Shown in pieces: positions 1 through 64,000 of a stretch of DNA of 64,000 bases. The first letter of the stretch is position 1; each line of letters starts with the position of its first letter. Source of the DNA: Nocardia sputorum (GTDB lineage: Bacteria; Actinomycetota; Actinomycetes; Mycobacteriales; Mycobacteriaceae); contig NZ_AP026978.1 in the NCBI RefSeq assembly GCF_027924405.1, positions 1,426,001 through 1,490,000 of the forward strand, written 5' to 3'. A model generated the notes under the pieces. The model was given only the letters and a program-made list of their open reading frames with translations, made no database searches and had not been told where the DNA came from. The translations under genes and the position numbers were made by a program.

Positions 1-259
1 CCGCCTGGATATTGGCGGGGCCGCTGGTGGTGTCGCCTTCCCAGTGCAGGCTGATCTTCGTGAAATAGCCCAGGTCGTCGGCCAATTCGACAGGATTCAC
101 CTGCCCGGTGGCGCCTTGATAGCGCAGCACGGTCTTGCCGTCGGCGGTCTTGGCGGGCGCGGACTCGCCGCAGCCGGTGAGCACGGACAGGCCGGTGAGC
201 ACCGCGACGGCGGCGGAGAGAGCGCGGGCGACGCGCCGGGAGGATGGGGGGAAAGGCAT
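1..259 (-). CDS. ABC transporter substrate-binding lipoprotein, 5' part only
   Basis: Only the first 86 residues lie in the window; the gene continues past base 1. The start is the ATG at 259. The N terminus has arginines (SSRR), a hydrophobic stretch and the lipobox LTGC with Cys at residue 30, so it is an exported lipoprotein. The mature part has the strand pattern and the segment VELADDLGYF at about residue 59-68, typical of the NMT1/SsuA/TauA group of periplasmic binding proteins for aliphatic sulfonates, nitrate or thiamine precursors. Family identity is inferred from this short stretch and the ligand cannot be told. The permease and ATPase genes would be expected beyond the left edge. 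Confidence 0.75.
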   Translation of the reverse strand, partial: MPFPPSSRRVARALSAAVAVLTGLSVLTGCGESAPAKTADGKTVLRYQGATGQVNPVELADDLGYFTKISLHWEGDTTSGPANIQA

Positions 260-1140
260 GGTTGTTCTTTCGAAGACGAGAAGACGCCGTGCATTTCGAT
301 GCCCGGCATCCGGCGACACCACAGCGGGAGCGATGCGGCGGTGGACGACCGCGCGGAGTGTGGTCGCCAGACCACGGCCGCGCTGCTTCAGCGGCAACAG
401 ATCCCGTGTGGAACGCGCATGAAGTCGACCGCGCGACGGCGGATCAATGCTGTTGCAGTCGACACTTCGAAACTTTCGTGAGCTGTGCTGGTGCGGCCGG
501 CGCCGGTGACTTTCAGCGCCTGCCTGGCAAACACTGTCCCGGTTCCCAGACCTGGGAGCAACAGTTCGACGCCGACTGCGTATAAACCTGTATTCCGGCG
601 GTTTATGACCATCCGGCCTGGCAGTGCGATAAATCGGCTCGATGACGGTCACACGGCATGATCGTTCGCACAGTCGCGCGTCCCCGCGACGACATCGTGC
701 GGCGCTCCTCGCCGATCCAGGTCGGGCCTGGCTATCGCACTGTGGTGCTAGCGGCCGGATTCGATTCGCCTGCCGTCCCGGTCCTCGCCGCGCAGGGGAG
801 GATGCCGACATTCCGGAACACCGGCGCGAGTTTTCCGGTGCTGAGAAGCGGCTTCGGTCACAGCGAGCCCTCGTGAGGTGATCATTCTCTCCGGAGCGAT
901 GTAAGCTGCAAGAGGACGTTTTCGTGTCCGTGCGATGTTGAGCCGAATGGTGCGGATTCCCGAGATCCGCGGCGACGACGAGAGGGAGGTGGGGTAGCGA
1001 TGCGCAGCGAACCTCCCAGTCGAAGGCCGCGCGGCGCCGCCCCTTCGCATTCCTGAGTCAGGTCGCGACGGCAGGGGCCGGCGCCCGCGGTGTGAATTCT
1101 CGAGCTCTCCGTTCACTCACGCATGTGCTGAGGTCCTCCC
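260..1140. other. Intergenic region between the binding protein and mgtE
   Basis: No convincing gene is seen in 881 bases; the open frames here have skewed composition and no family signature. It holds the upstream region of the lipoprotein (minus strand), a perfect 6-bp inverted repeat GTGGTC/GACCAC at 360-375 that could be an operator or hairpin, and from about 875 onward the structured leader of mgtE described separately. Confidence 0.6.
875..1017 (+). promoter_or_regulatory. Structured 5' leader of mgtE, possible magnesium-sensing RNA
   Basis: Three successive hairpins can be drawn in the mgtE leader: GGACG/TGTCC (914-929, last pair a wobble), GCGGAT/ATCCGC (952-970, 6 perfect pairs) and GGGAGGT/ACCTCCC (984-990 with 1011-1017, 7 perfect pairs). 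The 5' end (GTGAGGTGA, then CTCCGGAG, then CTGC) recalls loosely the opening of the M-box (ykoK) riboswitch, which commonly sits before mgtE. The resemblance is partial and judged by eye, so this is a candidate only. Confidence 0.35.
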
Positions 1141-2505
1141 ATGTCGCAGACCGACATCATCGAAGTACGTCCGACGCTGTCCGAATCCCTGCAGGACATC
1201 GTCGAAACCCGTCGCGTGGACGCCGCGCTGGACTGGCTCGGCAACCACCCGCCGCACGTCATCGCCGACCAGCTCGCCCGCATGGACGCGGTGCGGGCCG
1301 GGATGGCGTTCCGCCTGCTCGACAAGGATCTGGCGCTGGCCGTTTTCGAGGAACTCGAGCCGGTGGACCAGCAGCAGATCCTGCAAGGGCTGCGCGATCA
1401 GAGCTTCCGCGACCTGATCGAGGGCATGGCGCCCGACGACCGCGCCCGCATGCTGCGCGAAGCCCCCGCGAAGGTCGCCAAGAAGGCGCTGGCGGGCCTG
1501 AGTCCGCGTGAGCGGCGGATGACCGCGAGCCTGCTCGGTTATCCGGAGGGCTCCGCCGGTCAGTTCATGACGCCGGAGGTGGTGGCGCTGCCCCGCGACC
1601 TGACGGTGGCCGAAGCGCTCGGCATGGTGCGGGCCAAGGGCGGCAACGCCGAGACGGTGTACACGCTGCCGGTGGTGGACGCGGGCAGGCGGCTGACCGG
1701 CATCGTCGAACTGCGCGAACTGGTGCTCAGCAAGCCCGAGACGATGGTGTCGGAGCTGGTCGTCACCGAGCCCGCCTTCGCGCGGGCCACCGATTCCGCC
1801 GAGAAGGCCGCCCGCTTGATGCGCGAGACCAACGACATCAACCTGCCGGTGGTGGACAGCGAGGACCGGCTGGTCGGACTGCTCACCATCGACGACGCGG
1901 TCGAGGTGATCGAGGCGGCCGACAGCGAGGACGTCGCGCTCCAGGCGGGATCGGCGCCCTGGGAGGGCCACTACATGGCCGCCGGGGTGTTCCAGCTGGC
2001 CCGCTATCGGGCGCTGTGGCTGCTGCTGTTGCTGTTCGCGGCGACGCTGACGGTGAGCGTGACCGACTTCTTCGAAGGCACCCTGCAGCAGGCCGCGCAC
2101 CTGGCGCTGTTCATCCCGCTGCTGATCGGCGCGGGCGGCAACGCGGGCGCGCAGGCCGCCACCGCCTGCGTGCGCGCGGTGGCGGTCGGCGAGGTGCGGG
2201 CTTCGGACCTGTTGCGGGTGATCTGGCGGGAATGCCGGGTGGGGCTGGTGCTGGGCTCGCTGCTGGCGTCCGTGGGCCTGGCGATCGGCGCCCTGTTCGT
2301 CGGCCCGCGCATCGCCCTGGTCGTGGGCATCACCCTGGTGCTGATCTGCGGCTGGGCTGCCACCATCGGGGGCACCATGCCCCTGCTGGCCAAGAAACTG
2401 CGCATCGACCCCGCCGTCGTCTCCGCCCCGATGGTCACCACCCTGGTCGACGCCACCGGGCTGATCATCTATTTCACGACGGCGAAGCTGGTCCTCGGTA
2501 TCTGA
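1141..2505 (+). CDS. mgtE: MgtE-family magnesium transporter
   Basis: This 454-residue inner-membrane protein matches the MgtE layout and length. An N-terminal MgtE_N superhelical domain (about 35-135) is followed by two CBS domains (about 140-265, with the second-CBS text VVDSEDRLVGLLTIDDAVEV). A C-terminal block of five membrane helices runs from about 285 to the end, including the glycine-rich segment LLIGAGGNAGAQAAT that lines the ion pore. MgtE is a Mg2+-gated channel: the cytosolic N and CBS domains close the pore when intracellular Mg2+ is high. The ATG at 1141 follows AGGTCC and gives the family's normal N terminus. Transcription is monocistronic, convergent with the next gene; a hairpin-rich leader precedes it. 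Confidence 0.95.
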   Translation: MSQTDIIEVRPTLSESLQDIVETRRVDAALDWLGNHPPHVIADQLARMDAVRAGMAFRLLDKDLALAVFEELEPVDQQQILQGLRDQSFRDLIEGMAPDDRARMLREAPAKVAKKALAGLSPRERRMTASLLGYPEGSAGQFMTPEVVALPRDLTVAEALGMVRAKGGNAETVYTLPVVDAGRRLTGIVELRELVLSKPETMVSELVVTEPAFARATDSAEKAARLMRETNDINLPVVDSEDRLVGLLTIDDAVEVIEAADSEDVALQAGSAPWEGHYMAAGVFQLARYRALWLLLLLFAATLTVSVTDFFEGTLQQAAHLALFIPLLIGAGGNAGAQAATACVRAVAVGEVRASDLLRVIWRECRVGLVLGSLLASVGLAIGALFVGPRIALVVGITLVLICGWAATIGGTMPLLAKKLRIDPAVVSAPMVTTLVDATGLIIYFTTAKLVLGI

Positions 2506-2560
2506 GGGCGTCCTCGATGCCCGCGGCCCGCCGATCGAGCGAAGTGCGGTCGCCGGCCGC

Positions 2561-3520
2561 TCACGGGAACAGCGTCAAAGCTTGGCGCACAACCTCTTCG
2601 AGGGCCGCGTCATCCTTTCCGGTGAGGGAGATGGCCGGTAGGCGCGGCCCGAGCGGATTGCGATTGCCGGTCTCGAGCGGCTGACCCACCGCGACGTTGT
2701 AGAACCGCAGTTCGTCCTGGGCATCTCGGTAGACGGTGCGGTTACCGACGGTGAACGCCGGAGCGCCCGAGGTGACCAGCGACTCCGCGCTGTATTCGTA
2801 CGCGAGACGGATCTCGTCGCCGCGATGGACGAACGTGCAGCTGGAGACTCCTTGCTGCGCAGGCTCGGCCCCGACGCCGAGCTTCGGCAGGACCGCGCAG
2901 GGGTCGGCGCCGGTCAGCACCGTGGTGATCGTTTCCGCCGCACTGCCCTGCCGCGGTTCCTTCTTCCATTCGGAGACCGCCGTGCTGATCAGTGACTCGG
3001 CGATCGGACATGGCTCGACCCCCAGCGGGGTGTTCACCGACAGGCCGATCGCGGCGGACGAAGGAAACCGTGCCATGGCCGAGCACGAGCGCTGGACGAG
3101 TTGCCCGGCTTGCTCGGCGCTCAGCGTGTCCTTGTCCGCCAGCACGTGGACGCTCACGTCGCCGAGCCGTTCGGTCGTACCCCGCTGGTTCTGCACTTCC
3201 GGCGCAGGTCCGGCCATGGTCCAGCGGACGGTCTTCCCCTTGTAGCGTTCCGAGCTGTCGAGTTCGGCCTTGCACGAGTTCAGCCCGTCGGTGCCGACGC
3301 TGAGCACCTGACCGACCTCGGTCAATTCGGCTCGCGGCAGCAGCGCGCAAGTGTCCATCGCACGCATCCGGCGCAGCACTTCCAGACGCTGGTCGTCGGT
3401 CTGCGGCACGGTGGACCAGAACGATCCGTCACCGGTCTGCGAAACCGCCGCCGGACTGTCGTCCTGACATGCGGCAGCGGTCAACAGCACCGCCGCGATC
3501 AGAGCCAGCCGTCGGTACAT
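2561..3520 (-). CDS. Lipoprotein with two DUF3558-like modules
   Basis: The start at 3520 (MYRRLAL...) is chosen over upstream in-frame codons because it begins a classic lipoprotein signal with lipobox TAAC (Cys at residue 18). The 319-residue product carries two similar halves, each with a DxCALLP-type motif (DTCALLP near residue 55 and DPCAVLP near 208) and later cysteines, the hallmark of the actinobacterial DUF3558 lipoproteins. It is predicted to be anchored on the outer face of the cytoplasmic membrane. No enzymatic function is known for this family. It is convergent with mgtE (55-base gap) and separated from nrdF by a strong hairpin terminator, so it is probably transcribed alone. Confidence 0.8.
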   Translation of the reverse strand: MYRRLALIAAVLLTAAACQDDSPAAVSQTGDGSFWSTVPQTDDQRLEVLRRMRAMDTCALLPRAELTEVGQVLSVGTDGLNSCKAELDSSERYKGKTVRWTMAGPAPEVQNQRGTTERLGDVSVHVLADKDTLSAEQAGQLVQRSCSAMARFPSSAAIGLSVNTPLGVEPCPIAESLISTAVSEWKKEPRQGSAAETITTVLTGADPCAVLPKLGVGAEPAQQGVSSCTFVHRGDEIRLAYEYSAESLVTSGAPAFTVGNRTVYRDAQDELRFYNVAVGQPLETGNRNPLGPRLPAISLTGKDDAALEEVVRQALTLFP

Positions 3521-3594
3521 CGAAATCCCCCTCGTCGGATTTGAATGCTCTACAGCACAGAGTCTTTCACGCCGGGTCGGCGAACCAAGACAAG

Positions 3595-3625
3595 GCTGGG
3601 GCCCGGCATGACCGCCGGGCCCAGC
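3595..3625 (-). terminator. Hairpin terminator of nrdF
   Basis: A 12-bp stem (GCTGGGCCCGGC type, one bulged G) with the six-base loop ATGACC lies 22 bases past the nrdF stop. No U-tract follows, which is usual for actinobacterial terminators. Confidence 0.75.
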
Positions 3626-3647
3626 ACGCTTCACCCCAACCGACGGC

Positions 3648-4643
<996 letters not shown>

Positions 4644-4665
4644 TCACGGAATGTCTACCCTGGGG

Positions 4666-4681
4666 ACACTACTCCTAGTGG
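4666..4681 (-). promoter_or_regulatory. NrdR box, proximal copy
   Basis: ACACTACTCCTAGTGG matches 11 of 16 positions of the NrdR consensus (acaCwAtATaTwGtgt). It lies 56 bases upstream of the nrdF ATG and exactly 32 bases from the second copy, the spacing (about three helical turns) at which NrdR boxes normally come in pairs. Confidence 0.65.
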
Positions 4682-4697
4682 CTGACATGTCCGGTTA

Positions 4698-4713
4698 GCA
4701 CAACACCTTGTGT
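4698..4713 (-). promoter_or_regulatory. NrdR box, distal copy
   Basis: GCACAACACCTTGTGT matches 12 of 16 positions of the NrdR consensus and is an inverted repeat (CACAA/TTGTG). A 16-base gap separates it from the proximal box. Confidence 0.65.
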
Positions 4714-5158
4714 CGCCGCGACGCGCGTCCACTGGGCGAAAGAACGCCGGGACGCGCCGCGCGCGGCCCCCTATTGTGCGGCACACGTCCTTGCGGGACT
4801 ACATCGGCACCGGCGGCGGTGTTGCTCCCGGAATGTTTGCCAAGTGGTGGCCGATGGGCCGGGGCCGACGTGTCGGCAGTGCGGCACACAGGCGCGGACG
4901 CCCCCTGCCGCGCGGCCGCGAAAGCGTTGCCGGGCTCGCCGATCCGTCTTTTTCCCGGCGCGCCGGATCGCCCGCAGTGCCGCATGTCACCGGCGGCCGA
5001 GGACGATCCGGCGGACGTGTCGCGTCGTCGTGCGCCTGCCCCGCGCGCCCACCCGCACCGATCCGACCCGGGGAGCGGCTACGTGGGGCGGTACAGGCAA
5101 CTGGCGGTCGATGACGCCCCTGCGCGCGCCTCGCCCAGGCCGCGACGCGCACAGCCGG
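4714..5158. other. Intergenic region upstream of nrdF
   Basis: Very GC-rich sequence between the NrdR boxes and the end of the dioxygenase-like gene. Open frames exist on both strands but none has a recognisable family, a ribosome-binding site or consistent codon use. I see no supported gene here. Confidence 0.5.
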
Positions 5159-6130
5159 TCACCGTGGAGGCCTGCCACCGGGCGCGCCTCCGGGCGGCCG
5201 AGCGCCGGGCGGCGGTCCGGAACCGTTGCCGGACTGCGTGTTCTGTGACTTCTCGGCGACGCCCACGGTCAGCGCGACGCGCAGGCCCGAAGACGGCGCG
5301 CCCGTCACGGTGGCCAGTTCCGCGTCCCAGCCGTCGCCGAAGACGTTGTCGGAGGCCAGCGTGACCTGCGCCAGATTGCCGACGCTGCGCGCGTAGCCGG
5401 AGTCGTAGGCGAACACCGACTCGCAGGTGTCCTGCGGCAGCGCGATCTGCGAGGTGAGCCGGGCGTTCCGGCCCGCGACCGCGGTCTCCAGCGAGTCGTA
5501 GACCTCGAAATGGATGTGCGGCCACCGGCCCGAGTAGCAGGCGGGGAAGATGGACGTGAAGGTCACCTTGCCGTCGGCGTCGGCCACTTGCACGCCGCGC
5601 AGATAGTTCTGCTCGGTGACGCCGTCGCTGTAGAGCGAGTAATTGCCGTCCCGGTCGCAGTGCCATACGTACAGCGCCATGCCCTTCCCCGCCGCACCGC
5701 TCGCGGCCAGGTCGCGCAAGGTGAGCTCGAGCGTCATCGGGACGCCCTGTGCGACGCCGGAGTAGGAGCCGAACGAACGGGTGATGTCGCTGCGCACCAC
5801 GCCGGACTCGACGAGGATATTGGGCCCGTTGGACCCGTCGCCCGGGTACGGTCCCGCGGTCTCCTGCGGGGCGGCGGTCGCGCCGCCGGATTGCGCGGTC
5901 GTCGCGGAGGCGGTCGTGGTCGTGGGCGTCGTGTCGTTCGATCCCGACGCGCAGCCTGCCGCGACCGCCGCCGCGCCGGCGGTCGCGAGGGAGAACAGCG
6001 CGCGGCGCCGGGACATCAGCACCTCCATGTCGTGTGCCAGGCCGAGATCGTGCTCGTGCGCCCCTTCGTGTCGTGCGCCCACTGGCTGTGCCTTTCGTTC
6101 GTCGAGATCGTCCTCCGCGACGGTAGGCAT
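5159..6130 (-). CDS. Exported intradiol ring-cleavage dioxygenase-like lipoprotein
   Basis: The 323-residue protein has an N-terminal segment ending in SRRRALFSLATAG followed by AAGC, a twin-arginine-type signal with a lipobox. I keep the upstream start at 6130 because family members normally carry about 40 residues (here including HDLGLAHDMEVL) before the SRRR motif. The mature region is the beta-sandwich of protocatechuate/catechol intradiol dioxygenases. Candidate Fe(III) ligands are the tyrosine in NYSLYSDG, that in ACYSGRW and the histidines in PHIHFEVY. The tail is Pro/Gly-rich. Secreted members are widespread in actinobacteria and their substrates are mostly unknown. It lies 51 bases after the exporter permease on the same strand, so it may be the last gene of the NRPS operon. 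Confidence 0.85.
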   Translation of the reverse strand: MPTVAEDDLDERKAQPVGARHEGAHEHDLGLAHDMEVLMSRRRALFSLATAGAAAVAAGCASGSNDTTPTTTTASATTAQSGGATAAPQETAGPYPGDGSNGPNILVESGVVRSDITRSFGSYSGVAQGVPMTLELTLRDLAASGAAGKGMALYVWHCDRDGNYSLYSDGVTEQNYLRGVQVADADGKVTFTSIFPACYSGRWPHIHFEVYDSLETAVAGRNARLTSQIALPQDTCESVFAYDSGYARSVGNLAQVTLASDNVFGDGWDAELATVTGAPSSGLRVALTVGVAEKSQNTQSGNGSGPPPGARPPGGAPGGRPPR

Positions 6131-6181
6131 GGGCGCTCGTGACCGGCTGGGTCCGCGCTGGGAGTTCGCTGTGACCGGGGC

Positions 6182-7003
6182 TCAGCGCCTGCTGGCCCGG
6201 CGATAGCCGATGGTCGCGGGCACCGCGAAGAGCACGATCGCGCCGAGCGACCAGACGACGGTGAGCGTGAGCGGTCGCGCGAGCGGTCCGCCGAAAGCGA
6301 GCGCGCGCATCGCGTCGACCCCCACCGACATGGGCTGGTTGTGGACCACCGGCTGGATCCACTTCGGGAAGGCCACCAGCGGGACGAAGCCGGTGCTGAA
6401 GAACATCATCAGCGATGTGAGGATGGTGATGCCCTCGACCAGCGTCGATTTCGCCGTGAACACCGCGACGGAGGTGACGATGGTGGCGAAGGCGAGGCCG
6501 AACAGGACCGGCAGGAACAGGAAGGCGATCGCCGCCGCGACGCCTTGGTGGAACCGGAAACCCAGTACCGAGCCCACCAGGACGACCGCGAGGGTGCAGA
6601 CGAAGATGCGGCAGCCCTCGGCGAGCACCCGAGAAGCCAGACCGGAAGCGCGGTGCACGGGCAGCACCCAGAAGCGGGCGAGCAGACCCGCGTCGCGTTC
6701 GCGGCCGAGCAGCACGCCCCCCGCCACCGCCCCGGACAGCGCGCCCACCAGGGCGACCATGGGTACCGAGCCGTACAGCGCGCTCTCACCCGTGAACTTC
6801 TGGATCTGCCCGCCGATCACGGTGTTCAGCATGATCAGCAGCAGGCAGGGGATGATCAGCGTCTCCAGCAGCGTGACCGGATTACGCGCCCAGCGCAGCA
6901 GCAGGCGCTGGGTCTGGATCAGCGTGTGCGCGACCAGCGCCGACACCGACACTTCCGAGCCGGTCCATGATTCGTGCCCGCGATCCGCCAGCAGCGCCAT
7001 CAT
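6182..7003 (-). CDS. ABC-2 type exporter permease (DrrC-like)
   Basis: The product has 273 residues with six predicted membrane helices and the ABC-2 fold of the DrrB/DrrC family (SALVAHTLIQTQRLLLRWARNP at the N terminus, NQPMSVGVDAMRAL near the C terminus; both split here only for description). The ATG at 7003 overlaps the TGA of the upstream permease as ATGA, which fixes the start and implies coupled translation. Together with the next two genes it would form an ATP-driven exporter, most simply for the NRPS product. It is similar in size (273 residues) and motif content to its neighbour, so the two permeases are paralogues forming a heterodimer. Confidence 0.9.
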   Translation of the reverse strand: MMALLADRGHESWTGSEVSVSALVAHTLIQTQRLLLRWARNPVTLLETLIIPCLLLIMLNTVIGGQIQKFTGESALYGSVPMVALVGALSGAVAGGVLLGRERDAGLLARFWVLPVHRASGLASRVLAEGCRIFVCTLAVVLVGSVLGFRFHQGVAAAIAFLFLPVLFGLAFATIVTSVAVFTAKSTLVEGITILTSLMMFFSTGFVPLVAFPKWIQPVVHNQPMSVGVDAMRALAFGGPLARPLTLTVVWSLGAIVLFAVPATIGYRRASRR

Positions 7004-7821
7004 GCCCTCCTCGAGCTCAGCCGGATCGACAGCGGAACGCAGACGACCAGGATGCCGAGCGCCCACGCCAGCGGCGGCCCCAGCAGCGACAGACTCAACT
7101 GGCCCGCGTTCGGTCCGCTGTCACCGGCGAACGCGCGCAACGCGATGGCCCACTGGGACACCGGCTGATTGCGCACGAACGGCTGGACCCAGGCCGGGAA
7201 CTGGCCGGCGGGCGCGATCCCGGTGGACAGCATGCCGAAGATCAACGGCGGCAGCACCAGCGCCTGCGCGGTCGCCTCGGGATTGCGCGACACGGTGCCG
7301 ATGACGTCCCCGCCCCAGATCAGCGCGAGCCCGATGAGCAGCGAGAACAACACGAAGCCGATCGTCTCCGCGGTCCCGAGATAGAAGCGGAATCCGATGA
7401 CGTGGCCGCAGATCAACGCGGTGATCAACCCGATGGCCAAGCGGAAGACGCTGCCGGACAGGCGCGCCGTCACCGGTACCAGCGGGCCGATCGGCATCGA
7501 GCCGAAGCGCCGGTTGAGCCCGGCGACGGAGTCGGTGGCGGCGCGGAAGGCCGCCGAGACGGCGGTGAACGCGGCGGCCTGCAGCACGACCAGCGGCATC
7601 ATGTACTGCGCGTAACTGCTGAATCCGGTGCCGATGACAGTCATGATCGTCTTCAGCGGAATGTAGAAACTGGCGGTGAACGTGGCGGGCGCCAGCACCG
7701 AGGTGAGCACCTCGCCGCTCTGCACCGACGGCACGATCAACCGGGTGGTCAGCACCCACCACTGTTGTGGCCGCAGCGGCGCCGCCCGGGTCTGGCTCAG
7801 CCAGGTCGCCGCCGCCGTCAC
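7000..7821 (-). CDS. ABC-2 type exporter permease (DrrB-like)
   Basis: The 273-residue membrane protein is the partner permease. It begins at the GTG at 7821, which overlaps the stop of the ATPase gene as GTGA. The N terminus contains a soluble segment (SQTRAAPLRPQQWWVLTTR) before six hydrophobic helices; the motif NQPVSQWAIALRAF near residue 220 matches NQPMSVGVDAMRAL of the other permease. The family includes daunorubicin (Drr) and glycopeptidolipid/PDIM exporters in actinobacteria. The substrate is inferred from context only. Confidence 0.9.
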   Translation of the reverse strand: MTAAATWLSQTRAAPLRPQQWWVLTTRLIVPSVQSGEVLTSVLAPATFTASFYIPLKTIMTVIGTGFSSYAQYMMPLVVLQAAAFTAVSAAFRAATDSVAGLNRRFGSMPIGPLVPVTARLSGSVFRLAIGLITALICGHVIGFRFYLGTAETIGFVLFSLLIGLALIWGGDVIGTVSRNPEATAQALVLPPLIFGMLSTGIAPAGQFPAWVQPFVRNQPVSQWAIALRAFAGDSGPNAGQLSLSLLGPPLAWALGILVVCVPLSIRLSSRRA

Positions 7822-8800
7822 GAGACGACCTCCGGGCGCGAGAAGTCCTCCGTGGTCGCCAGATGCCCGGTGAGCTGGAGGAATACGTCGTCGAGCGAGG
7901 GGCGGCGCAGCGCGACGTCCACGAGGTCGACGCCCGCGCTGTCCAGCCGGCGCAGCGCCTCCAGCAGTGTCTTCGAACCGTCCGGGGCGGGTATGGCGAT
8001 CCGGTCGGAATCCGGGCCGAGCGCGTCCCGATTCTCCCGGGGCAGCAGCGAACCCAGGGCGGCGGCGATGGCGGGCAGGTCCTTCAGGTTCAGCGGCACC
8101 ACCTCGCAGTAGCTGCCGCCGGTGCGCGCCTTCAGTTCGTCGGCGGTGCCTTCGGCGATCACCTTGCCGTGATCGATGACGATGATCCGGTCGCTGAGCG
8201 CGTCGGCCTCCTCCAGGTACTGGGTGGTGAGCAGGGTGGTGATGCCGGCCTTCTTGAAGCCGGAGACCAGATCCCACACCCCTTGCCTGCTGCGCGGATC
8301 CAGCCCGGTGGTCGGCTCGTCCAGGAACACCACGTCGGGCCGGACGACCAGGCCGCAGGCGATGTCGATCCGCCTGCGCATGCCGCCGGAGTAGGTGCCG
8401 ACCTTGCGGGCCGCCGCGCGCTCCAGATCGAACTCGGCCAGCAGTTCGTCCGCGCGGGCGCGGGCGGCGCGCTTGCGCAAGCCCATCAGCCTGCCGAACA
8501 TCACCAGGTTCTCGTAGCCGCTGAGCATGTCGTCCAGCGCGGCGTACTGCCCGGTCAGCATGATGCTGCGGCGCACCGCCGCGGGCTCGGCCACCACGTC
8601 GTGCCCGGCGACGGTGGCGCGGCCGCGGTCCGGCCGGATCAGCGTCGACAGGACGTTCACCGTCGTGGTCTTGCCCGCGCCGTTCGGTCCGAGGATGCCG
8701 AGCACCTCGCCCGGCTCCGCCGCGAAATCCACTCCGCGCAACGCTTTCACCGTGCCGAAGGATTTCTCGATCCCTTCGACGACGACCCCTAGGTCGGAAT

Positions 8801-8804
<4 letters not shown>
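7818..8804 (-). CDS. ABC exporter ATP-binding protein (DrrA-like)
   Basis: A cytoplasmic ATPase of 328 residues with Walker [11 protein letters not shown] (about residue 39), signature [10 protein letters not shown] (about 138), Walker [13 protein letters not shown] and H-loop replaced by Q in [10 protein letters not shown], as is usual for DrrA-type proteins. The C-terminal 90 residues form the DrrA extension ending in a DVFLQLTGH motif. The ATG at 8804 overlaps the NRPS stop (ATGA) and lies behind GGGAGG, so its translation is coupled to the NRPS. It powers the two permeases downstream. Confidence 0.95.
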
Positions 8805-22102
<13,298 letters not shown>

Positions 22103-22251
22103 GACGTGTCCTACGTTCTGACCGCGGTCGGGCTATCCGGCAATGACCGCCCGTAGCCACCGCGGTAGCGGTAGTACCTGCCGCCGCACAGCACGCGGCA
22201 ACTCAATTCTGAACCGGCGCGGCCGGCGCTGCGGGGGTATTGCGCACACTG

Positions 22252-22281
22252 CGCGACCCGAACATCACTGTTCGGGTCGCG
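22252..22281 (-). terminator. 13-bp perfect hairpin between the half A-domain gene and the NRPS
   Basis: CGCGACCCGAACA (22252-22264) pairs perfectly with TGTTCGGGTCGCG (22269-22281) around the loop TCAC. It lies about 20 bases past the stop of the upstream small gene and 150 bases before the NRPS start. It should act as a terminator or attenuator, so the NRPS may have its own promoter or be expressed through conditional read-through. Confidence 0.7.
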
Positions 22282-22299
22282 GGGGACGGACATGCCCGG

Positions 22300-22761
22300 T
22301 CAGGCGGTCTTCGGAAGCAGATCCAGATCGGCCGCGCGCAGCGGCGCGGCGGAACTGGCCAGGTAGCGCTGCAAGGTGGAGCGCTCGTCCAGCACCAGCC
22401 AGGTGATCTCGTCCGCGCGCTCCGGCTGCTGATCCTTGGTGGTGACGCCCACCGGGGTGCCGAGCGCGTAGGAGCGGTCGTCGGTGACCGGGACGGTGAT
22501 GGCGCCGATCTTGGTGGCGGCCCGCTCGGCCACCACGGACTCGATCGGCTGGTCGATCGCGACCGCGACGCGGGTGCCCGGTCCCGCGCCGATGGCCAGC
22601 AGCAGCCGGGCGAGGCGGTTGGACCAGCGATCGAGTTCGGCGTAGGTGAGGTCGCAATCGGCGGCGGACGCCACGACCGCTTGCGGATCGACCCCGGCGA
22701 CGGACTGCGCTTGCGGCAGGACGTACAGGTTGTCGGCGAGCGAATCGGTCAGCGTGTGCAT
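22300..22761 (-). CDS. Orphan N-terminal fragment of an adenylation (AMP-binding) domain
   Basis: The 153-residue product corresponds to the first third of an NRPS adenylation domain. It has the A1-like segment LTYAELDRWSNRLARLLL (about 41-58) and the A2-like region ending AATKIGAITVPV, then runs to the linker (ITWLVLDERSTL) that in the adjacent NRPS precedes core motif A3. It stops just before the phosphate-binding A3 motif, so it cannot be a working adenylating enzyme. It has an intact start (ATG at 22761, behind GAGG with a long spacer) and no internal stops. It may be a decayed module or a maintained accessory/regulatory protein. It lies between fecB and the NRPS on the same strand. Confidence 0.75.
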   Translation of the reverse strand: MHTLTDSLADNLYVLPQAQSVAGVDPQAVVASAADCDLTYAELDRWSNRLARLLLAIGAGPGTRVAVAIDQPIESVVAERAATKIGAITVPVTDDRSYALGTPVGVTTKDQQPERADEITWLVLDERSTLQRYLASSAAPLRAADLDLLPKTA

Positions 22762-22864
22762 GTCGTGTCCTCGGGGTCGATTGAGAGGTTCTCGGCGTAC
22801 CTCTGAATCTCGTCCTCGAGACGGCTTTTCGACAGCAACCCCAGCGCTGGTCCGCGCACTCCCA

Positions 22865-22884
22865 GGGTGGGGGAAACCTCACCC
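22865..22884 (-). terminator. Candidate terminator after fecB
   Basis: An 8-bp stem (GGGTGAGG/CCCCACCC on the minus strand, one mismatch) with a four-base loop lies 16 bases past the fecB stop. If it works, fecB and the downstream NRPS genes are separate transcription units. Confidence 0.45.
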
Positions 22885-22899
22885 AAGGGGGTGGGCCGG

Positions 22900-23991
22900 T
22901 CAGTCGGTCACGTAGCCGTTGAGCGTGTTGCGCAGATCGGTGAGCAGGGCGCGGGCGGCGGTGAGGCCCTCGCCGTGCCAGACGCTGTCCTCTACGGCGA
23001 ACACCCGGCGATCGGTGGCGGCGCCGAGGTCCTTCCAGTCGTCGCCGCGCAGCACCGCCTCGCCGTGCTTCTTGCCCTCCGGGCCCACGAGGATCACATA
23101 GATGACGTCGCCCTCCACCTTCGTGGCGAACTCGTCCTCGCGCACGTCGAACGAGGCGCCGCGCTGGGCGGCGGGACGCTGCACGCCCGCGTCGCCGAGC
23201 ACCTGGCCGGAGAAGCTGTCGCTGCCCTGCACCCGCTCGGTGTCGGCGGTGAACCGGACGACCGACGCCTGGGTCTGGCCCGCTGCCAAGGCGGCGCCGG
23301 TGTCGCGCGCTTCGGTTCGGTAGTTCTGCAGTGCGGTCTCGGCCGCCCCGCGCCGTCCCAGACCGGCCGCGAACGCGGCGAACTCGGCCTGCCAGCTGTT
23401 GTTCGAGCCGACCAGCACGGTCGGGGCGATGGCCTGCAGTGCGGTGAAAGTCGCTGTGCCGGCGGGGATCTCGCCCAGGATGAGATCGGGGTGCAGGTTC
23501 GCGATCCGGGCCGGATCGGGCTGCTCGGCGGTGCCGACGCCGGGGATCTTCAGCACGCCGGTGCCGAGGTAGGCGGGCTGCGGACTCGGCCCGTCCATGG
23601 TCACCGTGCCCACGACCCGCTCCCACAGGCCGAGCGCGCAGACCGCGTCCAGCGCGGAGGTGGTGAGCACGACGATGCGCTGCGGGTCGGCGGGCACCTC
23701 GGAGACGCCGGCCGCGTGGGTCACGCTGCGGGTGGCCTCACCCGGATCCGGCGCGCTCGGCAGCGCGCACGCCCGGGTGGTGTCACGCTCCAGCCCGACC
23801 ACTCCCGCGCCCGCGATATTGGTGGTGGTGCGCACGATGGACGCGGAGTCGTCGGTGGTTCCGCCGCATCCCGCCACGAGAATCGCCGCGGCCGCCGCCA
23901 CGACCGCCCGCCACCGGTGACCGGCCGCGCTGTTCCGATGGCGGATCGCGCGAATTCGGGTGCGTCCATGCATCACGTCGCTCACCGGCAT
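22900..23991 (-). CDS. fecB: FecB-type iron-siderophore-binding lipoprotein
   Basis: This exported lipoprotein (363 residues from the ATG at 23991; an alternative ATG at 23973 has a better GGTGA site) has the lipobox LVAGC near residue 45. Its two-lobed periplasmic binding fold belongs to the FecB/FepB/BtuF class: VPADPQRIVVLTTSALDAVCALGL at the start of lobe 1 (quoted in pieces VPADPQRIVV and LDAVCALGL), GVGTAEQPDPARIANLHPDL with the usual PDLIL strand, and WKDLGAATDRRVFAVEDSVWHG in lobe 2. Family members bind ferric siderophores or haem for ABC import. It is divergent from ctaD and serB as fecB is in M. tuberculosis, so it is probably a core gene whose closeness to the NRPS may be coincidental. 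No IdeR-type box was seen upstream. Confidence 0.88.
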   Translation of the reverse strand: MPVSDVMHGRTRIRAIRHRNSAAGHRWRAVVAAAAAILVAGCGGTTDDSASIVRTTTNIAGAGVVGLERDTTRACALPSAPDPGEATRSVTHAAGVSEVPADPQRIVVLTTSALDAVCALGLWERVVGTVTMDGPSPQPAYLGTGVLKIPGVGTAEQPDPARIANLHPDLILGEIPAGTATFTALQAIAPTVLVGSNNSWQAEFAAFAAGLGRRGAAETALQNYRTEARDTGAALAAGQTQASVVRFTADTERVQGSDSFSGQVLGDAGVQRPAAQRGASFDVREDEFATKVEGDVIYVILVGPEGKKHGEAVLRGDDWKDLGAATDRRVFAVEDSVWHGEGLTAARALLTDLRNTLNGYVTD

Positions 23992-24325
23992 GCGAGTGAG
24001 GGTACATGTCGGCGCCGGTCGTCCCGAGGGTGAGGTGGAAGCGGTGGGCGGCCGTATCCCAGAGGTTCTGTGGTTCGCTTGCGCGACCGTGTAATGACTC
24101 GAACGGGGGTGCTGTACGCGGATGCGCATACGACGACGCGAGTTGATCGCCGCCGCCAGGCAGGCCGAGGCCGCCATCGAGAACCTGCCAGCGCGATCGC
24201 GCCTCGATCTCACGGAGATGGTGCGGTTTTGTGGCCGTGTGCATTGCGGCGAATCCTCCAGTCATGCTCTTGCGGTGCATGCCATCCGCGCACAGCGCAC
24301 CATCGGAAGCAGCGATGCGGCGGCC
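23992..24325. other. Divergent upstream region of fecB
   Basis: Contains the fecB promoter region on the minus strand. A plus-strand frame is open from 24122 through to the hypothetical gene below, but its first 68 codons show no clear start signal. No recognised operator was found. Confidence 0.4.
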
Positions 24326-24727
24326 ATGGATACCCCGTTCGATCGGCTGCGGCTGGAGGCGCTGGACAGCGTGGCCCGGGACATCGAGGGGCTGGACGCG
24401 GACACCGTCGACTTGACGCACGCGGACCGGATAGCCGAGGAGCTGACGCGGTTCTTTCAGCAGAGAAAGGTGGCGGGACGCCCGTTGGCGGGGGTTCGCC
24501 TGATCTGCCTGAACGAGGCGTACGCGGTCGCCGGACGATATCGGGGCCCGTATCTCGGAGCGCGGAATATCGCCGATATGAGATTGATCGCCGATCCCGA
24601 AGACGAGCAGTTCGTCGCGTTGTGCGACGAACTGACTGTTCGAGTCGAAGAATCCGGTAGCTATCCGGTGATCGTCGACAGAATCCGAGAAGCCATGGCG
24701 GAGTTCACCAGCGCGAATCCGGTGTGA
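24326..24727 (+). CDS. Hypothetical protein
   Basis: I do not recognise this family. From the ATG at 24326 the protein has 133 residues: a helical acidic N terminus (FDRLRLEALDSVARDIEGLD), then a segment RPLAGVRLICLNEAYAVAGRYRGPYLG and a C-terminal helix rich in acidic residues. No signal peptide or membrane segment is seen. The frame stays open upstream to 24122, so the start is uncertain. It is convergent with the VOC protein gene. The codon use is less GC-biased than its neighbours. Confidence 0.55.
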   Translation: MDTPFDRLRLEALDSVARDIEGLDADTVDLTHADRIAEELTRFFQQRKVAGRPLAGVRLICLNEAYAVAGRYRGPYLGARNIADMRLIADPEDEQFVALCDELTVRVEESGSYPVIVDRIREAMAEFTSANPV

Positions 24728-24751
24728 GACGCCTATGCGCTGGTAACCGTT

Positions 24752-24795
24752 GGCCCGCAGGAGGGTCCGCCATGGTGGGGAGTCTTGTGCGGGCC
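24752..24795. terminator. Possible bidirectional terminator
   Basis: GGCCCGCA (24752-24759) can pair with TGCGGGCC (24788-24795) across a 28-base loop in the gap between two convergent genes. The loop is long, so this is weak. Confidence 0.3.
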
Positions 24796-24802
24796 GTTCG
24801 CG

Positions 24803-25609
24803 TCACGCGCGGTTGCCGCCGATGCTGAAGCGGGCGCCGGTGGCGTCGCTGACCGCGGACATGCGGCCGTAGGGGGTGTCCTGGGGTGGGGAGAGCACGT
24901 TCCCGCCGAGTTCGACGAGCCGCTCGACGGTCTTGTCCACGTCGTCGGCGCCGAAATACACGATCCAGCCCGCGGGGGCGCCCTCGGGCAGGAAAGCCGA
25001 GGCGTCCATGACGCCGCCCAGCATCGGGCTTTCGGCGTGGATCGTGGAGTAGCGGAATTCGGGGGCGTCGGAAATGGTGAAGACGTCCGACCAGCCGAAC
25101 ACCTCCCGGTAGAACGTCAGCGAGGCGTCGTAGGCACGGGTGTGCAGTTCGAACCAGGACGGCGCGCCCGCATGCTCGCGCCACTGACCGCCGGAGACCA
25201 GGCCCATGGTTTCGAATCCGGGGAACGTCCCGGCTTGCCAGATGCCGACACCCGCACCGCCCACGTCGCCCAGCACGGCCATCGTGCCCAGTTCGCCGAC
25301 CGCCATCGGCGGCACGACCAGCGACGCCCCCGCCGCGGTCGCCGCGTCGGCGGTGGCCTGCGCGTCGGAACTGGACAGATACACCGTCCACTGTTCCGGG
25401 CTGTCGGTGTCGCCGGGCATCCGGGCCATGGCGCCCGCCACCGCGCGCCCGTCCTTACGGAAGGTGACGTACCCGCCGAACTCCTCGCCCGCGCTCTCCG
25501 CGGTCCAGTCGAACAGCTCGCGGTAGAACGCGATACTCCGATCGAGATCGGAGCTGTACAAATCGACCCAGCAGGGATCGCCGGGCTTGCTGCTCTTCGG
25601 TGTCGTCAT
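24803..25609 (-). CDS. Two-domain VOC (glyoxalase-fold) family protein, Cfp30B-like
   Basis: Two vicinal-oxygen-chelate domains follow each other in 268 residues: residues 10-135 (DPCWVDLYSSDLDRSIAFYR) and 145-268 (APSWFELHTRAYDASLTFYR). Each has the beta-alpha-beta-beta-beta pattern. The sequence and length match the actinobacterial family typified by the mycobacterial antigen Cfp30B/TB27.3, whose enzyme activity is not settled. It is cytoplasmic, with no signal peptide. The ATG at 25609 follows AGGAGACC. It is probably transcribed alone. Confidence 0.85.
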   Translation of the reverse strand: MTTPKSSKPGDPCWVDLYSSDLDRSIAFYRELFDWTAESAGEEFGGYVTFRKDGRAVAGAMARMPGDTDSPEQWTVYLSSSDAQATADAATAAGASLVVPPMAVGELGTMAVLGDVGGAGVGIWQAGTFPGFETMGLVSGGQWREHAGAPSWFELHTRAYDASLTFYREVFGWSDVFTISDAPEFRYSTIHAESPMLGGVMDASAFLPEGAPAGWIVYFGADDVDKTVERLVELGGNVLSPPQDTPYGRMSAVSDATGARFSIGGNRA

Positions 25610-26227
25610 CGCTGGTCTCCTGGCTGAGGTGAACTCGTGTCACCGATACAGACGCCCACCGCTCGCGGAACTCATCGGTCCCCGGCGCGACTAGTCCGAG
25701 CGACCGATGACCTCAGGTCGCAGCGGAGCTCCGCCGATCGCCGCCCGGCCGGGGCCGCCGATCGCCACTCGCCCGAGGGTCGGCAGGTGCGCCGATCCCG
25801 GCCAGCGTCTCGCCTGGAGAGCTGGGTGCGCGGTCGGACGAAATTGTTGGAGGGCGGTCTACTCCGCCGTATCGCTGTCGCCGACCGCCGCCACGGGCAC
25901 CCGAGTCGGTTTCTGCACCAGCACCGCAATCAACCAACCCATGGGTTGCCGACTACGCGCCAACTCACCGCGACCATGTCTTTCGAGCGAAGCGAGACCG
26001 AGCATTGCCCGTTCGCGGCCCGAGCCATGAAGGGGCCGCGAACACGCCGCGCGAAGGCGCGGCAGAACAACACAGCTACGACAGAGAGTAGGACCCGTGC
26101 GGTCGGCCCGGGCGCGCCCGGTTTACGATGCCAAGAGCGCAAGCGAACTGTCGTCTGTCCCGACATCGGGGTGGATGCGATCAGCGGAGCCTGCGGAGCG
26201 ACCTAAAGGCACCTTTCAGGAGGATCA
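25610..26227. other. Intergenic region upstream of ctaD
   Basis: No supported gene in 618 bases; several frames are open but show no family or start signal. It contains a perfect hairpin GCCGCGC/GCGCGGC with loop GAAG at 26046-26063 and presumably the divergent promoters for the VOC gene and ctaD. Confidence 0.5.
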
Positions 26228-27970
26228 GTGACTGCCGTAGAGCCCCAGCCAGTCCCTCAGTTGGAAGCGACTCGGCCTTATCCGGCTCGGACCGGGCCGA
26301 AGGGCTCGTTCATCTACAAGATGGTCACCACCACGGACCCGAAGGTCCTGGGTGTCATGTACCTGACCACGTCGATGGGCTTCTTCCTCATCGGTGGCCT
26401 GATGGCCCTGCTCATGCGCGGTGAGCTGGCGCGACCCGGTCTGCAGTTCCTCTCGACCGAGCAGTTCAACCAGCTGTTCACCATGCACGGCACGATCATG
26501 CTGCTGTTCTACGCGACCGCGATCGTGTTCGGCTTCGCCAACATCATCCTTCCGCTGCAGATCGGCGCTCCCGACGTCGCGTTCCCCCGCTTGAACGCCT
26601 TCAGCTACTGGCTGTACGCGTTCGGCGCGAGCATGGCGACCGCGGGCTTCATCACCCCGGGCGGCGCCGCGGACTTCGGCTGGACGGCGTACGTGCCGCT
26701 GACCGACATCCTGCACTCGCCCGGTGTCGGCACCGACCTGTGGATCCTGGGCCTGGCGGTGTCCGGTCTGGGCACCATCCTCGGTGGCGTCAACATGCTG
26801 ACCACCGTGGTCTGCCTGCGCGCTCCGGGTATGACCATGTTCCGGATGCCGATCTTCACCTGGAACATCGCCGTCACCAGCGTCCTGGTGCTGCTGGCCT
26901 TCCCGCTGCTGACCGCCGCGCTGTTCGGCCTGGCCTACGACCGCCATCTGGGCGGCCACATCTACGACCCGGCCACCGGCGGCATCCTGCTCTACCAGCA
27001 CCTGTTCTGGTTCTTCGGCCACCCCGAGGTGTACATCATCGCGCTGCCGTTCTTCGGCATCGTCTCGGAGATCTTCCCGGTCTTCTCGCGTAAGCCGATC
27101 TTCGGTTACACCACGCTGGTCTACGCCACCCTGGGTATCGCCGCACTGTCCATCGCGGTGTGGGCGCATCACATGTACGCCACCGGCGCGGTGCTGCTGC
27201 CGTACTTCTCGTTCATGACCTTCCTCATCGCGGTCCCGACCGGTGTGAAGTTCTTCAACTGGATCGGCACCATGTGGCGCGGTCAGCTGACCTTCGAGTC
27301 GCCGATGCTGTTCTCCATCGGCTTCATCGTCACCTTCCTCTTCGGTGGTCTGTCCGGTGTCATCCTGGCCAGCCCGCCGCTGGACTTCCACGTCACCGAC
27401 TCGTACTTCGTCGTGGCGCACTTCCACTACGTGCTCTTCGGCACCATCGTGTTCGCCACCTACGCGGGCATCTACTTCTGGTTCCCGAAGATGACCGGCC
27501 GGATGTTGGACGAGCGCCTGGCGAAGTGGCACTTCTGGACGACCTTCATCGGCTTCCACACCACCTTCCTGGTCCAGCACTGGCTGGGCGCCGAGGGTAT
27601 GCCGCGCCGTTACGCCGACTACCTGCCCAGCGACGGCTTCACCACGCTGAACACGATCTCGACGATCGGCGCCTTCGTGCTCGGCGCGTCGATGCTGCCG
27701 TTCCTGTGGAACGTCTTCAAGAGCTACCGCTACGGCGAGGTGGTCACCGTGGACGACCCGTGGGGCTACGGCAACTCGCTGGAGTGGGCCACCACCTGCC
27801 CGCCGCCGCGGCACAACTTCTACGAGCTGCCGCGCATCCGCTCCGAGCGTCCCGCGTTCGAGCTGCACTACCCGCACATGGTCGAGCGCATGCGCGCCGA
27901 GGCGCACGTGGGCTGGGGCTCGGGCAAGCACGCCACCGAGCTGCACGAGCCGAACGCCCTGGCGAAGTAG
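26228..27970 (+). CDS. ctaD: Cytochrome c oxidase subunit I (aa3 type)
   Basis: This 580-residue integral membrane protein with about 12 helices is the catalytic subunit of the aa3 oxidase, which reduces O2 to water and pumps protons. Haem a ligand His is in [10 protein letters not shown]; the CuB His-Tyr motif HPEVY and following HHMY, and the haem a/a3 ligands in AHFHYVLFG, are all present. The C-terminal tail (about residue 510 on) carries the [12 protein letters not shown] segment typical of actinobacterial CtaD. The GTG at 26228 follows AGGAGGA. As in mycobacteria it stands apart from ctaC/ctaE/qcr and is followed by serB. A 20-bp hairpin terminator ends it. Confidence 0.97.
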
Positions 27971-28018
27971 GGCGGTTTCGCGCCGGGGCCGGGCAGACGA
28001 CGTCCGGTCGCGCCGTAG

Positions 28019-29383
<1,365 letters not shown>

Positions 29384-29452
29384 TCAGCCGGCCCGCTCGG
29401 CGCTCGCCTCGGTAGGCTCGCTGCTGTTGATCTTTCGGCGATCGGAGGACGG

Positions 29453-29623
29453 GTGCGGAAGGCCCTGCTTGTGCTGCCGGCCGGGTTGGCGGTAGCGGGG
29501 TGCGGCGGCTCCGGAGCATCGCGACGGTCGACGCGGCCGTTGACGATGGAGTACCGGCGCCCGCGGGAGCAGGGACTGGAAGCGGCCAGGACGTTTTCGT
29601 TGACGATCGAGGTGAAGCCATGA
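29453..29623 (+). CDS. Small lipoprotein coupled to the Pth2-like gene
   Basis: A 56-residue product starts at the GTG at 29453, five bases behind GGAGG. It opens with a compact lipoprotein signal (MRKALLVLPAGLAVAGC, lipobox VAGC) and a short basic mature part. Its TGA at 29621-29623 overlaps the ATG of the next gene as ATGA, which strongly suggests that it is translated and coupled. No family is recognised. It could alternatively be a leader peptide that primes translation of the next gene. Confidence 0.6.
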   Translation: MRKALLVLPAGLAVAGCGGSGASRRSTRPLTMEYRRPREQGLEAARTFSLTIEVKP

Positions 29624-30423
29624 CGAGCATTCCGGAATGCGGTGCCGACGTCCGGGATGACGGCGTAACCCGTACGGGCGCAACTATTTCGGACGTCGAA
29701 GGGTTCCGGGCCCGGCACACGGAGTTGTCTGCGGGCTACGGTGCGGGCGATCCGGACGACCCGGCCATGGTGCAGGCGATGCAGATGGTTCTGCATCTGC
29801 CCAAGACCGATCCGCCGCCGCGCAGTGCGCTGCTGGCCGCCGCCGCGTCCGCCGCGGTGGCGCTGTGCCTGGACGAGCGCGTCGGGCCGGGTGGCGAGTG
29901 GGAGGAACGCTATCTGGCTTGGAAGCGGTCGCGAATCCGCAAGGTGGCTCGCCGGGCGCGCGGCGCCCAATGGCGCGCGACGTGCGGCGTGCCGGGCGTC
30001 ACCGTCGAGATCGAGGGCGCGCAGGCGCGGGCGCTGGTCCCGGGGCCGGTGGGGCAGGTCGATCCGCTGATCAAGCGGCTGCAGATCGGCGGCACCGATC
30101 TCGAGCACGACGAGCCAGGGCCGCCCGATCCGGACCTGCCGGTGCTCTGGGTGAACGCCGCGCTCGGGATGACGCTGGGCAAGTCGGCCGCACAGGTGGG
30201 TCACGCGAGCATGCTGCTGGCCGGTGCGCTGCCGGTGGAGCACGCGCTGCGCTGGGCGGAACTCGGCTTCCGTTGCGCGGTGCGCGAGGCCGACGCGCAG
30301 CACTGGGCCGCGCTGGTCGAGCAGGTGGCCGGAGGCGCAGCGGTCGCCGTGCGCGACGCGGGATACACCGAAGTGGCGCCGGGCTCGATGACGGTGATCG
30401 CGGTGCCCGCCCGGTCCTGGTGA
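29620..30423 (+). CDS. Peptidyl-tRNA hydrolase, Pth2 family, with N-terminal extension
   Basis: The C-terminal 120 residues of this 267-residue protein form a Pth2 domain: ALGMTLGKSAAQVGHASMLL (in pieces MTLGKSAAQ and QVGHAS) carries the catalytic-type Lys and His, and VRDAGYTEVAPGSMTVIAV is the family's C-terminal signature. Pth2 proteins release peptides from stalled peptidyl-tRNA. The first ~140 residues (a helical segment with RYLAWKRSRIRKVARRAR) are an actinobacterial extension of unknown role. The ATG at 29620 is fixed by overlap with the small lipoprotein. Bacterial Pth2 is normally secondary to Pth1. Confidence 0.8.
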   Translation: MTSIPECGADVRDDGVTRTGATISDVEGFRARHTELSAGYGAGDPDDPAMVQAMQMVLHLPKTDPPPRSALLAAAASAAVALCLDERVGPGGEWEERYLAWKRSRIRKVARRARGAQWRATCGVPGVTVEIEGAQARALVPGPVGQVDPLIKRLQIGGTDLEHDEPGPPDPDLPVLWVNAALGMTLGKSAAQVGHASMLLAGALPVEHALRWAELGFRCAVREADAQHWAALVEQVAGGAAVAVRDAGYTEVAPGSMTVIAVPARSW

Positions 30424-30549
30424 ACCATCGCGCGGGCGTGTCGGAGGGGCGCCCGATACGGCCGTGCGGGCGGCGTTCCCGCAAAGATCCGACCGACCGG
30501 CTCGGTTTTCCCTCCCCGCGTTGGCAAGTGCCCCCACGGGTGGGCCAAG

Positions 30550-31383
30550 ATGGAGCGCGTGCCGCAACCGGATCCCGATCTGCTCATCGATTTCACCGAC
30601 GTGACCGTCCGCCGCTCCGGCCATACTCTCGTCGGCCCGGTCACCTGGCAGGTCGAGCTCGACGAACGCTGGGTGGTCCTCGGACCCAACGGCGCGGGCA
30701 AGACCTCGCTGCTACGGATGGCCGCCGCGGAGCTGCACCCGACCGCGGGCATCGCCCATCTGCTGGGGGAGCGGATCGGGAAGGTGGACATCACCGAGTT
30801 GCGCCCGCGCATCGGCCTGTCGTCGGCCGCGGTGGCCAGCCGGGTGCCGGTCGACGAGAAGGTCAGCGATCTGGTGATCTCCGCGGGTTACGCGGTGCTC
30901 GGCCGCTGGCGGGAGCGCTACGACGACGTGGACACCGACCGCGCCATCGACATGCTGGAAAGCCTGGGAGCCGAGCACCTCTCGGACCGCACCTACGGCA
31001 CGCTGTCGGAGGGCGAGCGCAAGCGGGTGCTCATCGCCCGCGCGCTGATGACCGACCCCGAGCTGCTGCTGCTCGACGAGCCGGCCGCGGGCTTGGACCT
31101 GGGCGGCCGCGAGGAATTGGTCGAGCGGCTCGGCGATCTCGCCGCCGATCCGGACGCGCCCGCGATCGTGCTGGTCACCCACCACGTGGAGGAGATCCCG
31201 CCGGGGTTCACGCACGGCCTGCTGCTCAACGAGGGCGAAGTGGTGGCGCAGGGATTGCTCTCCGACGTACTCACGTCGGAGAACCTCAGCGACGCCTTCA
31301 GGCAATCGATCGCGCTCGATCGGGTCGACGGCCGTTACTTCGCGCGGCGCTCGCGCCGGGCGGGCAGCCACCGCAGCCGCTGA
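30550..31383 (+). CDS. Stand-alone ABC transporter ATP-binding protein
   Basis: The ATPase has 277 residues, or 274 if the GTG at 30559 behind GGAG is used. Walker A is [11 protein letters not shown] (about 45), signature LSEGERKRVL (about 155), Walker B LLLLDEPAAGLDLGGRE and H-loop VTHHVEEIP. Residues 230-277 form a basic tail. No permease is adjacent; the gene sits in the same position as Rv3041c of M. tuberculosis, in a run of genes with the NUDIX hydrolase and enoyl-CoA hydratase. The transported substrate, if any, cannot be told. Confidence 0.85.
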   Translation: MERVPQPDPDLLIDFTDVTVRRSGHTLVGPVTWQVELDERWVVLGPNGAGKTSLLRMAAAELHPTAGIAHLLGERIGKVDITELRPRIGLSSAAVASRVPVDEKVSDLVISAGYAVLGRWRERYDDVDTDRAIDMLESLGAEHLSDRTYGTLSEGERKRVLIARALMTDPELLLLDEPAAGLDLGGREELVERLGDLAADPDAPAIVLVTHHVEEIPPGFTHGLLLNEGEVVAQGLLSDVLTSENLSDAFRQSIALDRVDGRYFARRSRRAGSHRSR

Positions 31384-31421
31384 CCCGGTCGGTGTGCGGT
31401 CGCCCACCAAGCGCGCAACGG

Positions 31422-31542
31422 GCGTACCTTCGCCTTCGCTTGGGTCGTACGCGGTTGTGGACGAGTTGGCGTCCAACTGCGCGAGTTCAGGCGTACCTCG
31501 GCCTCGACTCCGCCGTGCGCGGGTTGTGGACGGAGTGCGTCC
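31422..31542 (+). repeat. Imperfect direct repeat upstream of the NUDIX gene
   Basis: Two copies of about 52 bases (31422-31474 and 31491-31542), offset by 69 bases, share GCGTACCT, GCGGTTGTGGAC and GCGTCC blocks with small indels. They fill most of the gap before the NUDIX start, so they may duplicate a promoter or operator. Confidence 0.55.
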
Positions 31543-31566
31543 GATCGCACCCGTTATGGTGCAAGG

Positions 31567-32406
31567 GTGAGTGAGACAGAAGCGCAGGCAGACTCTCAGC
31601 GACCGGCATCGCCGCTCAAGGATGCGTCGACGGTGATGCTGGTGCGCGACGGCGCCGATGGGCCGGAGATCTTCCTGCAACGCCGGGTGGGCGCCATGGC
31701 GTTCGCCGCGGGCATGACCGTGTTCCCCGGCGGCGGCGTCGATCCGTCCGACGGCACCGCGGACATCGCCTGGGCCGGTCCCGAGCCCGCCTGGTGGGCG
31801 CAGCGGTTCGCCACCACCGAGGCCAGGGCCAAGGCGCTGGTCTGCGCGGCCGTCCGCGAGACGTTCGAGGAGTGCGGTGTGCTGCTGGCCGGCCCGACCG
31901 CCGACAGCGTCGTCTCCGAAACCACCGGATACCGGGACGCGCGCGGCAGGCTGGAGCGCAGGGAGCTGACCTTGGCATCGTTCCTCGCCGACGAGAAGCT
32001 GGTGCTCCGCGCCGACCTGCTGCGCCCGTGGGCGAACTGGATCACTCCGGTCATCGAGCCGCGCCGCTATGACACCCGGTTCTTCGTCGCGGTGCTGCCG
32101 GAGGGCCAGCGCGCCGACGGCGCCACGTCCGAGGCCGCGGAGGTGCGGTGGAGCACCCCGGCCGAGGCGCTGGCGCGCTGGCGCTCGGGCGTCGACGTGC
32201 TGCTCCCCCCGACGTGGTCGCAACTGGTAGCGCTCGGCGAATTCCGCTCCACCGCCGACATCCTGGCGGCCCAGCGCGCCATCGACCCGATCCTGCCCGT
32301 GCTGTCCGATCTGGACGGCGAACAGCTGTTGTCCTTCCCCGGCAACCACCGCTACTTCGCCGACCTACCCGACGCCGGGCGACTCCGAGGATCCGTGCGC
32401 CCATGA
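31567..32406 (+). CDS. NUDIX hydrolase (NUDT19/CoA-diphosphatase-like)
   Basis: The 279-residue cytoplasmic protein starts at the GTG at 31567. The Nudix box is split by an insertion as in the NUDT19 group: GGGVDPSDG (about 58-66), then VRETFEECGVLL (about 97-108) containing the REUXEEXGU core with the metal-binding glutamates. The C-terminal half (TPAEALARWRSG) is typical of this subgroup, which hydrolyses CoA or acyl-CoA diphosphate bonds; the actual substrate is not shown. It sits before the enoyl-CoA hydratase, compatible with acyl-CoA metabolism. Confidence 0.85.
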   Translation: MSETEAQADSQRPASPLKDASTVMLVRDGADGPEIFLQRRVGAMAFAAGMTVFPGGGVDPSDGTADIAWAGPEPAWWAQRFATTEARAKALVCAAVRETFEECGVLLAGPTADSVVSETTGYRDARGRLERRELTLASFLADEKLVLRADLLRPWANWITPVIEPRRYDTRFFVAVLPEGQRADGATSEAAEVRWSTPAEALARWRSGVDVLLPPTWSQLVALGEFRSTADILAAQRAIDPILPVLSDLDGEQLLSFPGNHRYFADLPDAGRLRGSVRP

Positions 32407-32507
32407 GAGAGGCGGCCCAGCTGTCGGACGCCTGCTGTCGGTGACCCCGCGGTCGGTCTTCGGGCCTCACCGCTGGTGACGGCGCGGACCCGGTAGCGTG
32501 GCCTCTC

Positions 32508-33281
32508 ATGGCCGAATTCGTGACCCTGGAGCTGCCGGAGGGTGATGCGCGGGGCGTGGCCGTCCTGCGGTTCGCCCGCCCGCCGATGAACTTGCTGAAC
32601 GTGCAGCTGGTGCGCGAGCTGGCCGAGGCGGCCGACGCCGTCGCGGCGGACCCGGGGGTCGCCGCGGTGGTCGTGTACGGCGACGAACGGGTGTTCTCGG
32701 CGGGTGACGACGTGGCCGAACTGTTCGGTCTCGGCAGCGAGCAGGCCGACGCCATGGCGGCCGACCTGCAGCGCGCCCTCGGCTGCCTGGCCCGGATTCC
32801 GCAGCCCACCGTCGCGGCGATCAGCGGTTACTGCCTCGGTGGCGGGCTGGAGCTGGCGCTGGGCGCGGACCGCCGCGTCATCGGCGACAACGTGAAGCTG
32901 GGTCTGCCGCAGATCGAGACCGGCCTGATCCCGCTGGCGGGCATCCGGCGGCTCGCGCTGCTGATCGGGCCCGGCCCGGCCAAGGACCTCGTCTACACCG
33001 GTCGATTCGTCGAGGCGGAGGAGGCGAAGACGCTGGGTCTCGTCGACGAGGTCGTCGCGCCGGACGACGTGTACACCGCCGCGATGCGCTGGGCGCGCCG
33101 GTTCGTCGGCGGTCCCGCCCGTGCGCTGGCCGCCGCCAAAGCGGTCTTCGAAGCAGGTCCGCACGGCCTCGATCGGGCCCGCGGGGAGTGGTCCGCCCTG
33201 TTCACGACGGAAGATCGCCTGATAGGAACAGGTTCCTATCTGGCCAACGGTCCAGGGTCGGCGGAATTCGTGGGCCGATAG
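32508..33281 (+). CDS. Enoyl-CoA hydratase/isomerase family protein
   Basis: A crotonase-fold protein of 257 residues. The first oxyanion-hole segment FSAGDDVAELFG (about 63-74) and the second SGYCLGGGLELALGAD (about 106-121) are intact. The usual catalytic Glu of hydratases in the motif QPE is Gln135 here (LGLPQIETG), and the second catalytic Glu position is Asp160 (AKDLVYTG). It may therefore catalyse an isomerase, hydrolase or other crotonase reaction rather than standard hydration. It corresponds by position to EchA17 of M. tuberculosis. Confidence 0.88.
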   Translation: MAEFVTLELPEGDARGVAVLRFARPPMNLLNVQLVRELAEAADAVAADPGVAAVVVYGDERVFSAGDDVAELFGLGSEQADAMAADLQRALGCLARIPQPTVAAISGYCLGGGLELALGADRRVIGDNVKLGLPQIETGLIPLAGIRRLALLIGPGPAKDLVYTGRFVEAEEAKTLGLVDEVVAPDDVYTAAMRWARRFVGGPARALAAAKAVFEAGPHGLDRARGEWSALFTTEDRLIGTGSYLANGPGSAEFVGR

Positions 33282-33318
33282 CAGGCGTCAACTGCGGATT
33301 TGGGTAGGCTTGCCGACC

Positions 33319-34296
33319 ATGACGGTACGTCCCGACGACCCCGCGCCGAACCCGCACGCCACCGAGGCAGAGGTCGAAGCAGCGCTCAAGGATACGAAGC
33401 TGGCCCAGGTGCTCTACCACGACTGGGAGGCCGAGACCTACGACGACAAATGGTCCATTTCCTATGACGAGCGCTGTATCGAGTACGCGCGCGGCCGGTT
33501 CGACTTGGCCGTGGGCCCCGCGCCACTGCCCTACGGCAAGGCGCTCGAACTCGGCTGCGGTACCGGCTTCTTCCTGCTGAACCTGATGCAGGCGGGCGTG
33601 GCGAAGTCCGGCTCGGTCACCGACCTGTCGCCGGGCATGGTGAAGGTCGCGCTGCGCAACGCGCAGAACCTCGGCCTGGACGTGGACGGCCGGGTCGCCG
33701 ACGCGGAGACCATTCCCTACGAGGACGACACCTTCGATCTGGTGGTCGGCCACGCGGTGCTGCACCACATCCCGGACGTCGAGCTCGCGCTCAAGGAGTG
33801 CCTGCGCGTGCTCAAGCCGGGCGGCCGCTTCGTGTTCGCCGGTGAGCCCACCACGGTCGGCAACTTCTACGCGCGCTGGCTGGGCCGGATCACCTGGAAG
33901 GCCACCACCACGGTGACCAAGCTGCCGATGCTCAGCGACTGGCGGCGTCCGCAGGAGGAACTGGACGAGTCCTCCCGCGCGGCGGCGTTGGAAGCGGTCG
34001 TCGACCTGCACACCTTCGATCCGCGCGCCCTGGAGGCGATGGCCCGCTCGGCGGGCGCCGTCGAGGTGGCGGCCAAGACCGAGGAGTTCGCCGCGGCACT
34101 GTGGGGCTGGCCTGTGCGCACGTTCGAGGCCGCGGTGCCCGCGGAGAAGCTCACCTGGCGCTACCGGATGGCCATGTACCGCGCCTGGCTGGGGCTGAGC
34201 TGGGTGGACGAGAACGTCATGCGCCGCGTCGTTCCGCGCCAGTTCTTCTACAACGCCATGATCACCGGTGTGAAGCCAACCTCCGCCGGAAAGTAG
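33319..34296 (+). CDS. Class I SAM-dependent methyltransferase
   Basis: The product has 325 residues from the ATG at 33319 (a TTG nine bases upstream is less likely). Motif I LELGCGTGFFLL (about 77-88) binds SAM; then an acidic loop VTDLSPGM, motif II DDTFDLVVGHAVLHHIPD and motif III LRVLKPGGRFVFAGEP follow, as in the UbiE/Methyltransf_11 group. The C-terminal third has helices and the sequence WSSR-poor region ending NAMITGVKP. The methyl acceptor is unknown. It matches Rv3038c by position. An 11-bp hairpin terminator follows. Confidence 0.85.
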   Translation: MTVRPDDPAPNPHATEAEVEAALKDTKLAQVLYHDWEAETYDDKWSISYDERCIEYARGRFDLAVGPAPLPYGKALELGCGTGFFLLNLMQAGVAKSGSVTDLSPGMVKVALRNAQNLGLDVDGRVADAETIPYEDDTFDLVVGHAVLHHIPDVELALKECLRVLKPGGRFVFAGEPTTVGNFYARWLGRITWKATTTVTKLPMLSDWRRPQEELDESSRAAALEAVVDLHTFDPRALEAMARSAGAVEVAAKTEEFAAALWGWPVRTFEAAVPAEKLTWRYRMAMYRAWLGLSWVDENVMRRVVPRQFFYNAMITGVKPTSAGK

Positions 34297-34329
34297 TGGC
34301 TCGCGCGACCTGTCGCGACCGGATCGCCG

Positions 34330-34357
34330 ACCTGGGCAGCGACCATGCTGCCCAGGT
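34330..34357 (+). terminator. Terminator after the methyltransferase gene
   Basis: ACCTGGGCAGC and GCTGCCCAGGT form a perfect 11-bp stem with loop GACCAT, 33 bases past the stop. A smaller perfect stem (GTCACCG/CGGTGAC) follows at 34399-34415. Confidence 0.8.
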
Positions 34358-34582
34358 GAACCGGCTGGCGTCACCGCGCGGGAACCCGGAGACGGAACGT
34401 CACCGAAACGGTGACCGGACCAAGGCTCGCGGGATCGCCACCGACAATGCCGGTGAACAGGCCGCCGCCGAGATCACCCGCACCGGCAACCCGAGCCGGG
34501 CCGTCGCCACAGCGCGGGTGACGGTCCCGGCAACCGGACTGCGGTGGGTCGGCACGGTGCGAACGATTACGGGAGCCCGGTA

Positions 34583-35800
34583 GTGGGCTATCGCTTCACC
34601 CGTGACGATGTCGGATACCTCGGTAGCGCGATCGGCTGGGACGCGCTGGCCGAGGTGGGACAGCTGGACCTGACCCCGGCGACGCACCTGCGGGATCTGG
34701 AGCGGGTCCGTCGCGCGCACGGCGATCGGGCGGCGGCCCTGATCGAGACCGTGCGATTGCGGCGCAGAGCAGCCGCCAAGCTCCTCGACGCCGGGCAGTG
34801 GCTGTTCACCGACGACGCGCTGCAGCAAGCCACTCCGACGCTGGTGGCACGGCAGCGCGCCGAGCGGCTGGCCGGACGGACGGTGCACGACATCACCTGT
34901 TCGATCGGAGCCGAGCTCGTCGAGCTGGCCCGGGTGTGCCCGGCGGTGCTCGGCAGCGATCTGGACGAGGTGCGGCTGGCGATCGCCGCGCACAATCTGG
35001 GGCCGCGTCGGCTCGGGGCGGGGGAGTGGAGCTCGCTCGCGACCGGTCCCTCGGAGGAAGCCCGAAATGTGCTGCTGGCCAGGGCGGATGCCCTGCGCCC
35101 GAGCAGTCGCGACACCGTGATCATCGCCGACCCGGCCCGGCGCGCCGATGGCCGCCGCACGCACGACCCGGCCAAACTCCAACCGCCGCTGCCGGATCTG
35201 CTCGCGGCCTACACGGGCCGCGATCTCGCCGTGAAATGCGCTCCCGGTCTCGATTTCGACCGGCTCGATTGGTCCGGTGAGGTGGAGGTCGTCTCACTCG
35301 ACGGCTCGGTGCGTGAGGCGTGCCTATGGTCTTCCGGACTGGCCGAGCGGGGTGTCGGTCGTCGCGCGACGGTACTTTCGTCCAAGGGCGGCGGCTGGAC
35401 CATCAGCGATGCCGAACCAGACGACATCGAGGAGCGCGCGCCGGGGCAGTGGATCATCGACCCGGACGGAGCCGTCGTGCGCGCCGGTCTGGTCCGTCAT
35501 TACGCCGCGAAAAACGACCTGTGGCAACTTGATCCGCGCATCGCCTATCTCACGGGCGACACCGTCCCCGAGGGCGTACGTGGCTTCCGGATCCTCGACC
35601 GCATGGACTTCCGCGAGAAGGCCCTCCGCGCCGAACTGCATCGCCGCGATTGCGGCCCCCTCGAAATCCTCGCCCGGGGTGTCGACATCGACCCGGACGC
35701 CCTTCGTGCGCGCCTGAAACCTCGTGGCACCCGGCCGCACACGCTCGTGATCACTCGCATCGGCCGCGCCGCGACGGTCTTCGTCTGTGCCACCCCGTGA
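34583..35800 (+). CDS. SAM-dependent methyltransferase-like protein with THUMP-like C-terminal domain
   Basis: The 405-residue protein starts at the GTG at 34583 behind GGGAG. The N-terminal 80 residues are helical (ATHLRDLERVRRAHGDRAAAL). A Rossmann methyltransferase core follows, with HDITCSIGAELVELARV as the degenerate SAM loop, GSDLDEVRLAIAAHN and a DPARRADGRR motif. The last ~70 residues (GFRILDRMDFREKALRAEL, GTRPHTLVITRIG) fit the THUMP-like domain often found in this family. By analogy with Trm5-type enzymes it may act on tRNA or rRNA, but the substrate is unknown. Confidence 0.8.
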   Translation: MGYRFTRDDVGYLGSAIGWDALAEVGQLDLTPATHLRDLERVRRAHGDRAAALIETVRLRRRAAAKLLDAGQWLFTDDALQQATPTLVARQRAERLAGRTVHDITCSIGAELVELARVCPAVLGSDLDEVRLAIAAHNLGPRRLGAGEWSSLATGPSEEARNVLLARADALRPSSRDTVIIADPARRADGRRTHDPAKLQPPLPDLLAAYTGRDLAVKCAPGLDFDRLDWSGEVEVVSLDGSVREACLWSSGLAERGVGRRATVLSSKGGGWTISDAEPDDIEERAPGQWIIDPDGAVVRAGLVRHYAAKNDLWQLDPRIAYLTGDTVPEGVRGFRILDRMDFREKALRAELHRRDCGPLEILARGVDIDPDALRARLKPRGTRPHTLVITRIGRAATVFVCATP

Positions 35801-35810
35801 CGACGCGGGT

Positions 35811-35840
35811 GTCGCCGCTGGACGCCGATAGTGCGGCGAC
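35811..35840. terminator. Hairpin between convergent genes
   Basis: GTCGCCGC/GCGGCGAC form a perfect 8-bp stem with a 14-base loop just past the stop at 35800, in the gap before a convergent gene. Confidence 0.5.
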
Positions 35841-35960
35841 GACGAGCCGTGCGGCAGCGGCCGCGCCGCCCGTCCTCCGCGGCGATCAGTCCGCCGCCCA
35901 GCGAGGGGCCAACGCTTCGTTCAGGCACTCCAGCGGGAACCGCGTGCTCGGGTGGCGGCG

Positions 35961-37259
35961 CTACTCCGGCTCGAAGGCGAAGATCTCGCCGATGCGGGTG
36001 GCGACCACGACCTCGCCCTTCGCGCCGATCGACGTGCCGGTGGTGGTTCCTTTCGCGCCCGGCAGGACGTCGGAATCGATCGTGCTCCCGGTTCGCGTGT
36101 CGAAAGTGACGAGGTTGAGCCCGTCACCGATGGCCGCGGTGACGTACCCGGTGTCGCCCATCGTCTGCGCCGCGGATCCGCGCAGCGCGAGATCCTTACG
36201 CTCCCAAGCCGTTTCGGCTGTGTCGCCCTTGTCTCGGAGCGCGAGCAGGTAACCGTCCTCGCCGGACGGGACGATCAGGCCGTCGTCGGACACCGAGATG
36301 CCGCCGCGCGGCGTCCAGTCCAGCCGATGCACCCACTTGGTCCGCCCGTCCGCGGTGTCCAGGGCGATCAGGCGGTTGTTGTTGTCGCCGACGTAGAGGG
36401 TGCCGCCGTCGGCGGACAGCGCCGGGCTGGTGGAACTGCCGCCCAGCAGCAGTTCGGCGCTCCACTCCCGCACGACCTTGTCCCCGGTGTAGCGCAACGC
36501 GACCACGGCCGCCGCGGGCCGCCCCGGCTGCCACAGCGTCGCGTAGAAGCTGCCGCTGCCCGTATCGATGGGGGAGATGTTCGCGACGGGGCACTGCGGC
36601 CCTCCGGTGGCGCAGTCGTCGAGTCCCTGGCCCGCGTCGGGCCAGCCGAGCCCGGCGTTGACGAGGAAGTTGGGTTCACCGAGCAGTTGCAGTGTCGGGA
36701 CCGCCCGCTCGCCCGTTTGCCGCGACAACACATCGACCTGACCGGATTGACTGATCGTCAGCAGCTTTCCGTCGCCGGTGAACTGCACCGAGACCGGTGT
36801 TCCGGCGACCGGCGTGGCCCACCGCGGTTGCCCGAGGTAGTTGAACGAGATCACCCTGCTGTCGTCGCCGACGTAGACGTTGGTCATCCCGTCGACCGCC
36901 GACGGCGCGGAGATCGCGCTCGGGCCCAGAGCGTTGCAGAACCGCTTGCGGCCGGTGGCCATCTGGAAAGAGAAGATCGAGCAGTTCTGCAGGCGTGTGG
37001 TGACGAACAGCTGGCTGTCGGGCCCCAGCGTGACCGGCTGGGCGATCGGCCCGCCGACCGGCCGTTGCCAGCTCAATCCGATCTTCCGCGATCCGGTGAT
37101 CGGAGCGGTGCCGCTGTTGCGGCCGTCGTGGTAGGCGGCGGTCCAGCCCTTGCCGGTGCCGACCGTGATGTCGTCGTAATCGGTGCCGCAACCGGCCAGG
37201 GTCAGCGCGCCGACCGCGGCCAGCACGGCCGCGGCGCGTTTCCGGGACGGTCGCCACAT
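35961..37259 (-). CDS. PQQ-like beta-propeller lipoprotein
   Basis: The start at 37259 (MWRPSRKRAAAV...) is chosen because it gives a signal peptide with lipobox LAGC at residue 21-24; the upstream ATG adds ten residues only. The 432-residue product is built of WD/PQQ-type blades, with repeated segments such as ISAPSAVDGMTNVYVGDD, STSPALSADGGTLYVGDN and RGGISVSDDGLIVPSGED (each a blade edge). It resembles BamB-like or Rv3035-like propellers anchored outside the cytoplasmic membrane, which usually act as protein scaffolds. It lacks obvious PQQ cofactor ligands. It is divergent from the hexapeptide transferase gene. Confidence 0.85.
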   Translation of the reverse strand: MWRPSRKRAAAVLAAVGALTLAGCGTDYDDITVGTGKGWTAAYHDGRNSGTAPITGSRKIGLSWQRPVGGPIAQPVTLGPDSQLFVTTRLQNCSIFSFQMATGRKRFCNALGPSAISAPSAVDGMTNVYVGDDSRVISFNYLGQPRWATPVAGTPVSVQFTGDGKLLTISQSGQVDVLSRQTGERAVPTLQLLGEPNFLVNAGLGWPDAGQGLDDCATGGPQCPVANISPIDTGSGSFYATLWQPGRPAAAVVALRYTGDKVVREWSAELLLGGSSTSPALSADGGTLYVGDNNNRLIALDTADGRTKWVHRLDWTPRGGISVSDDGLIVPSGEDGYLLALRDKGDTAETAWERKDLALRGSAAQTMGDTGYVTAAIGDGLNLVTFDTRTGSTIDSDVLPGAKGTTTGTSIGAKGEVVVATRIGEIFAFEPE

Positions 37260-37490
37260 GGAAGTAGCCAGTACGCCGCCGCTTCGCACCTGCCGTACTC
37301 CTGTCGTCGTTGGCTCGCACCCGCGCCCTCTCCGGCGCAGGAGTCACTGTACGGGAGCCCTTTGCGCGGGTGAACGAGTCCCGGCGTTGTCGTCGCGGGC
37401 GGTCGTCGGGGTGCCCGCCGCGAGCGATAGGCTCTATCCGTCGCCGCGAGGCGGGCGACGGCCGGTAGGACCACGACAGGAGAACCGTTC

Positions 37491-38240
37491 GTGACGAGCA
37501 TGTGGGGCGCACCGTTGCGCTCGCGCTGGCGGGGATCGCGCCGCCGCGATCCGCAGCAGGCGCGTTTTCTGACGCTGGCGTCGCTGCGCTGGGTGCTCGC
37601 GAACCGGGCGTACACGCCGTGGTATCTGGTGCGTTATTACCGGCTGTTCAAGTTCCGCCTGGCCAACCCGCACATCGTGCTGCGCGGCATGGTCTTCCTC
37701 GGCCGCCGGGTGGAGATCCACGCCACGCCGGAACTGAGCCGCATGGAGATCGGCCGCTGGGTGCACATCGGCGACGGCAACGCGATCCGCTGCCACGAGG
37801 GTTCGCTGCGCATCGGCGACAAGGTGGTGTTCGGCAAGGACAACGTCGTCAACACCTACCTCGACATCGAGATCGGGGAGTCGACCCTGGTAGCCGACTG
37901 GTGCTACATCTGCGACTTCGACCACAAGATGGACGACATCAACGTCCCGATCAAGGACCAGGGCATCGTGAAGAGCCCGGTGCGCATCGGTCCCGACACC
38001 TGGATCGCGGCCAAGGTGACCGTGCTGCGCGAGACGCGCGTCGGTCGCGGTTGCGTGCTCGGCGCGCACGCCGTGGTCAAGGGCGAGATCCCGGACTACA
38101 GCATCGCCGTCGGCGCTCCGGCCAAGGTGGTCAAGAACCGCAAGGCGGCGTGGGAGGCGGGCGCCGAGGAACGGGCTGAATATCTGGCCGCGCTGGAGGA
38201 CATCGCGCGCAAGAAGAACGGCGCGACGCAGACCGCCTGA
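37491..38240 (+). CDS. Hexapeptide-repeat acyltransferase
   Basis: The C-terminal two-thirds of this 249-residue protein form a left-handed beta helix with hexapeptide periodicity (MEIGRWVHIGDGNAIRC, LRIGDKVVFGKDN, VRIGPDTWIAAKVTVL, TRVGRGCVLGAHAVV) and the loop WCYICDFDHKMDD supplying a likely catalytic His. It ends with the typical VGAPAKVV. Such proteins transfer acetyl or other acyl groups to sugars. It corresponds to Rv3034c, which lies next to the methylglucose-lipopolysaccharide genes also present here, so it may acylate that polymer (inference). Confidence 0.85.
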   Translation: MTSMWGAPLRSRWRGSRRRDPQQARFLTLASLRWVLANRAYTPWYLVRYYRLFKFRLANPHIVLRGMVFLGRRVEIHATPELSRMEIGRWVHIGDGNAIRCHEGSLRIGDKVVFGKDNVVNTYLDIEIGESTLVADWCYICDFDHKMDDINVPIKDQGIVKSPVRIGPDTWIAAKVTVLRETRVGRGCVLGAHAVVKGEIPDYSIAVGAPAKVVKNRKAAWEAGAEERAEYLAALEDIARKKNGATQTA

Positions 38241-38312
38241 CAAGGACGCGGAGTCCGGCGGCCGCCCGGTAGTAGCCCGGCTTCGTCGGTGCGGACGAGT
38301 AGGTTCGGCGCT

Positions 38313-38858
38313 ATGACTGCCTACGCCGCGCTGTTGCGCGGGATCATGCCGAGCAATCCGAACATGAGCAACGCGAAATTGCGCGCGGTGTTCGAATCGC
38401 TCGGCTTCGAGGGCGTCGGTTCGGTACTGGCCAGCGGCAATATCGTCTTCCACAGCGCGGAGTCCGATGTGCCCGAGCTGGAGGATCGCATTCAGCAGGC
38501 GCTGATCCGGGAACTGGGCATCGGCGGTGGCACGATCATCCGCAGTCATGACGAACTGCGCGCGTTGCTCGACACCGATCCGTTCCACGGCCTCACCCAC
38601 GGGCGCGGCACATATCTGATCGCCACGTTCCTCAAGGACACGGCCGCAGCTCCGTCCGACCTGCCCGAGCGGCCCGACCCGCTCACTCGGGTGATCGGCT
38701 ACGACGCGGACGCGCGAGCGTTCCTCGCGGTCATCGACAACAGCTCGCCGGGCAAGACCCCCGACTTCATGGCCTGGCTGGAGAAGACATACGGCAAGGA
38801 CATCACCACCCGCACCTGGCTCACCGTCGAGCGCATCGTCAAGAAGCTCGGCGGCTAG
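38313..38858 (+). CDS. DUF1697 family protein
   Basis: A 181-residue protein with the DUF1697 signature: YAALLRGIMPSNPNMSNAKLR at the N terminus (quoted as YAALLRGI and NMSNAKLR), then SVLASGNIVFHS and the C-terminal TTRTWLTVERIVKKL. It is cytoplasmic and of unknown function. The start ATG at 38313 is preferred over the upstream frame because it begins at the family's conserved N terminus. It ends 14 bases from the convergent glycosyltransferase gene. Confidence 0.85.
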   Translation: MTAYAALLRGIMPSNPNMSNAKLRAVFESLGFEGVGSVLASGNIVFHSAESDVPELEDRIQQALIRELGIGGGTIIRSHDELRALLDTDPFHGLTHGRGTYLIATFLKDTAAAPSDLPERPDPLTRVIGYDADARAFLAVIDNSSPGKTPDFMAWLEKTYGKDITTRTWLTVERIVKKLGG

Positions 38859-38871
38859 CCGAGACGGGTGG

Positions 38872-40125
38872 CTACTTCGGATCCCGTTCCGGCAGAGGAC
38901 GTTCCACGATGGACGGGCGGCCAAGCGGGTTGCGCACCCGCCGCTTGGCCGACTGATACACCTGGGCGGTTTCCGCCGCCACCACGTCCCACGCGAAATC
39001 GGCGGTGAGCCGTTCCCGGGCGGCGAAGGCGCGCTGCTGGGTGGCGGCGGGGTCGTCGAGGGTGGCGCGGACCGCTTCGACCAAGCCGTCGACGTCCGCG
39101 GGCGCGAACGACGCGCCGGTGACGCCGTCGATCACGGCTTCGCCCAGGCCGCCCGCCGTCGAGGTGATCAGCGGGGTACCCGCCGCGGCCGCCTCCAGCG
39201 CGACGATGCCGAAGGGTTCGTACCGGCTGGGCAGCACGATCGCGTCGGCGCCGTGCAGCCAGCCGAGCAGCTCCGCGTGGTCGAGCTGACCGGTGAAGTT
39301 CACCGCGCGGGCGACCCGGTGCACCCGGGCGCGTTCGCGCAACCACTCGAACTGCGTGCCGACGCCCGCGACGGTGAGGGTGGTGCCGGGATGGGCACGG
39401 CGGATGCGCGGCAGCGCGGCGATCGCGTCCTGCACGCCCTTCTCGTACTCGAGCCTGCCCACGTACAGCAGCCGCGGCGGGCCGGTGCGCGGCGAGCGGG
39501 GACGGAAGGTCCACGCGCCCACGTCGATGCCGTTGCGGATCACCGTCATCGGGATCCGCTCGGGCCCGTAGAGCCGCTCGACTTCGTCCTGCATGGACGC
39601 CGAGCAGGTGATCAAGGCGTCGGATTCGTTGGCCAGCCACCACTCCACCGAGTGCACCTGCTTGTTGACCTTGCCCGCGACCCAGCCGCTGTGCCGGCCG
39701 GCCTCGGTGGCGTGGATGGTGGAGACCAGCGGGACGTCGTAGTACTCGGCCAGCGCGATGCCGGGGTGGGCGACCAGCCAGTCGTGCGCGTGCACCACGT
39801 CGGGCGTCCAGCCGTCGCCGATGCCCGGCTTGCCGAGCGCGACGCCGGCGCGCACCATGGCGTGCCCCATGGCCAGCGTCCAGGCGAGCATGTCCTCGCC
39901 GAAGTCGAACACCGGCGGGTCCTCCGCGACCGCCACCACGAGCACGCCGTCGGCGATGTAGGAGTGCGTGGGATGGGTCGAGGCGTCGGTGCCGGAGGGG
40001 CGCCGGGACAGCACGACCACCTCGTGGCCGGCCGCGGCCAGTTCGACGGCGAGGTGATGCACGTGCCTGCCGAGCCCGCCGACCACGACCGGCGGGTACT
40101 CCCACGACACCATCAAAATCTTCAT
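38872..40125 (-). CDS. GT4-family glycosyltransferase (Rv3032-like alpha-glucosyltransferase)
   Basis: The enzyme has 417 residues and a GT-B fold: N-terminal MVSWEYPPVVVGGLGRHV (sugar-acceptor loop), VVHAHDWL, then the C-terminal nucleotide-sugar domain with RLLYVGRLEYEKGV, and the EX7E motif in PSRYEPFGIVALEAAAAG. The sequence and the neighbours match M. tuberculosis Rv3032, an alpha-1,4-glucosyltransferase that elongates methylglucose lipopolysaccharide and contributes to glycogen. It is cytoplasmic. Its ATG at 40125 overlaps the stop of the GH57 gene (ATGA), making it the third gene of a coupled operon. Confidence 0.92.
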   Translation of the reverse strand: MKILMVSWEYPPVVVGGLGRHVHHLAVELAAAGHEVVVLSRRPSGTDASTHPTHSYIADGVLVVAVAEDPPVFDFGEDMLAWTLAMGHAMVRAGVALGKPGIGDGWTPDVVHAHDWLVAHPGIALAEYYDVPLVSTIHATEAGRHSGWVAGKVNKQVHSVEWWLANESDALITCSASMQDEVERLYGPERIPMTVIRNGIDVGAWTFRPRSPRTGPPRLLYVGRLEYEKGVQDAIAALPRIRRAHPGTTLTVAGVGTQFEWLRERARVHRVARAVNFTGQLDHAELLGWLHGADAIVLPSRYEPFGIVALEAAAAGTPLITSTAGGLGEAVIDGVTGASFAPADVDGLVEAVRATLDDPAATQQRAFAARERLTADFAWDVVAAETAQVYQSAKRRVRNPLGRPSIVERPLPERDPK

Positions 40126-41789
40126 GCAAGTCCTTCTGCGGCCGAGCCCGGGTCCGCCGGGCCCGGTCCGTGGCCCGCGATGGCGGAGCCCGGTCCCGGC
40201 GCGGCGGCGGATACTGCCCCGGTGGCGCTGGGTACGGACCCCGCGGAGGTCAGTCGTCGCGCGTCCACGCCGGGGAAGAGTCCGTCAGCTGCCCCCCATC
40301 CTGCCGCCAACTGCCGTGCTTTCGCGAGTTGGCCCGCCCCGACGGCCGTGGCGATTTCGCGGACCGCGTGGGCGTGGCGGTGCGCGCGGTCGCGGGCGTA
40401 GCCCGCGGCGGAGTCCTTGCTGACCATGAACGCCCAGTCGCTGGAGACGGTCAGGATCGCTTCGCGCAGCAGTTGATCGGCGACGCGGTCGCGCAGCCCG
40501 GGCGCGCCGCCCTGCGCGGCGCGCATCTTGTCGACGGTGTCCAGGCTCAGCCGCACGATGTCGTCGTTGAGCTCCACCAGGTCGCGCACCTGCTCGCCCG
40601 CCCACACCCGCCAGTCCTTGCCCGAACCCCAGGACGAATCGGCCAGCGGTACCGGTTCGCCCAGGTAGCCGCGGGTTCGCGCGTCGGCGAGCGTGCCCAC
40701 GGTGACGCCTGCCTCCGGCAGCGCGCGCAGCACCTGCGCCAGCCACTGCGGGCCCTCGTGCCACCAGTGGCCGAACAGTTCGGTGTCGAACGCCGCCACG
40801 ACCAAGGCGGGCCGTCCGATGCGTTCGGACTCGGAGATCAACCGCTCGCGCACCGTCCGCACGAAGTCGTCCACGTCCCGGGCGACGGCCGCGGCGGCCA
40901 GTTCCGGGTCGTAGGGAGCCTTGTCCGGACCCGCGACGGTCTTGCCGGTGACCCGCGCGGGTTTGAGACCCGTGGCGTGGTCGTAGTGATGAAAGTCACG
41001 ATAGGCGCCGTGCCCCGGGTAGCCAGATTTCGGCGACCAGACCCGGTAGCTCACCTGCAGATCACGTCCGAACGCGACCACATCGGAATCCCGCACCGGA
41101 CGGCCGAGTGTCGTGTCGCCGCGCAGAGCGGGTCCGTCGACCATGAAATGCGTCACACCGGCGGCGGCGTAGCCGACCTCCATGCCAGGGGTGTATCCAC
41201 ACTCCGGCGCCCAGATGCCCGTCGGCGTGCGACCCCAGCGGTGCCGCGCGTCGGCTAAGCCCTCGACCAGCTGGAACTGGCGCAATCGCGGATCCAGCAG
41301 CGGCTGGAACGGGTGGGCCAGCGGGCCGCCGAGCAGTTCGATGGTCTCCGCGTCGATGAGCGTGCGCCAGACCGGCGCCGCGCCGTGCCGCCAGTGCCGC
41401 TCGAACTCGGCCAGGGCGGCGGCGGCCAAGCGGTGTTCGTGCCTGCCCAGCGCCACGTTGCCCGCCATGGCGGCTTCGTCGGCGCGCAGCTGCCAGTTGC
41501 CCAGCCAATGGTGCATCCCCGCCAGGCAGTGCGGGTCGTCCAGCTGAGCCGCGAGCACCGGCGTGATGCCGAGGCTCAGCAGATGCGAACGGCCTTCCGC
41601 CGCAAGGGTTCGCAACACCTCGACGACCGGCAGGTAGGACGCGGCCCAGGACTGGTAGAGCCATTCCTCGCCGACCGGCCAGCGACCGTGATGGGCCAGC
41701 CAGGGCAGATGGGAGTGCAGGACCAAGGTGAACTGGCCCGGCACGGGGCTTGCGGCGTGCCCGCCGGGCACGGTACTGCGACCGGTCAA
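40122..41789 (-). CDS. GH57 family alpha-glucan branching-type enzyme (Rv3031-like)
   Basis: A 555-residue glycoside hydrolase family 57 protein. Conserved regions are HSHLPWLAHHGRWPVGEEW at the N terminus, IWAPECGYTPG with the nucleophile Glu (about 194) and AFDTELFGHWWHEG with the acid/base Asp (about 337); a C-terminal DUF1957 region follows. It probably branches or reshapes the alpha-glucan made by the coupled GT4 enzyme. The start appears to be the TTG at 41789, whose TTGA overlaps the stop of the upstream methyltransferase. Rare start codons with stop overlap fit coupled translation. Confidence 0.9.
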   Translation of the reverse strand: MTGRSTVPGGHAASPVPGQFTLVLHSHLPWLAHHGRWPVGEEWLYQSWAASYLPVVEVLRTLAAEGRSHLLSLGITPVLAAQLDDPHCLAGMHHWLGNWQLRADEAAMAGNVALGRHEHRLAAAALAEFERHWRHGAAPVWRTLIDAETIELLGGPLAHPFQPLLDPRLRQFQLVEGLADARHRWGRTPTGIWAPECGYTPGMEVGYAAAGVTHFMVDGPALRGDTTLGRPVRDSDVVAFGRDLQVSYRVWSPKSGYPGHGAYRDFHHYDHATGLKPARVTGKTVAGPDKAPYDPELAAAAVARDVDDFVRTVRERLISESERIGRPALVVAAFDTELFGHWWHEGPQWLAQVLRALPEAGVTVGTLADARTRGYLGEPVPLADSSWGSGKDWRVWAGEQVRDLVELNDDIVRLSLDTVDKMRAAQGGAPGLRDRVADQLLREAILTVSSDWAFMVSKDSAAGYARDRAHRHAHAVREIATAVGAGQLAKARQLAAGWGAADGLFPGVDARRLTSAGSVPSATGAVSAAAPGPGSAIAGHGPGPADPGSAAEGLA

Positions 41790-42604
41790 GGCTTCACCGC
41801 GATGGCGACCAGATCCAGACTCGCGTCGATGTCCGCCGCTTCCAGCACGAAATCGTCCGCCGTGACGCTCGCGACGTCCGCGGTCAGTTCCGCGGGCCAG
41901 GGTTCACCGGCCAGCGCGCGTTCGATCTGCGCGTCGATGAACGACCCGCCGTGCTTGGCGTCCAGCGCTTTCAGGGCCGGCCCGTGGTGCACGCCGATCA
42001 TCCGCGCGACCTCGAAACCGGCGTCGACGAGTAGCTCGGTCAGCTCGGCCGCGTTCAGCTCCCTGGTGTGGAACGGGTTGAGCGGGGTGTCGCGACCGGG
42101 CGAGAAGGTGATCCGGTTGGGCGTGCTGATCAGCAGCTCACCGCCGGGACGCAGCACGCGCAGGCACTCCCGCAGGAACTGGGACTGGTCCCACAAGTGC
42201 TCGATCACTTGGAAATTCACCACCACGTCGACCGACGCGTCCTCCAGTGGCAGTTCCGCGAGGTTGCCCTGGATCATCTCCACGCGGGGGTAGCGTGCGC
42301 GCACGTGCTCGACCGCGCCGGTGTCGTAGTCCACGCCGATCACCTTGGTGGCCACGTCGGCGATCATGTCCGCACCGTAACCCTCGCCGGAACCCGCCTC
42401 CAGCACGGTTTTTCCGGCGCAGCGGTCCAGCAGGCGGGCGTAGGCGATCTCGTGCCTGCGGAACCAGTAGTTCTCCTCGGCGATGCCGGGCACGGTGCGC
42501 TCGCCGGTCAGCGGCAGCGGTTCGACGGCGCCGACGCTCGTCTCGGGGTCCGCGGGGATGCCGGACGGGTCGTCCACTGCGGCAGGGATCACAGCCTCGC
42601 TCAT
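41786..42604 (-). CDS. SAM-dependent methyltransferase of the glucan operon (Rv3030-like)
   Basis: The 272-residue protein starts at the ATG at 42604 (MSEAVIP). SAM motifs are VLEAGSGEGYGADMI, IGVDYDTGAVEHV and ASVDVVVNFQVIEHLWD, followed by LRPGGELLISTPNR. It is the first gene of a three-gene operon joined by 4-base overlaps with the GH57 and GT4 genes. In mycobacteria the methylglucose lipopolysaccharides carry many O-methyl groups, so sugar O-methylation is a reasonable guess, but the substrate is not shown by the sequence. Confidence 0.88.
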   Translation of the reverse strand: MSEAVIPAAVDDPSGIPADPETSVGAVEPLPLTGERTVPGIAEENYWFRRHEIAYARLLDRCAGKTVLEAGSGEGYGADMIADVATKVIGVDYDTGAVEHVRARYPRVEMIQGNLAELPLEDASVDVVVNFQVIEHLWDQSQFLRECLRVLRPGGELLISTPNRITFSPGRDTPLNPFHTRELNAAELTELLVDAGFEVARMIGVHHGPALKALDAKHGGSFIDAQIERALAGEPWPAELTADVASVTADDFVLEAADIDASLDLVAIAVKP

Positions 42605-42743
42605 CACTCCGACGTTACTGCCACCGTTTCCAGGCGGGACACCCACCCGGTCGGCCCGGAAGTGCGGCTTCGACCGGCTGGAAGCGGGGTCGGTGAACCG
42701 GCGCACTGTAACGCGTGGTACCCACTTGTGAGAGAGAAGCCAC

Positions 42744-42765
42744 TAAGTTACCCACGGGTAACTTA
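42744..42765. promoter_or_regulatory. 22-bp palindromic operator upstream of etfB
   Basis: TAAGTTACCC and GGGTAACTTA form perfect 10-bp arms around AC. It stands about 100 bases before etfB and 140 bases before the divergent methyltransferase operon, in locally AT-rich sequence. The form is typical of a TetR-family operator; the regulator is not in the window. Confidence 0.65.
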
Positions 42766-42867
42766 ACGTAAGGTAATGTCACGGCCTGAGCCACCCACCC
42801 GGGCGTACGGCGCAGTTCGTGCGACCACCACATACGTGTAACCAGAACAGGAGGTCGACGAAGACCG

Positions 42868-43653
42868 ATGCCGAACATCGTCGTACTCATCAAGCAGGTT
42901 CCCGACACCTGGTCGGAGCGCAAGCTCACCGACGGTGACTTCACCCTCGATCGGGAGGCCGCCGACGCCGTCCTCGACGAGATCAACGAGCGCGCCGTCG
43001 AAGAGGCGCTGTTGATCAAGGAGGCCCAGGGCGGCGAGGTCACCGTGCTGGCCGCCGGTCCGGACCGCGCCACCGAGGCCATCCGCAAGGCGCTGTCCAT
43101 GGGCGCCGACAAGGCCATCCACATCAACGACCCGGCCATCCACGGCTCCGACGCCGTGCAGACGGCGTGGGTGCTGGCGAGCGCGCTCGGCCAGGTCGAG
43201 GGTGTCGAGCTGGTCATCGCGGGCAACGAGGCCACCGACGGTCGCGCGGGCGCGGTGCCCGCGATCATCGCCGAGTACCTGGGCCTGCCGCAGCTGACGC
43301 ACCTGCGCAAGCTGACCGTCGACGGTGACAAGGTCACCGGCGAGCGCGAGACCGACGAAGGCGTGTTCAAGCTGGAGGCCAGCCTGCCCGCCATCGTCAG
43401 CGTCACCGAGAAGATCAACGAGCCGCGCTTCCCGTCCTTCAAGGGCATCATGGCCGCGAAGAAGAAGGAAGTGCAGACCTTCACGCTGGCCGACCTGGGC
43501 GTCGACCCCTCGACCGTGGGCGTCGCGAACGCGGGCTCCGCTGTCACCGCGGCCACGCCGAAGCCTCCGCGCACCGCGGGCGAGAAGATCGCCGACGAAG
43601 GCGACGGCGGCACCAAGATCGCCCAGTACCTGATCGGCCAGAAGATCATCTGA
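42868..43653 (+). CDS. etfB: Electron transfer flavoprotein beta subunit
   Basis: This 261-residue protein has the EtfB hallmark segments: PNIVVLIKQVPDTWSERKL at the N terminus, ANEA-type AMP-binding loop as IAGNEATDGRAGAVPAIIAEYLGLPQLT and the acyl-CoA-dehydrogenase recognition-like helix around KAKKKEV. With EtfA it accepts electrons from acyl-CoA dehydrogenases and passes them to the quinone pool. The ATG at 42868 follows AGGAGG with a 13-base spacer that may be tighter in a refined start call. It is the first gene of the etfBA operon; gap to etfA is 38 bases. It is probably controlled by the palindrome upstream. Confidence 0.97.
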   Translation: MPNIVVLIKQVPDTWSERKLTDGDFTLDREAADAVLDEINERAVEEALLIKEAQGGEVTVLAAGPDRATEAIRKALSMGADKAIHINDPAIHGSDAVQTAWVLASALGQVEGVELVIAGNEATDGRAGAVPAIIAEYLGLPQLTHLRKLTVDGDKVTGERETDEGVFKLEASLPAIVSVTEKINEPRFPSFKGIMAAKKKEVQTFTLADLGVDPSTVGVANAGSAVTAATPKPPRTAGEKIADEGDGGTKIAQYLIGQKII

Positions 43654-43691
43654 TCTCGGTAGCGCTGCAGACTTCCTAGGAGAGAACACAC

Positions 43692-44648
43692 ATGGCTGAA
43701 GTACTCGTGCTCGTCGAGCACGCCGAGGGTGCGATCAAGAAGGTCAGCACCGAACTGCTCACCGCCGCCCGCGCCCTGGGCGAGCCCGCCGCCGTCGTGC
43801 TCGGCACGGCAGGCACCGGCGAGAAGCTGGCCGACGCGCTGGCCGCGGCGGGCGCCGAGAAGATCTACATCGCCGAGTCCGACGATGTGGAGAACTACCT
43901 GGTGACCCCGAAGGTCGACGTGCTGGCCGCGCTGACCGAGTCGGTCTCGCCCGCCGCCGTCATCGTCGCCGCCAGCGCCGAAGGCAAGGAGGTGTCGGGT
44001 CGCCTGGCCGCCCGCATCGGCTCCGGCCTGCTGGTCGACGTGATCGACGTGAAGTCCGACGGCACCGCCGTGCACTCCATCTTCGGTGGCGCGTTCACCG
44101 TCGACGCCAAGGTCACCGGCGATGTCCCGGTGATCTCGGTCCGCCCGGGCGCCGTCGAAGCCTCCGCGCAGGCGGGTGTGGGCGAGAAGGTGACCGTCGA
44201 GGTGCCCGCGCAGGAAGAAGGCGTGGTCAAGGTGACCTCGCGGGAGCCGGTCGTGGCCGGTGACCGTCCGGAACTCACCGAGGCGAGCATCGTGGTCTCC
44301 GGTGGCCGCGGTGTCGGTTCCGCCGACAACTTCGCGGTGGTCGAGGCGCTGGCCGACTCGCTCGGCGCGGCCGTCGGCGCGTCGCGCGCCGCGGTCGACT
44401 CGGGCTACTACCCGGGCCAGTTCCAGGTGGGCCAGACCGGTAAGACGGTCTCCCCGCAGCTGTACATCGCCCTCGGCATCTCCGGCGCCATCCAGCACCG
44501 CGCCGGCATGCAGACCTCGAAGACCATCGTCGCGGTCAACAAGGACGAAGAGGCGCCGATCTTCGAGATCGCCGACTACGGCATCGTGGGCGACCTGTTC
44601 AACGTCGCGCCCCAGCTGACCGAAGCGGTCAAGGCGCACAAGGGCTGA
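43692..44648 (+). CDS. etfA: Electron transfer flavoprotein alpha subunit
   Basis: The subunit has 318 residues. The C-terminal FAD-binding domain shows [42 protein letters not shown] (in part: GASRAAVD and QVGQTGKTV), [16 protein letters not shown] and [19 protein letters not shown], all diagnostic of EtfA. The N-terminal domain pairs with EtfB. The final 48 bases of the gene (44601-44648) are duplicated exactly at 46526-46573, which suggests an insertion at the 3' end of this gene. The protein end ([10 protein letters not shown]) is the same in either copy. Confidence 0.97.
44601..44648 (+). repeat. 48-bp direct repeat, left copy (etfA 3' end)
   Basis: Bases 44601-44648, from AACGTCGCGC to AAGGGCTGA, are identical over 48 of 48 positions to 46526-46573. 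It encodes [19 protein letters not shown], the end of EtfA. The two copies bound a 1925-bp unit with two genes. Confidence 0.95.
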
Positions 44649-44663
44649 CGCCCGGAGTGACCG

Positions 44664-44697
44664 AAAGTGGCCCCGACCGGACGGTCGGGGCCACTTT
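44664..44697 (+). terminator. Strong intrinsic terminator after the left etfA end
   Basis: A perfect 16-bp stem (AAAGTGGCCCCGACCG paired with its complement, two-base centre) ends in a T-run, 15 bases past the stop. Confidence 0.95.
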
Positions 44698-44787
44698 TTC
44701 GTTTCACCCCGAATGGAAGTGCCTACAACGCTTTTGAGCTACGCTTGGCGAGCGTTGCTGCACTGCAGGATGGGGGCAAGGGGGGCG

Positions 44788-45348
44788 ATGAGCGACGTCG
44801 TGGACAGCGGCAGTCTTCAGTTGGCGACCGGCGTGGACGGCGGTCTGCCCATCACCGCGCGGCAGGAACAGTTCAGCGTTGCTTTCGTGCGTATGGTCGC
44901 CGCCGCTGCGGGCTGTTCGATCAAAAGTCACGAGACCGACTACGACGGGGTCGACATCACGATCGTGGCTTCCGCGGACTATGCGAGATACTACTGCCCT
45001 GAATTCGAAATGCAGCTCGAGTGCACGACGCAGCGGCACTTGCTCAGAACGCACGACATGGCATGGTCGCTGAAGCGAGACCGATTTCTCGAGCTGGTGA
45101 ATCCCAAGCGGTTCGTCCCGGCGTTGCTCGGCGTGTTGCTCATACCGGACGACCCGGACGAGCTGCTGGACCTTTCCGAAGACGGGCTCAGAACTTCCAG
45201 TCGCATGTATTGGGAACATGCGGCGAACCTCGGCGGGATCGAGGACGATAAAGCCAGCAAGACGGTCCACCTACCGCGAAGTAACCTCTTCGACGTGGGC
45301 GGACTGCGGGGCATCATGCAGTCGATCGGCGAAGGAGGTCAGTGGTGA
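44788..45348 (+). CDS. DUF4365-like protein of the etfA islet
   Basis: From the ATG at 44788 the protein has 186 residues. The N-terminal core ITARQEQFSVAFVRMVAAAAG, then SHETDYDGVDITIV and FEMQLECTT, has the layout of DUF4365, which I relate to the PD-(D/E)XK nuclease fold (Glu in the first helix, Asp after a GxD turn, then QxK on the next strand). Here the QxK position reads QLE, so the expected Lys is missing. The C-terminal part (KRDRFLELVNPKRFVPALLGVLLIP) follows the family pattern. No signal peptide. It overlaps the next gene by four bases and shows less GC-biased codons than the flanking core genes, which fits recent acquisition. DUF4365 assignment is from pattern recognition. Confidence 0.75.
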   Translation: MSDVVDSGSLQLATGVDGGLPITARQEQFSVAFVRMVAAAAGCSIKSHETDYDGVDITIVASADYARYYCPEFEMQLECTTQRHLLRTHDMAWSLKRDRFLELVNPKRFVPALLGVLLIPDDPDELLDLSEDGLRTSSRMYWEHAANLGGIEDDKASKTVHLPRSNLFDVGGLRGIMQSIGEGGQW

Positions 45349-46499
45349 AAAGGACTCCGCTCGACAGCCTCCAGGAGGTCGCGTCCGCGCTATCGCCCCC
45401 AGCGGTGTCCCAGTACCTCGCGACCCATGACTGGCAGCTCGAGGTCCGCGAGCAAGACGTCAGGGAGATTTGGCGGCTTCCGGGTGAGGATGGCCTTCTA
45501 GGCCGGATCATGCTGCCCTTGGCTACCGACTATGTGGACTTCTCCCGGCGTTTTCGCGACACGCTTCAAGCTCTCGCCACCATCTATGACTGGGACCCAG
45601 CACAACTGGTCGAACGAATAGCGGCTGCTCGGGCGGACTTGTTCTTCGTTCGACTCGATCAGGAAATGAATGACGGCACTATCCCGTTCCGGCAAGCCGA
45701 AACAAGCTTGGAAGCCCTGTTCACGATGATGAAGGCGGCCGCGACCACCGCCGACGACCCGACCCACTCGCATCGGGGTCGCAGATCCGCCGTGGTCACG
45801 AACTTTCTGGAAGACGACATTCGGCTCGGACACACCAAGCGCGGCAGCTTCGTGTTCACTGTGGTCACCCGTCTCGGTGAAATTCCGCCATCGCAGGTCA
45901 CCGGGATGCCAGCGGTGTCGTTTCCGCGCAAGGTGATGACAACGCTGGCGACGGGTCTGCAGTCGGCGTGGCAACTCGCACTCGACTGGGATGAGCGCGC
46001 TCTCGACCATGCGGGGCAGTTGGGTCTGAGCGGCAGTTTGGTCGAGTCGGTGCTGGATCTCACGCAGCCCGAAGCCCTACGCGCGCTGGATCTATCCTTC
46101 GACTGGGCAGCTGGCGAGCGGGCGCCCGAAGTCGAAACCTCACGGATCGTGTTCGACCGCAACGCTATGGCGGGGTTGCCCCGTGTCCGAGAGCGGTTGG
46201 TTCGCCGTGAGGAGCCGCCGCGTCATCTGACCCTAATCGGTCTGGTGCGCACCCTGAACCGGGATGAACTCGGTGACGAGGATCAAGAAGCCACGAGCAT
46301 CGTGCTGTCGACACACGTGGACGGACGGCTGCGAAAAGTGCACGTACCGCTCGTCGGTGACGACTATCAGTGGGCGATCCGCGCACACCACAGCAAGCAG
46401 CCGATTGTTGTGTCCGGCGATCTGGTGTTCGAACGCGGTGCTTGGCGCTTGACCGGGATGATCAGCCTGGACCCGAGTCATCTGCACCGGCAGAGCTGA
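45345..46499 (+). CDS. Unrecognised protein, partner of the DUF4365-like gene
   Basis: I do not recognise this 384-residue protein. It starts at the GTG at 45345, behind GGAGG, overlapping the upstream stop as GTGA. It seems cytoplasmic, with no membrane segment. An N-terminal region (residues 1-95) contains YLATHDWQLEVREQDVREIWRLP-like text and the phrase LPLATDYVDFSRRFRDTLQALA; the middle has SHRGRRSAVVTNFLEDD and a beta-rich stretch RGSFVFTVVTRLG; the C terminus is beta-rich (ATSIVLSTHVDGRLRKVHV, PIVVSGDLVFERGAWRLTGM). The last segment looks like an OB-like or small barrel domain binding a ligand, but this is a guess. Tight coupling with the DUF4365-like gene implies joint function. Confidence 0.8.
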   Translation: MKRTPLDSLQEVASALSPPAVSQYLATHDWQLEVREQDVREIWRLPGEDGLLGRIMLPLATDYVDFSRRFRDTLQALATIYDWDPAQLVERIAAARADLFFVRLDQEMNDGTIPFRQAETSLEALFTMMKAAATTADDPTHSHRGRRSAVVTNFLEDDIRLGHTKRGSFVFTVVTRLGEIPPSQVTGMPAVSFPRKVMTTLATGLQSAWQLALDWDERALDHAGQLGLSGSLVESVLDLTQPEALRALDLSFDWAAGERAPEVETSRIVFDRNAMAGLPRVRERLVRREEPPRHLTLIGLVRTLNRDELGDEDQEATSIVLSTHVDGRLRKVHVPLVGDDYQWAIRAHHSKQPIVVSGDLVFERGAWRLTGMISLDPSHLHRQS

Positions 46500-46525
46500 T
46501 GTCCGGTTGCGAGCGACTGCGCTAG

Positions 46526-46573
46526 AACGTCGCGCCCCAGCTGACCGAAGCGGTCAAGGCGCACAAGGGCTGA
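46526..46573 (+). repeat. 48-bp direct repeat, right copy
   Basis: Exact second copy of 44601-44648, starting 27 bases after the last islet gene and ending at the TGA equivalent to the etfA stop. Sequence diverges immediately on both sides (GCTAG before; TCGGG after), so the repeat is sharply bounded. Confidence 0.95.
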
Positions 46574-46592
46574 TCGGGCTCTCGCTGTCGAG

Positions 46593-46619
46593 CGGCCCCG
46601 GACTTCGTGTCCGGGGCCG
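46593..46619 (+). terminator. Terminator after the right repeat copy
   Basis: CGGCCCCGGAC/GTCCGGGGCCG form a perfect 11-bp stem with loop TTCGT, followed by TTGGCGTTT. It may be the original etfA terminator, displaced by the islet. Confidence 0.8.
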
Positions 46620-46796
46620 TTGGCGTTTCGCGGTCGAGCCGGACGGCACGCGGGTTGTGACCGCGCGGAAAACGTTGCCGCGAAATTGGTGCAAACTCTC
46701 GAGGCGCCTCGCACAAAAGTCGTGAGCGGTGCGAAATAAATTACGGCGCAGGCGATTTCGCGTCGAAGGTGCAGGTCGCGGACGTACACTCGGCCG

Positions 46797-47852
46797 GTGA
46801 GCATCCCCACGGAACCGATCGGTAGCATCCCTCGACCTCACGACCTGTTGGCCGCCATGGCCGACGATTCCGGCGACGCCGCCGCGCTCGCCGAACTTCA
46901 GCGCAGCGCGGTCGCCGAGACCATCCGCAAGCTGGAAGAACTCGGCTCTCCCGTCGTCACCGACGGCGAGCAGTCCAAGCCGAGTTTCGCCACCTATCCG
47001 ATCGCCGGGCTGGACAACCTGGCCCCGGACGGGGCGATCATCCCGTTCGCCGACGGGCATCAGAGACAGTTGCCACGGTTGACCTCGGGCCCGTTCCGCT
47101 ATGCCGCTCATGCGGCGGACTATCTGCGCAGCGCGCAGCAGCACGCCACCGTTCCGGTGAAGCAGGCCGTCATCGCGCCGTCGGCGCTGAGCCTGTTGTA
47201 TCCGGCCGACGGAATCGAGGGTTACCCCCGCGAGCAGTTCCTCGCCGACCTGGCCGACGCGGCCGAGGCCGACATCCGCGGCTGCCTGGAGGCGGGTGCG
47301 CACCTGGTGCAGCTCGACTTCACCGAGGGGCGGCTGTCGCTCAAGCTGGATCCGAGCGGCGGGGTGCTCGACCAGTTCATCGAGCTGAACAACACGGTGC
47401 TCGAGCGGTTCTCGGACGAGGAGCGGGCCAGGATCGGCGTGCATACCTGCCCCGGCGGCGATCAGGACTCCACGCACAGTCTGGACGTGGACTATGTCCA
47501 ATTGCTGCCGAAGCTGCTGCAACTGCGGGTGGGCGCGTTCTACCTCCAGTTCGCCAGCGAGCCGGACCCGGAGAAGGTGCTCGCCGTGGTCGCCGAGCAC
47601 CTGCCCGCCGAGGCGCGGGTGTTCATCGGCGTCACCGACCCGATCGACCCGCAGGTCGAGACACCCGAACAGGTCCGCGACCGGGTGCTGCTCGCCGCCC
47701 GCTTCCTGCCCGTCGAACGGTTGGGCACCTGCGACGACTGCGGCTTCTCGCCGTTCGCCGACGACACCTCCACCTCGCGGGAAACCGCGTTCGCCAAGAT
47801 CCGTGCCCGCATCGAGGGCACGGCACTGGCGGCGACGGAACTGGGCGTCTGA
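46797..47852 (+). CDS. Cobalamin-independent methionine synthase-like protein (MetE C-terminal domain)
   Basis: The 351-residue protein is a single TIM-barrel equivalent to the catalytic C-terminal half of MetE. Visible markers are IGSIPRPHDLLAAM at the start, the zinc-site segment VHTCPGGD with His and Cys, and the late CDDCGFSPF. Full MetE is about 750 residues, so this belongs to the short methionine-synthase-II-like group that lacks the N-terminal folate-binding duplicate domain. The methyl donor is probably not the usual polyglutamyl folate. The GTG at 46797 begins it. A second, different short MetE-like gene occurs at 57691. Confidence 0.85.
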   Translation: MSIPTEPIGSIPRPHDLLAAMADDSGDAAALAELQRSAVAETIRKLEELGSPVVTDGEQSKPSFATYPIAGLDNLAPDGAIIPFADGHQRQLPRLTSGPFRYAAHAADYLRSAQQHATVPVKQAVIAPSALSLLYPADGIEGYPREQFLADLADAAEADIRGCLEAGAHLVQLDFTEGRLSLKLDPSGGVLDQFIELNNTVLERFSDEERARIGVHTCPGGDQDSTHSLDVDYVQLLPKLLQLRVGAFYLQFASEPDPEKVLAVVAEHLPAEARVFIGVTDPIDPQVETPEQVRDRVLLAARFLPVERLGTCDDCGFSPFADDTSTSRETAFAKIRARIEGTALAATELGV

Positions 47853-48241
47853 TCCGCGCAACTGGACTCGATTGAACGGCCCCGGGAACTCTCGGGGCCG
47901 TTCTCGACCGGGTGGGCAGGCTCGGAATGGGGATGCCGCGCATGCACAGCGGAGTGGTTGAGCTGTAGTCGTATTCGATGGTCGAGGGAGAGCGGTCCTG
48001 TCCCGGACGCCGATCATGCCGCCGCCCGGCCAAGCCATTTCGACGCACCGCGAACGGTTGTCGCCGCGGCGCTGTTGCACCACTTCGCCCCGTACCTCCG
48101 ATCTGAAAACGGAAGAAAACGGATCGAGAGATCTCTTGCTCGCGGACCTGTATAGGCGCCTTACTGAATAGGGTCAGGATCGAGCGAGTTCACAATCCTG
48201 GCGCAGCGGAACCGATTCCGTCGGGTCGAGGAGGTCGCACG
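47853..48241. other. Intergenic region before the protease gene
   Basis: No gene is supported. A perfect 10-bp hairpin AACGGCCCCG/CGGGGCCGTT (47875-47902) followed by TTCT ends the MetE-like gene. The rest, lower in GC around 48090-48200, presumably carries the protease promoter. Confidence 0.6.
47875..47902 (+). terminator. Terminator of the MetE-like gene
   Basis: Perfect 10-bp stem AACGGCCCCG/CGGGGCCGTT with loop GGAACTCT, 22 bases past the stop. Confidence 0.85.
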
Positions 48242-49171
48242 ATGCCCACCACTACTTCCCTTTCCGCGGCGCCGACTCTGACCTCGGCGAGCCCGGGTTC
48301 GGGGCCGGTCATCGGTGGAACCACGGTCATCTTGACCGGGACGAACCTGACCGCAGCTACGGCGGTCGGATTCGGCGCCATTTCAGCGACTGCGTTCACA
48401 ATCGACTCCGCAACGCGGATCACGGCTGTCTCTCCTCCCGCAAGAGGAGTTGTGCGTATCACCGTCACATCGCCCAGTGGACTGAGTAACGGTCTTCCGT
48501 TCACTTATGTCGGCACGCCTGCGCCATGCGGGGTGAATTTCGGTCCGGGAATGTCGATCACGTCCGATGGCGGACCGCCGCGCGGAAGCTGGGGCACCGT
48601 AGGAGCTGTCGGGTATGACGAGCTCGGCAATCTGGTGGCTCTCACGGCAGGGCACATGATGACTCGGAACACCAGAGCTCAGGAGGTATTCCTCTCGGGG
48701 AATCGCGGACTGGGTCCGGTCGGGTACTACGCCACGTGGCCCACGAATTGGCCCGGCTTTCCGTCGATGCGCTTTCCGGCCGACTCGTCCAAAGATTACG
48801 CGGTCATCAAGCTGGACGAAACGAAGATCGATCCGGTCAACACGACGCCGAACGGCACCGTGATCAACCGGATCGGCGTGGCTCCGGTTCCCCTCTCGGA
48901 CATCATGTGCAAGTACGGCCAAGTGTCCGGAACGACATGTGGTCTCGTCATCGAGTACAAGAACAACGTCATCAGTTCATGGGCCGCGGTCATTCCGGGC
49001 GACAGCGGTGGACCGGTGACCACACGGAGTGGTCTGGTCGGGATCACCTCCGCGATCAATCCGCTGAAGCCGTGGGCGCCGTTCCAGTTCACCGGTATTC
49101 ATGGGATTCTCGACGACATCGCAGCGCAGGGACCTGGCACGATCGGAATCGGATTCATTCCGCTTCCATGA
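48242..49171 (+). CDS. IPT/TIG domain fused to a trypsin-like serine protease
   Basis: A 309-residue protein with an IPT/TIG immunoglobulin-like domain (residues 10-90: PTLTSASPGSGPVIGGTTV, then GTNLTAATAVGFG) followed by a chymotrypsin-fold protease. The catalytic triad is visible as His in LVALTAGHMM, Asp in SKDYAVIKLD and Ser in PGDSGGPVTT. No signal peptide or membrane segment is found at the N terminus, and the start is well defined by GAGGAGG eight bases upstream, so export, if any, is by an unusual route. The IPT domain could bind a target or cell-surface glycan. Codon use is less GC-rich than in core genes. Confidence 0.85.
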   Translation: MPTTTSLSAAPTLTSASPGSGPVIGGTTVILTGTNLTAATAVGFGAISATAFTIDSATRITAVSPPARGVVRITVTSPSGLSNGLPFTYVGTPAPCGVNFGPGMSITSDGGPPRGSWGTVGAVGYDELGNLVALTAGHMMTRNTRAQEVFLSGNRGLGPVGYYATWPTNWPGFPSMRFPADSSKDYAVIKLDETKIDPVNTTPNGTVINRIGVAPVPLSDIMCKYGQVSGTTCGLVIEYKNNVISSWAAVIPGDSGGPVTTRSGLVGITSAINPLKPWAPFQFTGIHGILDDIAAQGPGTIGIGFIPLP

Positions 49172-49314
49172 TCGCTGGGGTCGAGCACGGTGCCCACTCG
49201 ATCGAATCGGCAGCGATCGGTGCCGTGGACGATTGCGCGAGTTCCGCGATCAATGCCGGGGACTGCCCGTCACCGACGTCTCGCAGCGATGAACGCGCTG
49301 ACGAATGACCGTGC

Positions 49315-50172
49315 TCAGCAGCGGTGCAGTGCGGTGAGCAGGGTCTCCAGGATCGGTGAGCGCCGGGCGTCGGCGCGCAGCACCGCCGACACCGGGATCC
49401 GTAGCTTGCTTTCGGCCAGGCGCAGGACGACCAGTCCTTCGGTGGTGCTTTCGGCATACAGCACCGTCCACGCGTCGGGCCGGTTGATCAGCTCCATCGT
49501 CGCCGTGTGATCGGGCGGGATCGGCGGCCCGAACGTGGGACCGGTGGGCAATTCGGCGAACGCGTTGCGGATCACGGTGTGCAACAACACCTGCTCCTGC
49601 TCCGGCGGCAGCAGCAGGGGGTACGAACTCAGGTCCGCCAGGGTCACTGTGTCCTTCGTCGCCAGCGGATGCGCGCTCGAGGTGGCGATCACCAGGTCCT
49701 CCACCCACAGTTGCTCCACCACGAGGCCGGGCTGGTCGACCCTGCCGCGGATGAGGGCGAGATCGCAGTCGCCGTCGGTCACCGCGGTGATGCGCTGGCG
49801 GAACGGTTTGATGACGAACTCGATCTCCGCCTCCGGATGCGCGGCGCGCGCCCCCGCGATCGCCGACAGCGAGCGGGTGGCGAAGGACATGTTCGCGGCC
49901 AGCCGTATGCGCGGACCCACCGTGCGCACGGCGGCGCGGATCGCCGACTCCAGGCTCAGCATTTGTTTCGCGAGGGGAAGTAGCCGGGCGGTGGCGTCGG
50001 TGGGCACGACCGAGCGGGTCGAGCGCTCGAACAGTTGCACACCGAGGTCGCGCTCGAGCCGGGAGATCTGGTGGCTGATCGCCGACTGCGAGATGAAGCA
50101 GCGCGCCGCAGCGCCGCTGAAGCTGAGCTCTTCGCACACCGCGACGAAGTAGGTGAGCTGCCGAAGTTCCAC
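49315..50172 (-). CDS. LysR-family transcriptional regulator
   Basis: The regulator has 285 residues. The N-terminal winged helix (MELRQLTYFVAVCEELSFS, then the recognition helix SQSAISHQISRLERDLG) is followed by a linker helix and a C-terminal effector domain from about residue 90 with the usual two-lobed binding fold. LysR proteins usually control a divergent gene; here that is the NDH-2 gene 113 bases away. The shared gap has an AT-rich core and an inverted repeat. The effector cannot be told. Confidence 0.93.
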   Translation of the reverse strand: MELRQLTYFVAVCEELSFSGAAARCFISQSAISHQISRLERDLGVQLFERSTRSVVPTDATARLLPLAKQMLSLESAIRAAVRTVGPRIRLAANMSFATRSLSAIAGARAAHPEAEIEFVIKPFRQRITAVTDGDCDLALIRGRVDQPGLVVEQLWVEDLVIATSSAHPLATKDTVTLADLSSYPLLLPPEQEQVLLHTVIRNAFAELPTGPTFGPPIPPDHTATMELINRPDAWTVLYAESTTEGLVVLRLAESKLRIPVSAVLRADARRSPILETLLTALHRC

Positions 50173-50188
50173 AGCGGCCTCCTGATTA

Positions 50189-50268
50189 ATTACGAATCGA
50201 GATAAGAGTCATCTGAATTATGCGCCCACACACCTGAAATATCCGCCCTCCGGATCGCGGTTCGTAAT
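50189..50268. promoter_or_regulatory. Inverted repeat in the LysR/ndh divergent promoter
   Basis: ATTACGAA (50189-50196) and TTCGTAAT (50261-50268) are perfect 8-bp inverted copies with centres 72 bases apart, flanking the only AT-rich stretch of the region. They are candidates for LysR contact sites. Confidence 0.5.
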
Positions 50269-50285
50269 GAGAGAAGGAGGCTGTC

Positions 50286-51578
50286 ATGCAGTACGTGGAA
50301 GCGGGAATCGAAACCGCAGGTGTCGTCATTGTCGGATCGGGGTTCGGCGGGCTCGCCGCCGCCAAGCAGCTGGCCAAGTCGGGGGTGGACTATGTGCTGA
50401 TCTCCAGCACGCCCGAACATCTCTTCCAACCGCTGTTGTACCAGGTAGCGACGGGTGTGCTCACATCGGAGGAAATCGCGCCGCCGATCGCGGGGATCCT
50501 GCGCCGTCATCGCGAAGCCGATGTGCGCCTGGGCACCGTGGTCGACATCGATCCCGACCGCGCCATCGTCACCTACGAGCACGAGGGCGTGCCCCACCGC
50601 ATCCGTTACGGCTCGCTGATCGCGGCCACCGGCGCGAGCCAGTCCTACTTCGGCCGCGACGACTTCGCCGAGAAGACCTATTCGCTCAAGACCATCGACG
50701 ACGCGCGGCGGCTGCGCGCGCAGATCGCTCGGGTCTTCGCCGAAGCCGCGCAGGCCGACGAGCAGACCAGGCGCAGGTTGCTCAGCTTCGTCGTGGTCGG
50801 CGCGGGCGCGACCGGCGTCGAGGTGGCCGGTCAGCTGAAGGAGCTGGCGAAACGGCATTTCCACCAGGAGGTTTCGGTCACGCTCGTCGAGGGTGCCGGC
50901 GAGGTGCTCCCGCCGTTCGGCGGCGGGCTGTCGGAATACGCGAAGAAGTCGCTGACTCGCAGCGGCGTGGACGTGCTGCTCGGCACCTTCGTCACCGACA
51001 TCGAGCACGGCAAGGTCACCGTCAAGAGCGCCGACGGCGTCGAGCACGCGATCGCGGCGGAAACCGTGGTCTGGTCGGCGGGCGTGCAGGCGGGCGGGTT
51101 CGCGAAGATTCTGGCCGAGGCCACGGGCGTGGCGACCGACCGGGCAGGCCGGCTGCTGATCAACCCGGACCTCACCGTCGGCGGCTACGCCGACATCTAC
51201 GCCATCGGCGACATGACTTCGCTCAACGGCTACCCCGGCCAGTCGCCGGTGGCCATGCAGGAGGGCAGGCACGCCGCCGACATCATCCGCCGCAAGAAGC
51301 AGCCCGGCACCCCCTTCACCTACTGGGACAAGGGCAGCATGGCGGTGATCAGCCGGTTCAGCGCCGTGACGAAGCTCAACGACCGCATCACCTTCCGCGG
51401 CTTCGTCGCCTGGGTCATGTGGCTCGCGGTGCACCTGTTCTACCTGGTCGGCTTCCGCAACCGCTTCGCCGCGGTCGCGTCCTGGCTGGTCGCGTTCATC
51501 TTCACCGGACGCCCCGGTTTCGCCGAAGAGGACACGACCCCGAAGAAGGTACGCGCCGAGGAGAGCCGCGCCGCTTGA
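50286..51578 (+). CDS. ndh: Type II NADH:quinone oxidoreductase-like flavoprotein
   Basis: This 430-residue two-dinucleotide-binding-domain flavoprotein shows the FAD motif VVIVGSGFGGLAAAK (about 13-27), NADH motif VVVGAGATGVEVAGQL (about 162-177) and the second FAD contact YAIGDMTSLNG. The C-terminal amphipathic/hydrophobic helices (GFVAWVMWLAVHLFYLVGF, FIFTGRPGF) fit membrane attachment as in NDH-2. It transfers electrons from NADH to menaquinone without proton pumping. The ATG at 50286 follows AAGGAGG. It is divergent from the LysR gene, and it lies outside the M. tuberculosis-like order, so it is probably an additional ndh paralogue. Confidence 0.9.
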   Translation: MQYVEAGIETAGVVIVGSGFGGLAAAKQLAKSGVDYVLISSTPEHLFQPLLYQVATGVLTSEEIAPPIAGILRRHREADVRLGTVVDIDPDRAIVTYEHEGVPHRIRYGSLIAATGASQSYFGRDDFAEKTYSLKTIDDARRLRAQIARVFAEAAQADEQTRRRLLSFVVVGAGATGVEVAGQLKELAKRHFHQEVSVTLVEGAGEVLPPFGGGLSEYAKKSLTRSGVDVLLGTFVTDIEHGKVTVKSADGVEHAIAAETVVWSAGVQAGGFAKILAEATGVATDRAGRLLINPDLTVGGYADIYAIGDMTSLNGYPGQSPVAMQEGRHAADIIRRKKQPGTPFTYWDKGSMAVISRFSAVTKLNDRITFRGFVAWVMWLAVHLFYLVGFRNRFAAVASWLVAFIFTGRPGFAEEDTTPKKVRAEESRAA

Positions 51579-51798
51579 TTGCTTCCCGTACCTGAGGAAT
51601 CGCGCCGCTCTGAGACGGGAGTGGCGCGATCCGTCGGGGATCGGCCGTAACCGCATGGGGGAAGCGGTCGCGATGCCGAGGGGCGAACGCGGTGGAACCG
51701 TTCGGTGAACGCTCGGTGTGACAGCCGTCTCGTTCACCCAACCGGCATCGTCGCGACACTTCGAGGTTGCTGCGGCGCATTGTCGAGCTGGCTTCATC

Positions 51799-52632
51799 AT
51801 GGATATGACTATTTCGTCCGTGCTGACAGCCCCGGCTCGACCGACGGACTCCGGGGAGGGACGGTCGCGCTACTCGCTGGTGGTTTCCTCCGATCTCGAC
51901 CACCGCGTCGCCGCGCAGCGCCTGCGATACAACGTCTTCGCCAACGAGCCGGGGTTCCGGATCCCGGACGACGGTACGGGTTTGGACGCCGACCGTTTCG
52001 ACGAGCACTGCGATCACATGCTCGTGCGCGACGACGCCACCGGCGAGTTCGTCGGCTGCTATCGAATGCTGCCGCCGGACAAGGTCGCCGCGGCGGGCGG
52101 GTACTACACGGCGACGGAATTCGATCTGGCCCAGCTGGACCCGGAGGGCATGCGGATCGTTGAGATGGGCCGCGCCTGCGTGGTCCCCGATCACCGCAAC
52201 GGCTCGGTGCTCACCCTCATGTGGGCGGGCATCCTGCACTACATCCAGCTCACCGGCTACGAGTGGGTCATGGGCTGCGTGTCGGTGCCGATGCAGGACA
52301 CCCCGGCCGACGCGCCCGGGGTGAACGTGCGCGGCGTGCGCGATATGCTGCTCGGCCGGCACTCCTCCGACCCGGAGCGCCGGGTCCACCCGTACAACCC
52401 GGTGATCGTCGACGGCAAGGCCCTGGACGAGCTGACGCCGCCGTCGCGGCCGAAACTCCCCCCGCTGGTACGCGGTTACCTGCGGCTGGGCGCGGAGATC
52501 TGCGGCGAGCCCGCCCACGATCCCGCATTCGCGGTCGCCGACTTCGTCGTGTTGCTCGGGCTGAACACGATCAACACCCGCTACCTCAACCGGCTACAAG
52601 ACGCCGCCGCGTCGTTCGACGGGGGACGGTGA
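51799..52632 (+). CDS. OlsB-like N-acyltransferase (GNAT/hemolysin-type)
   Basis: From the ATG at 51799 this is 277 residues. The core RLRYNVFANEPGF, DEHCDHMLVRDDATGEFVGCYRML and RIVEMGRACVVPDHRNGSV are characteristic of the acyl-ACP:amino-acid N-acyltransferase family that includes OlsB (first step of ornithine lipid synthesis) and autoinducer-synthase-like folds. It is the equivalent of Rv3027c. It overlaps the next acyltransferase gene as GTGA, so the pair probably adds the two acyl chains of an ornithine-type lipid. The acceptor amino acid is inferred, not shown. Confidence 0.85.
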   Translation: MDMTISSVLTAPARPTDSGEGRSRYSLVVSSDLDHRVAAQRLRYNVFANEPGFRIPDDGTGLDADRFDEHCDHMLVRDDATGEFVGCYRMLPPDKVAAAGGYYTATEFDLAQLDPEGMRIVEMGRACVVPDHRNGSVLTLMWAGILHYIQLTGYEWVMGCVSVPMQDTPADAPGVNVRGVRDMLLGRHSSDPERRVHPYNPVIVDGKALDELTPPSRPKLPPLVRGYLRLGAEICGEPAHDPAFAVADFVVLLGLNTINTRYLNRLQDAAASFDGGR

Positions 52633-53660
52633 GGACCGTGGTCTTCGACGCGCCACCCGCCACGTCCACCGCGCACGCATGGATGCCGTCGAGCCCCTGC
52701 GGCCCGGGCTGCCTGGATTCGATCGATGAGGTCGGGTCGGCGCGGGTGCTCGCCCGCCTGGCCGGGGTCGCCGGACTGCTGCTCAGCTTCCCGGTCGCGA
52801 ACGCGGTGACACCGCGTGGCCGGCGGGTTTCGTTGCACCGCGGCTATGCGCACTTACTGCTCGGCTGTCTGGGCATGCGGTTGCGCATTGTCGACAACCG
52901 GGGGGCCGTGGACGAGCGCGGTGTCGTCGATGAGGGCGACGCCGCGCTCGTATCCGCCGGTTTCGGGACCGGGGCCGGCGGTGTGCTGGTCGTCACCGGG
53001 CACATCGGCTGGACCGATATCGTCGCGCTGGCCTCGGTGCAGCCGCTCGGCTTCGTGGCGCGTGCGGACATGGTGGACTGGCCGCTGATCGGCAGACTCG
53101 CCAAGCTGATGCGGGTGATTCCGATCGAGCGCGAGAGTCTGCGGCAGCTGCCCGGCGTGGTGACGGCGGTCGGAGCGCGGCTGGCCGCGGGCGACCGGAT
53201 CGGCGTCTTCCCGGAAGGCACGACTTGGTGTGGCCGGGCTTACGGCACTATGCGTCCCGCGTTGTTCCAAGCGGCCGTGGACACCGGCACTCCGGTGCAG
53301 CCGGTGCGGTTGCGGTACCTGGACCGGCACGGCGCGCAGTGCACGGTGCCCGGTTTCGTCGGCGTCGACACCTTCGCCTCCTCCGCGCGACGGGTGCTGC
53401 GGTCGCGTGGCATGGTCGCCGAAGTGGTGCTGGAGCCGGTCCAGCGGCCCGGCGACGACCGGCGCGAGCTGGCCCGCCGCTGCGAGGCGGCCATCCGGGG
53501 TACCGCCTCGTCGCACCGTGGTGCGGCGGAAGCGACGGAGTGGATCGAGGCGGGGCACACCCGCGTGCAGGACCCGTCGGTCGCCGCCGACGCCCCAGAG
53601 GTGCGCAGGCCACGCCGCCGCCCGATGCTGCGCGGTCGCCGCACCGCAGCCGCGCAGTAG
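52629..53660 (+). CDS. 1-acyl-glycerol-3-phosphate-type acyltransferase (PlsC/OlsA-like)
   Basis: The 343-residue enzyme starts at the GTG at 52629 fused to the upstream stop (GTGA). The acyltransferase block I is altered: VTGHIGWTDIVAL carries the His but with W-T-D in place of the usual HxxxxD spacing (H-I-G-W-T-D fits HX4D). Block III is GVFPEGTTW and block II the RADM-VDWPLIGRL region. A hydrophobic segment LAGVAGLLLSFPVANAV anchors it in the membrane. It should O-acylate the product of the OlsB-like partner. The C-terminal tail is Arg-rich. It corresponds to Rv3026c. Confidence 0.87.
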   Translation: MRTVVFDAPPATSTAHAWMPSSPCGPGCLDSIDEVGSARVLARLAGVAGLLLSFPVANAVTPRGRRVSLHRGYAHLLLGCLGMRLRIVDNRGAVDERGVVDEGDAALVSAGFGTGAGGVLVVTGHIGWTDIVALASVQPLGFVARADMVDWPLIGRLAKLMRVIPIERESLRQLPGVVTAVGARLAAGDRIGVFPEGTTWCGRAYGTMRPALFQAAVDTGTPVQPVRLRYLDRHGAQCTVPGFVGVDTFASSARRVLRSRGMVAEVVLEPVQRPGDDRRELARRCEAAIRGTASSHRGAAEATEWIEAGHTRVQDPSVAADAPEVRRPRRRPMLRGRRTAAAQ

Positions 53661-53775
53661 GCGCTGAACGCGCAGCCGGGGTTCGTGGCGCGGCATGTTG
53701 CGCGATAGCCCGATCCCGGCTTCGTCACCGTTCGCCCGTGGCTGTCCTCAGAAGCCGCGCCCCCGGAGGGGAAAC

Positions 53776-54132
53776 TCAGAATCCGCTGCCCGTGGGCGGC
53801 CGGAACCCGGGTTGCACACCGGGCCTGTCCTGGTCCCGGTCGTCCTGGCGGTCACGGCCGAGGAGCCAGTCGTCGTCGCAGTCGGGATCCCGGTTGTGGT
53901 CGTGGAAGCGGCCGTGGTCGTGGAAACGGCCGTGGTCGTGGATACAGCCGTGGTCGTGGAAACGGCCGTGGTCGTGGAAACGGCCGTGGTCGTGGAGATC
54001 GGCGGGCTCGAGCACGATCGGGTCGGCGAGCGCGGGCACCGCGACGGCGGCGACCGGCATCACAGCGAGTACGGACGCGGCCGCGGCACGTGCCAGCACA
54101 CGTCGCGTAAGTCCCTGCGGGCGTCGGTCCAT
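53776..54132 (-). CDS. Secreted histidine-rich protein, copy 1
   Basis: The start at 54132 follows GAGGAAG and opens a secretory signal (RRVLARAAAASVLAVMPVAA, cleaved near ALADP). The 118-residue product then has six tandem HDHGRF-type hexapeptides (about residues 47-82), encoded by 18-bp DNA repeats at 53895-54002, then an Asp-rich stretch (DPDCDDDWLLGRDRQDD) and the tail FRPPTGSGF shared with copy 2. A secreted His/Asp-rich chain suggests binding of Zn, Ni, Cu or Co outside the cell. No family is known to me. The paralogue lies 850 bases further on. Confidence 0.8.
   Translation of the reverse strand: MDRRPQGLTRRVLARAAAASVLAVMPVAAVAVPALADPIVLEPADLHDHGRFHDHGRFHDHGCIHDHGRFHDHGRFHDHNRDPDCDDDWLLGRDRQDDRDQDRPGVQPGFRPPTGSGF
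53895..54002 (-). repeat. Six tandem 18-bp repeats encoding HDHGRF units
   Basis: Unit CGTGGTCGTGGAAACGGC on the plus strand, six copies in register, with small changes in copies 1, 3 and 6. They expand the His-rich region of copy 1 and are absent from copy 2. Confidence 0.9.
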
Positions 54133-54625
54133 CGGGAACTTCCTCTCATGGATTCGTCCGGTAGTCGGCCGCTCGGCACACCGGCCTGGGCCGCACGGGA
54201 AACGGACGAGCAGCGATGAATTCGTCCGACAACGTATCGCTGTTCGACGGTTCACTTAATAGGTGAAAACCCTGAAATCTACCGCCGACAGGGGGATTCG
54301 ACGGGAAACAGAACCGGAATCGCATCCCTCGCGTGGCTGTGTGCAAGGGGCAACGCGTCGACGCTGCACGGATCGGTGCGCGCGGGTCGATTGTCGCCGA
54401 CGGAGTAGCAGCCGTGAAGCAGCGCACCGAACCGGCACTATCACGATCTGCTTGGCTTGCCCCTCCTTGTCGGTCAACCCGCCCACACGGCCGGGCTCGA
54501 CCACCACGCACTCCCGAGGCTCGGTCTGTATCAGACACCGTGATCGTGAGCACTCGCATCGAGCGCAGAGGCGCTGACACGGTTCCGGGGCGAGCCGATG
54601 CCGACTCGCCCCGGAAAGGAAAAAC
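54133..54625. other. Gap between the two histidine-rich genes
   Basis: Holds the upstream region of copy 1 and the iscS-like remnant; 54402-54625 shows no supported gene. Open frames here have no family. Confidence 0.5.
54348..54401 (+). pseudogene. Remnant of the cysteine-desulfurase 5' end
   Basis: GGGCAACGCGTCG, CTGCACGGATCGG and GCGCGCG recur in the same order as in the iscS-like gene at 55337-55372, followed after a deletion by TCGATTGTCGCCGAC (TCGATCGCCGCCGAC in the gene). The preceding 90 bases resemble the region upstream of that gene (AATAGGTGA, ACCCTGA, CCGGAATCGCA). This marks one end of a tandem duplication that also copied the His-rich gene. Confidence 0.7.
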
Positions 54626-54961
54626 TCAGAAACCGCTGCCCGTGGGCGGCCGGAATCCGTGGTGCCAACCGGGCCTGCCGTGGTCCCAGTCGTCGTGGCG
54701 GTCCCGACCGCGGAACCAGTCGTCGTGGCGACCCCGATCCCAGTCGTTGTGCCGCCCGTTGTTCCAGCCGTCGTGACGGTGACCGCCGTGGCCGTGCCCT
54801 GGGCGGCCGTGCGCCGCGTCGACCTGGTCGGGGGTCTCGAGCACGATCGGGTCGGCGAGCGCGGGCACCGCGACGGCGGCGACCGGCATCAGGGCGAGTA
54901 CGGACGCCGCGGCGGCGCGTGCCAGCACACGTCGCGTACGTCCATGGGTGCGTGGGTCCAT
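54626..54961 (-). CDS. Secreted histidine-rich protein, copy 2
   Basis: A 111-residue paralogue of copy 1. The signal (RRVLARAAAASVLALMPVAA then ALADPIVLE) and the tail (HHGFRPPTGSGF) are nearly identical, but the middle is different: GRPGHGHGGHRHDGWNNGRHNDWDRGRHDDWFRGRD, a His/Asp/Trp repeat (RHDDW-like). It should also be exported and bind metal. Start chosen at 54961 behind GAGGAAG as for copy 1. The pair arose by tandem duplication with the nearby desulfurase 5' end. Confidence 0.8.
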   Translation of the reverse strand: MDPRTHGRTRRVLARAAAASVLALMPVAAVAVPALADPIVLETPDQVDAAHGRPGHGHGGHRHDGWNNGRHNDWDRGRHDDWFRGRDRHDDWDHGRPGWHHGFRPPTGSGF

Positions 54962-55211
54962 CGGAACTTCCTCACTCATCGATTCGTCCGGTAGTCGATC
55001 GCTCGGCGCTCCGGCCGGGAACCCGTTCGGGAGCGAGCGGGACAGCGATCAATACACTGGATAACGTACCGCTGTTCAGCGGCACATTCAATAGGTGATT
55101 ACCCTGAGATTCAGTTGCGTACTGGTGCATTCGGCCCGGAATCGCACCCCCCGCGGGCGCGCGAGCAGGGGGGAATAACCGGCAGATGGTGACGGCTATC
55201 CTTAACTGGTC

Positions 55212-56441
55212 ATGAAGTCGGCTTTTTCGGGTCCGGTCAACGGTGCTGCGCCCCAGACGGTCTACCTCGATCACGCGGCCACCACACCGATGCTGCCCGC
55301 GGCCATCGAGGCGATGACGGCTGCCCTGCGCACCACGGGCAACGCGTCGTCCCTGCACGGATCGGGGCGCGCGGCCCGGAGGCTGCTCGAAGAAGCGCGC
55401 GAGTCGATCGCCGCCGACCTGGGCGCCCGGCCCTCGGAGGTGGTCTTCACCTCCGGCGGCACCGAGAGCGACAATCTGGCGGTCAAGGGCATCTTCTGGG
55501 CGCGCCGCGACGCCGATCCGCGCCGGAACCGGATCATCGCCAGTTCGATCGAGCATCACGCGGTGATCGACGCGGTGGAGTGGCTGGAGCGGCACGAGGG
55601 CGCGCAGGTCACCTGGCTGCCGGTGGACGCCGAGGGCGTGGTCTCCGCCGGCGTGCTGCGCGCCGCGCTGGCCGACCAGCCCGACGATGTCGCGCTGGTC
55701 ACCGTCATGTGGGCGAACAACGAGGTCGGCGCCATCCAGCCGATCGCCGAATTGGCCGCCGTGGCAGCCGAATTCGGCGTTCCGATGCACAGCGACGCGG
55801 TACAGGCGGCGGCGCAGCTGCCGATCGACTTCGGCGCGAGCGGGTTGTCCGCGGCCAGTTTCGCCGGGCACAAGGTCGGCGGCCCGCACGGTGTCGGAGT
55901 GCTGCTGCTCGGCAGGCAGGTGCCGTGCGTGCCGCTGCTGCACGGCGGCGGCCACGAGCGCGACCTGCGGTCCGGCACCTCCGACACGGCGGCCGCCCTC
56001 GGCCTGGCCGCGGCGCTGCGCCAGACGGCGAGCGAACTTTCCGACCGGGCCGTCAAGCTGGTCGCGTTGCGCGACGCGTTGATCGACGGGATCCGCGCGG
56101 CGGCGCCCGACGCGGTGCTGAACGGCCCGTCCGGCGAGCGGCGTCTGCCCGGCAACGTGCACGTCACCTTCCCCGGGTGCGAGGGGGATTCACTGCTGAT
56201 GCTGCTGGACGCGGCGGGGGTCGAATGCTCGACCGGTTCGGCGTGCACCGCGGGCGTCGCCACGCCCAGTCACGTGCTGATCGCCATGGGCGTCGAGCCT
56301 CGGCAGGCGCGCGGATCGCTGCGCTTCTCGTTGGGCCACACCTCGACGCGGGCCGACGTGGACGCGCTGCTGGAAGTATTGCCCCAGGTGGTGGAGCGGG
56401 CCAAGGCCGCGGGCCTGGCCGGTGCGAAAGGAGGTGTCTGA
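55212..56441 (+). CDS. iscS: Cysteine desulfurase (IscS/NifS-like)
   Basis: A PLP enzyme of 409 residues that takes sulfur from cysteine. Markers: [12 protein letters not shown] at the N terminus, [26 protein letters not shown], the PLP Lys in [14 protein letters not shown] (about 222), RSGTSD and the catalytic-cysteine loop [16 protein letters not shown] (about 340). Its stop shares a base with the ATG of mnmA (TGATG), so it very probably supplies sulfur for tRNA 2-thiolation. No iscU or isc cluster follows. The order matches Rv3025c-Rv3024c. Confidence 0.95.
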
Positions 56442-57556
56442 TGCGGGTACTCGCCGCGATGAGCGGTGGTGTGGATTCGGCCGTGGCGGCGGCGCGTGCC
56501 GTCGACGCCGGTCACGAGGTGGTCGGCGTGCATCTGGCACTGTCGGCGACACCGGGCACGCTGCGCACGGGGTCGCGCGGCTGCTGCTCGAAGGAGGACG
56601 CCGGTGACGCCCGCCGCGCCGCCGACGTGCTGGGCATCCCGTTCTATGTCTGGGATTTCGCCGACCGCTTCAAGGAAGACGTCATCGATGACTTCGTCGC
56701 GGCCTACGCGGCGGGCGAGACGCCGAATCCGTGCCTGCGCTGCAACGAGAAGATCAAGTTCTCCGCGCTGGCCGACCGTGCGGTGGCGCTCGGCTTCGAC
56801 GCTGTGGTCACCGGGCACTACGCGCGGCTCGCGGACGGTGTGCTCCGCCGCGCCGTCGACGCCGACAAGGACCAGTCCTACGTGCTGGCGGTGCTGACCG
56901 CTCAGCAGCTTTCGCGCGCGATGTTCCCGGTGGGCGACACCCCCAAGCCACAGATCCGCGCCGAGGCGGCCGAGCGCGGCCTCGCCGTCGCGAACAAGCC
57001 GGACAGCCACGACATCTGCTTCATCCCCTCCGGCGACACCCGTGCCTTCCTGGGCGCGAAGATCGGTATCCGGCCCGGCGCGGTCGTCGACGCCGACGGT
57101 CAGGTGCTCGCGCGGCACGAGGGCGTGCACGGGTTCACCATCGGCCAGCGCAAGGGATTGGGGTTGCCGGGTCCCGCCGCCGACGGCAAGCCGCGATACG
57201 TCACCGGCATCGACCCCGATTCCGGCACGGTCCACGTCGGTTCGGCCGATGACCTGCGGGTCTGGACGGTCGAGGCGGAGCGCGCGATCTGGACGTCGGG
57301 TTCCGCGCCGAGCGGACCGATCGAGTGCGTGGCGCAGGTGCGCGCACACGGCGGCACCGCGCCCGCGGTGGCCGAGGCGGTGGGCGACGGACTGACCGTG
57401 CGGCTACGTGAGCCGCTGACCGGTGTGGCGCGCGGCCAGGCCGTGGTGCTCTACCGGCCGGATCCCGAAGGCGACGAGGTGATCGGCAGTGGGACCATCT
57501 CCGGGACCGTGCGCGAGCCCGTCGCGAGTGAAGCGGGGGCCGAGTCGGCGCGGTGA
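56441..57556 (+). CDS. mnmA: tRNA-specific 2-thiouridylase
   Basis: The 371-residue enzyme makes 2-thiouridine at the tRNA wobble position. The PP-loop [12 protein letters not shown] (about 7-18), the catalytic cysteine pair in [12 protein letters not shown] and [10 protein letters not shown], and [13 protein letters not shown] in the C-terminal beta domain are all present. The ATG at 56441 shares its A with the stop of the desulfurase gene, so the two are translationally coupled partners. Confidence 0.96.
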
Positions 57557-57690
57557 TCCGGCGCGCGCCGCGGCATCCGGTGCCGTCCTTTCTCGCAGCC
57601 CGACGCGGCGTTCGGACTGAAGACCCTGTGTAGCCGTCGAGACGACGGATCCCGTAATGGCGGAATCGAACGGACGGAGGTACGGCAGCG

Positions 57691-58776
57691 GTGTACGAGA
57701 CCGGCGCGGAGGACGCGGCTCGAGACAGTGGGACGGACGTGGTGACCGAGCCGGTGCGCGTGCCGGGCGGGATCGCCACCGGCGTCGGCTCCTGGCCGGG
57801 CACCGACCCGCGCGAGGCCGCCGCGACCATCGTCGGTGAACTCGGCGAGTTGCCGCACCTGGTGGAACTGCCGGCTCGCGGTGCGGGCGCGGACCTGATC
57901 GGCCGGGCTTCCGCGCTGCTGGTCGACCTGCGCTTCGACACCACGCCCAGGGGCTACCGGCTCGCGCCCCGTCCGGGCGCGGTCGCGCGCCGGGCGCACG
58001 ACCTGCTGCGAACCGATCTGGACGCGCTCGAGGAAGCGTGGGAGAACGCCGGTCTCTCCGGCCGCAACCGTCGGGTGAAGGTGCAGTCGGCGGGCCCGCT
58101 GACCTTGGCCGCGCAGGTCGAGCTGCCCGGCGGACATCGCGTGCTCACCGATCCCGGTGCGGTGCGTGACCTCTCGGAATCCCTGGCCGAAGGTTTGGCG
58201 CAGCACGTGGCGGAGGTGCGCAAGCGGCTCGGCGCGCAGGTCGTCCTGCAGTTGGACGAACCGTCGCTGTCCGCGGTGCTGGACGGCTCACTGCGCGGGG
58301 TGAGCGTGCTGAACACCGTGCGGGCGTTGCCCGAGCCGGAAGCGCTGGCCGTCCTGGACACGGTGCTCACCGCTCAATCCGCGCCGGTGCTGGTGCACAG
58401 CTGCGCCGAGCCGCCCGCGCTCGGCCTGCTGCGCCGCAGCGTCGCCGATGCGATCGGCTTCGACCTGAGCACCATCGGCACGGCTCGACTCGACGAGGTC
58501 GGAGAGGCCCTGGAAGCGGGCAAACACCTGGTGCTCGGCGTCGTGCCCACCGAGGCGCCCGCCTCGGCGGTCACCTGGCGGACCTTCGCCGAGCCGGGGG
58601 TGCGGCTGATCGATCGGCTCGGCTTCGGCCGTCGCACGCTGGCGCAACGGATCGCGGTCAGCCCAGCATGCGGACTGGCGGGCGCGCCGCTGGAGTGGAG
58701 CAGACGAGCGCTGCGTTTGACCGCCGACGTTGCGCGCGCGTACGCCGAAGAACCCGAAGAGCTTTCATTCGCCTGA
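57691..58776 (+). CDS. Short MetE-like protein (Rv3015c-like)
   Basis: The 361-residue protein starts at a GTG at 57691. TIM-barrel features of the methionine-synthase family are seen: TGVGSWPGTDPREAAATIV near the N terminus, QSAGPLTLAAQ, LQLDEPSL, VHSCAEPP (zinc-type His/Cys) and SPACGLAGA (Cys). It is half the length of MetE. It lies directly before ligA, as in M. tuberculosis. The methyl acceptor or donor is unknown. Confidence 0.85.
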   Translation: MYETGAEDAARDSGTDVVTEPVRVPGGIATGVGSWPGTDPREAAATIVGELGELPHLVELPARGAGADLIGRASALLVDLRFDTTPRGYRLAPRPGAVARRAHDLLRTDLDALEEAWENAGLSGRNRRVKVQSAGPLTLAAQVELPGGHRVLTDPGAVRDLSESLAEGLAQHVAEVRKRLGAQVVLQLDEPSLSAVLDGSLRGVSVLNTVRALPEPEALAVLDTVLTAQSAPVLVHSCAEPPALGLLRRSVADAIGFDLSTIGTARLDEVGEALEAGKHLVLGVVPTEAPASAVTWRTFAEPGVRLIDRLGFGRRTLAQRIAVSPACGLAGAPLEWSRRALRLTADVARAYAEEPEELSFA

Positions 58777-61044
<2,268 letters not shown>

Positions 61045-61051
61045 GCGGCCC

Positions 61052-61074
61052 TTGACCTGAAGACACGTTGAGGT
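61052..61074 (+). promoter_or_regulatory. SoxR/MerR-type operator-promoter
   Basis: CCTGAAGACACGTTGAGG (61056-61073) matches the 18-bp SoxR/MerR-type dyad (CCTCAAG-N5-TTGAGG) with one mismatch. A -35 like TTGACC (61052-61057) overlaps its left arm, the arrangement of MerR-family promoters. The ATG of the SDR is 39 bases downstream. Confidence 0.6.
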
Positions 61075-61112
61075 ATGAGGATCGTCTGGGAGGCGACTAC
61101 CAGGAGGTCATC

Positions 61113-61808
61113 ATGTCTGGTCCTACCGCACTGATCACCGGCGCGTCGGCCGGATTCGGCGCGGCGCTCGCGCGGGCGCTGATCGAACAGGGGTGGCGGG
61201 TACTGGGGACCGCGCGTCGCGCCGACCGGTTGACGCGCGTGGCCGCCGCGATGGGCTCCGCGTTCGTCCCGGTCCCGGGTGACGTCACCGATCCGGCGGA
61301 TCGTGCGCGGCTGGCGGAGGCCGCGCGCGAGGCGGGCGAGCTCGATCTCGTGGTGAACAACGCCAGCCGCCTCGGGCCGAGTCCGCTGCCTCGCCTCGCG
61401 GACTATCCGCTGGACGAATTGGAGCGCGTACTGCGCACCAATGTCGTAGCGCCGCTGGCGGTTCTGCAATTCGCGCTGCCGCTGTTGCGCTCCGGCGGCG
61501 TCGTGGTGAACATCAGTTCCGACGCCGCGTCGGAGCCGTATCCCGAATGGGGCGGATACGGATCGTCGAAAGCGGCGCTCGACCAGCTCACGGCGATTCT
61601 CGCCGCGGAGCGTCCGGACCTGTCGATCTACGCTTTCGATCCCGGGGACATGCGCACCGAGATGCATCAGGCGGCGTTTCCCGGCGTCGACATCTCGGAT
61701 CGGCCCGCGCCGGAGACGGTGGTGCCGACGCTGCTGCGGCTGCTTGCCGAGAAACCCAGGAGCGGGCGTTACGCCGCAGCGGATTTCGTCGCCGGGCGGA
61801 CGTCGTGA
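61113..61808 (+). CDS. Short-chain dehydrogenase/reductase
   Basis: The oxidoreductase has 231 residues from the ATG at 61113 (behind AGGAGG with a short spacer). Markers are TGASAGFGAALA (cofactor loop), NNAS (NNAG type), the catalytic Ser in NISSD and the YxxxK motif YGSSK. The loop arginines TARRADR suggest NADP(H). It is preceded by a SoxR/MerR-type operator, and its stop overlaps the next gene as GTGA, so it is redox- or drug-induced and coupled with the QueA-like protein. Confidence 0.9.
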   Translation: MSGPTALITGASAGFGAALARALIEQGWRVLGTARRADRLTRVAAAMGSAFVPVPGDVTDPADRARLAEAAREAGELDLVVNNASRLGPSPLPRLADYPLDELERVLRTNVVAPLAVLQFALPLLRSGGVVVNISSDAASEPYPEWGGYGSSKAALDQLTAILAAERPDLSIYAFDPGDMRTEMHQAAFPGVDISDRPAPETVVPTLLRLLAEKPRSGRYAAADFVAGRTS

Positions 61809-62848
61809 CGGTGCGCACCACCCTGCCGTTCTTCGACCTGTCCCCGGAACGAGATGCCGCCGCCCCACCCGAGGCGCGGGGTATCGCGCGCGACGACGTC
61901 CGCCTGCTGGTCGCCGATCCGGAACTGACCCACTCGCTGTTCCGCGAGCTACCGGACCGGCTGCGCCCCGGCGACCTCCTGGTGGTGAACAATTCGGCGA
62001 CCATGTCGTCCGCGGTCGACGCCACGTTGCGCGGCGAGCCGGTCGTGCTGCACTTCTCGACGTGGCTGGACGACGGTCGCTGGGTGGTGGAGGTCCGGAG
62101 GCCGCAGCGCACTCCTTATCCGGCCGAGCGGCTCTCGTCCGGGACCGTGCTGGGATTGCCGGATGCCGCGGCGACTCTGCACGCGCCCTGGCTCCCCGGC
62201 GGTCGGCGTCTCTGGAGCGCCGACGTCACCACCGACGTGCCTCGACTGCTGGCCGCCCACGGCCGTCCGATCACGTATTCCTATATGCCGCAGCGGTGGT
62301 CGGCCTCGTACTACACGACCGTCTTCGGGCGGGTCCCGGGCAGTGCGGAAATGCCCAGTGCCGCAAGGCCGTTCACCGAGCGTCTGGTGCTGGATCTGAT
62401 CGCCGCGGGTGTCGCTCTCGCGCCGATCACGCTGCACACGGGCGTCTCCTCGCCCGAGGCAGGGGAGCCGCCGAGCCCGGAGCGCTTCGTCGTCCCGGCC
62501 TCGACGGCGCGGCTGGTGAACGCCACGAAAGCCGCGGGCGGACGCGTCGTCGCGGTCGGCACGACGGTGACGCGGGCGCTGGAGACCGCAGCCGACCCGT
62601 CGGGCCTGGTCCACGCCTCGCACGGATGGACCGACCTGGTGCTCGGAGCGGAACGATCGGCTCGTGTGGTGGGCGGTCTGATCACAGGTTGGCACGCGCC
62701 CGGCGCGTCCCACCTGGATCTTTTGGTGGCGGTGGCGGGGGAGGAGACCGTCGCCGCCGCCTATGCCGCTGCCGTGGACACCGGCTATCTGTGGCACGAG
62801 TTCGGCGACAGCGCCCTGCTGTTCGGCAGCCGGCTCAGCTCACCGTGA
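61805..62848 (+). CDS. Divergent QueA-family protein
   Basis: A 347-residue protein with the QueA (SAM:tRNA ribosyltransferase-isomerase) framework: LRPGDLLVVNNSATM, APITLHTGVSSPEAGE, VVAVGTTVTRALE, SHLDLLVAV and EFGDSALLF align with QueA motifs. The motifs PLPPYI and APTAGLHF of true QueA are replaced by YSYMPQRW and EMPSAARPF. Canonical queuosine synthesis is uncommon in actinobacteria, and no queC-F gene is here, so the reaction may differ. It is translated with the SDR from GTG 61805. The 3' end overlaps the convergent secreted-protein gene by 14 bases. Confidence 0.82.
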   Translation: MTVRTTLPFFDLSPERDAAAPPEARGIARDDVRLLVADPELTHSLFRELPDRLRPGDLLVVNNSATMSSAVDATLRGEPVVLHFSTWLDDGRWVVEVRRPQRTPYPAERLSSGTVLGLPDAAATLHAPWLPGGRRLWSADVTTDVPRLLAAHGRPITYSYMPQRWSASYYTTVFGRVPGSAEMPSAARPFTERLVLDLIAAGVALAPITLHTGVSSPEAGEPPSPERFVVPASTARLVNATKAAGGRVVAVGTTVTRALETAADPSGLVHASHGWTDLVLGAERSARVVGGLITGWHAPGASHLDLLVAVAGEETVAAAYAAAVDTGYLWHEFGDSALLFGSRLSSP

Positions 62849-63191
62849 CCGTGGCGCCCAGCTGCCCGGCGATGTCGAATCGTCCGCAGCGGCCGTCGCT
62901 CAGATCGAGCTTCTGGGTGATGATCTTCCCGCGGCGATTCTTGAACGTCGCTTCGGCGGTCACGTCGGCGCTTGCCGTGGAGCACACCTTCGACACCACG
63001 CCGGGCGGGTCGTAGCTGACCGTCCCCCCACCTTGGCAGGTGTTCGTGCTGTTGGCCAGGAACACGCGCGCGGAGCCCTCCGGGCACGGCGCGTCCGCCA
63101 CCGCCTCCGGCGCCGCGACCAGCGAGCCCAGCGCGAGCGCGGCGACGACGGAGCTTCGAACCACCAGACGACGAACCGTCGATCCCATCAT
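62835..63191 (-). CDS. Small secreted cysteine-containing protein
   Basis: From the ATG at 63191 (an ATG at 63188 is equally possible, behind GAGGG) the product has 118 residues: a Sec signal peptide (RRLVVRSSVVAALALGSLVAAPEAVADA, cleaved after ADA) and a mature chain of about 85 residues with four cysteines (CPEGS, NTCQGG, KVCST, GRCGRF), likely two disulfides. No function is known to me. Similar small exported proteins are common in Nocardia and mycobacteria. Confidence 0.7.
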   Translation of the reverse strand: MMGSTVRRLVVRSSVVAALALGSLVAAPEAVADAPCPEGSARVFLANSTNTCQGGGTVSYDPPGVVSKVCSTASADVTAEATFKNRRGKIITQKLDLSDGRCGRFDIAGQLGATVTVS

Positions 63192-63298
63192 CAACCCTCA
63201 TCCCATCGAACAACTTCGGCAGTACGCCACGGCGAAACCGCAGCGTGCAGGCATGCTAACCCGCTATCGCACCTGCTGTCCCGGTGACGGTCGCCGGG

Positions 63299-63847
63299 CT
63301 ACCGGGAGAACAGCAGATCATCCACGGCGATGGTGGTGTCCGCGTAATGGACGGGAATGTGGTCGCCAGGACGGTACCTGGTTCGGGTGCGGTACCCCTG
63401 CGATGTCGGCTCGGTGTGCTCGTAGATCACGTCTTTGGTGACGACCCAATAGGTCGGGTAACCGGCGCGGCTGTACAGGTCCGCTTTGCGGTTGAGATCC
63501 TGCACCACTGTCTCGTCCGAAACTTCCACAACGAGGAGGACATCGGAAGCTGCCCACACAGACAACTTGGTGCCGATCACATCGACAGGCTCGGCGCCCG
63601 AGCGAAGTGCCCAGCAGTCCGGATCGGGCAATGACTCACCGGTCGGTAGTGTCGCATTGGTCACCTCGACGCCGACGCGTGGCAGCCGACCGACGATCCG
63701 GCCGACTGTGAACCCGTGCCAGTCACCGATTACCACCGGCCATACCTCCCCCTCGACGAGTTCGACGCGATGGTCGAACGCGCCCGCCTCCCACGCGCGC
63801 AGGAACTCGCTGCGCGTCCAGCGGTAGGCGATCGAAGCCTCGGTCAT
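63299..63847 (-). CDS. Uma2 family (DUF820) restriction-endonuclease-like protein
   Basis: A 182-residue protein of the Uma2 family, which has the PD-(D/E)XK fold. RWTRSEFLRAWEAGAFDHRVELVEGEVWP carries the first Glu, LPDPDCWAL a conserved Asp-containing loop, and LLVVEVSDETVVQDLNRKADLYSRAGYPTYWVV the E-x-S-x-x-T/D-x-x-K core (in pieces VVEVSDET and RKADLYSRAG). The function is uncertain; members are numerous in cyanobacteria and actinobacteria. The ATG at 63847 was chosen over the upstream codon because it begins the conserved region. Confidence 0.85.
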   Translation of the reverse strand: MTEASIAYRWTRSEFLRAWEAGAFDHRVELVEGEVWPVVIGDWHGFTVGRIVGRLPRVGVEVTNATLPTGESLPDPDCWALRSGAEPVDVIGTKLSVWAASDVLLVVEVSDETVVQDLNRKADLYSRAGYPTYWVVTKDVIYEHTEPTSQGYRTRTRYRPGDHIPVHYADTTIAVDDLLFSR

Positions 63848-64000
63848 GCGCTCAGGGTACCGTGCCGCCGACTGTCGATCCATCGGTCACAGACCTGTTC
63901 GACCAGGTAGCGGTCGTGATCAGGGCCCGGCGGCGGAGATATCCGATGGCGCGGCGATCCGCCGTGCGAGCCCGGTGCGCGTGGACCCGGATCGAGGCGA
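63844..64000 (-). CDS. Possible 3' end of an upstream gene (partial)
   Basis: A minus-strand frame is open from the window edge to a TGA at 63844, which overlaps the Uma2 start as ATGA. The last residues (HDRYLVEQVCDRWIDSRRHG) look coding, but the first part is Pro/Arg/Gly-rich and third-position GC is low for this genome. Weak support. Confidence 0.3.
   Translation of the reverse strand, partial: RLDPGPRAPGSHGGSPRHRISPPPGPDHDRYLVEQVCDRWIDSRRHGTLSA

Follow-up and report, generated by a model that had tools for sequence, protein, structure and literature searches.

The partial copies of the etfA 3' end that lie behind this gene in Nocardia are, in our reading, scars of one-sided homologous/illegitimate recombination by which two alleles were stacked in one hotspot, and not att sites; we give this reading a probability of roughly 0.6. 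The gap between etfA and a lysR-type gene is a recombination hotspot in Nocardia, and in the window (the whole 64-kb stretch of DNA that was analysed) it carries a two-gene islet, the pair PDC-M02AB, bounded by 48-bp copies of the etfA end. How small defence cassettes move when they carry no mobile-element genes is still debated, and the entry joins of cargo in integrase-less hotspots are seldom visible; at etfA, such joins can be read as broken tails of a core gene, with both filled and near-empty relatives at hand.

The islet, its genes and its repeat

The features of the locus are displayed in Table 1. The 48-bp copies agree in 48 of 48 bases at a spacing of 1925, by sequence and by repeat search (E = 2e-20 in the self-comparison of the window), and a search of the source genome allowing up to three mismatches returned these two copies and no others, with 0 matches for a control pattern. 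The preliminary description had called the repeat exact and had placed between its copies a terminator and two overlapping genes, with a stop and a hairpin at each copy and with neither integrase nor transposase; this picture is confirmed, as the genes overlap by 7 bp, one of them is a DUF4365 gene, both copies terminate in TGA ahead of their own hairpin, and neither gene has an integrase or transposase match by Pfam. The back hairpin is 87% identical over 39 bp to the stretch directly 3' of etfA in the M02-less locus L043. Neither a tRNA gene nor an Rfam match reaching the gathering score is present in the 64-kb window. In the source genome, Phage_integrase (Pfam) has nine matches, seven of them over the cut-off and the nearest about 203 kb from the islet, and Ku is encoded as well.

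Table 1. Features of the etfA–lysR locus, in window positions.
Feature	Position	Strand	Basis
etfA, intact, left hotspot anchor	43692..44648	+	ETF, ETF_alpha domains
Front 48-bp copy, genuine etfA 3' end	44601..44648	+	Sequence, repeat and genome search
Terminator-like hairpin behind etfA (perfect arms of 16 bp around a 2-bp loop, followed by a T run)	44664..44697	+	
PDC-M02A, DUF4365 protein, 186 aa, PD-(D/E)XK-like nuclease fold	44788..45348	+	Pfam, PADLOC, structure model
PDC-M02B, partner, 385 aa	45342..46499	+	PADLOC
Back 48-bp copy, read as remnant of a 121-bp duplicated etfA tail	46526..46573	+	Comparison with relatives
AACGTCGCG, putative joint of a 75-bp internal deletion	46526..46534	+	Window junction against L042, L044, L047, L051, L052
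Second terminator-like hairpin (approximate)	46593..46619	+	By eye
Cargo 2, methionine-synthase-like gene (Meth_synt_2)	46797..47852	+	Pfam; first gene behind etfA in L043, L046
lysR-type gene, right hotspot anchor	49315..50172	-	Present behind etfA in 73 of the 81 loci compared

Direct-repeat pairs of this kind (30–400 bp, at least 80% identity, spacing of 400–4500 bp, E ≤ 1e-6) number three in 400 kb of the source genome, the 48-bp pair being one of the three, and none was found in 360 kb of the relative G147. A base rate was obtained from an alignment of G000 with G147 over about 355 kb. It contains 16 simple length differences that measure 250 bp or more; one of them is bounded by a repeat that reaches 30 bp and 80%, and two others have longer, weaker boundary repeats (48 bp at 73% and 46 bp at 74%); such repeats are therefore uncommon, yet not specific to M02. 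A second duplicated gene fragment also lies within the window (54348-54385 / 55337-55374).

Both islet genes match PDC-M02 of PADLOC-DB in the order of the system and almost from end to end (best E = 2.2e-76 and 6.1e-174; at E ≤ 1, 25 models for M02A and 37 for M02B match, with both components in adjacent genes), which agrees with the earlier suggestion of a defence-type cassette. M02A belongs to DUF4365 (Pfam E = 7.8e-11), and all 12 PDB chains that its predicted structure matches at E ≤ 0.001 are of SPARDA; M02B has no Pfam match above cut-off, and its residues 292–385 weakly resemble OB-fold (PriB/SSB-like) chains. The Q-x-K motif, proposed as the active site of TmuRE in the parts of PMC10810196 drawn on here, reads Q76-L-E78 in the window, where M02A thus differs by Glu at residue 78. 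The same Glu is found in N. abscessus P0124, and Lys stands at the equivalent position in at least 90% of 44 aligned proteins. Related nucleases may tolerate Glu at this position of the motif. For protection against phages the evidence is indirect, from homologues in two prophage records of M. abscessus and on a plasmid of Streptomyces, there at a distance of about 2 kb from cas3. M02AB is probably an anti-phage pair, with M02A as the nuclease and M02B as a regulator or sensor; the defence role of PDC-M02 is a candidate label of the database, and the function is presumed. A literature search by system name returned no published function for PDC-M02, and there was no paper on the etfA islet among the matches listed.

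Duplicated etfA tails in the etfA–lysR gap

We compared 81 etfA loci, i.e., the window and 80 fetched loci, the latter being a non-random set (the 60 most similar of 147 with a match, 7 M02 carriers and 13 for a wider range, with the small contigs G055 and G125 skipped); lysR was found in 73. The gap is shorter than 200 bp in nine of the 81, and in others it is filled by varied cargo, namely PDC-M02AB, a methionine-synthase-like (metS-like) gene, a Uma2 nuclease, a PadR-ABC transporter and kinases (families were assigned for five cargo proteins), and the preliminary description had proposed to look for empty sites and other cargo, of which near-empty sites and other cargo are present. In a separate, even draw of genomes, M02B matches of at least 66% identity, full copies or fragments, were found in 22 of 148 genomes, and in 22 of 22 they lie at etfA. 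The modules are also seen as first cargo directly behind etfA, M02 in L058, L066, L079 and L101-L104, the metS-like gene in L043 and L046, Uma2 in e.g. L063, and the ABC module in e.g. L065.

The sequence downstream of the islet is of two kinds, each with M02-less counterparts. The first is shared by L042 with L041 and L056 (84–93% identity); the second is that of the window, L047, L051 and L052 against the M02-less L043, where the similarity consists of short matches (82–87% over 39–45 bp; none for L051). L043 is the M02-less locus nearest to the window in context, albeit by a weak match. The closest relative, G147 (L041), has neither M02 nor a second tail and carries the other haplotype downstream, and was for this reason not taken as a simple pre-insertion site. 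In L077, a match of 41 bp to mid-etfA sequence, at a distance of 8.3 kb downstream, was set aside.

The layout of etfA, cargo 1, etfA tail and cargo 2 was found in the group of the window and in L060, L061 and L089. In the first group, the right-hand join lies at a 121-bp etfA tail in L042, L044, L047, L048 (decayed) and L051, and the window and N. arthritidis (L052) have the same join minus an inner 75 bp, a loss absent in the other relatives. The 48-bp copy appears to be the 121-bp tail from which 75 bp were lost between two AACGTCGCG words, and its exact length looks secondary. An M02 remnant follows the tails of the three other loci, which measure about 86 bp in L060 (with a 176-bp stretch as front cargo), 208 bp in L061 (with Uma2 cargo in front) and 147 bp in L089 (preceded by a permease-like piece of the ABC module). 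Together with the join of the window group, these look like four separate joins at the etfA locus.

In the etfA tree, the seven join-bearing loci all belong to a single group of 12 rows (support 95/65), in which M02 is intact or a remnant in 10 of the 12, and since the join is common to seven genomes, it points to one old event, inherited or later spread by recombination. A recent insertion was rejected for the window group on the same ground, join and genes being common to the seven. The preliminary description had itself named the sharing of both genes and both repeats by all relatives, with gene-like divergence, as evidence against a recent insertion, and this is nearly the situation found, with the join in the window and six relatives and M02B 92–94% identical in the five relatives with a full gene.

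Front and back tails are identical in L042 (119/119) and L051 (114/114), while the bases from M02B to the back tail agree between these two loci in 24 of 29 aligned positions, with 21 gap columns. In three of the six relatives the back tail has decayed (L044 29/31, L047 60/68, L052 42/46), in L048 it is a fragment only, and the front tails shown for the clade are conserved at 112–114 of 114 positions. That some species keep a non-coding back copy identical to etfA suggests gene conversion, although the etfA end is itself conserved anyway.

These tails bear directly on site-specific integration, in which a recombinase acting in trans would put circular cassettes into the etfA 3' end, each element bringing a replacement tail. 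Such a process would fit an intact etfA with a partial copy at the far end, the several cargoes at etfA, and the presence of the nine Phage_integrase matches elsewhere in the genome. However, we consider it improbable, because the tails start at -121, about -86, -147 and -208, which does not fit a single fixed att core, the two genes of the window islet include no recombinase (by Pfam; the genes of other islets were clustered and part of them scanned), the 48-bp unit resembles a deletion product rather than a core, and the join is common to seven genomes. Judged as an integrase-type island, the locus has the restored gene end, etfA being full length with its own stop, and has neither an integrase in the element nor a fixed core. 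An att-site reading of the 48 bp themselves was rejected, as the relatives have a longer repeat at the same join and the other tails start elsewhere. Of the earlier proposal that an insertion had restored the end of etfA, in the manner of integrative elements at tRNA genes, the addition of cargo behind an intact gene is supported, while a recent date and an att-like character are not.

One-sided recombination, a step that we infer from its presumed product, would proceed as follows. Cargo modules would reach the etfA–lysR gap when the core genes on either side recombine homologously; at times there would be homology on the etfA side only, and the far end would be joined illegitimately inside the etfA tail of the other allele, leaving etfA intact, cargo 1 in front and a broken etfA tail ahead of cargo 2. 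In an ancestor within the N. abscessus/asteroides group, an etfA-M02AB allele and an etfA-metS-like allele would have been joined 121 bases before the etfA end, either of them arriving second, and in the window the tail would later have shrunk to 48 bp by deletion between the two 9-bp words. The tail may in turn serve as a homology arm for loss or exchange of the islet. In agreement with stacking, a broken gene tail lies between two cargoes beside an intact core gene, and each cargo is also found directly behind etfA elsewhere, with the exception of cargo 1 of L060; the Ku encoded in the genome counts for this reading as well. Against it counts that, according to the parts of PMC5361080 used here, normal homologous recombination exceeded the one-sided process by orders of magnitude in the species that were tested.

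In a further rival reading, the etfA end would have been duplicated in tandem first and M02AB inserted independently between the copies, or separate small duplications would merely have coincided. That small duplications happen is evident from the second duplicated fragment in the window, but only 3 comparable repeat pairs were found in 760 kb, and in none of the 81 loci does a repeat of the etfA tail follow etfA with no cargo separating the two (the separating stretch in L060 is only 176 bp long), which makes this reading highly improbable.

M02AB loci outside Nocardia

Among 24 non-Nocardia loci, six have direct repeats bounding M02AB (at least 30 bp, at least 80%, within 400 bp of both ends), four clear and two weak, in which terminator sequence is repeated. 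The clear ones are those of two Streptoalloteichus species, S. hindustanus (83 bp at 89%) and S. tenebrarius (98 bp at 97%), and of two Lentzea genomes (G465, 42 bp, and G662, 41 bp, both 97.6%), and the weak ones those of G673 (33 bp, 82%) and G496 (34 bp, 85%); by the same thresholds, bounding repeats are absent at the other 18. One of the loci counted without them among the matches listed, L148, lies in a region full of direct repeats, and the 24 include L130 and L146 with short upstream sequence (about 1.1 and 0.4 kb). Genomes represented again by L127, L132, L136-L140 and L157-L162 were counted once, the weak match of G439 (L144), which is without M02A, is outside the count, and repeats of Saccharothrix carnea (L127/L245) were set aside, as their distance from M02AB exceeds 1 kb and they fall within adjacent genes that resemble each other in type. 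In Lentzea, the site behind guaA is filled in 4 of 24 genomes, and in 20 of 24 a pspC-like gene follows guaA directly, with a single hairpin as judged by eye; of the sisters G662 and G672, the former is filled and the latter empty, and one Lentzea copy of M02AB has the opposite orientation.

Recombination at etfA does not explain repeat-bounded M02 pairs at other loci, which may mean something more specific. M02AB could be a small integrase-free mobile unit that inserts at terminators and duplicates 40–120 bp of target sequence to either side of itself, through end joining at staggered breaks, by recombination between short repeats or with the help of its own nuclease. The six repeat-bounded loci, the filled and empty guaA sites, sister species included, and the inverted copy speak for such a unit, and guaA bears on whether M02AB copies its target. 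Nevertheless, we regard it as rather unlikely: 18 of the 24 loci are without bounding repeats, cargo other than M02 also leaves tails at etfA (L061, L089), two of the six repeats are short enough for look-alike terminators, and the background rate of repeats is known from Nocardia only. It also counts against this reading that we know of no enzyme for a target-copying insertion of M02AB. Unlikely, too, is the broader claim of a mobile defence cassette, PDC-M02AB, that works without an integrase, repeatedly enters terminators and gene ends of actinobacteria and copies 40 to 120 bp on both sides; the flanking copies would then provide the homology by which it is excised, inverted or taken up again at the corresponding site in related species.

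Likeness to known systems

At the protein level, M02A resembles the nuclease of SPARDA / TmuRE-Ago (PMC10810196, in the parts used here), with which it shares DUF4365, and its model matches SPARDA chains; a difference lies in the partner gene, as M02B yields no Pfam match above cut-off and thus shows neither an Argonaute nor an APAZ domain. The microcin H47 island, as described in the consulted parts of PMC3191183 and PMC5426353, is small, has no recombinase of its own, and is bounded by imperfect direct repeats of 148 and 144 bp (76%), with empty sites and with excision and integration demonstrated in the laboratory. The etfA islet is likewise recombinase-free and bounded by repeats, but these are parts of a core gene and the islet is known from sequence alone.

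One-sided recombination has a likeness in the arrays of T6SS immunity genes in Vibrio cholerae, attributed to homology-facilitated illegitimate recombination: in the account available from PMC5361080, a new module joins a conserved part of the gene, the previous module is pushed downstream together with the previous gene's 3' end, and spread is thought to be due to homologous recombination afterwards. Both cases have a displaced 3' end downstream of the new module; in contrast to those arrays, etfA is a metabolic gene outside the cargo, the host is an actinobacterium, and the tail measures only 48–208 bp. With the integrase-less hotspots, in which core genes flank fast-changing cargo without recognisable mobile elements and for which homologous recombination in the flanks has been proposed (PMC5635113, in the sections drawn on), the etfA site has core-gene flanks and varied cargo in common. 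Displaced tails of flanking core genes offer a handle by which other hotspots can be searched for the same reading, and whereas that study, in these sections, tested recombination of the flanking core genes across species, the etfA site shows single joins as gene tails.

The 48-bp repeat and its islet

The preliminary description had reported an exact repeat of the etfA end around two overlapping genes, and this is confirmed (see the table), the pair being the sole two copies in the 7.43-Mb genome in a whole-genome search with up to 3 mismatches. The two genes, M02A and M02B, overlap by 7 bases and form the candidate defence pair M02AB (PADLOC PDC-M02), and a second hairpin follows 3' of the back copy. 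Comparable direct-repeat pairs are rare: 3, this one included, in 400 kb of the same genome and 0 in 360 kb of the closest relative, G147. Neither islet gene has a Pfam match to an integrase, no tRNA and no Rfam match was found in the window, and, genome-wide, the Phage_integrase match closest to the islet is about 203 kb away. The structure is real and well documented, and, with M02AB as cargo, it is most likely a scar left by stacking at a hotspot.

M02A, a putative nuclease, may be altered: at residue 78 the window and the N. abscessus protein P0124 have Glu, against Lys in 90% or more of 44 relatives.

Positions of the repeat, the islet and a possible second scar in the window
Feature	Position	Remark
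Front copy, etfA end	44601-44648	sequence comparison
Hairpin between repeat copies	44664-44697	
M02A (DUF4365)	44788-45348	
M02B	45342-46499	
Back copy	46526-46573	48/48 identical to 44601-44648
Small His-rich gene	54626-54979	between the 38-bp pieces
Similar gene nearby	53776-54255	
Cysteine-desulfurase-like gene	55212-56441	named by eye
38-bp piece of this gene	55337-55374	
Its second copy	54348-54385	92%; 989 bp upstream

An older join in the etfA-lysR hotspot

The M02-side context and the left border of a 121-bp tail (...GAA/CGTCGCGGTCAAC..., the slash marking the border) are common to the window, N. niwae (L042), L044, L047, L048, N. abscessus (L051) and N. arthritidis (L052). The back copy measures 119 bp in N. 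niwae and 114 bp in N. abscessus, each identical to its own etfA end; it is decayed in L044, L047 and L048, and short and changed in L052 (identity to etfA 29/31 in L044, 60/68 in L047, 42/46 in L052). In the window, GAACGTCGCG is followed at once by CCCCAG, with the 75 bases that separate two CGTCGCG words absent, and we interpret this gap as a deletion that joined two copies of AACGTCGCG; the same deletion occurs in N. arthritidis, on a different branch. The exact 48 bp are, as read from these alignments, the later product of an older, longer tail. The etfA tree places all seven genomes with the join in a single group of 12 rows (support 95/65), where M02 is intact or a remnant in 10 of the 12 rows, and this argues for a single origin followed by inheritance or recombination between species.

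Downstream, one context occurs in L042 and, without M02, in L041 (of G147) and L056, 84-93% identical; the other is shared by the window, L047, L051 and L052, with a distant M02-less counterpart in L043 (82-87% over 39-45 bp, no match to L051). In L044 and L051, M02A is 82% and M02B 92-94% identical to those of the window, so one gene of the operon may have been exchanged between alleles.

With the window group, three more loci give four joins of the layout etfA - cargo 1 - etfA tail - cargo 2. The tail of L061 (208 bp, 90%) lies between a Uma2 gene and an M02B remnant, that of L089 (147 bp, 86%) between a permease-like fragment of an ABC module and an M02A remnant, and that of L060 (about 86 bp, 87%) between a 176-bp stretch and M02 remnants with a methionine-synthase-like (metS-like) gene. 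The att-like, recent insertion proposed earlier is most likely not what happened, since tail length differs among the joins, the 48 bp are best read as a shrunken 121-bp tail, and seven genomes share the join.

The etfA 3' region was compared in 80 etfA loci of the genus, not randomly drawn, and the window. Across these loci the order etfA ... lysR - NADH-dehydrogenase-like gene is conserved, and lysR was found in 73/81. The preliminary description had suggested looking for empty sites and for other cargo. The etfA-lysR gap is below 200 bp in 9/81 loci; elsewhere it is variously occupied by M02AB or the metS-like gene, by genes for a Uma2 nuclease or a protein kinase, by one resembling aminoglycoside phosphotransferases, or by a PadR-ABC module. 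M02, the metS-like gene, Uma2 and the ABC module each occur elsewhere as first cargo immediately 3' of etfA. The gap is a hotspot. An APH_6 (aminoglycoside-phosphotransferase-like) gene and the kinase lie at L099:2655-3644 and L063:1696-3162. M02B was matched at E <= 1e-10 in 31 of 148 evenly drawn genomes; where the match reaches 66% identity, it adjoins etfA, intact or as a fragment, in 22/22 genomes, and matches of 42% or less are on other contigs.

Allele recombination would be the simplest account of the tails. Two hotspot alleles would recombine homologously at the etfA side and illegitimately at the far end, within the other allele's etfA tail, and products with intact etfA would be kept by selection; the splice could run either way, placing M02 before the metS-like gene or the metS-like gene behind M02. 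Ku is encoded in this genome, so end joining is possible. Between L042 and L051, the bases separating M02B from the back tail match at 24/29 with 21 gap columns, while both back tails are unchanged against etfA, which suggests gene conversion between the front and back copies, although in L044, L047 and L052 the back tail has diverged. Such recombination could delete the islet as well.

M02AB outside Nocardia and possible scars elsewhere

Among 24 M02AB loci outside Nocardia, six are bounded by direct repeats (30 bp or longer, 80% identity or higher, no more than 400 bp from each end), clearly in S. hindustanus (83 bp, 89%), S. tenebrarius (98 bp, 97%) and Lentzea G465 (42 bp, 97.6%) and G662 (41 bp, 97.6%), and weakly in G673 (33 bp, 82%) and G496 (34 bp, 85%); by the same criterion none was found at the other 18. 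Hairpins were seen by eye inside the repeats, which differ between loci and therefore seem to derive from the target. Such a boundary repeat accompanied 1/16 simple length differences between the window's genome and G147; M02AB may thus have copied target sequence at its borders more often than other islets do, the samples being small and from different genera. The bolder reading, that M02AB is an integrase-free terminator-seeking unit, we consider unlikely.

In Lentzea, M02AB lies between a pspC-like gene and guaA in 4/24 genomes, once in reverse orientation, and in 20/24 the pspC-like gene lies immediately behind guaA, with one hairpin there (by eye); G662 carries M02AB and its nearest relative, G672, does not. 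At this site both orientations (L150 versus L149, L241 and L242) are flanked by terminators and, as these are palindromic, their copies could offer a route to inversion. The M. abscessus prophage record prophi102-2 has as its first two genes a distant M02AB pair (L146:398-2160, M02B 38%), and an M02AB pair in L148 (M02B 55%) lies 3' of cas3 on an S. aurantiacus plasmid, with dense direct repeats around.

The two 38-bp pieces in the window are perhaps a second scar of the etfA-tail type. Outside it, a 638-bp insert missing from G147 (L231:572-1211; G000:C1:1540572-1541211) lies 3' of a gene ending ...LTEVIARLLPA; 34 bp from the end of this gene recur on the far side of the insert (85%), the same layout at a different locus.

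Comparison with known systems

The proposed scheme matches homology-facilitated illegitimate recombination, termed rare in PMC5361080. Integrase-less hotspots with recombining flanks are already known (PMC5635113), and about 10-18% of small variable segments were repeat-flanked, mostly by repeats below 30 bp (PMC2884548). PMC3191183 and PMC5426353 describe microcin H47, an island without recombinase and with long direct repeats, whose excision and integration were demonstrated. The etfA islet fits among such systems as a variant whose scar consists of a core-gene tail.
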